This document shows positions 1 to 64,000 of a stretch of DNA of 64,000 nucleotides, one piece after another. The notes under the pieces are model-generated. The model worked only from the letters and a program-made list of their open reading frames with translations. It made no database searches and had not been told where the DNA came from. Each line of letters opens with the position of its first letter. The stretch's first letter is position 1. The DNA comes from Taeniopygia guttata (Eukaryota > Chordata > Aves > Passeriformes > Estrildidae), in NCBI RefSeq assembly GCF_048771995.1, contig NC_133044.1:330001-394000 (forward strand). The letters are read 5' to 3'. The position numbers were made by a program, and so were the translations under genes.

Positions 1-2300
1 TTCAGAGCGTCCTGCACTTGAGCAGGCAGGATCCCAGCTGCCCGTGCTGGCCACGGGGGTCACCCTGCTGCCTGTGCTGCCCATGAAGCTTCATCCCATG
101 AAGCTGACTCCTGCTTTGCCTGCACCTCTACAGACACTGGAATCTTTCCAACTGGCCAAGGATTTCCCACTGGGCCAGGCCAGGACAGTGAGGCTAGATA
201 TGCAAGCAATGGTAAAAAGAAGTTTTTATCTTTTACAAAATGTGCTGCCTACTCTTCCTTGCAGGAACAGAGAATGTGGCAATTTCCTGAAGATCTGGGT
301 AAATCAGCCAAGGCACTTGCAGACATTTTCAGACCAGAAGGCTCGTCTGATCCTATTCCTGCCAAACCCGAGCCAGGAGCCTCGGGCAGCCGTTTCTGAG
401 CTGATTCAATAATTTGCAAATTGCAGAGAACAGCTCCCAGAAACCTGCGCCTCAAACACCACGGCACTGATGCCAAAGGGCAAGGGGAGGCTGTGAGAGG
501 AGAAGCAGCCCACACCAGGGCACCCACCCACCAGCTCTCCCCTGCGAGAGGACAGCCACCAGAGCATCACCTCACTTGCATGTGGGACAGGTGGGAAAAT
601 TCATTTAGATATAAATACAGTTCCAAATCCCAGGCTTTCAGAGCAAAATAGGAGCAAGGAAAAGCAGCAGCCACCACCCCCCCCAGACCTCCCCACTCCT
701 CCCCTCCAGCTCAGGTGTGCAGGGGGAGGCACAGGTGAGAAGACTGTAGGTGAAGGGGCAGGTAAGCATCACCCAGCTCTGCCAGGGGAGCCTGGTGTGC
801 TGCGCTGCACTTTGCTGGGCTGCTAACAAGGAAGAGACATGGGCCACCACAGACTCTGCAGCTGCCACTGATCCTGCCAGGCTTGCATATGGCTCATGGA
901 AAGCAAAATTCAATTGCAAATGCAGAACAAAGACTGAATGTAGGAGGGAAAAAAGCAAATAGGAGCAGGTGGAGTAACAGAGTCCCTTTTGACGATGCTG
1001 CTAGCAGTCCTTTTCCTGCAGATTATGTCACTTTGATGGCCCTGGCAGCTTGCATAAGATGGAACAACCACCGTAAAGCATTTCTTGAATTCCTGCAATC
1101 ACTCCCATGGAGGCTCCGGCAGACAGAAAAAAACCTCCTCGGGGTCTTGTTCTCCCCTTGAGAAATCTGTGTGACTCTAGTTGTACTCAGTAAACCCTGC
1201 AGCAAGAGGCGCACTGAGACGTTTTGTGCACAACATGATGCTGTGGAAAAAATTAAAAACGAAAAGCAGGCTCAGACATCACGGGGCAGATCCCGGTGCA
1301 AGTTCAGAGCCAGTTTTTTTCTAAGCACTCCAGTGTCATGTTGAGCTCATTCATAAAAACCTAGTACCTGAGGGAAAGGCAACTCTTTGGCAAAGTCTTC
1401 CGTGGTGTGACTAGTAAAGCACTCCCTGCCCTTGAGGCAAATGCAGGATTGGCCAATGAGTTTCAGTGTGTACAACATCCCGAGGATCATTTGGGTCCCC
1501 AAGTGTCACTCTGCACTCAGACAGCCCCCACACACGTGAAAGCAGGAGGAGAGACTTCAGGCCACCCCAGCCAGCCAGTCCTCCAACACTTGCTGGCTGG
1601 TACCTAGAGCCTATGGCCCAAGGGCAGAGCTACGGCTAGAACGGGCCTGGGCTAAACAGGACAAAACCCAAAGAGCAACAGCAGGGGCAGGACAGTGAAG
1701 CCCAGCAGGGAGCCTCAGCGCAGTCCCCACATCCTTCATTCCAGCCGGGAGTGTGGTTCAGGGGGCCCAGCCAAGGCTCAGCTCAGGTGAGCAGCCTTAC
1801 TGTGGCTCATTCAGGACCTGCAGGTTGTTTTTTTCACCACTGTTCTGCTTTGATGACCTACCTAATACCCCAGCAAGGGAGACAAAATATCTCAAACCAG
1901 CAAGTGACACAGGAGCTCCCCAGGAATGCCAATGTTCAGTCTTTAGTGCATCACTGACATCCTGCTCTCCATGGCACCAGCTGTCCAAGGCAAAGCCCCA
2001 ATGCCAGCAGCACTGAAAAATGGGGTATGAGCCCTGCAATCCACAACTGATGGCAGACAAAAACCTTCATCCTCAGTTGCCTCACTCTGATTTTTCATGC
2101 TTATAGATTAGGGAGTAGTAGAATATTTTATGGTAACTATTCCAAATAATCGTTTCTTCATTCATTTTAGTTCGGTGCAAAATCACAAATTGAACCAAGA
2201 AAAAGCAAGAAACAAAAAAACCCTCAGCCTGCAGCACGTTGCTTCCACCCTCAAACAGAGGTACACACACTGTGAGGTTCGGGTGCGTATTTCTGATTAT
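1..2300 (-). other. RAP1GAP2: RAP1GAP2 intron, left edge
   Basis: This is non-coding sequence inside the minus-strand RAP1GAP2 gene. The downstream exons of the family (the segment rich in KKQELANSS and the EFFEMLEKMQ helix of the human protein) were looked for here and not found, so they must lie beyond the left edge. I see no recognisable repeat or RNA gene. The short open frames on both strands show no family resemblance. Confidence 0.55.
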
Positions 2301-2329
2301 TTTTAACACCGAAGTTGCCGGAGTAGCGG

Positions 2330-3620
2330 AGTCCCGGAGGAGAAGACTCCCAGCCCGGGGCAGCCCGCACAGATCAGCGCGGGGTCAGTCTCGGAGGCCA
2401 ACAGCACCTCCCGTGCGGGGCGGGGGAGCGGCGCCCGCGGAGCAGATGCCAGCTCGCAGAGCACTGCAAACAGGCCATTTCCTACGGCACGAAGTTGAAC
2501 GCGAAGTACAGCCCCTGGCTTCGGCAATGAAAGATGAAACCATTTGTCAGCTGCTCCCGCCGCAGCCGAAGCTGCGAGCCGAGTTACGGCGGATCTGCAC
2601 GGGCGCCCGCGGGGCCCGGGGACCGCGCTGCCCGTCCCGGGTGTGCAGCAGCGGCGGTGCCGGGGCTCTCCCGGCCCGGCCTGCGGCCCCTGCACACCCT
2701 CGCACCGACACGGCGGTCGCGGTTGTTCCGGTGCCCGGCTCCCGGCACACCGCGAGCGGCTCAGGGTCACGCCGGTGCCGGCTGTCCGCTCCTCGGCACC
2801 GCTCCGGCACCGGCGCACACCGCGAGCGGGTCACGATTATCCCGGGGCTGTTTTCCAGCTCCCGGTACCGCCGCCGGCACCCCCCGCCCGGCAATCCCGT
2901 CCGCCGCTCCCCCGCGACCCCGGCTGTGCCCGGCCGGCGGTACCGAGCGCTGCCCCGCTCCCCGCGCCGTCACCTTCTCTCGCTGCTCTGCCGGGAGCGG
3001 TGCAGGAGCCCGATCAGCACCACGGCCGCCCGCACCCCCGCGCGCCGGGACCGCGTCCTGCCGCCCGCCCGGGACATCGCCGCTGCCGCCGCCGACCGAG
3101 CTCCGGCACCGGCGGGGGCGGCGGCGCGTCCGTGTCCGCGACCGCCCCCGCCCCGCGCCGCCCCGCGCGGCCCCGCGCCGCCGGTAACGAGCGCGGGGCC
3201 GGTAACGGAGCCCCGCGGGAGCGGCTGCGGACGGCGGCAGCTCTTCCCCGTGCCCGGGCCGGGGGCCGCGGGTGTGTCCGCAGACCCCCGGACACCGGCG
3301 GGCCGGCTCTGCGGGCGGGGCTCCGAGCACCGTCACGGGCCCGGGGACCGGACCGTCCGCGGCACAGCCCCCGGGTCACCCCGGTACGGAGGCTTTCCCG
3401 GCAGCCGCAGCCCGGGCTCCCTAAGGGGCGAAGGGCCAACACAACCCCTTCAACCCCCACAGAGGGAGGACTCGCTCCTGCCCCACAGACGGGTTCTCCC
3501 CGCAGCAAACCCCGCAGGACCTCCAGGCGGGTCCCAGCCTGGCCCTGCCATCCCCCTGCCAGGGCCGAGCATCCCTCCCGCTGGCCCGGCTGCAGCAGCG
3601 GGACAGCGCGGGCCCTCGAG
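2330..3620. promoter_or_regulatory. CpG island, candidate internal promoter
   Basis: Base composition changes sharply from AT-rich DNA to dense CG dinucleotides at about 2,330 and fades after about 3,600 (bounds by eye). The island sits downstream of the known RAP1GAP2 start and of the shared exon at 15.5 kb. It would therefore serve a shorter RAP1GAP2 transcript or an unrelated RNA. It contains the candidate minus-strand first exon at 2,974-3,077. The long open frames through it on both strands are what CpG-rich DNA gives by chance. Confidence 0.6.
2974..3077 (-). CDS. candidate alternative first coding exon of RAP1GAP2 (third start)
   Basis: On the minus strand an ATG with G at -3 opens a 34-codon frame beginning MSRAGGRTRSRRAGVRAA. 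It continues through a short hydrophobic run (VVLIGLL) to a basic, serine-containing end (HRSRQSSER). The exon ends AGAGAAG|GTGACG, a good donor, and the frame meets a stop just inside the intron. It ends in phase 2. The shared RAP1GAP2 exon at 15,493-15,528 also ends in phase 2, so this exon could replace everything upstream and join the next, unseen RAP1GAP2 exon in frame. It lies in a CpG island. I do not recognise the peptide from any known isoform. The assignment is inferred from position, strand and phase, and chance in CG-rich DNA is a real alternative. Confidence 0.3.
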
Positions 3621-3649
3621 CCGGTCCGTCACAGCAGGAGCTGACACAC

Positions 3650-6600
3650 AGCTCCCTCCAGAAATGAATTCCTTTTTTTATGAAGTAAACTGTAAATTAT
3701 CTACTTCTCACTTCAGCACCTTTCCCTGGAAGTCCTTGTTGCCATGGTGATAAAACACCCAGGTCCCTCTGCCCCCCTTATCTCACCTCTCTCCTCTGCC
3801 AGTTTAATTTTCACAGGAATTAGACACAGGACAAGCTACAGCACTTTGAGCTACTTGCTAGTCTAAGGGATGAAAGCACCATCCTTGCTGCCAGCAGGTG
3901 TGGGATCATTCACGAGAACATCCACCCAGCACCTGCCCAAAGCCTGCTGGTTCTCTGTATCCCTGCAGCCATTTGGAACAGTCAAAACAATCCTCCTGCA
4001 TCTGGAGGATTAAACCCACTGCCCTGGGTGGGTTTAACCATCCTGGCCATAGAGCAGGGAGGGCAGAACCTCTCTGGCAGTGGCACATGGGTGCAGGGTC
4101 CCTAGGGCAGCTGCTCCAAGTGTCACAGCCAGGTCAGGGTTTTGGGGGCATCCTGCCACAAACAGGAATCTGTTGGGGGGTACACACAGGCTGCAGGCAA
4201 GCAAATCCACCACCCATTCAAGAAGGACCTGAGCAACTGCTGGGGAAAGATGGCAAGAAAGGCCCCCCTGCTCCCCACCCACAGAGCAAGAGCCCAGCAG
4301 AGAACAGGAGCTGCCTGGAAACCCCCAGCTGGGGCAGTCAATCATTAACAATGCATGGGGCTCCCCTGGCAAAGCCTGTAATAAATGTGTTTGCTCAGGA
4401 GAAACAGCTTGCAGAGGCCACAGACCACATCTGGCAGGGAACAGCCGCTCCTGCTGCCTCATCCTGCCTGTCACACACCTGCTTCACCCACCTCCCCTGC
4501 CTGTCACCCTCTGGTCTACCACCCTTAAGGAGATCAACATAACCTCAGTTCTGACCTTCACTATCTAAATGTTTCAGCAGAATCTCTAATCAGAATGATT
4601 CTTTAAATGCAACAACAACAAAACCCCTATCATTGCCATAATCTCTCTGTATCCTACCGTAAGTCAGATAAGTCAGCCGTGCTGTTATTTTTGTCAACAC
4701 ACCACATTAATTCACCTGAGATGAACCACACAGCATTTCAGTGTCACCACAGCACCCATCCCAACCGACACCGTGCACATGGAGCACTCCAGAGAGCCAA
4801 GACTCAAACTGAAACCCAAGATCAGTATTTCTGTGTTCCACCAGATCTTGAGGTCCCTGGGGAGACCGAGCAGCAGCAATTCCAGCAGACAAGTGTTAAG
4901 GTACCCACTTCCCCACAGGAAAAAGTCCAACTCATTCTCCAGAAATTCCAAAATTCATTTCTGTCTCCTCAGAACAACATCAGATGATGCCAAACTCTGA
5001 GTGATGGTGAGAGAACTTAAGTGGGTACAAGGAATGAATTTTGCTAAACCTGGGTGCTACCTGCACTGCCAAGCCTTTCAATAAAGCTTTTGATGGATCA
5101 ATAGGTCTCTTGCTGCAGAAAATACCTGTCTGCTTTCCTTCAAGCTGAAGCTATCAGCCTGACAAATTTCTCAGGCAAAGAAAAAATATTAGATCCTATT
5201 TCTGTGCCAAATTACACCAATTATTGTACTCATTTTCAATTAGTGGAGGGGGAGGGGGATAATTTTAAATCTTTTAGCTCTCACATTAAACAGGCAGATT
5301 CGAATTTCATTGAGTCTCCCTCTCTGGAGACATTTTCCACATCTCCCCTCCCCTTTTCCAGACAAGGTAAATATTAATCTCCTCTTGGTTTATGCTGAAG
5401 TGGCTTTGTATTGATTTTTAAAGATGTTCAATTCGCTCCTATTTGGAAATAGACAAATACTTTGAGCAGAAACTCAGGTTCCCTCTCCACCCAAACATGG
5501 CCCAGCCCACAATGGAAGCAATTGCATCTGGGCTCACTGCAGCTGATTTGTAATTTATGGGCTGAGGGCAAGACAATAGATGGCGAGGGGCTGAGGTGGG
5601 CTGGGGGCTGTGGTTCCAAGGAGGGCTGGATGCTCACACAGGCAAAAGGAACCAGGACAATGTCACCTCTGGCTGTGCCAGGCCCTGCAGAACCTGCCCT
5701 GTGTTTCTTAGGTTCTGCCATCCAGTAGCTGCCCCAGGACGGACCGGGGTAGGATGACAGGGATACCTGGCAAGGCACACAGGGTGGCAGGGCTGGTGCA
5801 TCTGAAAGCTCCTGCCCTGCCTGTCTTCCCCATGCCTCACCCCCTCCAGCTCCACCCAGCCTCCTGTTCCCGCAGCGATGCCACCAAAGCATCCATCACC
5901 TTCCTGAATAGTTGCATAGGAATGCCCTGTCAGGGCCAGCACCCCCAGAAGCTCTCCAGATGTCCCAAAAGACATCTCCAAAGACAGAATGCTGCAGTTC
6001 AAGACATTCCAAGTCTCCATCATTCCTTTAAAACATCAGTATCACCCTGTCAGTGACTAAATCACCTCCAGGGTAAGCAGTTGCCCTTGTTTATGAAGAA
6101 ATATATATCCCTTGAAAAATGGCCTGACACGTTTGCTCCAGACAAAGCAGTTTGGCAATGAGCTAGGAAGCCTGAGGGGCTGGAGGGAGCGCAGGACAGG
6201 TCAGGACAATTGCACACCGTGATTAACACATCACCTGGCAGCCGCCTGGACACTCTGCTGAGAAAGAAGGGTCTGAAAACACCAGACTAGGACAAGATTG
6301 AGCCTTTATCCCTTAGGAGTATGGAATCTACCATGAATAAATGACACTATTAATATTAATGTAATAACTTTGGCTTTTGTATAGATGCTGCTGTGAGATG
6401 AAACCCCCTATAGGTGGGCAGCCCATCAATCTGCCTCAGCCACCTGCAGGGGCCTTTCCACCTGCAGGGGACCCAGCCCCATGCTCACACCTGAGCTGCA
6501 GCCGCAGCTGAGCCCCGCTCTGGTGACTCAGGGCTTCTCTAGCCAGTGCAGGATAAGTCCCTGTCACCCTCTGTGCCTCCCTGGGCAGGAGATATTTCTG

Positions 6601-9600
6601 GTTCCCTCGCTCATGAGGGACAGTGCCAGAAATACCCGAGCTATGCCAGGCATTTGCCACAGCCAGGCTGAGGCACGGCCAGCCCATCCCCGCGGCACCG
6701 TGCCCGAGCTGCCGGGGAGCCCAGAGCTCTGCCCAGGGACTCCCCCGCCACCCTGGGACCCCTCACCTCTGCCCCAGGCCCTCACCCCAAGCCCCTCTGG
6801 GCACTGCCTCCCACCAGAGCACCTGCCCTGCCCTGCCCAGGTGGGAGAGCCGAGATGGGGCTGCTGCGCCAGCACCAAGGACTGGGAGCCAGAGAGGAAC
6901 AAAAGGAGACAATGCAGCACGGCCCAAACCCAAAAATAGTAACTGTTTCCCTGCAAAGGAGCAGTCACATCCCAATTTCCCTGGCATGGCAGAAACGGAT
7001 TTGGGAGCTTGCAAACGAGGGAGAAAGCGATTATGGTGCTTCAATCGGTGCTGCAGGAGGAGGATAAGAGGGCATCCACTCTTACAGAAGTATCACAAGA
7101 ACTAGAGCTTTAGATTACATTACATCCAGCCCCAAGTAATCTGATTAGAAATTTATTTCATGGCTTCAGTTAGAAAGACATGAAGGAAATCCCAGGAAAG
7201 CACAGAGCCAGCTCTTCCATGCAGGCAATGAGAGACAGAGCACAGTGAGCTTATCTCCCCAGAAATGGTGTGAGACGGGTGTGACACGCCACCAGCCACC
7301 CTGACACCACGTCACTTCTGGGGCTCGGATCGGCGTGTGCGGAGGCGTGGGGCGGCCCCAGCTCCCACCCCAGACGCTGGCAAAGCCCCCTGGCACAGCA
7401 GTGCCCCAGCCCTGACGGCTCCCTGCGCCCAGCTCTGCGGCTCCTGCACAGAGGAGCAGAGCCCAAGTGCCAGAAAGGAGCAGTTTACCTGCTGAGCTCA
7501 AGGAGGAGCACACAGGGATGGGCTGGCCCTGTCCAGAGCCCTTCCCTGGGAGGAGTGCAGTCCAGCACTGACCTTCTGCCTTGGATGGCCCAGGAGTGTC
7601 CATCTCCCCAGCTCAATTTCCAGCCCTCCCAAGCAACAGGCAGAAAGAGTGGTCAAAGCCACAACGAAAGAACAAAAGTAAAAGAAGTCTCACTGCTGAA
7701 AGCAGCTGAGGTCAGGTGGGTCTTGTCACTCTCCCCTGGGCAGAGGGGATGCTGAGGAGCACAGCTAAGGAAGGTGCTGGGAGCAACCCCTCCCTGTGCA
7801 CCCCAGGCTGCCCCTGCTCGAGGGCACACAGTCTCCAGAGCATCCCAGTGGAAGGGCTCCTGGCTGCAGCATGGGCAGGTGACACCGAGCACCATGTGTG
7901 ACAACCAGACCAGCTCCAGAAGGGGCAAAACCTGAGCCATAGCCAGGCCAAGAACTTTAAGAAAGCCGCCAAAGAGCAGTGACCCAAGAGCATCAGTGAC
8001 AGAAGCCTGGAACACTGACCATGCCATCAACACATGAATGCATGAGTGGTTTTCCAAGACTCATTTATCAAGGAACAAAGCAAGCTATGGGTACAAGGAG
8101 TCTCTTGTACACCTCTCCCATCCATTGTGTGCCATTGGCTATGAGCCAAGCACTATTCTGCAGTCGAGAGAGCCCAAGTGAGTCACCCTTGGGCTCTTCC
8201 TGCACTGCAGCCTGGCTGTGTGGTGGCAGCTGAGGGCAGCATCAGCCACAGCACAGCTGACACAGAATAAGGTAGTCATGACCATGACAGCAGCACAATT
8301 ACATGGAAATTGTATTCCTGATAATTTGGGGTATTTCTCCCTGTGAACACAGGCCTCCTGAAGAGACGAGCTCCAAGACTTCAGCATCCAATTAAATTAG
8401 ATCAAATCAGCAGAGGAAATCAGTCTTTACAGCATGAGCAGATACTCTGAATTTTACTAGCAAATCAGTGAGCTAAATGTCACCATTCATCATTAACATC
8501 ACTAATAAAGCCAGATTTGGGAGGCACGGCCACAAACATGTGCCACTCACCCAAAGCTTCCAGCAGCACCAGCACCCTGCCCAACCCCCGGTCCTCCCTC
8601 TGCTCCACGTCCAGAGCAAAGACAATCTCTGATTGGCATGATGGCTTCAATCTCCACTGGAATCCTGCCAGGAAGCTCAGGATCAGACCCAAATTCTACC
8701 CTCAATGGAGCAATGCCCCTCCGAGGATGCTGCAAGGGATGAGGGAGGAGGTGGTGGGCAGCGAGGCGGTCAAGGGACAGGTCCCAGTGCCACAGAGGGT
8801 GGCAGCAGGAGCAGCAGCACCTGGGCCCCGGTGACTCTTCAGAGATGACACCATCTCAATTACCCGCCTCCCTCACACACCTTGTTTGATGTGAAAGCAT
8901 TAAAAGACATATAATTTGCGGAGCTAAAACACAGGTATTATCTCTGACACATCCATACTACAGGGAACATTCTGAAGTCAATCACATCCAGGAGATTCTG
9001 CTGCTCTACAGATTCTTCCTTGCCTCTCGCTCCAAATAAGAAAAGATGGAAAATGAAGCCGTTTTTAGCTGCAGACTCACCACCTTCCTCTTCAAATCAC
9101 CTCACACTGTGCAACCTCATCAATGATCCAGAACAAGAGACCTAGATCAGCTTGTCAGGGCTTTAGAAAGTGGACTCTGCATTCCAGACTGGAAAGGATT
9201 AACAGTATATTGCTGTAGGAGAAAGGAGCTGTCACAGTCCCTGGTGTGACACCAGTAGCATTTAAGAGGAACGAGACAGGACAGTGCCTGGAAGGACTGA
9301 CCTTTGAGACTTCACAGAGACTAAGAATATAGCTCTGACCTATTCAAGTACCTGCCAAGCCTCTACTACATGTCTCTTCTGGGTGGGAGCCCGAGCTGAG
9401 CCACGTTTTCACAACAGGCTTGGGAAGATGTGAGTTCCTTGGATATGGTATGGGTCACTGAGAGCATCACAAGCCCCACTGGAAATAAAACAGCAGAGAT
9501 GGAGAGGGCCATTTCCAGTGCAGGACCATGGCATGGGAATGCCGCTGGGGCCAGAGGCCACCCATCCCTGCTGGACCGCGGGGCTTGCCGGCGGCAGGAG

Positions 9601-9800
9601 GCCGGGCCCTGCAAACTGGCAGCAGGAGCGACAGCCGGCGGGAGCGGTACAGTAATTAACAAAATTATCATCAGGAACAAACCACAGGCTTTGGCAGAAC
9701 GCCTGCACTGCCACGCCGGCACTGCCTACCCTGCTCCGGGCTCCTTGGCCTGGCAGACGTGGGGCTGCCCACAGTCCCCAAATCACACCTGCCCTGGCAA
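3650..9800 (-). other. RAP1GAP2: RAP1GAP2 intron
   Basis: About 6 kb of unremarkable intronic DNA. I found no exon with family resemblance, no CR1 tail, no long microsatellite and no RNA gene. Several stretches around 5.1-5.4 kb and 8.9-9.3 kb are AT-richer and free of simple repeats, so they could be conserved non-coding sequence. That cannot be judged from one genome. Confidence 0.5.
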
Positions 9801-9810
9801 TGAGTGGGCA

Positions 9811-9902
9811 CATGTCCATGGCCAAGGGGAAGCCAGCAGGAACATGGCCAGGGCCAAGGGGAGGCCAGCGGGAACATGGCCAGGGCCCAGGGGAGGCCAG
9901 CA
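9811..9902. repeat. minisatellite, 32-bp unit, about 2.9 copies
   Basis: Unit starts at 9,838 and 9,870 are 32 bp apart, with a diverged partial copy before them. Each unit contains AACATGGCCAGGGCC followed by GGGGAGGCCAGC. The array lies in the RAP1GAP2 intron and is open in several frames, which explains the proline/glycine-rich shadow frames there. Confidence 0.85.
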
Positions 9903-10110
9903 GCCACCCCGAGTGAGGAAGAGCCCCTGCAGACCCTGCCCGGGTGACCTCTGTGACTCCTGCAGACAGGAGTGAACCCACAGGCAGATGGTGCCTCAAT
10001 CACCGCAGCCATCGCGGCTCCTCCGCCCATCGCGACAATATTTGCTCTCAGAAGGTGGCTGCTCTCTGAGCAACCACCCTCCGGCTGCAAACAGCTCCCA
10101 GCCTGACAGG

Positions 10111-10239
10111 CTATAAATATGGCAGGAGGAAAAACCAGCACAGTTTATTAGTTCTGAGACAGAGCTAAAAATAGACCCATGTGGGGCTGCTCAGTCCTCT
10201 GGGCAGATGTAATTGTGGATAATCTAGCTTTAAATATGG
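10111..10239. promoter_or_regulatory. cluster of MEF2/TATA-like A/T boxes
   Basis: Three related boxes lie within 130 bp: CTATAAATAT at 10,111-10,120, CTAAAAATAG at 10,165-10,174 (an exact match to the MEF2 consensus YTA(A/T)4TAR) and CTTTAAATATGG at 10,228-10,239. They sit in the RAP1GAP2 intron, far from any CpG island. A muscle- or neuron-type enhancer, or a TATA promoter, would fit. Chance cannot be excluded because the motifs are short. Confidence 0.3.
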
Positions 10240-13190
10240 GAAGGCTGTCTGACAGCAACAACAACATTTTAGCATATGGACGGGGCGGCACTGCCGCGAA
10301 CACGCCGCTGCGCCACCTCCAACGTCACAGGGAGCGGCGCTTGCACTGCCACATCCCAGCCCACCTCTTCTGCTCCGTGGCTGGGCTTTCTGCAGGAACA
10401 AACCCTCACATAAACCCAAATATCCTCTTAGTGGCAGCAGGCCACTAAGAGGAAAGCACAGAGTCAAATACCAAGGGAGAGCATCGATGGAGCTCTGCCA
10501 GTATCCATTCCCCCGGCCTGAAATTTTATATAGGTAAGGCTTACCAGATTAAATGGCTGAAACACTCCAAGTCCTCAGAGCTGACAGTGCCTTCCTCCTC
10601 CTGTGAAAGCTTCCTCTGTCCCAGGCAGGCTGTGAGACGTGCTGGGAGGATGCTATGTGGGTGCAGCGTTGGGTGTGGGCAGGCAGCCAGGGCGATAACT
10701 GCCCTTCCACGAAGAGGGAAGCGCTCCTGCCTGCCTGCCAGAGATAGCAGGGAGACGTTGGCACTGGCTGGATTTTGTAAATCTCCCACCAGTCCTTGGG
10801 CTGACGAGGAAGGACAGACTGCGGCCCTGCCACCATCCTGGCAGGCAACACAAGCAGGGCTGGTGGCAGCCACCATCTGTGGCAGCAGCACCCGCCACCA
10901 GCCCTGGGCACACACCTGCAGTTCCCCGGCACTGCAAGGGGCTTCATCCCAGCAGGAACCCAGCAGAAGACCTGCCAACACACGGCCTCATTTTGCCTGG
11001 CACACCATGCCCAGCCACGACTCTCGGAGCTGCCACGGCCCTGCTCCCCTCCAGCTCAGCACTGGTTTTAACTGAGTTTAAAGTTTTCTGCAGGTCCAGA
11101 GCACTCCTTGCACCCTGGCCCTGCAGGCTCAGTCCTTCTCCAGGCACACTGGCAGGAGGGAGTCACTGCCAGGCTCCAGAACTGGGAGGGACATCCAGGG
11201 CACGTTCCTGGTGGGGGTAATTGTTGGGGTTTACACTGGGCTGGCTCCAAGCCCGTCAGCAATGGAGAGGAGCAGTTCCAAAGACACAGAGATAGGAAGC
11301 CCCCTATGTGCTGCAGCTGGCTGCTTTGCAGCAGTTTTGACAGCATTCCCTTTGCATGTGCTTCTCCAGCTAAATATAATTGCAAAACATACATTTACAT
11401 GCAATTATCCATTTATGAAGTGCTAATAAGTCAAAGGAATTTACTTAGATGCAATCTGCTTGCCAGACCTTGTCCTCACAGGACCCAAGCACAAACATCC
11501 AAGATCAGTGCAATAGTCAGTGCAGCCAGCTCTAAGATACTAAATCATTCCCACATCTTCCCATTAACTCAGCTCCAGCCCATCAAATATTAAAGAGCCT
11601 CAAGCCTGGACACAGCTCTTTTCACAAAGATCGAGTCAATCTTTCATCTCCTCCCACCTTCATCCTCCTGCTCCCATCAGCAGAGGAGCATCACATGCTC
11701 TTTCATGTGAGTTCTGACTGCACACACACTGAGTCCCAGTAATTGCTGTACATGGCTCCTCCGTTCCACAGAGACATGATTCTTTTGGTGCTATTTTTGC
11801 TTTATAAGGCGAGAAGAAGAGCTGACTCTGCCTGAAGGGAGGGCTTTTACTGAATTTTTTGTTTAACACTCTGTGGTTTCTCAGTGCACCCCATCAATAC
11901 CAATGAGCAAATAACCAGAGCACACAGGCTGAGGAGCTGTCAGCAGGTGAAGGGCTGGTGAACCCCCCATGGGACATCACCCTACCAGTTTGTTCCACAG
12001 AGGAGGAGGGAGGGCCCCACAAGTCCCCATCCCACTTTTCCACCTCCAGCATCCCCAGTACAAGGACTCTACAAGGCCAAGGGGGCTCGAGGGTCTCTGC
12101 CTGCTTTCTTGGGGACTCCTGCACTTGCTGGGCTGCTATGAGAGGCGAGCACACCCACCTGGCTGGCTCACCTGGCCAGAACTGCTGTTTGACATGCAAA
12201 GATCCTGTGCAGGCTGATGTTTTCTCTGGGGTGACCTTCCCACCAGGGAAGCAGCTTAGCTGCCATCTGGCTCAGGTCTTCCCTTCCTGGCAGCACAACC
12301 TGACCCCAAGCACCCCGTGTTTGACTCGGACTGCAAGGAGCTGTGCCCCCAGGAGAACCAAGGGGACCCCAGGGACCTGGAGACACTTCCAGCTCCCTAC
12401 AGAGACTTCATGTGACACAAGAAAACACCAACACCACGCCAAGGCTGGGGAGCTGCTTCTGGACACGATTCCCCTTTTGCCAGCCAAGGGGATTCAGCAG
12501 CTCCAAGTGCTTTCCCCTGAAGTGGGTAAGGAATCAAAAAATGTAACAGAAAAGTAGAGATCACAATGGAATTGGTCCAAACCAAACACAGGGTCTGCAA
12601 ATGCCAAATCCCATTTGCTGCCCAAGTGTCTCAGTCTCCATCCCACAGCTCCCTGAGGCCAGCCCAGTCCCAGGAGCTCTCAACAGCCCCAGCACCCAAG
12701 CACAGCAGCACCAGTGCCTGCTTCCACCCCTGGGGGCATGCACCCCTAAAAACAGTCAGCAGAGTATCCCCAAGTCCGCTCCCAGGCTCTTCATCCCCCA
12801 GAGACTGCCTTTGGGCAGGAGCATATCTCAGCTCCCAGAGCAGCCCCTGGCTCCCCATAGCAGCCAGAGGCTCAACTTGCTTCCTCCTACCACAGGACAG
12901 TGCTCCAGAGCCAGGGCTGGCCCATGGCCAGGACACAGACCCGAGTGGTGGCACAGGGCACAGCAGCTCTGGCTGGGCGCCGATGCTCTCAGGTTCCTCT
13001 GCCTGGCAGGCACGGGCACGGCGCAGCTCCCGGGGGCAGAGCCAGACCCAAACTCCAGAGCTCCCGGGTGCTTCAGAGGCCGAGCTGCATGGCTGCAGGG
13101 CAGAGCTGCCGGGAATGCTCGAGCCCTGAACACCTTCGCTGCCCGCCTGCAGCCCTGGCACCTCTGCCTGTCACCAGCGGGGCCAGCTGA
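10240..13190 (-). other. RAP1GAP2: RAP1GAP2 intron
   Basis: Intronic DNA with no supported gene or repeat family. An open frame begins in this stretch at 12,601 and runs on the plus strand through the following minisatellite. It has no recognisable domain and was not accepted as a gene. Confidence 0.5.
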
Positions 13191-13198
13191 GCCCTGCC

Positions 13199-13456
13199 CG
13201 TGCTCCAGGGCCCTCCAGCATCACCTCTCCCGTGCTCCAGGGCCCTCCAGCATCCCCTCTCCCGTGCTCCAGGGCCCTCCAGCATCCCCTCTCCCGTGCT
13301 CCAGGGCCCTCCAGCATCATCTCTCCCGTGCTCCAGGGCCCTCCAGCATCATCTCTCCCGTGCTCCAGGGCCCTCCAGCATCACCTCTCCCGTGCTCCAG
13401 GGCTCTCCATCATCCCCTCTCCCGTGCTCCAGGGCTCTCCAGCATCACCTCTCCCG
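13199..13456. repeat. minisatellite, 32-bp unit, eight copies
   Basis: The motif CGTGCTCCAGGG recurs every 32 bp from 13,199, each time followed by a CTCCAGCATC variant and a CTCTCC end. There are about eight full units and few substitutions between copies, which indicates recent expansion or ongoing homogenisation. It lies in a RAP1GAP2 intron. Because 32 is not a multiple of three, the repeat is open in several frames and makes long, meaningless Ser/Pro-rich reading frames. Confidence 0.95.
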
Positions 13457-15490
13457 ACACTCCCACTCCGCAGTGCCTGCTCGTGCTCTCCAGTCCCTCA
13501 GACACATTCCCGGTTACCATAGGAACTAATGAAACCCGGACTGAAGAAGAGGGAGAGACAGGCCGAGGGAGAACCGCTGTGCTGGCCCAGTGCCGCCCGC
13601 GTGGGTGAGTTGGTCCTGCTGCCCCGCAGCACTCGCCGGCTCTGGCACCGAGCGCTGGGCCGCCCGCCCGGCTCTCCGCAGGTCAGTGCCGATGTCTGCA
13701 GCAGCACGAGGCTCCCTGAGGTGCTCCGGGCCCTGCGGAAAGCAGCTCATATTTTCGGAAATAACTTGTACAGGGGAAGAAAACTCCCGATGCCTGGTGC
13801 CTCTGTGCCACGGGTTAAACCAGGACACTCCGACAGAGGCTGCAGCAATTACAAGAGGGCGCTAAAAACCCGAAAGTTTGGGTTTATAATGCTTTTATAA
13901 TTTTAAAAGCTTTTACAAATACGAAATGTGGCTCTGACTGAGGCACAATTACAGAACCACTTCATGCAGCAGCCTACTCACAGACCAGAAGCACCACGGG
14001 CTTGTGGGAAGCACTAGCTGCAAACAGCAGTGATGTTCATCAAAAGCTCCAAGGAAACTCCCTCCTCTGGCCAGGGCAGGAAAGGTAGAGATGGAGAAAC
14101 GTGGCCCCAGAGCCTCACCCTGCCCAGGCAGGAGCACGGCAGCGTGCCCAGCACGCTGGCACAGCACTCCAAGCACGGCATTAGCTGCCTGGCACGGTGG
14201 AGGCAGGAGGGTACAGGGGGTTTCTGCTGCAGAACTGCTGCAACAGCCTTCGGAAAAGATCAGGCCACAGTGTACAGCAGAGTGCAAAGAGCAGCTCAGT
14301 CTTTCTCAGCTTCATGGAAAAAGGAAAGTCTGCAGAGAACTCCCTCCACTCCCCAAAGTGGTAAGCATTGATTTAAACTTCTCATTAGTTCAGCACAACC
14401 TGAGCAATGAGCTAGTGCTGCTGTAGCATTTACAACGGGCATTTGCCGGCTCGGCTCGTTCAGGCAGCAGCTCCCCCAGGCTTTCCGGATACTTTTCCAT
14501 TAATGAATAATTTGCACAATGATTATAGAGGGAAACTGCATGAGCCATCACCCTATGCATTGCCTGGAGCCCAGGGGAGGCTTGCTCAGAGCATTTCTGT
14601 GTCAGCACAGGGTCTAGCTGATAGCGCTGGAGCTGCATGTGTGTCAAAACAGGGAACCTGACCCGGGGTTCCAGGAATCCAAGACCCAGAATCCAGCAGA
14701 GAGGAGGACAAAGCTGGTGGGAACAGGAGGCAGGTCCCAGACAGCCACGAGTGCTGGGGGAGCTGAGAGCACTGGTGCCACTCCCAGACCTTCACCACCT
14801 TCTCTTCCCCATCAGCCGAGGACATAACCCAGCAGGGATGGTGACCTCACACAACTCACTCCATCACAGCACAGGACCCAACCCAGCAACCACCTTGCCA
14901 GAGCTGCACAGCCCACACCACCCCGCAGTGTCAGGCAGTGTCCAGCAAGTGGCAAATCCAAGATGGACCCACCAAGAACACCGCCAGTCCACAGACCCTC
15001 CTGGACCGCAGCAGCATCTCCACCCCCTCCAGAGCAGTGCCCAGAGCCTCTCAGCCGGGTCACAGGCACTCACTGTTCCACTGACACTCACCACTTCTCC
15101 AGATTGAAAAACAAAACACAAAACCTCCAGACTTCACTGGATTTACACCCAGAAGCTCAGTGCCGGCCTGACCCACTGATTCCCACCCCCATTACCCCCG
15201 AGGCAGAGCTGGTGCCCTGTGGGTTGCCCCATGCCCACCTCAGCCCGCTGATCTCACGGTGATCGTGTCACCGTGTTTGCTGTCATCTCCCAGTGCCTGA
15301 TTCACTTCAGGCTTCCAGGAGAACAGACTGTGGGACACGCACAAACACATGTCCTGGAGTGGGCGGACATGGCTGGACTCCACTGCACCAGCTGGAGCCC
15401 AGCTCCCAGGAAAGCATCCTCCACACACCGAGCCAGCTCCCAGCACCACGCACCCCACGGGAAATCACATGAGAGAAGAGCCAGGTACTC
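13457..15490 (-). other. RAP1GAP2: RAP1GAP2 intron
   Basis: A short moderately CpG-rich patch (about 13,560-13,740) is followed by ordinary intronic DNA up to the shared exon. No exon, repeat family or RNA gene was recognised. Confidence 0.5.
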
Positions 15491-15492
15491 AC

Positions 15493-15528
15493 TTGATCTT
15501 CAGGCTGGCCAGCATTTTCTTGTCGATC
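15493..15528 (-). CDS. RAP1GAP2: RAP1GAP2 shared second coding exon
   Basis: This 36-bp microexon reads G-ATC GAC AAG... on the minus strand and encodes IDKKMLASLKI plus two bases. It aligns with IDKTMLASLKVKK, which directly follows the first exon of human RAP1GAP2, a GTPase-activating protein that turns off Rap1 in platelets and neurons. The acceptor is CTCCTCAG|G and the donor AA|GTGAGT. It begins with the third base of a codon and ends in phase 2. Its single leading G completes TGG (W) after the 19.0-kb exon and AGG (R) after the 27.3-kb exon, so both starts can use it. The GAP domain lies beyond the left edge. Confidence 0.9.
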
Positions 15529-17500
15529 CTGAGGAGAGAGCAGAGGAGGGTGTTACTGCAGGCACAGGGGCTCCAGATGTAGCTGGGAGGGGGGTGGGTA
15601 CTGGAGGCTGCTGCCAAACACGACCATCCACTGCGGGTGCCAGCGCTCCAGCTGACACGACGATCGCCACAGAAAGATTTCATTGGAAAACAAAACCAAC
15701 CAAGATTTAACCCACAATGAAGTCTGGCAGCAAGCAAGAAAAGATCTCCCTAGATCTTTCCTGGTGCAGAACTGCTGCCTCCCAGTCTGGAATGCCAGAG
15801 GTGAGCTGGGAAGCAGAGGAGGGCACCACCTGTGTCCCAGCTCTCTCCAAAGCACAGCTGTCACAAACCAAGTATTTACAAATAATGGGCCTGTGCAGCC
15901 CTGACGTGCTGGGAAGATCCCCCCAAACCCCACATATTGCAACCCAGCCCCAGGCAGACAAAACACAGAGCAGCCCCTTCGGTCCCAGCCCTGGCTGGCT
16001 CATGTGGGACCAGCAGCCCCAGTTGTTTCACTCATTCTGGCACTGGTAATGAGTGCTCATCGCCTCAGAATCATTGTGGTTACTGTCATATTAATATTAA
16101 TTAATGCAAATCATAGTAATGTCTCAAAATGCAAAATAATGTCTTTTGGCAGTCACTGAAAATGCTCTGTTATCTGCCACATGGAATCAATTCCACATCT
16201 CAAAAAAAGACCAAACAGCAAAATAACACCCCCTTGTTTTGCATCGTGATCACAGAGAACACAGCATGGCCGCAGAAATACAGCTTCCCCCCCTCGCAGC
16301 TTTACCTTCTCCACCCCCAGGCTGGGTTTCACCGTCAGGAGGGGGCTGCACCCCAGGGTGGCACAGGGAGCCGGTCCTCGGCACTCTGTGCCGCAGGCTG
16401 AGCCTGGCAGGCACTCGGGCACAGGCACCGTTACCTTCCCCAGGGTGCCTCACCGACCGCAACCTCACCCTCACAGAACCCCACGGCCACGGGAGGTCTG
16501 TTCCAGGCATCTCCCCAAGCATCAGCTTCCATGCTCTGCTCTGGAGAGCCAGCATGCTGCTGCTCCTAAAAATAGATCTAGGCACCTGCTATTGTGACTT
16601 AAACCTTACAAGCCTGCCCAGACCTTGTTGATCATTAAATCACATTAAACATCAGAGCATGCTGGGGAGCAGAGCTGTTTCCAAACTCAGTGGCAAAATA
16701 GCTCAGGGACAAGGGGTGGCTGGGGCAGCTTCCATGGGACCTGTCGCTGAGCGAGGGCTGCACGAGTGGCTCCATCCAGAGCCACAGGAATTAAAAACAG
16801 TTGTTGTTATTTATGAGTGAGAAGAGGGGAAAAAAAGAAACAACAACAAAAAATACCGAAAACAAAACCAAACAAACAAACAAAAAAAAAAAAAACCACA
16901 CCAAGAAAACCCACACAGTATAAACTCCCACGTTTGGGAAACCGCAGTTGCAGAATGACTATGAGCCGTTTGTGAGCCCTGCCCTGCCCTGCTCCAAACG
17001 CGACAAAATGAAACTGCCCACACCCCTGGGGCTCCCGGCCCTGGGCAGCTCCAGCTCCGGGGAGCACCCGCTCACTCACATCGGCTTTGCACACCGTGTG
17101 CGTCCCTACAGCCACACCGGGGCCACCGCATCTGCCCCCGAAAATCAGCACACCGCTCCGGGACCTCGCTGGCAGCAGATGCAGCTGCTGGAGAGCTTAA
17201 AAAATATCAATTTCCAGTCCAGCAGAGGCTGGAAACGGCGAGTGCCGCCGCAGCAGGAGGCGGCTGGGTGTGCCCAGGCACCTCACACGCAGCCCCACAG
17301 GAAGGGTGGGTCGGCCGGGACCGTGAGAAGATGCAGGTGCGGGCACGGGGCTGCGGCAGGTCCCTTCTTTTCCAGGGCACAGCGATTTCCAGGGACCCGG
17401 GGAGAAGGGCACCGACCCCCTTGGGGCTCCCCCGCCGCTCTCACCATGGTGTCTGAAGGAAAGCCCACGTCCTGTTCCCCCAGCCCCAGCTGCAGCGGCG
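15529..17500 (-). other. RAP1GAP2: RAP1GAP2 intron
   Basis: This is the intron between the 19.0-kb first exon and the shared 15.5-kb exon. It holds a perfect MEF2-type box (CTAAAAATAG) at 16,566-16,575 and an A-rich (AAAC)n/A-run tract at about 16,835-16,896. No exon was recognised. Confidence 0.5.
16835..16896. repeat. A-rich simple repeat, (AAAC)n and poly-A
   Basis: AAACAAACAAAC units run into about fifteen consecutive A residues. On the minus strand this is a T-rich tract that yields a phenylalanine-rich shadow frame. It may be the tail of an old retroposed sequence, but no body could be recognised next to it. Confidence 0.7.
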
Positions 17501-17507
17501 GCACAGC

Positions 17508-17832
17508 CCCCCGAGAGCCAGTGCAGCCCCCCGAGAGCCAGTGCAGCCCCCCGAGAGCCAGTGCAGCCCCCCGAGAGCCAGTGCAGCCCCCGAGAGCCAG
17601 TGCAGCCCCCGAGAGCCGCCTCAGCCCCCCGAGAGCCAGTGCAGCCCCCCGAGAGCCAGTGCAGCCCCCGAGAGCCGCCTCAGCCCCCCGAGAGCCGCCT
17701 CAGCCCCCCGAGAGCCGCCTCAGCCCCCCGAGAGCCGCCTCAGCCCCCCAGGAGCCAGTGCAGCCCCCAGGAGCCAGTGCAGCCCCCCGAGAGCCGCCTC
17801 AGCCCCCCAAGAGCCAGTGCAGCCCCCCACCA
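17508..17832. repeat. minisatellite, 19-21 bp unit, about 16 copies
   Basis: Units of the form CAGCCCCCCGAGAGCCAGTG alternate with a variant ending GAGAGCCGCCT. Unit length varies by one base because the C-run is five or six long. The array ends in two variants with an added GG (CCAGGAGCC). It lies in a RAP1GAP2 intron. The indels shift frame between copies, so the long Pro/Ser-rich frames over it are artefacts. Confidence 0.95.
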
Positions 17833-17839
17833 GCTGGCA

Positions 17840-18990
17840 GAGCCCCTTTTCCCCAGTGACTCTCCAGCTCGTGGTTTTCTTTCCCCCGCACCTGCCAAAG
17901 CACAGCAAGAAGAAAGACAGAGCAAAGCCCAGCTGGCCCTGAATGCCCTGCCAAGGAGGCTCACGGCTCTGCCCCACCGCAGAAGCTCCTGGGATGCCCC
18001 CGGGCACTCCGGGCCCCAGACCCACTGCTCTCAACAGCGACCGTGGGGCAGAGCTGTCCAAGAGATGCGATTTGCCCACTATGAGCCCACATATCACAAA
18101 ACTTATTTGCACAGAAGTCTATTCAAGTGCTTCCTTCGCCTTTGTAAGTAAAGCAAACCCAATCCGGCCGAGGCAGCTGTCTTGGCTTCAGCAAGGCGTG
18201 CGCTCCATCCCAGGGGACGCTGCCGAACTTGGCGCTCCAGCTGCCCTCCCACTGCCCCCGCAGTTACTCAGCATCCCCCCAGCCGGTCTCGGGCAGCTCC
18301 AAGTCCGCGGGACCACGTTCCCCTCAAAGCCCCGGGGCTGCCCCTACCCAGTCCCAGCCGCTGCAGCCACTGCCGGACGGGGACTGTGCACAGCAGCCTT
18401 TTGCCCCAAACACCAAACACCATCACACCAAACCAGACTCGGAACAGGCATAAAACACCTCGGAGAGGAGACCTGAAGAGAGGGCAGAGGGAGAACCGTG
18501 CCGTTTTCTTCAGCTGTTTCTCTACAGATGAGCACCTCTCAGAGGGAACAGGAGCCGGACTCGGGGTGCAGGCAGCAGCCGTGCTGCTCTGCTGAGGACA
18601 GACAAGGAAGGGATGGCTCCTGGGGGTGCCAGTGGTGCTGGGAAGCCGCCCTGGACCAGGAGGGAGCTTGCTGCACACCCCAAGGTGGCTGTAAAATCGC
18701 TGTCTGCGTGCAGGAGCAGGCAGCAGGGACAGTAGCGAGGGAAAGGCGCAGGGCAGACACTCTTGCAGGTAACCAGGAGCCCCGCAGGAGCCCCCGGGGG
18801 GGTCCCCTCGCTGCCCATCGTCCGCAGAGCTCACGAGGTTCTGCCGGAGGGCAGAAGCTGTGCCAGGCTGCCCGCGCTGGCACGGGCCGGAGGGAAGGGC
18901 TCTGCCGGCGATTGCTGCTCCCGGAGGAGGAGGAGAGCTCCTCACACGGCTCCCGGCACAGGCGGGGAGGGAGGGAGGGAGGGGAAGGCA
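17840..18990 (-). other. RAP1GAP2: RAP1GAP2 intron with rising CpG content
   Basis: Intronic DNA immediately downstream of the MFQ exon donor. CpG density increases towards 19 kb. No additional exon could be supported. Confidence 0.45.
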
Positions 18991-18995
18991 CCCAC

Positions 18996-19039
18996 CAGCC
19001 GTAGCCGCCGAAGGAGACGCTGCGCTTCCTCTGGAACAT
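18996..19039 (-). CDS. RAP1GAP2: RAP1GAP2 first coding exon (known start)
   Basis: On the minus strand ATG begins MFQRKRSVSFGGYG, followed by TG|GTGGGT; the split codon gives W15 with the next exon. It matches the human start MFGRKRSVSFGGFGW, with Q for G at position 3 and Y for F at 13. In human Rap1GAP2, S7 is a cyclic-nucleotide kinase site and S9 is the 14-3-3 site; both serines and the RKR context are kept. RAP1GAP2 stimulates GTP hydrolysis by Rap1 and, in platelets, binds synaptotagmin-like protein 1. Phase 2 agrees with the shared exon at 15.5 kb. The exon lies in a small CpG-rich region with an 11-bp tandem array just upstream. Only the coding part is given; the 5' UTR limit is not visible. 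Confidence 0.9.
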
Positions 19040-19061
19040 GCTGGTGGCTCGGGGCAGCCGC

Positions 19062-19164
19062 GGCACGGGGCACGGCGGTGGCACGGCGGTGGCACGGCGG
19101 TGGCACGGCGGGGGCACGGCGGTGGCACGGCGCTGGCACGGCGCTGGCACGGCGGGGCACGGCC
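19062..19164. repeat. 11-bp tandem repeat upstream of the RAP1GAP2 start
   Basis: The unit GGCACGGCGGT is repeated about nine times with G/C/T variation in the last bases. The array starts only about 23 bp upstream (minus strand) of the MFQ start codon, so it lies in the 5' UTR or core promoter of that isoform. On the plus strand it reads as an Arg/Gly/Ala-rich shadow frame. Confidence 0.9.
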
Positions 19165-19339
19165 CGAGCGGCGATTTCTGCGGCGCTGTGCGGGGCGGGG
19201 GGACCCCAGCACGGCCCCACAGCCGCCCCGGCGCTGCAGCGCATGCACACGCGCGCACACAAACCCCACAAAAAAGTCATTTCCTTTTCTTTTCGTGGCC
19301 GCAGGCTTTTCGCAACCTCACGCTGCAAATATCGTATTT

Positions 19340-22300
19340 CTCCTAATGGCAGGACCACCGGCAGTGCCGCGTGGGCAGCGGGGCTGAGCCACGGACACCG
19401 TGTCACCCACAGACATCGTGCCCTGCGCTGCCCAGCCACTAAGGCCCGATCCAGAGGGTCGCTGGTGGCAGCGTGGTGGTCTGCCTTTTCCTCCCTGGCA
19501 GTCACAGCACCAGGCTGGCTCCCTGGCAGGGGAGCCTCCAGTGCCCCTCAGGGACATCCCACTAAAGGCATCAAACCTCAGTAAGCAAAACCCCATCACT
19601 TCATCTCTCATGGCAAACAGATCCCACCATCCCAGAGCCCAGCAAGGCATCCCCCACTAGTTCCCATGCAGCTGCCTGTGGCACACAGGTTTTCCATCCT
19701 CTGGTCCCCTGGCAGCTCTGTAAGGCTGAAGTGGCATTTGCAGCCTGACTACCACTCAAACACCCTTGTCCTTTAGCAGTCAGGCTTCAGAAATCCCACG
19801 GAAATGGAAATGCTGACATCTAGCTGGGTATGAGCTCCCATCCATCACAAATCCCCAGGAAACAGATGCTGTTCCCTGCACCCCGCTTTGGGCATTGTAG
19901 GGCACAGCAGAGACGTGGGGAGCTGAGCCCGGTTGCAGGGTGGGCATGGTGCCCAGAGGCTGAGTGTAGTGCCCAGGTGTCCTCACACCTTCCAGCTCCC
20001 CAGACCAACCACCAGCGCCCACCTGCACTACACAGAGCTGGGCTGCACCAGGGGATCACCCTCTGCCAGTCCATCTGAGGAGGAGGGGTGAGGATGCCGA
20101 GCCCCCCGTGGCAGGGGAGAGGCAGGGGGAGCTGGGCTGTGCTGGGGCCACAGCACAGCACCACAGCCAGGACAGGACGAGCTGCTCAACACGCATGCTC
20201 TGCCATGCCCACGGGATCCAGGAGCCCGTGTCCCAGAGCCACTGCAGCTCAAAGGCCAGAAAGAGCCTCTGACTGCCAGATCACTCACCTCCTGCCCCAG
20301 TGATCCGAGGCAAAGCCTGGTGTGGACTCACAGCATCGCCTTGCCCTGGCAGTCCGTGCAGTGCTGGCTCCTGGGTCAGAGGCAGTTCTAGCCCAGCGTT
20401 CTCTACAAGCCCCCAAAAGCTTTAAATTGAGAGGCACTTGAATTCGATCTGATGTGTGAAAAAAAGGGGTGGAGGAGAGAGGGTATAAGGAGCTGGAGAG
20501 AGAAATCACTCAACTCCAGAGAAAAAACTTGGACTGAAATCCAGCTATTTCAACTCCTACTTTTCTGCCCACAGCCTTAAAGGGATGAAACGATGGAAAT
20601 TCTTTTAAATTTAGAGCTCTTAAGGACATTATTTAAAAAAAAAAAAAAAAAAGCTGAAGGCTTTGAAGCCATAATTCAGGTGCTACAAAATATCTGGAGC
20701 AGTCATTTGCTTGGAACACATTTGTTCCTGGCCTGCATGATCTGTGTCAAAGCTCTGCACCAACAGCAGTGTGACGTTATTCTCTCGCTTCATCTTCCCC
20801 CAGGTCATGTCTTCCTTACACTCCTCCCAGTTGGTTTCTGCCCAGCTCTACCGAGCTGCTCACAATTAAAATGTCTGAAAACAAAAGCTTTGGGTACAGC
20901 CAGGCTGTGCTGTGGATTGGAATGAGAGCCGGTGCAGCTGCTCCAGCACAGCCCTGTGTGCAGAGCTGTGGGACACGGAGTGGTAGTGGCTGTGGGAAGC
21001 ACCGACCTTAGCTGCTACCACACCAGGAACAACTTGGAGAGTCCCAGAGAAATGGCCAGCTTTAGACCTTTCCCCTTGCACCATCTACTGCATCTTGCTC
21101 TGCTGCCTCGGGCCTGCGGGAACTGCGGCTGCCGGAGGTGACACGGGAGCAGGAAGGGAACAGGGACACGCTCAGCAAGGCAGGACCTGACTGCCCTGTG
21201 CCAGGACCTCAGTCAGCAGGTCATAGTCACTCCTGCAGCTCTTCCTCACGTCTGGGATCGCCATAGGGAAGTATCTCCATCTCCTGCTTCCAGGAGGGTG
21301 TGGGGCAGCCCCTGCACAAGCCCACCTCACCCCGCTCCAGCACCTGGGGGTACCTGTGGCTGGCAGTGGTGGAAGTGGAGCTCTTCCTGCTCCCCATCCC
21401 CACACAGCTGCCAGCCCCCCAGGGCCACATCAGCTACCACAGTTCCAGGCGAAGGTTAAAAATACACCAGGGAGCCAACCCCAGCTCCCCTGAGGCCACC
21501 AGCCTCCCTCGGTCCCGGGTACCACACCACAGCCTGCCCAGCACCATCTCACCCGCAGGGGCGTGCCTCCAGAAATAGTCTCTGCAATGACATTTTCTCA
21601 CTTCCCCTCTTCCCCCCGAGGTATTTCACACAGGCTCAAAAACAACAAGGCAAAAAACCTTCCTACTTTCAGAGCAGGCACAAGCAAATCATAACCGAGC
21701 AGCCAAAATTAGGGAACAAAACCCTGGGGGAGGACAACTCCTCAGCACCATCTGCACCAGTCTAAATTAACATCTCCCAAGGGCCTCTGCCAGAACCAGG
21801 ATCCCATTGCTCCAGCCCAGCCTGGTGAGCTGTAGGGAGCGCTGTTATCCGTCCTTCCCAACAGCCAGCAGCTCCTGCCCACTGGAACAGTGCCGCACTG
21901 CTGGTAACACAAAGCAGGACTGCGCCCAGCAAGGGCAGCATAATTCTTCCCTTTCTTACTGGGGTAAGAGACTGATTGCCTCATTAGTGCTTTAATATCG
22001 CCTGCGGCACTCTGAGGGCATTCAGCTTCCCATTATGATTTTAAAGAAGGTTATGGGCATGCAGAAATATTAGGTTTTGTCCTGACAGGAAGAACATGCC
22101 ATGTGCATCATCAGCTTGACCTACAGAACAAAGGAAAACAGTGTCCAAATTACCTCTGACTCAGTTCATAGAATATTTTAAACACTATTTTCTCCCCTTT
22201 ATGGAACTGCTGAAGTGAAAAGATAAACTCGATACCTCAAATGCAGCTTCCCACAAACCTCAGGTAGCTCTCAGGAGCTGCTTTTCACCGTTCATCTCAG

Positions 22301-23640
22301 CCCAGAAGGACTGAGAGGGCTCCTTTGGCTGCCACGGTGGGGAGGGGAGGCTGTGTGTCACCCAAGAGGACAGCTTCAGAGAAAGGACAGGAGAACCAGA
22401 GCCTTTCCTGAGCCCAAGGCCATGCACAGTTCAAGCTGCAAACCATGCTCCAGCTCCTCTCCCACACTCTTGAGAAAACATTGATGGCTCATGGACTCAT
22501 CCCTATGTCCAAAGTGATCTGACCACTCCTGCTCATTTCTGTGGAAATGGCTGAAAATGAGATCTGGAGGAATCCATCGTGCGACCTGCAAGCATCACTT
22601 CTCAGGCAGCTAGCACAGAGGGATGCTTACACCCAGGAGTGGCAGCACCAGCTTTCCCAGCAGCCCAGGAAGTGCCCAGCACAGAGGAGAAACCCATGAA
22701 ACCAACAGGTGCTGGCTGACAACCTGGCCCCCATGCTGGCCAGGAGCCTGTGACCCCCAAAGCCCCTCTGGTCTCTCCCATCGTCACATGAACCAGCTCT
22801 TTGCTGCAGAGGGACACAGATCATGTCTCATCACAGCCCTGTATGCAGAACTCATCACACGGGCTCCCAGGCTCATTGAATTCTTCTCAGCCCACTGAAT
22901 TTAATGTACAGCGTTGTTTGTTTTCTCAAGGCCACCCATTTTAGAGTCCTGCCTTGCTAGCAAGGGCATGGAATTCCTGTCTTATGAAAAGGCATGAAAA
23001 GGCTCTCTCTAGGAAAAGCCCGTTCAAGCGCAGATTTTCTGTGCCTGTTTTCTCCACCTCTTCCAACCACCTCCTTCCCATGCCAGTGGAGCCTGAGGGA
23101 GGATGCTTCAGGGAAGCAGCAGAGGCTCTCATCCTCATGCAGTCTGCCTCCCCAGGATCCAGCAGGAAGGTTGCTCCGTGCAGCCACACAATGCCCACAT
23201 GGGTGCCCTGCACAGGACGCTCCAGAGACAGGGCAGGCACCACTGCTCCCCTGTGTGCCTGGTGGCATCCCTGCTGCAGCCAGAGGAGCAGCTGCCATGC
23301 CAGCTCCGGTCCCTGGGCGCTGTCACCATGGCTACCTGCACATCCACTGCACATCCCACCCTGCGCTCCCAGTCCCCGCTGCCTGCAGGAGCAGCAGCTC
23401 AGCGCTCCTTTGCCCAGTGCAGGGGCTGCTGCAAGGAGGATGCACTGGGGCAAACCTCCCACAAAAACCTGTTCCCAGTGGCAGGCTGGCACTGGCAGCT
23501 GCGCCAGGAACTGGAGAGTGTTTGGCCCAATTCACACAACAAACACGGAGCAGGGGGTGGCTGCAGCCAGTGAAGAAATCGTGGAGAGACAGAAAAAGAA
23601 CAGCTTAAACTGAAAACCAGGGCTGGGAAAATGTGGGGGC
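19340..23640 (-). other. RAP1GAP2: RAP1GAP2 intron / upstream region
   Basis: For the long isoform this is intron; for the MFQ isoform it is upstream DNA. It contains an 18-base A-run at 20,635-20,652. One minus-strand frame near 21.23-21.43 kb (KQEMEILPYGDP) looked exon-like but has no supported splice sites or family match. Nothing else was recognised. Confidence 0.5.
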
Positions 23641-23659
23641 GGGATGAAAGCATGGGAAT

Positions 23660-23915
23660 GAGAGAGACCTGAACATGCTTTGGCTGGAAATTAGGAGGTT
23701 TCTAATTTTCAATACAATCAATCTCTGGAACAGTTTCCTAATTATGGAAATAAAGGAATCAAAAATACCCCAACCCCCTCACCGAGACTCGACATTTAAG
23801 ATGTTACACAAGACGGTAAAGTCTAGCGGAAGGTGTCCCTGCCCATGGGAGGGGATTTGGAACTGAGTGACCTTTACAGTCCCTTCAATCCAGACCGTTC
23901 TGTGAGTCTGTGGTG
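23660..23915 (+). mobile_element. CR1 LINE 3' fragment
   Basis: From about 23,820 the text reads TCTAGCGGAAGGTGTCCCTG, then CCCATGGGAGGGGATTTGGA and a CCCTTCAATCCAGACCGTTC tail. This is the conserved 3' end of avian CR1 retrotransposons, plus orientation. The preceding 150 bp (with CTGGAACAG) may be diverged CR1 body. It is a 5'-truncated, inactive copy, as is normal for CR1, lying in a RAP1GAP2 intron. Confidence 0.85.
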
Positions 23916-23919
23916 CCCA

Positions 23920-25300
23920 CAGCAGCAGGGCACTGGGCTGCTGACCCAGTGCGTGTCCTGGCACCTTCCCCTGACAAGGGCTGCTCCTCTCAGATGCCCC
24001 TGCCCTGCACCCCAGCCTCAGCAGTGACAGGGAATTGGGGGCTGCCTGAGGCTGAGCTGCGCTGGACAAGGTCAGTCCTCAGCAGCCAGGGCTCAGGTTT
24101 GAGGCCAAACCTGCGTGTGGACACTCTGAATGTTGCAAACAAGCTTCACGGGGCTCGGACTTGAGCTTTTCCAAGTCTTGCTACCTCTTGCCAACATCAC
24201 CTTCATTTTTCAACCATTTTGGGTGGGCTTTTCAAGAGCCAAGCTGAAACCAAGATACAGTCAAGGAACAGTCCTTCTGGCATCCAGCTTGGAGGCAGAT
24301 GTTAACTCCAAGCAAGGATTCATCTACCCCCACAAAAAATGCAAAACTGTCTGTGGAGAATGAGCTGGTTTTAGCTCCTGGAAAAAATGTCTCTCCTCCT
24401 GTTGCTGCTGAAGTCCTGTTCCTGTTTCCACAGCAGCAGCAGCCACTAGAGATCTGACCAGGTACACAGCAGGCAGCAGCAGCAGAGGGCCTCTTTGAGC
24501 AGCCCTCAGAACCCCGCTACCATACAGATGTGCTTAGGGATGAAGGGAAGGAACGATGATAAAACAAACAAGCAAAGAAAAAGGCATTTTTTGCTGCTAT
24601 GGTTTTCATCTCTAGTGGGAGGAACCGGCAGCAGAGGGAGAATGCAGTACCTGTGAAACATGGTGTGTGCAAGTGTGAGCCGGCTGAGCACACCTGCAAT
24701 CACACCGTGTGTTGGATCTGAATTTAAACTCTTTGGCATGATTCCAAACTTCAATAAATCATGCCTTGTGGACAGATATTATGTCCCTTCTGCTACTAAA
24801 ACAACAAGCAGTCTTAAACAAAACAGCAGAGCCTAGAGCATGCAGAAGACAGCAGAACCTGGCAGGATCCATCTCACAGCCTGCATTTGCCAGGGATGCA
24901 AGCAGCATCTCACACGGCCCTGAAGGCTCTGTGCAGCCCCACGCCAGCCACACCGGTGCTCTGCCTGTGGGAACGAGCGGGATGAAGGGAAACGCTCAGC
25001 CTGGTGAGCAGACACTGCACCGCTCTCCTGTCAGGGATGAGCTGCAGCCTCGCACAGGGACAGCGGTGTGGAGGATCGCCCAGCAGACTGGCTGGGGCAT
25101 GCAGGGAGGCTCAGGCGTCCCTTTGCTGTGCAAACACCTGGGGCTCCCCAGCTCCCGAGGTGCCCGGGGGAGGTGGGGCAAAGCTCCCCGCATGCCAGCG
25201 GACACCACCACCCCGACCCCCGGGGACAGCAGGCAGAGCACCGCACGGACTGCTGCAAATCGCCTCCTCGAATGGTCGATACTGTAAGAGCGGTGCTGAC
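23920..25300 (-). other. RAP1GAP2: RAP1GAP2 intron
   Basis: Intronic DNA between the CR1 fragment and the 25.3-kb CpG island. It has a short GCA-rich patch at about 24,430-24,485. No gene or RNA was recognised. Confidence 0.5.
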
Positions 25301-25900
25301 AGCCGCTTCACCGTCCCCCCGCACATGGGTGGCGGTCCGCCGTCCCCAGCCCTGAGCCTCCGTACAGCCCCCGGTTCCCGTACAAGCCCCTGCCCCGGCC
25401 CCGCGGCTCCGAGCGCAGACGGAGGAGCCGAGAGCCGCGAACCGCCAGGAGCGCGTACGTACCGCGAGGATGGGCTGGAGCCGCGCCGTGCCCGCGCCGT
25501 GCCCGCCGCTCGCCGCCTGCGGATCCCGCCGCGCTGGCGGAGCCGGCCCCGCGCGGGGCGGGGCGGGGCGGGGCGGGGCGGGGCGGGGCGGGGCCGTGCG
25601 GGGCGGGGCGGGGCGGGGCGGGGCCGTGCGGGGCCGGGCCGTGCGGGGCCGGGCCGTGCGGAGCGGTCCGCGCCCCCCGCCCGCCGCCGCGGCCCGGCAT
25701 CCCGCAGGCTGCCGCCCTGTCCTGCCCAAAGGGCCTAAAGGCAGTAACACGGCCTCGCCGTGGCTGTCTCCTCGTTCCCTTCCCACCGAGCAGGAGCTGG
25801 AGGCGCCGGCCCAGCCCGGCCCGCAGCATCCCTGTGCCCCGCAGCTCCGCTCCCCGGCCGCAGCAGCGCCCGCGGCTGCTCTTGCCCAGTCGGAGTTTAC
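25300..25900. promoter_or_regulatory. CpG island with a possible non-coding first exon
   Basis: The stretch is dense in CG and includes the GGGGC pentamer tract. On the minus strand a donor-like CTCGCG|GTACGTACG occurs with its last exonic base at 25,463. A non-coding RAP1GAP2 first exon transcribed leftward from this island would fit, but the only ATG frame upstream of it is a low-complexity Pro/Ala frame in phase 1, which does not match the shared exon. Function is inferred from composition only. Confidence 0.45.
25551..25665. repeat. GGGGC pentanucleotide tract, G-quadruplex prone
   Basis: Runs of GGGGC (seven or more in tandem, then four to five, separated by GGGGCCGTGC) cover about 115 bp. 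Regular runs of four G with one-base loops are the textbook G-quadruplex pattern on the plus strand. It sits in the middle of a CpG island. Confidence 0.9.
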
Positions 25901-27255
25901 ACTTGGGCTGCCTTGGAGACCAACATTTTACTCCAGTGAGACAGACACAGACACCACTCATAAATGGCCGCTGATGTCCTACAGACTCTCCAGAGAGCTC
26001 CAGGTTACTTCCCGGGGAAAACTTCCAGGTACCTTTTCCTCTGGGAAATCAAATGAATCCAGGGAAATGAACCCCCTCAGGAAATCAAATTAATCTAGTG
26101 AAATTAACCCCAACAGCACTTAACATTAATTATAAATGATGTTACACATATTTCAGTTCCACATGCCAAATGAAACATGCACATCAGGCATGAGGCTAAC
26201 ACAGCGTCTGAAAGCAATCTGCAAAAATTAGTTAAAATCAATAAATAGCACAGTCATTCCAGTTTCTGGAAAGCCTCTCCAGCGGCAGGCAGAGGAATTC
26301 CCATCGTGGGAAGCAGATGGCAGCAGTAAGCGTGTATGCCATGGCTCCTGCCGAGAACAGCTGGCACCTCCCTCATGCCCCTAGAAGTCTCTTCCAGGTG
26401 TGAATGTCACCTCCTTCCACCCCCAACCCTGCTTGGCTTGCATGAAAAGTACCCACAGCCCTTCCTGTCCTGGGAAATCCAAGTCATTTGGGCACCTCCT
26501 TCCTCTGCAGTCACCCTCCCACTGTTGTTCTCATCCATGCAATTCCAGGCAGATAAATACTTCAGGGCTTTAAGGGCTCTTGGAACAAAATTGCTGCTGA
26601 AATAGAGAGCGAGGAGCTTTTAGTGCCACAGCCGCTCAGGGACTCAGCATGTTCCAGAGCTCTTTGCAGGCCAGAGAGCAGATGCTGCTCTGTGTGTGTC
26701 TGAGGCCCATGAGGCTTTTATGTTAATGGTGTTTTATCATCAAACACGGCATGGGAACTGACAGCAATGCATATGCATCAGCAGGGAGAGCCACAGCACA
26801 TACCTGGGATGTGGCTCCCAAGGGGAGAGGTTAAGCTCTGACCAAAATCAGGGGATCAGAACAGATATTTTCCAGTGATCACTGATGGCTGGGGGAAACG
26901 CAGCCCCTGGCTACAACCTGTTTTTAAGTGGACCTCAAGTGCTGCACACATAAAGCAGATCCTCAACCAAACCCATGGGGGAAATTACAAGGAAAGTTTG
27001 GGCAGGCAGGTGATAATTTTCCTTTCCACTGCTTTAAACTAAACAGTGCTCATGTGGTGTTTGCAGCTCCTGGTGCAGCCGCTGTGCCTGGGACTTTATT
27101 TTAAAGCAAAGCTCAAGATGTTCATGTATCACAGGGTCCCCAGATAGGCTGGGGCTCGCAAGGCCCATGTCAAAACCACAAGGGCTTGTGAAAGAGCAAG
27201 CAGCAGGGTATGTGCCAGAGCTCCCCACATCCCCCAGCCCTGCACCCAGCAGCCC
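25900..27255 (-). other. RAP1GAP2: RAP1GAP2 intron (long isoform)
   Basis: AT-richer intronic DNA with no recognised exon or repeat. Confidence 0.5.
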
Positions 27256-27261
27256 CCTTAC

Positions 27262-27378
27262 CTGCTGGGGGAGCCCAGGTCTGCCCGGCTGACGATGCGA
27301 TGCTGGTGGGGCGAGTAGAGCCACTGGAAAGCCGTCAGCGTCCTCTCCTCAATGCGAAAGCGGCCCTCTCGCACATAC
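27262..27378 (-). CDS. RAP1GAP2 alternative isoform, second coding exon
   Basis: On the minus strand, acceptor TTATTTTTAG|G and donor CCCAGCAG|GTAAGG enclose 117 bp. The open frame (residues 18-55 of this isoform) begins YVREGRFRIEERTLTAFQ and ends RIVSRADLGSPS. It takes its first base as the end of a TG|G tryptophan codon from the 29.2-kb exon, and its last two bases AG combine with the G of the 15.5-kb exon to give AGG (R56), followed by IDKKML. Three exons therefore agree in phase. The sequence looks like genuine coding DNA, but I do not recognise a domain. Assignment to RAP1GAP2 is inferred from strand, order and phase. Confidence 0.65.
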
Positions 27379-28305
27379 CTAAAAATAACACCAAGGGAGA
27401 CTGAAATATTCATCAGTGCTGGATTGCGGGAGGGAGCGGCAGGATGCAGGAGTGGCTGCCTCGGCACCACCGCGCTCCTCGGTGGGAGCAGAAAATCCCG
27501 TTACAGCCCGGCTGCCCGCATCCCTGTGCCGCCCCCAGCATCACTTCAAATGCCAGGCCACAGGTTGAGGCTTATCAAGTAATAGTCGAGGGAATCAATG
27601 GTTATGAATTTGATTAGAAGAGTATGGGTTTGCCATAAAGTGAGAAAAATTCTGATAACCACAGTTGTTTCTATCTTTTGGGACAAAATCCTTCTGCCTG
27701 TTTCCATCCCAGCAGCCAGCTGCACTTCATACACACTCCTCTGAACATGAAATTTCATCAGCAAGTAATTAATAAGTGAAAGCCTCTGTAGTACTGATTG
27801 GAGGCACATGCACACACAGCTGCAGCATCTATGAACCTCACCCAGAGCTGGAGACAGCTCCTGTCCCTTCCTCTGCCTATGGATGCTCCAGGAGGTTCAT
27901 TCCCAACATTAATGGCAGGGATGTGCCCACACTGTCTGGATGGGGCCAGGGGGATGTTCCATGTGCTGTGAGCTCCCCACTTGCTGCTGCTGGGCTCTGT
28001 GACCTCCCTGAGCCCAGCCCAGCCCTGCGGGGTCCTGCGGTGCTGGGGGCAGTGACAGTGCAGGAACTGTGACTTCACACTGCAGCTGAAGGAAACCCAA
28101 AAGGCTCCGTGAGCATCCCCAGCACAGTAAGTGCCAATTTTCTAGTTAAAAGCAGCCAAGCACAGTGCAATGCCAATGCTCCCTGCAGCTCTGGTGCACC
28201 ATAACCGTGCACAGGGCAGAGGCAGGGAAGCCAGAGTGTCCCCTGGGAAGTGGGGGTGAGGCAGTGGGGATGCAGAACAGCCAGGCCATGCAGCTGCTGT
28301 AACAG

Positions 28306-28311
28306 TTTATT
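28306..28311 (-). terminator. possible intronic poly(A) signal
   Basis: The minus strand has AATAAA, preceded by a pyrimidine-rich stretch with an acceptor-like CCCTTGCAG. It lies about 0.9 kb after the 29.2-kb exon, so a truncated transcript ending here is possible. A single hexamer is weak evidence. Confidence 0.25.
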
Positions 28312-28429
28312 CAAGTGTGTGAGGGAAAAAATTGTCCTTGGCTGCAAGGGAGGGCGGGGGAGGTAAGGGGGAAGGGAAGTTGAGAGGAAAAGAAAAAGCT
28401 TCAGTGATTCCCACTCTTGCCGTAGTTTG

Positions 28430-29460
28430 AGGGGCTCCCACCCACAGCTGGGGCGCTGGCACCCAGCGCCAACCCGGCTCGGGCTCTGCTCCCGCCCCGG
28501 GACCAGCCCGGCCCCGTCCCGGAGCTTCCATCAGCATCCCCACGGAGCCGCCCAGCCACAGCCTGGCATCGCCGCAGCGCCCTGCTCAAAAGTCACAAGC
28601 TTCGGACGTCACAAACTGCACAATTCAACATAAAAGAACACAGACAAAGCTTGTTCTCAATGTCAGCCCGTCCCGGCTGCTCCGGGCACAGACAGTGCCC
28701 TGTTCCAAGCCCCGTCCCCGCACGCCAGAGATCAGAGGAGCCTCAGCACGCCACGCGAGTCCCGGGGACTCCCGGAATGAGGAGACCTCGGCATCCCGGC
28801 ACGCTGCCGCTCCCATGCTTCCTCCTGAGCCGACAGGACCCTTTCCCAAGTGGAAAAAGTCTTCGGGTTCCGACTCTCCTACCTCTGCCAGAGATTCCCC
28901 TCCCAGCACGGACCCGCCCCCTCCCTGCACCCCCGGGACCCCCGCTCCAGCGGGGACCCCCGTTCCGGCCGGGACCACGCGGTGCCCCTCGGAGCGCCCC
29001 GAAGCATCCTAGATCCAGGGCGAGGTCCCGTGTCCCCTCAACCCTCCCCGGGGTCCCCCAGCCCGGGTTCTCCTCCTGTCCCGGGCTGGGAGCATCCCCA
29101 CGCCAAAGCCCAGAGCCCCTCGCAAGCTGAGCCCCCGCCGGTCTCCAGCTCGGGTGCCCCCGGCCGCGACCCCTGGGACCCGCGGCTCCGCCGCACTCAC
29201 CAGCGCACCAGCTCCCACCGCCGCTCCCCCGCCGCCTTGCCCGAGGCCATCCTGGGGTCCCGCGGGGCGGGGGGAGCCGCAGACCCCGCCCGGAGCCGGC
29301 GGCGGCTCCTCCGCACCGGGCCCGGCCCCGGGGCGGCTGCGCCGGTTCCGCCGCTCCCGCCCCCTCCGGCGCCCGGGGCCCGGGGGGGCCTGGCCCGGGC
29401 AGGTGCGGGGGGGCCGCACCGCTCTGCCCGGTTATGTAAAGCGTTATGCAACGCCCCCGG
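28430..29460. promoter_or_regulatory. CpG island, promoter of the long RAP1GAP2 isoform
   Basis: CpG-dense DNA surrounds the ATG exon at 29,201-29,250 and continues upstream of it on the minus strand to about 29,460. No TATA box was seen. It ends about 4.5 kb from the first CCDC92B exon candidate, which is transcribed in the opposite direction. Confidence 0.6.
29201..29250 (-). CDS. RAP1GAP2 alternative isoform, first coding exon
   Basis: The minus-strand ATG begins MASGKAAGERRWELVR, followed by TG|GTGAGT, a strong donor. The exon ends in phase 2 and joins the 27.3-kb exon as W17-Y18. It lies in a CpG island, as expected for a first exon. With exon two it supplies 55 residues that would replace MFQRKRSVSFGGYGW. 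The isoform would therefore lack the RKRSVS segment and its two regulatory serines. The gene assignment rests on phase and position; an independent short gene is the alternative. Confidence 0.6.
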
Positions 29461-31080
29461 CGGGGCAGCCCCGAGGGGCACACACCGCTCCGGTACTGCT
29501 CTGCACCGACCGGCTGGATCCCATCCGGGGCTCCGGGGAAACCTTCGTTTCCCAGCCTTTTAAACACTTGGAGCAAGTCCGCGCTGAGCATCCCAAAGTG
29601 CCTCGGGAGCAGCCACCGGGGGAAAAGACCCCAAGACGGGACCCTGACATCCTGGTCCTCCCCAAGCCCTCACTCACCCAGTCCCTCACAGGCGCGCAGG
29701 GGCGAGCTGAGGCCACACCGGCACAGCCTGCGGACCCCGCCCCCGGCTCTGCCACGGTCCTTGCTCGCTCTAAGAGCACCCACCCAACCCCCTGGCAGAA
29801 CGGCAGAGCTATTCTTCCATACATGCAAAGTAAAACCTGCCCGAGCCAGAGTTTCCCTCCTGGGCGCTGCAGGGGGCTCAGGAAGCAAACCACACGTGCA
29901 GTCAGGTATTACTTCAAGGAGCTTTAAACCTCACTGAAAGCTGTTTCCCAAAAGTGGTGTTCTGGCCCTAAATCCTCACTTTTCTGATCTTTGTGAACTT
30001 AATTTCACGGTTCAGCAAACCCAGGTGCTGCATCCACAAGCCCACAGCTTCATTAAAAGCAGTGTTAATTACTCAAGTAAATTCCTGTTATTGGTAATTC
30101 TGAAGTCCTGCTATTGTTGGGTGCAAACACGTCTGAAGGGCGTTGGTGCTTCCTCACGGCTGGGGAGCAGAGGTTGCTTAGCCAGGCTAGCTGGAGAGGC
30201 TGTGCCTTGCCTGGGCCACAGAAAGGTAACTCAGATCCTCCCAAATCTGGGCAGTGACCTGCCCTCCACAGGGGCTGTCATCTCCTCCAGGTTCTGGGCT
30301 GAAGGCTGGAGAGAACAACCTGCCCCGAGAGAACACGTCCGCGTGCCAGGCGGGCAGCTGGCAGATGGGAGCCCCCCGTGGGAGCCCAGCAGTTGGCCCT
30401 CGTGTGTGCCAGCTGAGAGTGGCCAGAAATCACTGGCACGCCAGATCTGATGGTCACCACCGGGCTCAGTGAGGCCACGCTCCACAGAGCCCAGAGCCAT
30501 AAGGAGCCCCACAGCTGTAAATGGGCAGAGAGCTCACGGGGACAGCCGAGCTATGCCACTGCTCCAGCCACTCACACTGCCAGAGCACAGCCCTGGCTGA
30601 GCCTTCCTTGGCACTGACCCTGCCTCAGCTTCCCCCAGCCCCTGCACCAGCTGCAGGAGGGCACGCCAGGGAAGCAGTGACAGATGAGAGGGGCCAAAAC
30701 TTGTCCTCCCACCCCTGGAGCCCCGTAGCTGACCCACCCCTGCTTCAGCATAACAATTTTTACAGACCTGTGAGATTTAAAAATAAAAGCAACTTTCATT
30801 GAAAAAAAGTTTTTAAACCACGAGAAAAATTTAAAATTGGACTGTTCACATATCACATATGCATTAACACAGAGGAACAAATTGCATTGCTTAGCTCAAG
30901 CAAATAGCCTTACAAGTAGATATTTTCCAATCCCTGTGGAAATGTTAAGCTAATGTTAAATTTATTAAAATCTGCCATCCTCCAGCTTTTAGCCTTTAGA
31001 CTTTAAGGAGAGTCTTATTAGGTTCTTCAAAGCAATTAAAAGGCACACACACACTACATTTCAATTAGGTTGAAAAATAA
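29460..31080. other. intergenic, RAP1GAP2 - CCDC92B
   Basis: DNA upstream of the divergent pair. No gene, repeat family or RNA was recognised. Confidence 0.5.
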
Positions 31081-31085
31081 TATCT

Positions 31086-31150
31086 GGGGCCGGGCCGGGG
31101 CCGGGGCCGGGGCCGGGGCCGGGGCCGGTGCCGGTGCCGGTGCCGGTGCC
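31086..31150. repeat. GGGGCC hexanucleotide array
   Basis: Six GGGGCC units, with one unit shortened to GGGCC, run from 31,086 to 31,126. Four GGTGCC units follow to 31,150. The hexamer is the same motif as the human C9orf72 repeat and can form G-quadruplexes. Immediately after it the sequence stays CG-rich for about 150 bp and contains GCAGCAGCAGCAG. Confidence 0.95.
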
Positions 31151-33330
31151 GCTAGAGGTCAGTGCCGGCTCGGAGCAGCAGCAGCAGCCGGAGCCCGGGC
31201 CCGCTCGGAAGAGCTGCCGCCCGCAGCCCCACGCGCAGTGCCCGCATCCCGCATCTCTCATCCCACGTCTCCGCATCCCGCAGACTTCATCCCTACACCC
31301 TCACATCCTCACATTCCCCATCCTGCATCCCCGCAATCTCCACCAGCCTCGAGCCAGGGGAAAAGCCCCGTTGCTGCAGCAGAACCCGGAGCTGAGGCTC
31401 TTGGTGGGTGTCCCCGTGTCCCGTGGGTCACCGTGAGCAGGGGCTGCCAGCGCTCTCCCTGAGGCACATGGCAGTGAGATGTCTCCAAGCTGGGCTGTAA
31501 CAGGCAAGGAGCTGACTGCCTCTGCCCAACAGGCTCTGGAGCTCAGACACACGTCTGAGGTGGCAGCAGGGAGCCTCCAGTTCCTCCTGAACTGGTATTC
31601 CTGCCATTTTTGCCTCACTATATTGTAACCTCAGATTTATTTGAGAAGGAACTCTGTCTCTTGGAACAAGCAGGGAGTCAGGAAGAGATGCAGCATAATT
31701 GCAGTGCGGGACATCACGGTGGCTGGAAGCATCAGTGAAGGGACTGCTGTGTCATGTCCTGCTCGAGAAAGCTGCCAGTGAAACCAGGTAATTTTGGAAC
31801 TGGTGATGGGAAACATGAGCAGCCTGTGTGCACCAGAGTGAACCCAAGTTGCTGGGTGACCGCTGAGGAGGCACGGACATTTCCTGCGCCATGCTGGGTG
31901 CAGAGGAGTCGCTGCGCTCTGCTGCTGGCCCGCCCGCCCGGCAGGCTGCATCCCGGAGCGATGACCTCATTTACAGAGCAGCTCTCTGTCCCTCAGTGCC
32001 TGACCTTGACTGTTTGCAGGCTTGTCTTTTATCCAGTGGAAAATCGATGAAAATTGTACAAACCTTGTGAAACATGATGCACTCAGACATTTCCCCTCTC
32101 TCCTCCCCCCATCTCCCGTCTGTAGCTCACTGCTGCTCAAGTTAGCACACAAGTTAGAGGAAGACACAAGGAAAAAGTAAAGACTCCATACACCTCAAAC
32201 ATGGCACACTGCCCTGAGAAGGACAAGTGGCACCTTGGCAAGCATTGACCTGAGGGTCACAAATGGGTGAGAGGGGCTCCACATGAGCTCCACAGTGCTG
32301 CTCTGGAAAAGAAAGGTTTCATTCTCCCCCTTCACCCAGGCATCTGTGACCCCTTAACCACTCTTTGTTTCAAGAACTCAATTTTTCAGAGAACACAAGT
32401 TGAGAGGAGGCCCACATAGGAGTTGGCATGACTGGCTGAGCATTGGGAGACCCTGAAGCTCTCCATTGTGCTGTCTGGGGCTGCAAACAGATCTGTCTGA
32501 AAAACTTATTGCAAATGAGCTTCTTGTGTGTGCATGTACAGACCTTCAGGCTCATCTTTTCTCCTGATTCAGTTATTTCTTTCTTTGTGTGAACTAAACT
32601 TACTCTCCATAGATAAGCCCTAACACCAAGCCCAGCCTTTCTCAGCTACCAGAAACAACAAGCCAGGCTGGACCCCACCACTGTGCATCAGGTGAGGGCC
32701 CAGTCCTTGGCCATTACTGTGCCGAGATGTCACAAACCTTCGGTATCACACCTGGAGCGTGTGCTTTGCTGCAGGCACAGGGCAGCCTATTGGCCACAGC
32801 ACACCGTCGCTGGATCTGTGGAGCACCAACACCCACTCAGAGCCTGGAAGCATTCAAGGGGAGGGAAGGATGTGGGATGGCAGAATGATACCACAGACCA
32901 CACTCTGTGAGCTTCCCTGCAACTCCCCTGTGTGCTGGTTGCACACAGGGATAAGCAGGGTTGCAGCAGTTTTAACAGGGAGACGGCAGCACGGTTCAGC
33001 ATCAGAGCAGGAGCACGACACTCCCTAGGCACATTTGGGTTTAAGGGAACGGAATCAGCAGACTGTCAGCTGACGGAGAGGACGCTACCATTCTCCTGTG
33101 CCGTCACCGTCACCGCCGTGCAGCATGGAACAGGCCACCGCATCCCAGCCTCCCTCCGGAACAGGCGCAAAGGATTGAGTGAGTCATCCTTGAATGTGAA
33201 GCCCCAGCTGTCTGGGCACCACAAACAAAAGGCATGAAAAATCAGTAACCACTTGAGTAAACAAGTTTTTCTCACCATCTCTCTGATCACAGCTCCGCTG
33301 GTTTGACCGACCAGTTTCCCGGCTGCAGCC
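31151..33330. other. intergenic, RAP1GAP2 - CCDC92B
   Basis: Ordinary non-coding DNA up to the next CpG island. No gene or repeat family was recognised. Confidence 0.5.
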
Positions 33331-33634
33331 GGTACCGGCCCGGTTTGACTCGCATCCCCCCGAGTGGCGGTGACACTGCAGGGACACACCGCCGCTGCCC
33401 TCCCCAGACACAGAGACCCCGCCCTGACCTGCCGGGGCTGCTCGGGGGTCCCCGCGCCCGGGGCCGAGCGGGCGGCGCCCGCGGGACCCTCCGGGCAGCT
33501 CCGGCCTCGGGTTCAGCACCGCGGACAGCGGCGGGGAGGGAGCCGCGCCCCAGGGCCGGGCAGCGGGACCCCGAGACCCCGAGGAGCGGGACCCGGCCGC
33601 AGGAGGGTCCGGGGGAGCGGGGGGAGCCCCGAGG

Positions 33635-33722
33635 GTCCCGGGGAGCTGAGCCCCGCTTCACCGGGGGTCCCGGGGAGCTGAGCCCCGCTTCACCGGGGGT
33701 CCCGGGGAGCGGCGCCCCCGCC
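33635..33722. repeat. minisatellite, 32-bp unit, about 2.7 copies
   Basis: GTCCCGGGGAGC recurs at 33,635, 33,667 and 33,699, exactly 32 bp apart, with the intervening TGAGCCCCGCTTCACC identical in the first two copies. The array is in the CpG island, about 250 bp before the candidate CCDC92B first exon. Confidence 0.9.
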
Positions 33723-33966
33723 GCGATGCGGCTCCCCCGGCGGTGGCCGCCGCGGCCCGACCCCGGGCCGGGTGTGTGCCCGCGGCCGCCGCCGCCGCCC
33801 CGGCGGAGCTCCCCAGTTCCGGTCACGTTGCCGCCTGTTTACGGGCGGCGGGGCCGGGCCGGGCGAGGCGGGGCCGCCGCAGGCAGCGCGGGCGGCGCGG
33901 GAGCCGGCGCGGCCCCGGCGCGGCCCCGGCGCGGCCCGGCCCGGCCCGGCCCGGCCCCGCCGCCCC

Positions 33967-34011
33967 ATGACGCCCAGCGGGCGCCCCTTGGGGCCCCGCC
34001 GCTCCCCCCAG
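33967..34011 (+). CDS. CCDC92B: candidate CCDC92B 5' exon (5' UTR or N-terminal extension)
   Basis: ATG opens fifteen codons, MTPSGRPLGPRRSPQ, ending CCCCAG|GTAAGG, a strong donor in phase 0. The next CCDC92B exon (acceptor at 38,960) starts GCC TGG ACT... and reads in frame through AWTGNLVA into METVSLEH. A 23-residue extension is therefore possible. The ATG here has C at -3, a poor context, while the METVSLEH start has G at -3 and G at +4. The latter matches the human start, so this exon is more likely 5' UTR with leaky scanning. The splice link is inferred. Confidence 0.45.
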
Positions 34012-34164
34012 GTAAGGCACCGGCCGCGGGCCGCGGGGCGCGGGGCGGGCGGGGTCCCCGGGCGCGGGCCGGCCCCGCACGAGTTGCCCGCAGCGCCGCC
34101 GGGTCCGTTCGAGAAGTTGCTTCCCCCGGTACGTGGCCCCGCCGGCGGTCTGTCCCGGCGGGCC

Positions 34165-34420
34165 CCCGAGCCCTGCCGGGCTCTGTCGATCCCCCCTAGC
34201 CCTGCCGGGCTCTGCCGGGCTCTGCCGGCCCCCCCAAACCCTGCCGGGCTCTGCCGGGCCCCCCAGCCCTGCCGGGCCCCCCAAACCCTGCCGAGCCCCC
34301 CGAGCCCTGCCGGGCCCCCCAAACCCTGCCGGGCTCTGCCGGGCTCTGCCGGGCTCTGCCGGGCCCCCCGAGCCCTGCCGGACCCCCCAAACCCTGCCCG
34401 GCTCTGCCCGGCTCTGCCGC
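34165..34420. repeat. CG-rich tandem repeat, 10- and 19-bp related units
   Basis: Units CCGGGCTCTG and CCGGGCCCCCCAAACCCTG alternate irregularly for about 250 bp just after the candidate CCDC92B exon 1 donor. This gives long Ala/Pro/Gly/Arg shadow frames on both strands. Confidence 0.9.
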
Positions 34421-34519
34421 CCGCTGCGGAGCGCGGCGCCGGCCCCGGGCAGTGTCGCTGCCAAGCCCCGGCGTGCGGGCGGCACCGCGGGCTCCCCAGG
34501 CGGGAGGAGGATTGGCCCG

Positions 34520-37500
34520 GAGCGGCGGTGATGGCCCGGTTCCGCTCCCGGAGCAGAGCTGGATCCATAGCGAATTCCCTCGGAGCCGGGAGGAGAAAGC
34601 ACGGACTTGCCTTCAGCCTCCGCAGCCTCTTGACAAGCGTCACTGGGGCTTTTCCTCAGGCGGTTGTGCTCAGAGAATTGCAAGAAACAATAATTTATAA
34701 TCATCATCTGTATTGATTTTATCTGTAAATAGATACTGACAGATAATGAATAGCAAACAGCACTCCAAGTGTAATTCTGCCTCTGCTGAGATCAGGGAAG
34801 GTTTCCCACTGACTTTTCCAAGGCCACGATTTCACCTCTGGTTTCTATTCCTGGCATCGCCACTGCCTCTGTGACCTTCTGCAAGTTTCTGAGCTTCCTG
34901 CTTGCCTGATTTCCCAACATTTAAAGACATACTAGCTTAGCAGGACTGCTGCAGTTCATATTCTTTGAGCTGTAAATACCAAGCACTATGGATTTCTAGT
35001 GTCCACCATAGTGTTTATTCCTGCGTATGTTTTAATGTGATGGAGAAGGGGTTGCTGGCAGCCACAGCAGGACAAATTATCGACCTGTTCCTGCAAACCT
35101 CATGCCCTCTGACTCCCAGCTAATTTGCCATTTATGGCAAATAATAATCACAGACAGGGGCCAGACCGTGGTGTGAGGGTGTGTGTTCAGAGGTACGTGG
35201 ATATGCAATACTGCATTCCCCTTTCAGATGCATCACTGGGATGGAGGGTTTTTCTTGGGTCAAAGTTTTGGGATTCTGATTTACATTGAACAGCAGACTT
35301 AAGCAGAGTTTTGCCCTGGAAGCAAACTCTCAATCAACCTGTCTGTGCAAAGGAAATCAGCTCACGGTAGACTTGCAACTACATTGGTCATTGTAGCTGC
35401 TCCAAGAGCTTGCTTCAGTCATTTTGGTTTGTGAAATAAGAATTTGATAAATTGGGATTAAATTGTAAATCTCACTGGGGTTTTCCACCAGCACTTTGTA
35501 AGAAGATCAGGACTCCCAATATGCTTGTGCCAAAGGTCATGGTTGCACAGTGAAAGCACAAGAAGTGCAGAAAAAAATGTGGTTTAGAGGCAGGTGCACA
35601 GGAAGGCTCAGCAGTCGAGACCATGCCCACGGTCACTCCACGTGGGGAATTGGAGAGGGCTGAGCCCAGTGCCGCCTCATCAGTTCTGTGCTCAAAATCT
35701 TGGGGGATCAGCAAGGGAACCTCATTCCAGCAAAGCTCTCGGTGGTGGAGTAAAGCCCCATGGATGTCCAGCCCCCAAAACTGGAGAGAACTGTTTAACC
35801 AGAGCTCTGCACGGAGCAGGGGCCAGCTCAGGCTGTAGGTGTCACCTTTGAATAGAGGCAAACCACACTGCTCACCTGACTGCTGCCTCCTTTGCTGCTG
35901 TGTGTGCACCCGTACAACTCTCAGAAGCACAAGGGCACAGAGCATCCTTCAAGCTAAAGAGGACTACTATCACTTACTCTTGGTTTTTGTTATGAATGAC
36001 ATTGTTTTCTAGGTTTGTAACCTCATACGTAGCTCGTCAAAATCACAGAGTACACAGTCACTGTGAGAGCTTCCACCACCAGTTGCCTTGGCATCTTAGA
36101 GCTAGTCTGGCAAGGAGAAGTCACAGCTACAGCAGTGAGGGAGGGATCAGAGTGGGGGCACCCAACCGTGTCCCTGTTCACTGCAGTACAACCATCCTTT
36201 TGGGAGCCACACTCACCCAGGAGCTGCCACCTCCTGGGGCAGGAGGAGCCTGTGGGAAGAACAGCCCCACTCATCACGCTTTGGCTCCCGTGTCTGTGGC
36301 ACAGGGTGCAAGTTCCTGCCATGGTTCACTGCACAGGCTTTTGGTCATCACCACTGCACTGCTGTGGGTGTTCTGAAGCCCTCGGCACAGGGAGTTTTGG
36401 TGTTGCCAGCTGGGAGCTGCGGTGACCCTGTAAGTGTTCAATCAGCCAGCAGCAGCGGCTAATCCTGATTAACTCCCAACACCGCCCAGGCTCAAACTGT
36501 GTGAATGACAGAAGGCACACATCAAACTAAAGGCTCAGGATGCTCCTGCAATCCCACTTGCCTTCAGAAGCATTGGAGGGAGGATGCCAGCTGCTGAGAG
36601 TTTGGTTCTGAACCCCCTTGGGGTAAGAGGTGGACACTGCCTCGGTGATGCAAATGCTCATCTACTGCCCTCTGGTAAAGTTAGGGACACTCCAACACTG
36701 ATGTTACTGAAGCCTCAGGATGAGATTGCATCTTTCTTAACAGCTGTGGCTGTTGCATCATCACCTGTGAGGCAGAGCTGTGTGACCTGCAGAGGGGACA
36801 ACATGGCCCTCCCACGGGGCTGCAAACGGTGAACAGAAGCAGCCTCAGGTCCCTGGAATCCCTGGAGAGCTCTTCTCCTCACTGCTCTTAGCAACAGCAC
36901 GACTGTTTCCAGCACTGTCCTCATTTCCAATGAAGGCAGCTCCTACCCTGCTTGCCTCTGTGTCCCACCCCTGCCTTGCTCCATGCCCTTAGTACTGGTG
37001 GGAGGTTCATGGCTAAACAAAACAAGGTGCTCGCTCCCCCCTGTGGGGCTTCAGATGTTCCTGCCACAAGCTGAGAGCTGCTCCTCAAGAGAAAACATTA
37101 AAGTCATGTTGGACAGGCAAAGCTGATTCAAACCCACTAAGGACTTCCCATTGCAATTCTGGAGACAAACTTCTCTTCCCACATGCACAGGTAAATTATG
37201 AAGGGTCTTAGCTTCCAAATTAGAGACAAACAGATCTCAATTCCAGATTTTTTTTTTCTTTGACCTTTTTTGCCGCTTGAAATCTATCAACTATTTTCAA
37301 AGGAAAATATTTTCATTGCTTAAAAAAAAAAAAAAAAGAAAAAGCAATTTCCTACTTAAGGGGAGAAGGGAAAGTTCAATGGAAAAATTGCAGCCATTTC
37401 TACTAAAGACATTTCTACTAGACAGAACAAAGTGCTTGAAAATAGCAGTATGTGTCCCCTGGGCTTTGACCAACCTACTTTCTGATGTTTCCTGAGATGA

Positions 37501-38085
37501 GGAACACAACTCCCATCAAGAAGCTCAGCCCACCCCGGCCAGGGCTGGCAGGAGGATGTACCCATGGTATAGTTTGCATTCCTGGTCTCTGGCAGATGCC
37601 AAATAACTCTCATAACTCTTGCACTGGCATCGGGACACATGGTCCTCCAAGGAGGACTGCCCTGCCTGGCGGGGCTGGGTTTGACACTTTCCATAAGGAC
37701 AACTACAGGACAATGCACTTTGGACCGTTTCTTTACCAGCAGGCTGGGTGCTCAGCTGTACCCAACCAGCCTGCACCCCCACCTCATCAAATACAGGAAC
37801 GTGGGGACCTGACTGTAGAGCTGTCACAGATCTACACAGCCTTTGGCTGGAACAAAGCTTTGACCTTGGGGCACTGCCAAGACCACTTACTGAGGGATTG
37901 ATCTTAAATGCATTCAGGCTGCAGGAATTGCAAAATGCCCTATGTGACCATGCCAAGGGTGCTGGAACAGTGAGCCACAGTGGTTCTGCAGTTTCTGTAG
38001 AGGGAAAACTGGAGTCAGATGTGGGAAGCAGCTGCCCAGGGACAGAATTATGCACTCCATCCCTCAGGCTTGTGGCACAGCATCT
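34520..38085 (+). other. CCDC92B: CCDC92B first intron
   Basis: AT-richer intronic DNA with an A-run at about 37,321-37,336. No exon or RNA gene was seen. The stretch 37.5-38.1 kb might be diverged repeat DNA but could not be assigned to a family. Confidence 0.5.
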
Positions 38086-38089
38086 CCCC

Positions 38090-38160
38090 ATACAATCATT
38101 TAGGCTGGAAAAACCTCTCAGGTCATTGAGTCCAGCCACTCTGCCAGGTTACCTTGATTT
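38090..38160 (-). mobile_element. CR1 LINE 3' fragment
   Basis: ACAATCATTTAGGCTGGAAA followed by AACCTCTCAGGTCATTGAGT is the reverse complement of the avian CR1 3' end (AATCATTTAGGTTGGAAAAG in typical copies). Only the last 60-70 bp can be recognised. It is an old, truncated copy in the CCDC92B first intron. Confidence 0.75.
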
Positions 38161-38771
38161 GCTGCAGCTTCCCTCCTTCTGTGCTGTGTGTTGGGAGCAA
38201 GGACAGATTCCACACACCACAAAATGGTATTTGCTGGCATAAAGGGTTCTTTCAGGGGCTATTTTTACCTCTCTGTGCAGCAGCACAGGTGGGCAGCTTT
38301 TGCAGCTGCTTTGCCACGGCCATCGATGACGTGGGGACAGACCCCCAGCCCAGCTCGGCTGCCTGGCACAGCCTGCCAGCAGCTCTCGTCTGCCAGGCAA
38401 ATTAGCAGGGAAGATGTTCCTTCTTCTGGAAGGCAACATGACTCTCCCAGCCACGCAGTGCTGATCGGGTTAGACAGAGCATATTGTATTTTTCATGTGC
38501 TGGGTCGCTTGCTGCAGTTGCTGCTGTGTAATGTGGGGCTTGTCAAGTGAGAGCCAAAATCGTCTCTTGTGCAACTCCTACCTGGGGACAACGAAGAGCA
38601 ATCCTGTCCCAGATGCATCCTACTCAGTGATAACGTATTTCCTAGGGCCAAATTCAGAACAGACAGGCATGCTATGATGCCAGGGTTCATGCAGCAGGAT
38701 TTTCTGCCTGTGCAGTCTGAGCAGGCAGGCCAGGAGCCGGCCCCAGAGGCACTGGAAGGTGAGAGGGCTGA

Positions 38772-41196
<2,425 letters not shown>

Positions 41197-41244
41197 AGCT
41201 CACCCATGACCTGGAGATGAAAGAGCTGGAGGCCCGCCAACAAG
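41197..41244 (+). CDS. CCDC92B: CCDC92B coding exon 2
   Basis: This 48-bp exon lies between TCTCTTCCAG and CAAG|GTAAGA. It completes the split glutamate and encodes LTHDLEMKELEARQQ, equivalent to LTHDLEM... in human CCDC92B and LTYELTVKSSE in the paralogue CCDC92. It continues the N-terminal coiled coil (residues 45-59). Entry and exit are both phase 1. Confidence 0.88.
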
Positions 41245-43417
<2,173 letters not shown>

Positions 43418-43639
43418 GCGGCGAGGGGACCGGGAAGGGCTGAGCCCGGCGGCACCGGGGCGGGCCGGCCGCGGCTCCTTCCCCGGCCCCGAGAGCGGAG
43501 CCGAGAGCGGAGCCCGGCACGCAGCCAGGGACGGTCCCCTCTGCCCGAAAGGGCTCAGCCGGGGATGCTGCCGGCGACGCTGCGGGACAAGGGAGCATCC
43601 AGCACCCGGGCTGTGAAGGGGACACGTCCGAGCGCGGAG

Positions 43640-43975
<336 letters not shown>

Positions 43976-45768
43976 AAATGAAATTTTCCTGCTGCTGCTG
44001 CTGCCTCAGAGTGGGCAGTGTTGCTTTCCCTGGCCCGGGTGCAGGGGTGGGCGTGCAGCAGCAGCAGGCTGTACAGCACATGGCTCGGCACCATGGGATG
44101 AGCCCAGCCCGGCTCCAGCCCTGGCCATCGCCGGCACCGGGCACTGCACAGGGCCCAGGACATCACCAGGAAGGTTCTCCAGAACACAGACAGCTGAATG
44201 AGGTCGATCCTGTGGGGGATGGAGGGATCCCCTTCCGCAAGGACAGTGCTGCTGTGCTGGCCAGGCCTGTCCTACGCTCCCCTGTGCAGCGGTTTGGCTG
44301 TCTCCAGCACAGATTTCCCCTCATCATGCTCACACACAGGACTCGGACAAGGCAGCTGGAGAGTGCCAAGACTGGCAGTCCTGCTGGACACTCAGTGGCT
44401 GCAGCCGGGCTCCATGTGCTGCTGGAGCAAGGCTGCACCCTGTGCCCCCTGCACAGGGCTCTCCTCAGCACCAGCATTTTGGTTCTCACTCACATCCCCA
44501 GCCAGGTCTGGGCTTGCTGCTGAGGGCTGAGCAGCCCCCGGTCCTCCCCCATTGCCTCCCATCCTTCTTAGAACAGCGGCGGTACAGCTGCCTTGGCCCC
44601 GCTGGGGCAGCCTCGCCCCATTTCCAGCCAAACTCAGTTTTACAATCACTCCCTGGGTGTTGTGAAATAGCGCAGGGAGGAGAGGGCTCAGGCGGCCAGG
44701 CAGGGCAAAGGTCACTCTGCCCCGCTGCTGCCGGACCTGTGCCACTCAGGGCAGCTCAAGGAGCAGGTTTTGCCCTGGCATGTGGGCTGCCAGCCTGGCT
44801 GGCCCCGCCGGGACCCGGCCCCTGCCTGCAGCCCTGCCAGGCTGGCGGGCAGCAGCCTCCCGCAGGACCCTCACTGCCTGCACGGCTGGTGTGGGCAGGA
44901 GGGAGCTGCAGAGTGAGATCAGACCCTGTTTCCTTCCAATTCAGTTTGAAACCTCCTGAAAGACATCACCCTCATAGACTAGCGAGGTTTGGCCTGCCCG
45001 CTCTCACCCTCAGTGTGCCCGCGCAGTCAGAGCTGTCTATTTTTGTAGTTCAATATTTATATACTCTATTAAAATGCTTTATGAGATTGACAGCAGCAGT
45101 CACCAACCAGCTCTTTGGTAAAAACAAACCCCAAAGCATATGAGCTGCACTAGCAGGGCAGAAATTAGCGGCTTTCATACTTTTTCTTTGGCTGTTATGT
45201 GACTAGTCAGGCTTTGGAGGGCTGCTTCCCATCCTTCCTAGACAATCCTGATAGACACAGTATGTTGCATCTTTATTACAAACTTCTTCATGAGATCATG
45301 GTGTTCATGACTGAGCATTGAAAAGTGGAGGGAGAAGTATGACCCTTCTCCTGTGTAAATACCTTCCTAGCAATCATCATCCGTAGTGCCTAGTATGTAA
45401 ATGAAGCAACCCTGTCTGCGCTGCAGGGCCCTTTCCTCTGCACCAGTAATTAGCAGCTTGCTCAAGGAGTTGATCTCATTTCAGTGCCCCATGCAGGTCC
45501 CTCCCCAGTGCTCCCGGTGCTGGGCAGGTCTGGAGCCCGGGTGGGCAGCAGAGCCTCCTGCAGTGAGGGGGGTTCCAAAGGGATGGAGAGCGAGCACCCC
45601 AGTTCCCTCCTTCATGCCAATGTAATGTGCTTGGAAATTAGTTGTCAGGGCGAGCCCTGCACTTTTCCTTGGGCACATTTGCCTTGGAGCAGGAAGGATC
45701 AGCTCTTGCGTGCTGTACCTGCTTCAGTCACTGCTGCTTTTCTTAGGGGGGAGGGAAGCTCTAGAGAT

Positions 45769-45815
45769 ACTATATATACACTTATATATATATATATATA
45801 TACACACACATACAT
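45769..45815. repeat. (TA)n(CA)n microsatellite
   Basis: TATATATA runs separated by CACT pass into CACACACA. It is a simple dinucleotide repeat downstream of CCDC92B. Confidence 0.9.
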
Positions 45816-46452
45816 GCACTTGTTTTGAAGGGAAAACACTGTATGATTGTAATAGAAATAATGTTGAGATAAATTATTTTAATCTTTGTATTTATATAAA
45901 ATGATCAAAGAGATCAAAATGATAAAAAAAAATCAAAAAGACAGTATTCCTATTTTTTACTGAGTAGGCTGCTGGAGCCACCGGGAGCCTGAGAGCCACT
46001 GGGGCCCAGGCAGGGCCTGCCCTCACCTCCTGGAGCGGGGGCTCTCATAGACTCCCCCCTCGCACTGTAAGCTTGCCCTTAGCCTGTAAGGAGTAACAGG
46101 GACCTGTAGGTGCATTTAATCTGTGCTCTGCACTCCTCGGGAGTCCAAAGGGCGCACGCAGCTTCCACCTGCGCCGCACACCTGAAAGCACAGACTGAGG
46201 AGCGCCGCTGCCGCCGCCGATGGAACGGGCAGTGTTTGATGGTGACTTGTAAAGGTTAATGATTAGACTGGACATGGAAGCATAGCAATAACGCTCGGTT
46301 GTTAAACAACGTCTTGTGTGTGTAAACCACCACGTGCTGAGAGCTGTCTACAGACTAACAGCCGGGCTCCTCTCCTCTGCACCCCCTTTCGCTCTGTAGC
46401 TCTGCAGAGGTGTATGGATTTGATGTGTTTGGTTTGCTAATATCTCTCTTCC

Positions 46453-46496
46453 TTATTGTCATTATTGTTATATTATTATTATTATCATTATTTTTC
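46453..46496. repeat. ATT-rich trinucleotide repeat
   Basis: ATTATT units with occasional G or C substitutions, about 44 bp. Confidence 0.8.
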
Positions 46497-48397
46497 CTAA
46501 TGCTATCTGAGAAAGTGATGTCTCAGATGCACCTTGCAGCAGGTGTGAGGTGAGCAGTGGGTGTGGGAAGATGCACTCGCTGTGGCAGAGCCAGTCCTGG
46601 CAACGGGGTGCACGCTCCCCTGGACTTATTTAACCCTGGGCAGATTAGTCAGGAAGTTCTTCTTCTTGACCCTGTTAACTAAAAAGCCATATTTTCTGAA
46701 TGTGTTTGCTAGGGCTAATCTAAGCACTCCCAGCCGTGTTCTTCCCATCCGCTCTAGGCTCCCAACCTTCCCACTGCTGCCTGGCTCTGTGCTGAGACAG
46801 TCTGAACTGGGGCCAGGCCCTGCTGGCTTCCCGAGGGAACTTCTGCGAGTCTCCTGATGGCAGGCAAAGCCAGGCCCACGGCCCAGCTGATGGGTGCTCT
46901 TTCCTGAGTGCCCAGGAGCGGTAGCGGTGACACAGGCAGAAACATCCTGCCTGAAGTGGCTGGAGCCAGCAGTGTGAAGGGATTGCTCTGCTTTTCCCAA
47001 GTTCTCCCCATAGGAAGGTAAATCAGCAGCACAACAAGGGACTTTCATTTTTGGGGGTTAGGTGAACATTTCAGAGTCCTTGTGCACAGCCTTGTGAAGT
47101 GGCTCCTGCTGCCCCAGTGAAGCCACACCATCCTGCCTTTGCTGGAACACCAGCCCTCATGTCCCAGCTCCCTGACGAGCCAGTCTGGCTGCAGTGACGC
47201 TGCAGCCGCCTCGCTGCACGCCTGTTCTTGTCACCGTCTTACACTGTCGGCGCCTGGCTGCCAGCAGGACGGGAGAGAACTCCCTTACGCCTCTGGGTTG
47301 GCTCATGCAGGTATCTGAGATCTGTGGGTAAGATCAGCAGTGCCGAGTGCCGGCTGGGCGAGCAGCAGGAGCTCGGGACCGATGAGCACAGCAGCTGTGG
47401 AGGAGCCACCAGACACCACGGCCAGTTAAAGCACAAGGATCAAAGCACCGTGTCCCCTCGCCGTCAGAGCTGCCCTTTGCTGCCCAGGGCCCCATTTCTG
47501 CCTCTGTGTCCTCCTTGCCAGCCCGGGCCCTGCAGGGACGCTGCTGTCCCAGCCCCATGAAGGGATGGTGCCTCTGGGCAGGACACGGAGGGTGACACTC
47601 GGTACTGCCACCACATCCAATCCTTCACCTCACCCTCCCCTTCCTCGCACGTTCGGGCAGGAACAGGGGGCGAAGCTGCCGGTGTGTGAGAGGTGCACCC
47701 AGCCCACACCCACACGGTGCCTGGCCCTCCCTGGCCAGGGTGCGGTTCTGCCTCCTGGCTCTTCCCCATAGATTCCAGTCATCTCACAGCTTACAAGAAA
47801 GCTCCCCTTTCCTGTTGTTGCAATTATCACAGGAATTAGACTATGGGGCCTGGGGAATGCCCCAGACCTTTGCATGTCGGAAGCAGCAGACCCTCTCTGC
47901 CCAGAGGCTGTGGGTACAGCTCTGAGCTGCACCCCTCGGCCCCCAGGGACGAGCCCTGCCTGTGTTTCAAGGTCACTGCCACCCCAGTGGGGTGGGGACA
48001 TCACCTCTGCCTGGCCAGAGCTGTGCTGGAGCCCTGGCAGGGCTCTGGCAGAGAGGTGAGGAGGGCAGCACTTCTGGTCTCAGCTCCCGTGGTCCCAGAG
48101 CAGCTCTGGTTTCGTCGGAGCAGAAATATTGTCCTTGGCTGAGTTTGCGAACTCAGTGAGAACAATAAAGGCCTGTGCCTCGTGCTGGGGGGCACCGCCA
48201 CAGAGGGACAGATGCCAAAGGTTTGACCCTGCTCTGCTTCATTTGAATATTCATTTTGCTACATGTCACCGGTTTTTGCCAGGATGATATTCATGTTGAC
48301 TTTGCTTTTTAACCAAGTGCTTTTCAGAAGGTGTTAAGACCCAGAGACTAGAGAATGGAGCTGTACTTTAGAAGTTGTTGTAATATGCCTTTTTCTT

Positions 48398-48403
48398 AAT
48401 AAA
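48398..48403 (+). terminator. CCDC92B: candidate CCDC92B poly(A) signal
   Basis: TTTTTCTTAATAAAGATACT has the look of a vertebrate mRNA end, with a T-rich upstream element. A second AATAAA lies at 48,164-48,169. No other plus-strand gene end is expected here, so CCDC92B is the likely owner. Confidence 0.4.
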
Positions 48404-48609
48404 GATACTGAAATCTGCAGGGTGGTACTGTCCTACCCCAGAACGCAGGACCTCCAGCCACAAACCAGAAGCATCTCTGTCTCTGTCCCAGGACTGGCTC
48501 CTACCTCACTCCCCCAGAGCTCTTCCACAGCTCTGGGGAGTCCTCAGAGTGACACCCCAGTTCTTACAGGGGGCCTGCAGGTAGATGGGGGCATCATAAT
48601 CAGATCTGG

Positions 48610-48795
48610 CATGCCAGGCCAAGGAGGAATGGCTTCCCACTGCCAGAGGGCACGGTTAGATGGGACATCAGGAAGGAATTGTTCCCTGTGAGGCTGGGGA
48701 GGGCCTGGCACAGGTTGGCCAGAGAAGCTGTGGCTGTCCCATTCTTGGAAGTGTTCAAGGCCAGATTGGGCAGGACACAGAGAAACGGAAATAAC
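48610..48795 (+). mobile_element. CR1 LINE fragment
   Basis: The sequence contains GAAGGAATTGTTCCCTGTGA, GGGCCTGGCACAGGTTGGCC, AGAGAAGCTGTGGCTGTCCC and TGGAAGTGTTCAAGGCCAGA, which are consecutive blocks of the avian CR1 3' region in plus orientation. The copy stops before the usual 3' tail, at the edge of an AT-rich stretch, so it was truncated or interrupted. Confidence 0.92.
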
Positions 48796-48799
48796 CTCT

Positions 48800-49560
48800 C
48801 CAATCAGTTTGTTTGGTTAGAAAGTTGACATTATCAGCATTGGGTACATGGGGGATTGTTCCACCAACCGTGTATGGCAATTATCAACACTTCTAACAAT
48901 TGATACATTTTAAAAAACTAAGGAATTAGTGTTCATTGGCTACAGATTTCAGAGTCCTCTTATTAATTAGTATTCTCTATTGGTTAATGATTCCCTTCTT
49001 CCCATGCTGATTAATCTTTCTCTTCTTTTGGGTCAGTTGGTTTCTAGCATCAGTGGCCTCTGGGTTGATGGCCACACCCCCACGCCCCCACCCCACCAGA
49101 ATTACCTTCTGCTCATTTGAAGCTGATTTCAGCATAACCACTGAGTTATTCCTTATCTTGGGAGTCCTGCCAAATGTCCTTGTGGCCCATAAATTCTGCA
49201 CTCTTTGTGTCCATTCTTAGTGGTTACGTCCTTCCTCCCAAGCTATGCTAACTCCCTCCCCCAGTTCTTAGATCACTGGATCATGTCAAGCACTAAACTT
49301 TGTTTTTCTAACACATGGTCATCACTTACAGCTTGCTTGTTAGCTACTATGTGTTTCATGGACTAAATATCCTTTCTTGTTGGTTAGGCTTGAAAGTTAC
49401 AAAGATCAAACGTTAAAAGAGCATCCTTTCTTAAGAAAGTTTGGTTGGAATTTTTGTTTTGCTTTGGTTGTGTTTTTGTTGTTTTTGTATTGGTTTGGTT
49501 GGTTTCTTTAATAGGTAAAAAAATTATTTGTTACAATTAAAGATTTCCCTAATATTTCCC
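48800..49560. other. AT-rich stretch, possible old LTR or other interspersed repeat
   Basis: About 760 bp of markedly AT-rich DNA lies between the CR1 fragment and the CLUH CpG island, with sharp borders at both ends. The T/G-rich right part (TTTTGTTGTTTTTG) would be A/C-rich on the minus strand. Sharp borders and interruption of a CR1 copy suggest an inserted element such as a solo LTR fossil. I recognise no family, and no coding part is visible. Confidence 0.3.
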
Positions 49561-49711
49561 CCCACGGCTGCAGACTCCTGTTTAACAAATACAACCTGTT
49601 CGGTACCAAGGGGGCCTGCGGGAAGGGGTCAGAGTGGAACCGGGGTCCCTTCCCTGCCCCGCTCTGTCCTGCTCCACGAACGCCGGGCGCGGTGTGCGGG
49701 GCGGCCGGGAC

Positions 49712-49852
49712 GGTACACGCGGGACGGGCACACGCGGGGCGGTACTCGCGGGACGGGCCCACGCGGGACGGGCACACGCGGGACGGCACACGCGGGGCGG
49801 AACACGCGGGGCGGAACACGCGGGGCGGAACACGCGGGGCGGCACACGCTGC
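49712..49852. repeat. 14-16 bp tandem repeat in the CLUH promoter
   Basis: Units such as CACACGCGGGACGG and AACACGCGGGGCGG repeat about nine times. Each carries GCGGGGCGG-like SP/KLF boxes or the ACGCGGGA variant. The array lies 210-350 bp upstream of the CLUH start codon. Confidence 0.9.
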
Positions 49853-50059
49853 TCCCCGGCGGCGCACCGTGACCCGGTGTCTCCGGGCGGGGCACCGGCG
49901 GCCGGTGGCGTTCCGGGGCTCGGGGCCGCTCCGTTCCCGCGGGCGCGGCCCCTTTAAGGCGCTGCCGGCGCGCGGGGGCTGGCCCCTGGCGGACGCCGTA
50001 GCGCGGCGGGGCCGCACCACGTGTGCGGGCGGGCGGGCGGCGCTGTCCTTCGCGGGCCC

Positions 50060-50174
50060 ATGGTCATCCGAGCGGGCGAGATGCCGCCGGCCGCCGTGCC
50101 GGCCGCGCAGGGCGCCGAGCAGCAGCACCCGGCACCCCGCCACAGCCGGCCCGCCGACGCGCACCAGCGCCCCG
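50060..50174 (+). CDS. CLUH: CLUH coding exon 1
   Basis: ATG begins MVIRAGEMPPAAVPAAQG, then a short Gln/His/Pro/Arg-rich stretch to HQRP. The exon ends CCCCG|GTAAGG after 115 bp in phase 1, so the leftover G joins AG of the next exon as E39. The exon lies in the promoter CpG island. CLUH is a cytosolic RNA-binding protein that binds mRNAs for nuclear-encoded mitochondrial proteins and controls mitochondrial distribution and metabolism. This N-terminal piece is poorly conserved, so the call rests on phase, position and the CpG promoter. The start used in human CLUH corresponds to an internal ATG in exon 2 (60,955). Confidence 0.75.
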
Positions 50175-50688
50175 GTAAGGAGCCGGGCCGGGGCCTGCGG
50201 CGGGAGCGCGGGCCGGGCTGCGGCGCCGGGGAAGCCCGTGCCGGGGATGCCCGAGCCGGCGGCGCAAACCCGCCGCTGCCCCTCCGGTGCCGGGGCGCTC
50301 AGAGCCCGCCGGAAGGGTGGCGGGGGTCCGCGGGAGCGGTGCCGCGCCGGGCAGCCGGGCCGGTTCCGGCGGCTCGTCCTGCCGGGGGCAGCCCGGCGGA
50401 GCGGCCCGGGCGCGCCCCGCCGCGGGGCCGTGCGCCCGGCCCGGGGGCTCCGCTCGGCGGCGGGGTCGTGCCGGGGCCCGGCGGCCCCGCGGGAAGGCTC
50501 ATGGCAGCCCCGAGGCTGCGCTGGCGGCCGAGGCCGGAGGCCGCGGCGGGTCCGGGCCCGGCGGTTCGGGAGCCCGCCCGGGCCGCAGCGGGGCCGGGCC
50601 GGGGCCGCGGCCCGGGGCAGCCGCGGGGTCGGGCGGCGCCCCGGGGCCGGGCGGGCCCGTCCCGGCGCAGCGGGAGCCCCGGGCCCGG

Positions 50689-50697
50689 TGAAGGTCA
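50689..50697 (+). promoter_or_regulatory. possible ERR response element in a palindrome
   Basis: TGAAGGTCA matches the ERR-alpha consensus TNAAGGTCA exactly. It sits in a 17-bp perfect palindrome (8-bp arms, one central base) at 50,688-50,704 in CLUH intron 1, inside the CpG island. ERR-alpha is a known activator of mitochondrial genes, so a role at CLUH is plausible but inferred. Confidence 0.3.
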
Positions 50698-50919
50698 CCT
50701 TCACGGGGCCGCTCCACCGCGCGGCCGCGGGGGGGCCCGGGCCCGGCCTGCGGGGAGCGGCCCCGGGGCCCGGAGCCCGTGGGCGACGGCGGCGGGTGCT
50801 GCCGGGCCGGGCTGCGGAGCGGAGCTCGCTCCGGCACCGCCTGGCGCTGCCACGGGCGGACGTGCGTGTCCCGGCGGCGCTGGGCAGCGGGGGTGGCACT
50901 CCGGGAGCTCGGGCTGCCA

Positions 50920-53900
50920 CTGACATGTTAAATACTCGTGAGCAAGGGCTTTCCTGGGACGGGCAGAGGCTCGTTCGACATCTCAGCTGGAAACTGCAGG
51001 TTTAACTCGCCCTTTGCTGGCTGTTCTGGCTCTGTGCGGGAGCCTGCGTGGCTCAGGGACAGTGTGCAGCTCCATGTCCTCGCTGTTCTCAGCGCCAGCT
51101 CCCGGGCTGGCACCGACCCTGAGATGCCTGCAGCTGCCCTGGGGTTGCTCAGTGTGATGTTTGTATCTTCAAGAACTTAGGAGCCTGAGCACCATCTCTG
51201 CCTAGGCTCTTTTTTTTAGTTCCTAAAGCAAAAGGCACAGAAGCAGCGTGGCTCGTGGCTGGCCTTCGTCCTGAGGCACGTGAATCCCCTGACTGACCCA
51301 CACGTAGCTTCCATCCCCCACTGGTTTTATGGTATCGAGGTGGATTTTTGAAGTTTGTCACCTAAAGCAAAGTTCACTGGCATTTGGTAGTGGAGCAGGT
51401 TGGATGCAGTTCAGGAGTGGGAAGCTCAGTGCTGGTAGCCTCCCCCTCTCACCCCCGTGCTGGATTTTGCAGCAAGCATCACGCCTGTAGTGCCAGCAAC
51501 CAGGTTAAAAAGTTATGCAGTGTAATCTCTGCCTCTCCAGCCACAATTGATTGCTGAGGGAGGATGGAAGATGGAAAAATCCTTTATGTGATCCAGCAGT
51601 GCATGTGGAATCTGAGGAGGAGCAGAGGAAGGTCTCGCCTGGGAGCGGAGTCAGCCCGGCCACCCTGGCATCAGCCTCACCAGCTCTGTTGTTCCCAGTG
51701 CTGCGTGTGCCCTGCAGAGCACCCGTGTGGGCAGGCACTGGCTGTGTCTGGGGCAGCTCTCACCCAGTACCTGGAGCTGTGGGCTCCTTGCCGCAGAAAC
51801 CCCCCCGAGCTGTGCCAGGCACCCGGGCTCAGGTGCTGGGCTCTGTGCCAGGCGTTGAGACTACTCTGACCTTCTGAATGCAGAAACATAAAAGCGTGGG
51901 CAGCTGGGGTTTCTGTAACGATTCTGATGGGCACAGTTTTGGGTTGTTACCTTTCCTATCAGCTGGTGTGAGATCAGACAGCCACTGTGTACAGCGTTTC
52001 TTGGATTATTTTTATTCCTACAGTCTTCTCTGCCTTAGAACAAGTTTCTCACATACAAGTTTAGCAGTGCTTCTAGCTACTGTAAAATGCCTTTCAACCT
52101 TGCCTTGCCCAAATTTGTCTTCTCCTGGCTCAGTCCCTCCGTCCCCAAGCTCCCTGCTTTCAGACACGTCTTCTGTTAGAGTAGCGGAGAATGCAGGTGT
52201 TAATTGAAAAACTGCTGTGGAGGCAAGTGTAGCTGTGCATTAGCAACAAGGTCAGAAGGCTGATTCTTAATCTGGGGGTATGCAATCGCTGTCTGTTGCC
52301 CAACCTTGGAGGTTCACTGGTGTTTTGGAAAGGACTGAATTGCTGGCAGTCGGGGCTTTTAATACGCAGCTTTAACAGGCTTGGGGGGGACAGTCGGAGG
52401 AAAGTTGTGCAAGAGAAATCTGATCACTAGTACAAGGTTAAGAAGAGGAAAGGAGTGTGATAGCACAGCATCTGTATGGCAGGATGAGGGATGGGAACCC
52501 GAGGGGATCGTGTTCAGGGCAGTTCTGTCAGTGGGATAAGAGCTGAGCTCCCACTGGAAGCTCTCTGCTCTGCCTGAGCAGCCTTGCTGCTGGGTTTTCC
52601 AGCTGAAAAGTGGAAGTAAGTAGGTCAGGAACATGCACTGAGATAAATCCACCTGCAGACTCAGAACTGCCTCGTGCACAGTAAAACCAGCACTGTGTTG
52701 CAGAATCCTGTGTTTACCTTCATTGTCTGTACATGACTAAACTTGGCAGCACACTCCTCTTCTGGCACAGCTTCCCAGCACTTGCTTTACTTTCCTGCAT
52801 TGTGCTCCATTGGTTGTGCTGGAAAGTTGTTATTTCGAGAAGTTTTACAGGTCTGAAGTTCATGCATTTTTAAATTTGCATTTAAGAAGCAATGCCAGTC
52901 CTTGGGGCAGTGCTTGGACAGTGTGCCAAAGATGAAAACCAGCACGTGGTTCCTCCTGTGGTGGCAGTGGCTGTCACTTTTGGCAGTAGGTCAGGTTTTT
53001 GCCATAGTAGTAAGGCTCTCTCAGGATTAGCTTTTGGTTGGCATGTTTTTCTAAAAAAGCATTTCCTTAGTTTGTCTTTCACATTAAAGAGAAAATCTCT
53101 ACTACAAGCTGTTGAAGAGGCTGCAGGCTCAGAGAAGTCGTATGTAGTTATGTCCAATGACATAAAACTGCAGGATCATGAATCTTGCCCAGAGCTCCAG
53201 CGGGTCGGATTAGCCTGTGACTAGCCCTGCTTCCCAGGCTAGCCAGCCTGCTGCCCTTGGGGTGGGATGAAACTGGGAATGGCAGTGTGGATCCTGGCCG
53301 TTCTCAGGCTGTGCTGTGCCGAGTACCCTGCGTGCTCTGTCTTTGCTGTTGGTGTCCCTGCAGCCTGCGAGGTCTCCACAGCCTGGAGGCTCACTGCAGG
53401 GTGGGCAGTGGTGCCAGCGGGCTCAGGGCGCTGTGCGAGCTGGGGTGGATCACCCGGTGGTGTCCCTGGCAGAGGGGTTCCTGTGGGGCAGGCACGTGCC
53501 CGGGCTGCTGCTTGCAGCACCCTTGCAGAGCTGCGGTCGTGGCCCGAGCGGCTGCGGGCGAGTGGACACGGCTGTGCCACGGGGCAGCCGGAGCTGCTGA
53601 GGCCATCACAGCTGCCAGAGCTCCCCTGCAAAACCTGCCCACAGAGCAGCAGGTTGGTTCCCTGCCCTTGCTGTCCCAGGAGCTTTCTCAAACTGAGGTA
53701 TGCACAAGAGTAAGGCACAGAGACTTGGAGGATTATCAGCTGGTTCTTGGTTTCTGTCTGAAATACAATTCCTTCCGTCGGCTCTCTTGATATTTGAGAA
53801 ACATGCTCTTCCTGACACAGTTCATGTTTTTGATTGTGCTGGTCTTTGCACTTTGCATTAGTCCTGCTCTTTGCGCCTGGTTTCTGTGATGTTTGAGTTG

Positions 53901-55290
53901 TGTGTTATTGTAGCAGCATCAACCAGACAGCCAGTTTCAAGGCTAGGTTAATGAAAAGTTTCGGCCAGATGGAAAGTTTACAAATGAGTTTAAATGTAGT
54001 TCCCAGATGTAGAGACTGCAGGATAGGTAACTGAGGGTGCCAGATGCAAAGCACAAAGCATTTCAGCAGCTCTGAGTGCCTGAGCCAGCAGCTGCGGGAC
54101 CCTGTGGATGTCCTGGGGCTTGGCCCTGCCCAGAGCACTGCAGGCTGCAGCCTCACCGTGCTCTGCTCTCTCTCTGGGCCAGTCTCAGTGGTGTGAAGCT
54201 GCTGAGAAATAAATGCAGAGCTTGTACCTCTGCCTACAGATCTATTAGAACCAATTTGAGTTTAATGATGGCAGTAGAGCAGCACTAATGTTTCACTGTG
54301 GGCTCTTATTAAAAGAAGTCCTTGTTGAACCTAAAGTGGGAAGTTCCTGGGAAGCTGTGGTTTCTGCAGGGAGGCATCTCCACATGTCTCCCATCTTCCC
54401 TGACGGGATGTCCTGCAGAAATGTTTTCATTAGGCCATCTCTGGAGCTAATGCCTATTCATTTAGTTAATTTATTTGGATTCATTAAACTATTTATTCAG
54501 TTTCATTTATTATTCAGCTAAAATTTAATTTGCATTGCTGTACTGACACCAGCCTTCAAAGGTTAGAGCTAACTTATACACTCTTGTCAGCTTACATACG
54601 CATGTGAGCTTGCTTTGGCTGTAGTTAAAGAAATGCAGCTCAGCTTCATGAGACCTGACCAGGTATTTCTAGGAGATTCCTCCTCTTCCCAGAGGTCTCT
54701 TCATAAGGAGGAAGAGTTGAAGCTATCAGTACATTTAAAGTCCTTCAAAAATGACAAATCACAAGAAAAACACAGTGCTCATGTGATCTGAAAGTTGGTG
54801 CTGGCTCTTGGGACTGAGGGGTACCCAGTGGTGAGGCTCCAGAGCCCCGAGGCCTGTCCTGTGCCAAAGGAGCGATACCTGGATGATGCCAGCGATGGAG
54901 GTGAGGGGCCTGTGGCACGGCCTCGCTGGAGGCGAGCAGTGGCCTGCTTGGCCACAACCTCGCCGGCCACCTGGTGCTTGGAGAACGCTCCAGCGCCATA
55001 ATCCCTGCTTCAGTTGCCATGGTTTTCCTTAAGTAGCACAGAGAGAGGAGAGGTGTTAGGGGATTGCATGTGTGGTTTTGTGGTTTGTGTGTGTTTTATA
55101 TGGCAGAGTAGCGTGAGAGGAGACAGAATTCGTCTAGAAACTTACTGGTTCACAGCCTGAATGCTTTGTGCTCGCCTGCTTAGTATGGATGGCTGTGCCG
55201 GGCCCGGGCGTGCAATAGTAACTGCCCTCGCCTTGAAATTCAATGCATCTCACTTGCTCGGGTTTGGCACAGCGCTCCCGGGCTGCACTG
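50920..55290 (+). other. CLUH: CLUH intron 1, first part
   Basis: Intronic DNA with no supported exon. A frame near 54,795-55,001 ends in a donor-like GGAG|GTGAGG but has no convincing acceptor. No repeats were recognised. Confidence 0.5.
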
Positions 55291-55310
55291 GTGTGGCACT
55301 CGAGATGGAG

Positions 55311-55320
55311 CTATTTATAC
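55311..55320 (+). promoter_or_regulatory. TATA/MEF2-like box of a possible internal CLUH promoter
   Basis: CTATTTATAC contains TATTTATA, a good TATA variant, and differs by one base from the MEF2 consensus. It is followed by about 100 bp of CG-rich sequence with a strong donor-like GCAGCG|GTGAGG (last exonic base 55,441). It lies 380 bp upstream of the 286-codon open frame. A tissue-restricted promoter would fit. Confidence 0.35.
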
Positions 55321-55697
55321 CCAGCGCGGCCCGGCCGGCATCCCCCGAGTGCCTGGGCAGCCGTGTGAGCCCGGCTGTGCTGCGGGCGGGGAGCAGAGCC
55401 GCAGCTGCGGGGCTGCTCCGCGCTGGGGACAGCGTGCAGCGGTGAGGATCCCAGGCTGCACTCTGGGGAAACTGCTGCCAGCCCAGCATCCGATTCTGGT
55501 GAGCACAGGGGACGTGGGATCCTGCGTGGAGTCGGCTGCTGGACCCCTGTGTCCGGCCGCGCTGGGGCCCAGCGGGCATTCTCTTTGGAGAAGGCAGCGG
55601 AGGGCACAGGCCGCGCGTGGGAGTGTGCCTTGTGGGGGCTTCAGTGTTGGTGTGAAACGCAGCTGACTGTTGTGATCCGGTGCTGCACCAGCCAGCC

Positions 55698-56556
55698 ATG
55701 GGAAACGGCCTTTTTGCAAACTGCTGCAGGCAAGTCACCGACCTCCTCTTCCAGCCCCGCAGCTCTGGCTCACCCGACGAGAGGTCGCCCCTCTTGCCCA
55801 AGTCTCCCACCAGCTGCGCTGTCTTCCCAGAGATGCCAGAAGCTGCCCAGTGTGCTGGGCTGTATCCAGACATCATCCCCAGTGAGGCACTGACTGGAAG
55901 CTTGCAGAAGGGCACTGAATACATCCAAGACCTGTCTGAGAGCAAGGACAAAGAAGGAATGATGACAGTTTGTGATAAGAGCAGTTTGAGACCTGGCGTC
56001 GGCGCGGTTGGCCTGCTCCAGCGGACAGAGGCATCCCGTGCAGTGACTGTCCTTCCAGCCGACCTTGGGGACAGGCCGGCAGGGCTGGTTGATCATGCTC
56101 AGTCACTTGAGGCCTGCCAGAGCTGTGTGAAACTTGAGGACAGCGGCTTAGCCCACAGATCCTGCCGCCCGGAGGAGCACGTGGCAGCAGCTGACCCTGG
56201 AGCACATTCCGCTGGCCAGGGCCACGGCGAGGGGCGAGCAGCCTTAGCCTTGGCTCCAGACAGCGTGCTGAAGTGCAGAGGTCCTGCTCCCTCCCTGGGG
56301 AGCCCTGGGACACCGTCCTCTGCTCTGCTGTCAAGTGCGGGGAAAACCCTGCCAGCACCAAGTGCAGTTGTGCTGCCTGTTCCCCCTGGTGAGGCGTCAC
56401 CTCAGGCTCAGAACACAAGTGCTGGTTGTGTGACAGAGCCTACTGCCTGCCCCAGCACAAGGTCAAGCTGCGGTGCTGATTCCCAGGCCCAGGTTCTGGC
56501 CTCAAAGCAGCAGCAGCAGAAGAAGAAGAGGAAGAAAAAGAGGCTTCCTCTCCCAG
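55698..56556 (+). CDS. candidate alternative 5' coding exon of CLUH
   Basis: ATG in strong context (G at -3, G at +4), with an in-frame TGA 45 bp upstream, starts MGNGLFANCCRQVTDLLF. An acidic/dileucine motif follows (DERSPLLP). A long Ser/Ala/Pro-rich middle, unlikely to be folded, leads to a polybasic end (KQQQQKKKRKKKRLPLP). The frame stays open for 372 codons, to 56,813. At 56,556 a CCCAG|GTGCTC donor leaves one G, the phase CLUH exon 2 needs (E, then HPSGVAL). MGN plus paired cysteines suggests acylated membrane attachment, but F6 is unusual for N-myristoyl transferase. I do not recognise the protein. The donor is only moderate. A separate one-exon gene or a chance frame are alternatives. 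Confidence 0.4.
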
Positions 56557-56819
56557 GTGCTCTGTCCTGCTACATGGAGCCAGCACACCGTATGCCCCTC
56601 ACAGGGGTGGGTGGCTGCGTGCGCCTGTGGGATGGGGCAGCACAAAGGAGAGGGGAGGGGTGTGGAGGTGATGTTTTAACTTCACAGGTGAAGGAGGAAG
56701 GTGGCAAGTTATCCCACCTGGGTGTGTACAACAGAGGGACCTGTCTGTGCCTTGTTCATGTCAGCAAAGCAAACTTAAAGGTGTTTTGCTTGTCTTTTTC
56801 TCAGTTCATAAGGTAAATC

Positions 56820-57615
56820 CCTCTTTTGTTTGTAACTGCGAACGTGGTCCTTGTAAAGGATGGGAGTGGATCTGCCCAGCCCAGTCTGCAGCAGGTTGGG
56901 TGGAAGTGTGCAGCTGTGAGGGACCAGCACAGGAAGCCTTTGGTTTCCTTCACCTGTGTGGAGGTGGAGGACAGGCCTGAGCTATGGGGGGGAGCAGGTC
57001 CGTCAGCTGTGCTGAGGATGGGATGGGTGTTCCTTCTTTGCCTTCACCTGATGCATTATTGCAGTGCAGTGGGGACAGTGGGCCCCAGCCAGCTGGCCTC
57101 TCAAAATGGCACTGGAGCTGATCATAGGAAATGCATTCCAAAAGTTGGTGCTGGTAAAGGTAGGGGAGTTTAGTTTTTAGTTTTGTCCCTCTAGCAATTT
57201 CTCCAGTTACTAAATGTAAGGAAGGAAACTCCCCACTAACAGAGCAGTCCCTGCAGACCAGGCTAACTCCCAGCAACACAGTGTTGCTGACTTCTGGATC
57301 CAATAATCTTTGAAAAGGATTTGTGTCTGACTTTGGTTCAGAAGATTTGTTAGAACGTCAATCAGTTATTAACCACCTGTTCCCAGGATCTGTGCTGTCT
57401 AGCTGTGCGCAGCCAGCAGGTTTTGGGTTCTCAGGTGTGTGCCCTCCCTCACGCCAGGGTCTGTGCAGGGGTGTGCCAATGCCACAGCCTGGCTGTAGCT
57501 GGGAAGCGTGATTAAAGCAGGCCCTGTCACCCTGCAGGCTCCGAGATGACACCTAATCTCCCGTCTGATCCTTTGTGCCAGGGTGGGCGGGTGCGGGTCG
57601 CTGCAGCGGTGCCCA
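56820..57615 (+). other. CLUH: CLUH intron 1, middle part
   Basis: No gene or repeat was recognised. A strong donor-like AAG|GTAAAT at 56,813 lies right at the end of the long open frame, but in phase 2, which does not fit CLUH exon 2. Confidence 0.45.
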
Positions 57616-57620
57616 GCCAC

Positions 57621-57795
57621 GCTCTGCTCTGCGTGTGTGCAGGGATTGCTGCGCTCTGCTCTGCGTGTGTGCAGGGATTGCTGCGCTCTGCTCTGCGTGT
57701 GTGCAGGGATTGCTGCGCTCTGCTCTGCATGTGTGCAGGGATTGCTGCGCGCTGCTCTGCATGTGTGCAGGGATTGCTGCGCTCTGCTCTGGGCA
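57621..57795. repeat. minisatellite, 32-bp unit, about 5.4 copies
   Basis: GCTCTGCTCTGCGTGTGTGC recurs at 57,621, 57,653, 57,685, 57,717 and 57,749, each 32 bp apart and followed by AGGGATTGCTGC. A partial sixth copy starts at 57,781. It lies in CLUH intron 1. Cysteine-rich shadow frames on both strands result from it. Confidence 0.95.
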
Positions 57796-57799
57796 GCAC

Positions 57800-60700
57800 T
57801 GAACACCGAGGTACAGCCCGGCCGGAGCTCGCAGCCTCTGCACGCTCCGAGCTGCAGCTGGAGTGCAGGAGGAGGGTCCTTGTGGGGCACGGGCACATCC
57901 CTGGGAATGGCAGGGGAGACCAGGGGTCACAGCCTTCGGTCGAGACCACAAACCTGCGTGTGGAGGCCGACGTGACCCGGCAGGGATCTCCGTCTGCAGC
58001 AGCGAGCAGGGCGGTAAGCGGGAGGAGCGGGTGGAACCGCTTCCCTGTGACTCAGACACCTTCTGTGAGCCACGGCAGCCAGACACGGCTGCCCGCCTGT
58101 TTGGGGCTTGAAGGAGAGCAGGGAACAGGAGAGAGGTCTGTGCAGGTGTCGTTAAGGTGTTCCTGTGCCTCCTCCTGCTGTCCCAAGTAGGCTGAAATCC
58201 TGTGAAATCCATGAGTGCCCCATGATGTACTCCCCCTGCGCTGGCACTGCCGAGTCGGGCTGCAGCGGGTGGGAGGAAGCGGTGACCCACTTTAAGGCAG
58301 GTGGGTGCAGCTCTGCTCCCTCAGGGTCCACAGCAGGTGAGTCAGCACCCAGCAGGCAGCACAGCCTCCAGGCCAGCTTGCACTTCCTTGAAACATCCCC
58401 ATTCTGTACAGAACCCCTCTGGAAAGCTGTGCCTGGCTCACATCCCAGGGTTAACCGGCTGCACAGCAGATCTTCTCCAGTCCAGACTTAACTTTTGTTT
58501 CTGAACTTAAGACTGTGCTGGCTGGAGCTAGATCCTCTAGCATAAGGAGTCATGAAGGTGTTGCCTCTACATGTCTCTTGTCACAAAGTGCAGCACTGTG
58601 CTGGCCCTGCCTTCATTCAAGTAAGGAAAAGGGGTGGAAGGTGTGAACATGTATTATTTCTGCAGACTAGGAGGAATATTCTGATTTCTGAAACATTAGC
58701 TAGTTTGAGGATCTTGCACCACTGAGCAGTGAAAAGCAGAAGTGTGGTCCTGGCTGATAACTTTCCCTTGTTGTGTTCAGGTTTCCTCTCTCTTGGCTTT
58801 GCTGCTGAAGGTGTTTGCTGTTCTGCAGACTGACGTGTGGATGGGTTGCAGTGCCAGCCTTCCTTTGAGCCAAATTCTGTCTCCTTTCTGGCTACCGCAG
58901 CAGGAACAGAAGTGATCCTGCCCTGCCTGGATGGGCAGGGGCTGGGCCAAGCCTGGCTGGGGCGCCTGGCAGGTCATCCTGTCTGCAGTGCCGGTAGCCC
59001 CAGGTGCAGCATTTCCGTGGTGGCTTGTCTCCGCTCCCTCCAGATCCCCACATGTTCAGGCAGCCCAGGAGTATGGCTGTGCTGGCTGTAGGGTGTGACG
59101 AGGGGCTCTCCCCAGCCCTTTGGGCATGGTGTGGTTTTTCTGAAACCACATCTCTCGAGGCACTCTTGCATGGAGCTTTTCTTCCTCCTTTCTAGCATGA
59201 CAGCAGCTCACTGGAGCCAGAGCCAGTCTCGTCTCGTTTGCCCGTGGCTTCATCTGTCAAAGAAATGAGCAGCAAGTGCTGGGGACATATGCATAGTGAC
59301 AGGGAACATGAGCAGCAGCTGCTGAGCTGCTGAAGGCAGCCGAGGCTGCGTGAGGTAGCTCTGCTACCTGCTGCCTTTCGGAATGGCGGTGCTCTCATTG
59401 CGTTTTTTGCCCTTTCACCATGTCCTAAGTCAGCCCTGACAGTCTTCTCTGAGGGTTTGCTGTTGGCAGTCGTCATCATCTGGGGCAGGGATGTGACCCT
59501 TCAGGGATGCTTTTGCAGGGCTTGTTGCTGCAGCCTCATGTTGTGCTCCAGAGGTGTACAGGGGGATGTGGTGCTGCCATCTCTCTTCTGGGTTATTGTG
59601 AAGACTGGATGACTTCTCTGGGCTGCGAGAGCAGTTGGGGCTGATGGAGAAGAACTGGCTGTGACAGCTGTAAGTCCTCAAGCCACAGCACTGGTCTAGG
59701 AGGTGAGGGAGGCTGAGCTGCCATTTCCTCTGGAGTGGGGACTGGTGCCTTGCTGGGAGGTGAGGATGAGGAGAGACACCTGCCAGCTGGAGCTGGCTGC
59801 AGCCTGAAGGCATTGGCCTGGCTTGCAGCTGTCCTGACCCTGTGCAGCCTTTCAGAAGGGCTGTTTCTGCTGCCTGGGAAAGCGCCCCACCTGCACCATC
59901 TGTGCTGCCTGCAGGTGGGGGCCAGAGAGCACCAACCTGGAACTGCTGCTGCGTGTGACCTTGGGGTGCAGCCGAGTGTGCTGGGCCAGCCCTGCAGGGA
60001 GCACAGCCTGAGGGACACGATGCTCTCTGCAGCACCCACTGCCCCGGGTGTGCGGGCTGGGCTGGTGCCCTTGGGGCACTGGCCTGGCACACTGGGGGCA
60101 AGGAGTACTCTGCCATCTCCCAGAGCTGCTATCTGCAGCTCTTTCCACTCTTCCAGCTTCTCCTGGCAGCCCCTTGGTCCTCTTCAGTGTGGTCCCCAGC
60201 CTGGTTCTGAGGATGTAGGCTCAGTTTAGGAGACTGGCAGCTTCCTAGATCTTATCTGCTCTCTGATGCTATCCAGCTCATTGGAAAAGAAAACAAACCA
60301 TTGCAGAGCTGTGAGGTGGGTGCAGAGAGCTCCCCAGCCCTGTGACACATCTGTCTAAACGAGCACTTAAAATGTCGTCACCATTTTCTTGAATAAAAGT
60401 GCTTAGGCAAAGCCTCACCCTGGCACCATGGGATCTCTGGAAAGTATTTTGGAAATGCAGAGGGTGGCCAGATGTGGGCAGGGCCGTGGGAGCTGCTGTG
60501 TGCCTGTGGTATAACCAGGCTGCCACGTGAGCAGAGCGGTGCTGCCGCTGGCCTCCCTCTCCCTCTGCTCTTTAACGTGTTGGTGCAGAGGTTACAGCTG
60601 CCTCCAGGCCGCAAAGCACCACACACCCTTTTTTTGTAATTAAGAGGCTTCTTAAGACAGCTCAGTGTAGTGTACACTGACCCATCCTCCCTGCTGCCCT

Positions 60701-60931
60701 TCCCTCCCCTTTCTGCACGTGGTTAGTGGAAGATGCAAACACCGCAGGCAAGGGAGAGCACCTTAATTATGCTGTGAGGGAAGGGCCTGGCACACCTCTG
60801 TCTAGTGAGCAGCAAGTGCAGAATAAAACCCTGCCTTTTTAGCCCCTGATTAGCTCGGGCTTTGCAGGTCCAAGCCAGTCTCTGCAGCCCATTGGAGAGG
60901 GCCTTGTCTAAACCCTTCTCTTCTTGCCCAG
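57800..60931 (+). other. CLUH: CLUH intron 1, last part
   Basis: Intronic DNA with no supported exon, repeat family or RNA gene. Long minus-strand frames at 59.4-60.1 kb have no recognisable content. Confidence 0.5.
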
Positions 60932-61128
60932 AGCACCCGTCTGGCGTGGCACTGATGAATGGCAGCGGCCCGCATGACAGCCTCAAGGGCGAGAAGGATG
61001 CCAAGCAGAATGGCCATGAGGAGGCTGACCCGGGAGAAGATGGGAACGACCAGGAGGTCATCGTCATACAGGATACGGGATTTACTGTCAAGATCTGTGC
61101 TCCAGGGATAGAGCCCTTTTCCCTGCAG
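60932..61128 (+). CDS. CLUH: CLUH coding exon 2
   Basis: After TTCTTGCCCAG the exon encodes residues 40-104. [19 protein letters not shown] leads to the acidic [17 protein letters not shown] and then [20 protein letters not shown], nearly identical to [20 protein letters not shown] of human CLUH. This is the start of the ubiquitin-like CLU N-terminal domain. An internal in-frame ATG at 60,955 ([12 protein letters not shown]) corresponds to the human start MLLNGDCPESLK. The exon ends FSLQ|GTACCT in phase 0. Confidence 0.95.
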
Positions 61129-62627
61129 GTACCTGCCCTCACCAGCTGGGGATGGGAGTAGAGGTGGTGGGGAGTATTTGAGCCAGATCCTTTCAGCCAG
61201 GCAGGCAGGGAAGGAGGCAGTGCCTGGGAAAGGCCCCTGTTAACCCTCACAGCCTGCACAGTACCTTCAGGCTGCCTGCAGCTCCCTGACCTGTCTATCT
61301 TCTGACCAGGACTAGGTGGAGAAGGGGGCAGCAGAGGATGGAAAGTGCAGGAGAGACTGCCTGGCCCGTGCCTTGACAGAAATGAAGGAAGAAGGGATGT
61401 GAGCAAGAGGCTGCCTAGCCCAGGCCTGCCTGGGCATTGCAAGGACAGGGAGGGTGCTTTGTTCTGGATCCCAGGTGTGGAGCAAGGGGAAGGAGAACTC
61501 GCTGTGGTGTAGCTCCTTGTCCACACAGAGGGGCTTGGCTATGGAGCTGAGCACAGGGAAAATGCCCTTCCCACTTCTGGGCTGTTTTAAAGAAATGTTG
61601 TGAAAACGTGATTTCTGGGCCTGACTGAGGAAGGGAAAATCCCTTGCTTGCTCAGCAGTTATGACATGATGCTGCTTCAGGGCAGCCTGGATTTGGTACA
61701 GTGACAGGTGCTAGCAGAGCTCAGGGAGCTCAAGCACCGACCTGAAGATCAAGGGAACAATGCAGTCTCCACTTCCCTCTGGATGGAGAGCTCTGCCTCA
61801 TGTAATGTGGACAGTGACATGCTGCCAGCTCAGGATGGGCTCTGATGGGCCTGGTTCGTGGTCCCATTTAGATTGATACCTCACCAAAAACTATCTGAAT
61901 GAAGTCTCTCTTAATTTTGAGGAGCGGTATCTGGGATTTAAACCCAGTGGGAAGTTCGTATCTCCCCAAGACTGGCAGAGAGTGCAGCAAAATCCCATCC
62001 CCTGTGGAAATAGCTGCATCTCAGACTGGCTTTTTGTCTCTTTTAAATCCCCCTGGCTGTTAGTTTTAATAGGCTAATAATAGCAGGCTGTGTTGTTTAC
62101 AGCAGCTTATGTAAACTACCCGAGTCCTCTGGGTTTTCCAGCAGTGTCAGTGGTGCTGGAGCAGAGCAGGAGGTGGGGAGCAGCCCCGGTGCTCAGGTGC
62201 AGTGGCACAGACACACCAGGCATGGGGAGGAGGAACTGGGCTGTTTTCCATGTGCGGCATTCAAGGTCTCACCACTGGTGTGGTGTGAACAGATAAGGGA
62301 AGAGCCCCGCTTCCCCCACTACCTTCTGTTCCTTCACTGCCCTCTGTCACCTCTGTCCCATGACAAGTGCTTGGTGCAGTGCCTGGCTGTTATGTCTCTG
62401 GGTGCCAAGCCCTGTGGGGTGGAACTGCGGTGGCTGACCCTGCCAGAGGTGACAGTGCCCTCCCAGCAGGAGCAGAACTGATCTTCCTGGGAAGGGAGGT
62501 AGAGTCTGGCTTTCCAAGCCTGCAGAGAGAGGTCAGAGAGGTTTCTGATATTGCAGCTGAGGGGCAGAGTTTGGTAAGAGCATGTGGGAGGGTAAACAAT
62601 AATTGTCTGGGTTCTTACCTTCTTAAG
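61129..62627 (+). other. CLUH: CLUH intron 2
   Basis: About 1.5 kb, GTACCT...TTCTTAAG. No repeats or further exons were recognised. Confidence 0.85.
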
Positions 62628-62799
62628 GTTTCTCCTCAAGAGATGGTGCAAGAAATCCATCAAGTGTTGATGGACCGGGAGGATACCTGCCATCGGACCT
62701 GCTTCTCCCTGCAGCTGGATGGCAACGTCCTGGATAACTTTGCTGAGCTGAAGACAATTGAAGGACTGCAGGAGGGCTCGCTGCTGAAAGTGGTGGAAG
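62628..62799 (+). CDS. CLUH: CLUH coding exon 3
   Basis: The exon encodes residues 105-161: [20 protein letters not shown], then [20 protein letters not shown] and [17 protein letters not shown]. Apart from conservative changes (N for H, K for R) it is the human sequence of the CLU N-terminal domain. It ends in phase 1 with GGAAG|GCAAGT. The donor is GC, not GT; the only nearby GT would shift the frame, and the split GAG codon matches the conserved KVVEEPYTV. Confidence 0.97.
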
Positions 62800-62960
62800 G
62801 CAAGTTCTTTCAGACTTGGGAGGGAATGAGTGAGAGTTTTCTTAGGGAGTGATTTTGGCCACCTGTCAGCTCTTTCCTGTGGTTCCATTTTGAGACCTGT
62901 ATGCCAAAGGAGTAAGCAACTGTCTAATTCCAGTTTCTTTCCTTGCTTTTTGGTCATCAG
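62800..62960 (+). other. CLUH: CLUH intron 3, a GC-AG intron
   Basis: 161-bp intron starting GCAAGT and ending TTTTTGGTCATCAG. GC donors are a minor, U2-spliced class that usually keep an otherwise perfect consensus, as here (AAG|GCAAGT). Confidence 0.9.
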
Positions 62961-63104
62961 AGCCATACACAGTGCGAGAAGCCAGGATACACGTGCGCCA
63001 CATCCGGGACCTTCTGAAGAGTCTTGACCCATCAGATGCTTTCAATGGTGTGGACTGTAACTCATTGTCCTTCCTGAGTGTCTTCACTGAAGGAGACCTG
63101 GGAG
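62961..63104 (+). CDS. CLUH: CLUH coding exon 4
   Basis: The exon completes E162 and encodes residues 163-209: [40 protein letters not shown] and FTEGDLG. It matches human [20 protein letters not shown] with few conservative changes. It ends GGAG|GTATGG in phase 1. The segment closes the CLU N-terminal domain. Confidence 0.97.
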
Positions 63105-63315
63105 GTATGGGTCCAAAAGACTTCTCTGGTGTGGTCAGTGGTTTCATTCCCTGACTCCTTGCTCAATTAAACACACAGTAACAATCAGGTGTCCTGGGTC
63201 AGAGTGCAGGAGTGCAGAGAATACTTGGAGTACTTCTGCATCCCTCTTTGAATGATAACTGGGGGAGGGAATGCTGCACTTCTGAGAACTGACTTTATGT
63301 CTCTGTCCGTTCTAG
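63105..63315 (+). other. CLUH: CLUH intron 4
   Basis: 211-bp GT-AG intron (GTATGG...CCGTTCTAG). Nothing else was recognised in it. Confidence 0.93.
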
Positions 63316-63443
63316 ACAGTGGAAAACGGAAGAAGAAAGGTACTGAAATGGAACAAATTGACTGCACCCCTCCTGAACATATCCTGCCAGGTAGCAAAGA
63401 GAGGCCCCTGTGTGCCCTTCAGCCCCAGAACAGAGACTGGAAG
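63316..63443 (+). CDS. CLUH: CLUH coding exon 5
   Basis: The exon completes D210 and encodes residues 211-252: [20 protein letters not shown], then [20 protein letters not shown] and WK. Human CLUH reads [20 protein letters not shown], so one lysine is added here. It ends AAG|GTAGAG in phase 0. The following human segment [20 protein letters not shown] is not present before 64,000, so the rest of the roughly 1,300-residue protein (CLU core and TPR repeats) lies to the right of the window. Confidence 0.96.
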
Positions 63444-64000
63444 GTAGAGTTCTCCTGTGTCATTGAAACAGCTGCTGGCACATTCCTCACAGCAACCTGG
63501 TGGTCAAAGATTGAAAGCTGAGCTGAAGTGGACTTTGGGATTTGCTCTGCTTGGTGCTTAACAAGTGCTGGGATAGCACTGCTTAGCCAAAAGAATAAAG
63601 TCCAGGAGCTGGTGTGTAAAACACTGGACATGGAGTCTGGACATGTGCAGAGTGTGGAAGGGCCAGGCTTGCTGGGCTGGGTGGCAGAGAAGGGAAAGCA
63701 GCATTCCTCTGCAAAGTCCTGGAGACAGGATCTGCAGGTCACTACAGATTGCCCTTAGCTTTCCCATGCCCTCCCACTCGGATGCTGTTTAGAAGCTGCC
63801 ATTTGAAAACAAGTACAGCAAGAAATCCATACCCTGTGCAGCCCAAAGGCCCAGGGTGTCTGTTTTCACCCATGTCTCATGGTGTGAAAGGCAAACTGGT
63901 GGATTGCAGAGGGCTCAGGAAGCTGTGCTCTGGAGAGCAGGTGCGTTTGTAAGCTCTGTTTCTGGAACCGAGCAAGGGCAGCAGGTAAAAGGGATCTGGC
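63444..64000 (+). other. CLUH: CLUH intron 5, right edge
   Basis: Intronic DNA to the end of the window, with no further exon or repeat recognised. Confidence 0.8.

Follow-up and report, generated by a model that had tools for sequence, protein, structure and literature searches.

Intron 1 of CLUH contains what is probably a genuine second first exon of this gene, more likely coding than non-coding. CLUH is an RNA-binding protein that cares for mitochondria and controls the mRNAs of mitochondrial proteins. As the best explanation of the sequence, we propose with a probability of about 0.5 that a second promoter in intron 1 gives rise to a coding exon that is spliced in phase to exon 2, such that a new tail replaces the 38-residue N-terminus of the canonical protein. 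All coordinates refer to the stretch of 64 000 nt from Taeniopygia guttata that was analysed (the window). The original prediction had proposed a new CLUH first exon at 55,311–56,556, encoding a membrane-anchored N-terminus of 286 residues. The alternative first exon itself was supported, in that a promoter-like patch and an in-phase, coding-like frame were found; the length of 286 residues and the membrane anchor were not. The position 55,311 is that of a TATA-like box, and the frame itself begins at 55,698. The description of the exon as new also needs qualification, as a heart-enriched 5′ exon of mouse Cluh has been published (PMC4111849).

The CLUH locus and an open frame in its first intron

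CLUH is located on the + strand at the right end of the window, and the gene runs on rightward past it. Using human CLUH as the tblastn query, four of the nine rows within the window proved to be exons, with the other five having E-values of at least 2.6, whilst 24 CLUH matches were found in C21:392001-422000, three of which are the window's own exons. The CLU_N domain was recovered downstream of the candidate exon and on the same strand (PF15044, Pfam, E-value 3.5e-07), which places the candidate within CLUH. A CpG island at ∼49.5–51.0 kb, with a GC content of 0.7–0.85, holds the presumptive canonical exon 1, the donor of which (CCG/GTAAGG at 50,174) is in phase 1 and scores 5.2. We infer the identity of this exon from the island, the phase and a resemblance to the long form of human and mouse CLUH. 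The CLUH exons of the window are as follows:

50060–50174, + strand: canonical CLUH exon 1, coding part; 38 codons + 1 nt, MVIRAGEMPPAAV..., ATG at 50060
60932–61128, + strand: CLUH exon 2; common acceptor, requiring one G from the preceding exon
62616–62807, + strand: CLUH exon 3 stretch, with the CLU_N domain; tblastn limits, exon borders not exact
62960–63118, + strand: CLUH exon 4 stretch; tblastn limits
63315–63443, + strand: CLUH exon 5 stretch; tblastn limits

Upstream of CLUH, at 38,985–39,116 (+) and from 42,821 (+), there are coding stretches for a coiled-coil protein, presumably CCDC92B, which is upstream of CLUH in human too. The frame containing the second of these had no Pfam hit above the cut-off, and directly after this CCDC92B-like last exon lies an AGAA microsatellite of 76 copies (43,657–43,960).

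The candidate frame lies in CLUH intron 1, between exons 1 and 2 and on the same strand as the gene, and much of its predicted description was borne out. It is open from an ATG at 55,698 to 56,816 (+), and thus has 372 codons, with the stop codon at 56,814–56,816. An in-frame stop is present just 5′ of the ATG, the stop-to-stop frame beginning at 55,656, and the start context, GCCAGCCATGG, is strong as judged by the Kozak rule. The protein begins with MGNGLFANCC and also contains DERSPLLP and QQQQKKKRKKKR. Splicing from the donor after 56,556 would leave a single G, which is the phase needed by exon 2, and the TATA-like box CTATTTATA was found at 55,311, 387 bp 5′ of this ATG. The frame can be divided as follows:

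55698–56388, + strand: favoured coding segment of the candidate exon; 230 codons plus G, MGNGLFANCC...VVLPVPP, ending at a phase-1 donor, CTG/GTGAGG
56389–56556, + strand: possible extension to the 56,556 donor; 286 codons + G, including the QQQQKKKRKKKR run; donor weak (0.30)
56557–56816, + strand: remainder of the frame; lacks the asymmetry seen in coding sequence

Searches of Pfam, PDB sequences and IMG/VR returned no relatives of the frame; a single row from the PDB sequences was dismissed (E-value 1.6). When 55,600–56,600 was compared with its own genome the sole match returned was itself, which is no proof of rarity, and no tandem array with a score of ≥ 80 was detected in this region. 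A comparison of the window with Rfam produced nothing at gathering scores. Just downstream of the candidate exon, still in CLUH intron 1, is a tandem repeat at 57,620–57,791 (32 bp unit, 5.4 copies, 97 % match).

Frame length and coding signal compared with chance

Both the length of the frame and its codon-position asymmetry exceed chance. Dinucleotide shuffling of the intron (50,938–60,931) produced a frame of ≥ 372 codons in none of 2000 shuffles and one of ≥ 286 codons in two. For local dinucleotide shuffles of 55,300–56,900 the corresponding counts were one and seven of 5000, and for blockwise base shuffles of this local stretch zero and two of 5000. An alternative reading is that we are dealing with a chance open frame in a GC-rich intron, with nothing exonic about it. 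This is in keeping with the one local shuffle that gave a longer frame, and with the candidate being a single case chosen out of a 64 kb window; against it stands the failure of any intron shuffle to reach 372 codons, and overall we consider it unlikely.

Within the frame, G is enriched and T is depleted at codon position 1, as is the case in genes. We compared this G1/T1 asymmetry with that of control placements taken on both strands at every 11 bases, excluding those close to the frame, within the microsatellite region (43,000–44,200) or beyond 60,900. Over 55,698–56,508 the asymmetry was matched by none of 10,174 placements, and over 55,698–56,388 by two of 10,262; simulated frames that had been forced to be stop-free reached the value for 55,698–56,508 in 4 of 3000 cases, or 1 of 3000 on G alone. 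The coding-like asymmetry fades where the proposed exon ends, the tail of the frame, 56,557–56,816, being at chance (749/1500 simulated frames, 3648/10576 placements). This last region is most likely intron. For 56388–56508, the 120 bases that follow the 56,388 donor as far as the QK run, the asymmetry was reached by 331 of 1500 simulated frames, a value that speaks neither for nor against coding.

The fading signal also bears on the idea that CLUH intron 1 harbours another gene, to which the frame would belong as a coding exon that ends at the stop codon at 56,814–56,816 or is spliced elsewhere. Such a gene would have its own promoter-like patch, as well as its own start and stop, and further donors do exist towards the 3′ end, at 56,687 (phase 0, 3.69) and 56,812 (phase 2, 4.94). 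However, over the final 260 bases ahead of the stop codon the coding signal is at chance, the phase fits CLUH exon 2, and the database searches described above revealed no known domain or homologue, such that we regard a nested gene as very unlikely.

To place the frame among others of the same chromosome, we took a census of 304 kb (the window plus 240 kb, with 2 kb counted twice), which contained 32 ATG frames of ≥ 230 codons, a figure in which one frame appears twice. An asymmetry of ≥ 0.12 was seen in three: the candidate frame, a CLUH exon and an MNT-like exon. The CLUH exon matches the human protein, and both it and the MNT-like exon were taken as real, leaving the candidate as the sole frame at this level without assignment to a known gene. 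The MNT-like frame (L013 256-945, +, 230 codons) is on the same contig, ∼115 kb rightward of our candidate, and its translation reads like the final exon of MNT. Among the 29 remaining frames, 16 have a GC content of ≥ 0.70. Four frames are longer than the candidate, as might be expected if such frames arise by chance in GC-rich or repetitive stretches of this chromosome; these, however, all have a GC content of ≥ 0.74 or a repetitive translation, and the chance reading is further weakened by there being no other unassigned frame with an asymmetry of ≥ 0.12. The test itself is insensitive: the CCDC92B-like last exon (frame 42,383–43,414) scores only ∼0.01, and hence the low-scoring frames of the census cannot all be called non-coding. 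Elsewhere in CLUH intron 1, a 112-codon stop-free stretch at 52,886–53,221 (+) has a high asymmetry (0.295) and no Pfam hit, and may be due to chance.

Two other measures were indecisive, and in not being outstanding they are compatible with a chance frame. The codon-usage score, calculated with a human table, was unremarkable: 1488 of 6144 controls attained it when stops went unpenalised, and 68 of 6144 when they were penalised. By this score the true frame was the best of six over 55,698–56,556, but not in the last third. Period-3 power was in approximately the top 2–3 % (35/1969, 42/1962 and 64/1985, depending on the end point).

Promoter-like patch, leader and splice donors

Upstream of the ATG we observed three features that would be consistent with a second promoter:

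55200–55449, + strand: CpG-densest 250 bp window of intron 1, candidate second promoter; 22 CpG, observed/expected 0.78
55311–55319, + strand: TATA-like box CTATTTATA, fitting the MEF2 consensus at 9/10 and lying inside the CpG patch
55345–55697, + strand: putative 5′ leader without ATG, containing donors at 55441 and 55498

The CpG density scan covered intron 1 from 50,950 to 60,900. As the window has 14 CTAWWWWTA sites on its two strands, the box is weak when considered alone, and we did not treat the MEF2/TATA site as strong evidence; this MEF2-like site, not rare in the window, is also the only hint of heart expression in the candidate region. Judging from the box, transcription would start at ∼55,340–55,345. 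The ensuing leader (55,345–55,697) has no ATG, a property shared by 6 of 5000 leader shuffles. Nevertheless, the + strand of the window contains 19 ATG-free gaps of ≥ 393 bases, that of the candidate leader included, and so an ATG-free leader is weaker evidence than it sounds. Splicing of canonical exon 1 into the candidate exon was considered, and a first exon preferred to it on account of the acceptors, with the four between 55,400 and 55,760 that have ≥ 0.6 pyrimidines reaching 0.63–0.74 versus 0.79 for exon 2. A scan of 55,000–57,000 for bacterial promoters and terminators was disregarded, its models being for the wrong kind of organism.

The leader itself contains donors at 55,441 (GCG/GTGAGG, 3.97 bits) and 55,498 (CTG/GTGAGC, 4.89 bits) that could give an exon made of UTR only. 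This is the main rival to a coding exon: the second promoter would be real and the exon untranslated, ending at 55,441 or 55,498 and joining exon 2, with translation restarting at a methionine of exon 2 and the long frame being intronic or present in minor transcripts only. A parallel exists in mouse, where the heart-enriched exon hNE-1 is predicted to be an alternative 5′-UTR with one to two uORFs, giving a product that is 38 residues shorter (PMC4111849). Such an exon would, however, leave both the coding-like asymmetry and the length of the frame unexplained, and we hold it to be doubtful.

For the end of a coding exon we relied on donor scores, which are based on a frequency table. The original prediction had called the donor at 56,556 (CAG/GTGCTC) moderate; by our scoring it is weak, at 0.30 bits. 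A much stronger donor is present at 56,388, which at 5.12 bits is about equal to that of canonical exon 1. Both donors are in phase 1 and can join exon 2; given the same phase and the difference in score, the tail of 230 residues is preferred over the predicted 286, and the polybasic end is thereby omitted. There are seven donors of ≥ 5 bits in the 9.96 kb of the intron, from which ∼0.26 phase-1 donors would be expected in a frame of this length, and as such the presence of one at 56,388 does little to prove an exon. With regard to the weaker donor, the best donor near CLUH exon ends scored ≤ 0.30 in 5 of 23 cases, these ends being tblastn limits, and the sequence immediately before 56,556 is purine-rich, a run that could help this donor. 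The 286-residue form is thus retained as the less likely of the two.

The predicted N-terminus and related isoforms

A, S, L and P abound in the predicted tail, the longer form of which has 12 cysteines, and AlphaFold2 in single-sequence mode found no confident fold (pLDDT 37.3, pTM 0.22). Its N-terminus starts with MGN and has two cysteines nearby, which had led to the suggestion of a membrane anchor through acylation. This is not supported, as GNGLFAN does not fit a PS00008-type N-myristoylation pattern; the caution already voiced about F6 was correct, with F standing where S, T, A, G, C or N is expected. The proposed dileucine motif, [DE]xxxL[LI], is indeed present as ERSPLL, and may be a sorting signal or a chance match, one occurring in 1317 of 5000 shuffled proteins. 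Tethering of a CLUH isoform to membranes is speculative. A membrane-near role in muscle would perhaps not be absurd, given that in Drosophila muscle Clueless works together with dGRASP at the perinuclear endoplasmic reticulum (PMC4434815). The fullest version of the idea is that a bird heart or muscle CLUH promoter gained or kept a long coding exon, and that a disordered, cysteine-bearing tail of 230–286 residues, acylated at MGNGLFANCC, holds CLUH and its translating mRNAs at a membrane; we rate this as distinctly improbable.

The closest known counterpart is mouse hNE-1 (mm9 chr11:74467029-74467303, 275 bp), a heart-enriched novel exon of Cluh described by Hong, Song and Kim (2014, PMC4111849). 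According to that report, hNE-1 was estimated at ∼33 % of Cluh in heart by Cufflinks, and under pressure overload it was reduced by ∼65 %, with the Cluh gene reduced by ∼36 %. In RT-PCR, two heart exons lacked strong expression, and hNE-1 was among them; as it was detected through junctions on both sides, it may be internal instead of being a first exon. The two exons were compared through the published description, and at this level the figure of 38 residues agrees. Like hNE-1, the candidate would be an extra 5′ exon of this gene, and the 38 residues lost in mouse equal the coding part of the finch's canonical exon 1 (38 codons + 1 nt); as this exon encodes 38 residues, the cost of hNE-1 would be exactly that of bypassing exon 1. 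They differ in that hNE-1, of 275 bp, is predicted to be UTR with a shorter product, whereas the candidate has a frame of 230–286 codons that reads into exon 2; since the predicted mouse product is shorter, not longer, hNE-1 would not code into exon 2 (PMC4111849). By analogy, the mouse exon raises the odds of a real, muscle-related second 5′ exon in the finch and lowers its novelty.

Relative to canonical CLUH, the proposed isoform would share exon 2, the downstream domains and the splice phase, and would differ in having a 230-residue tail instead of a 38-residue N-terminus expressed from the CpG-island promoter at 50 kb. Another tissue isoform whose own N-terminus changes its location is the sperm hexokinase 1 isoform HK1S (PMC4736023), although fatty acylation was shown for that protein, and the usual myristoylation pattern is lacking in the candidate. 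No bird CLUH isoform with such an N-terminus was found among the matches listed in the open-access literature, and the accessible portions of PMC8744257, PMC9135405, PMC8948191 and PMC4434815 make no mention of one. The kind of change proposed, an alternative promoter together with an alternative N-terminus, is already known in type.

Taken from promoter to protein, the preferred reading is that transcription would start at ∼55,340 in CLUH intron 1, ∼30 bp past the TATA/MEF2-like box and in a small CpG-rich patch, to be followed by a leader without ATG and by translation from 55,698. The ribosome would read a tail of 230 (less likely 286) residues without a confident fold, and in-phase splicing to exon 2 would put this tail in the place of the 38-residue housekeeping N-terminus. 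The resulting isoform would keep all CLUH domains and gain a tail, which would alter the location or the binding partners of CLUH. It is perhaps muscle-enriched, heart or striated muscle being the most likely site of its production, given the alternative 5′ exon of Cluh used there in mouse (PMC4111849). The frame with its coding-like statistics, the matching phase, the leader without ATG and the CpG patch are observations; the transcription, splicing, tissue and function of this exon are put forward as a proposal. If this is true, then some tissue, probably muscle, makes CLUH with a different front end, a finding that would bear on the placement of CLUH granules and mitochondrial translation in heart, as well as on the observation that mouse hNE-1 falls by ∼65 % in pressure overload versus ∼36 % for the gene as a whole (PMC4111849).
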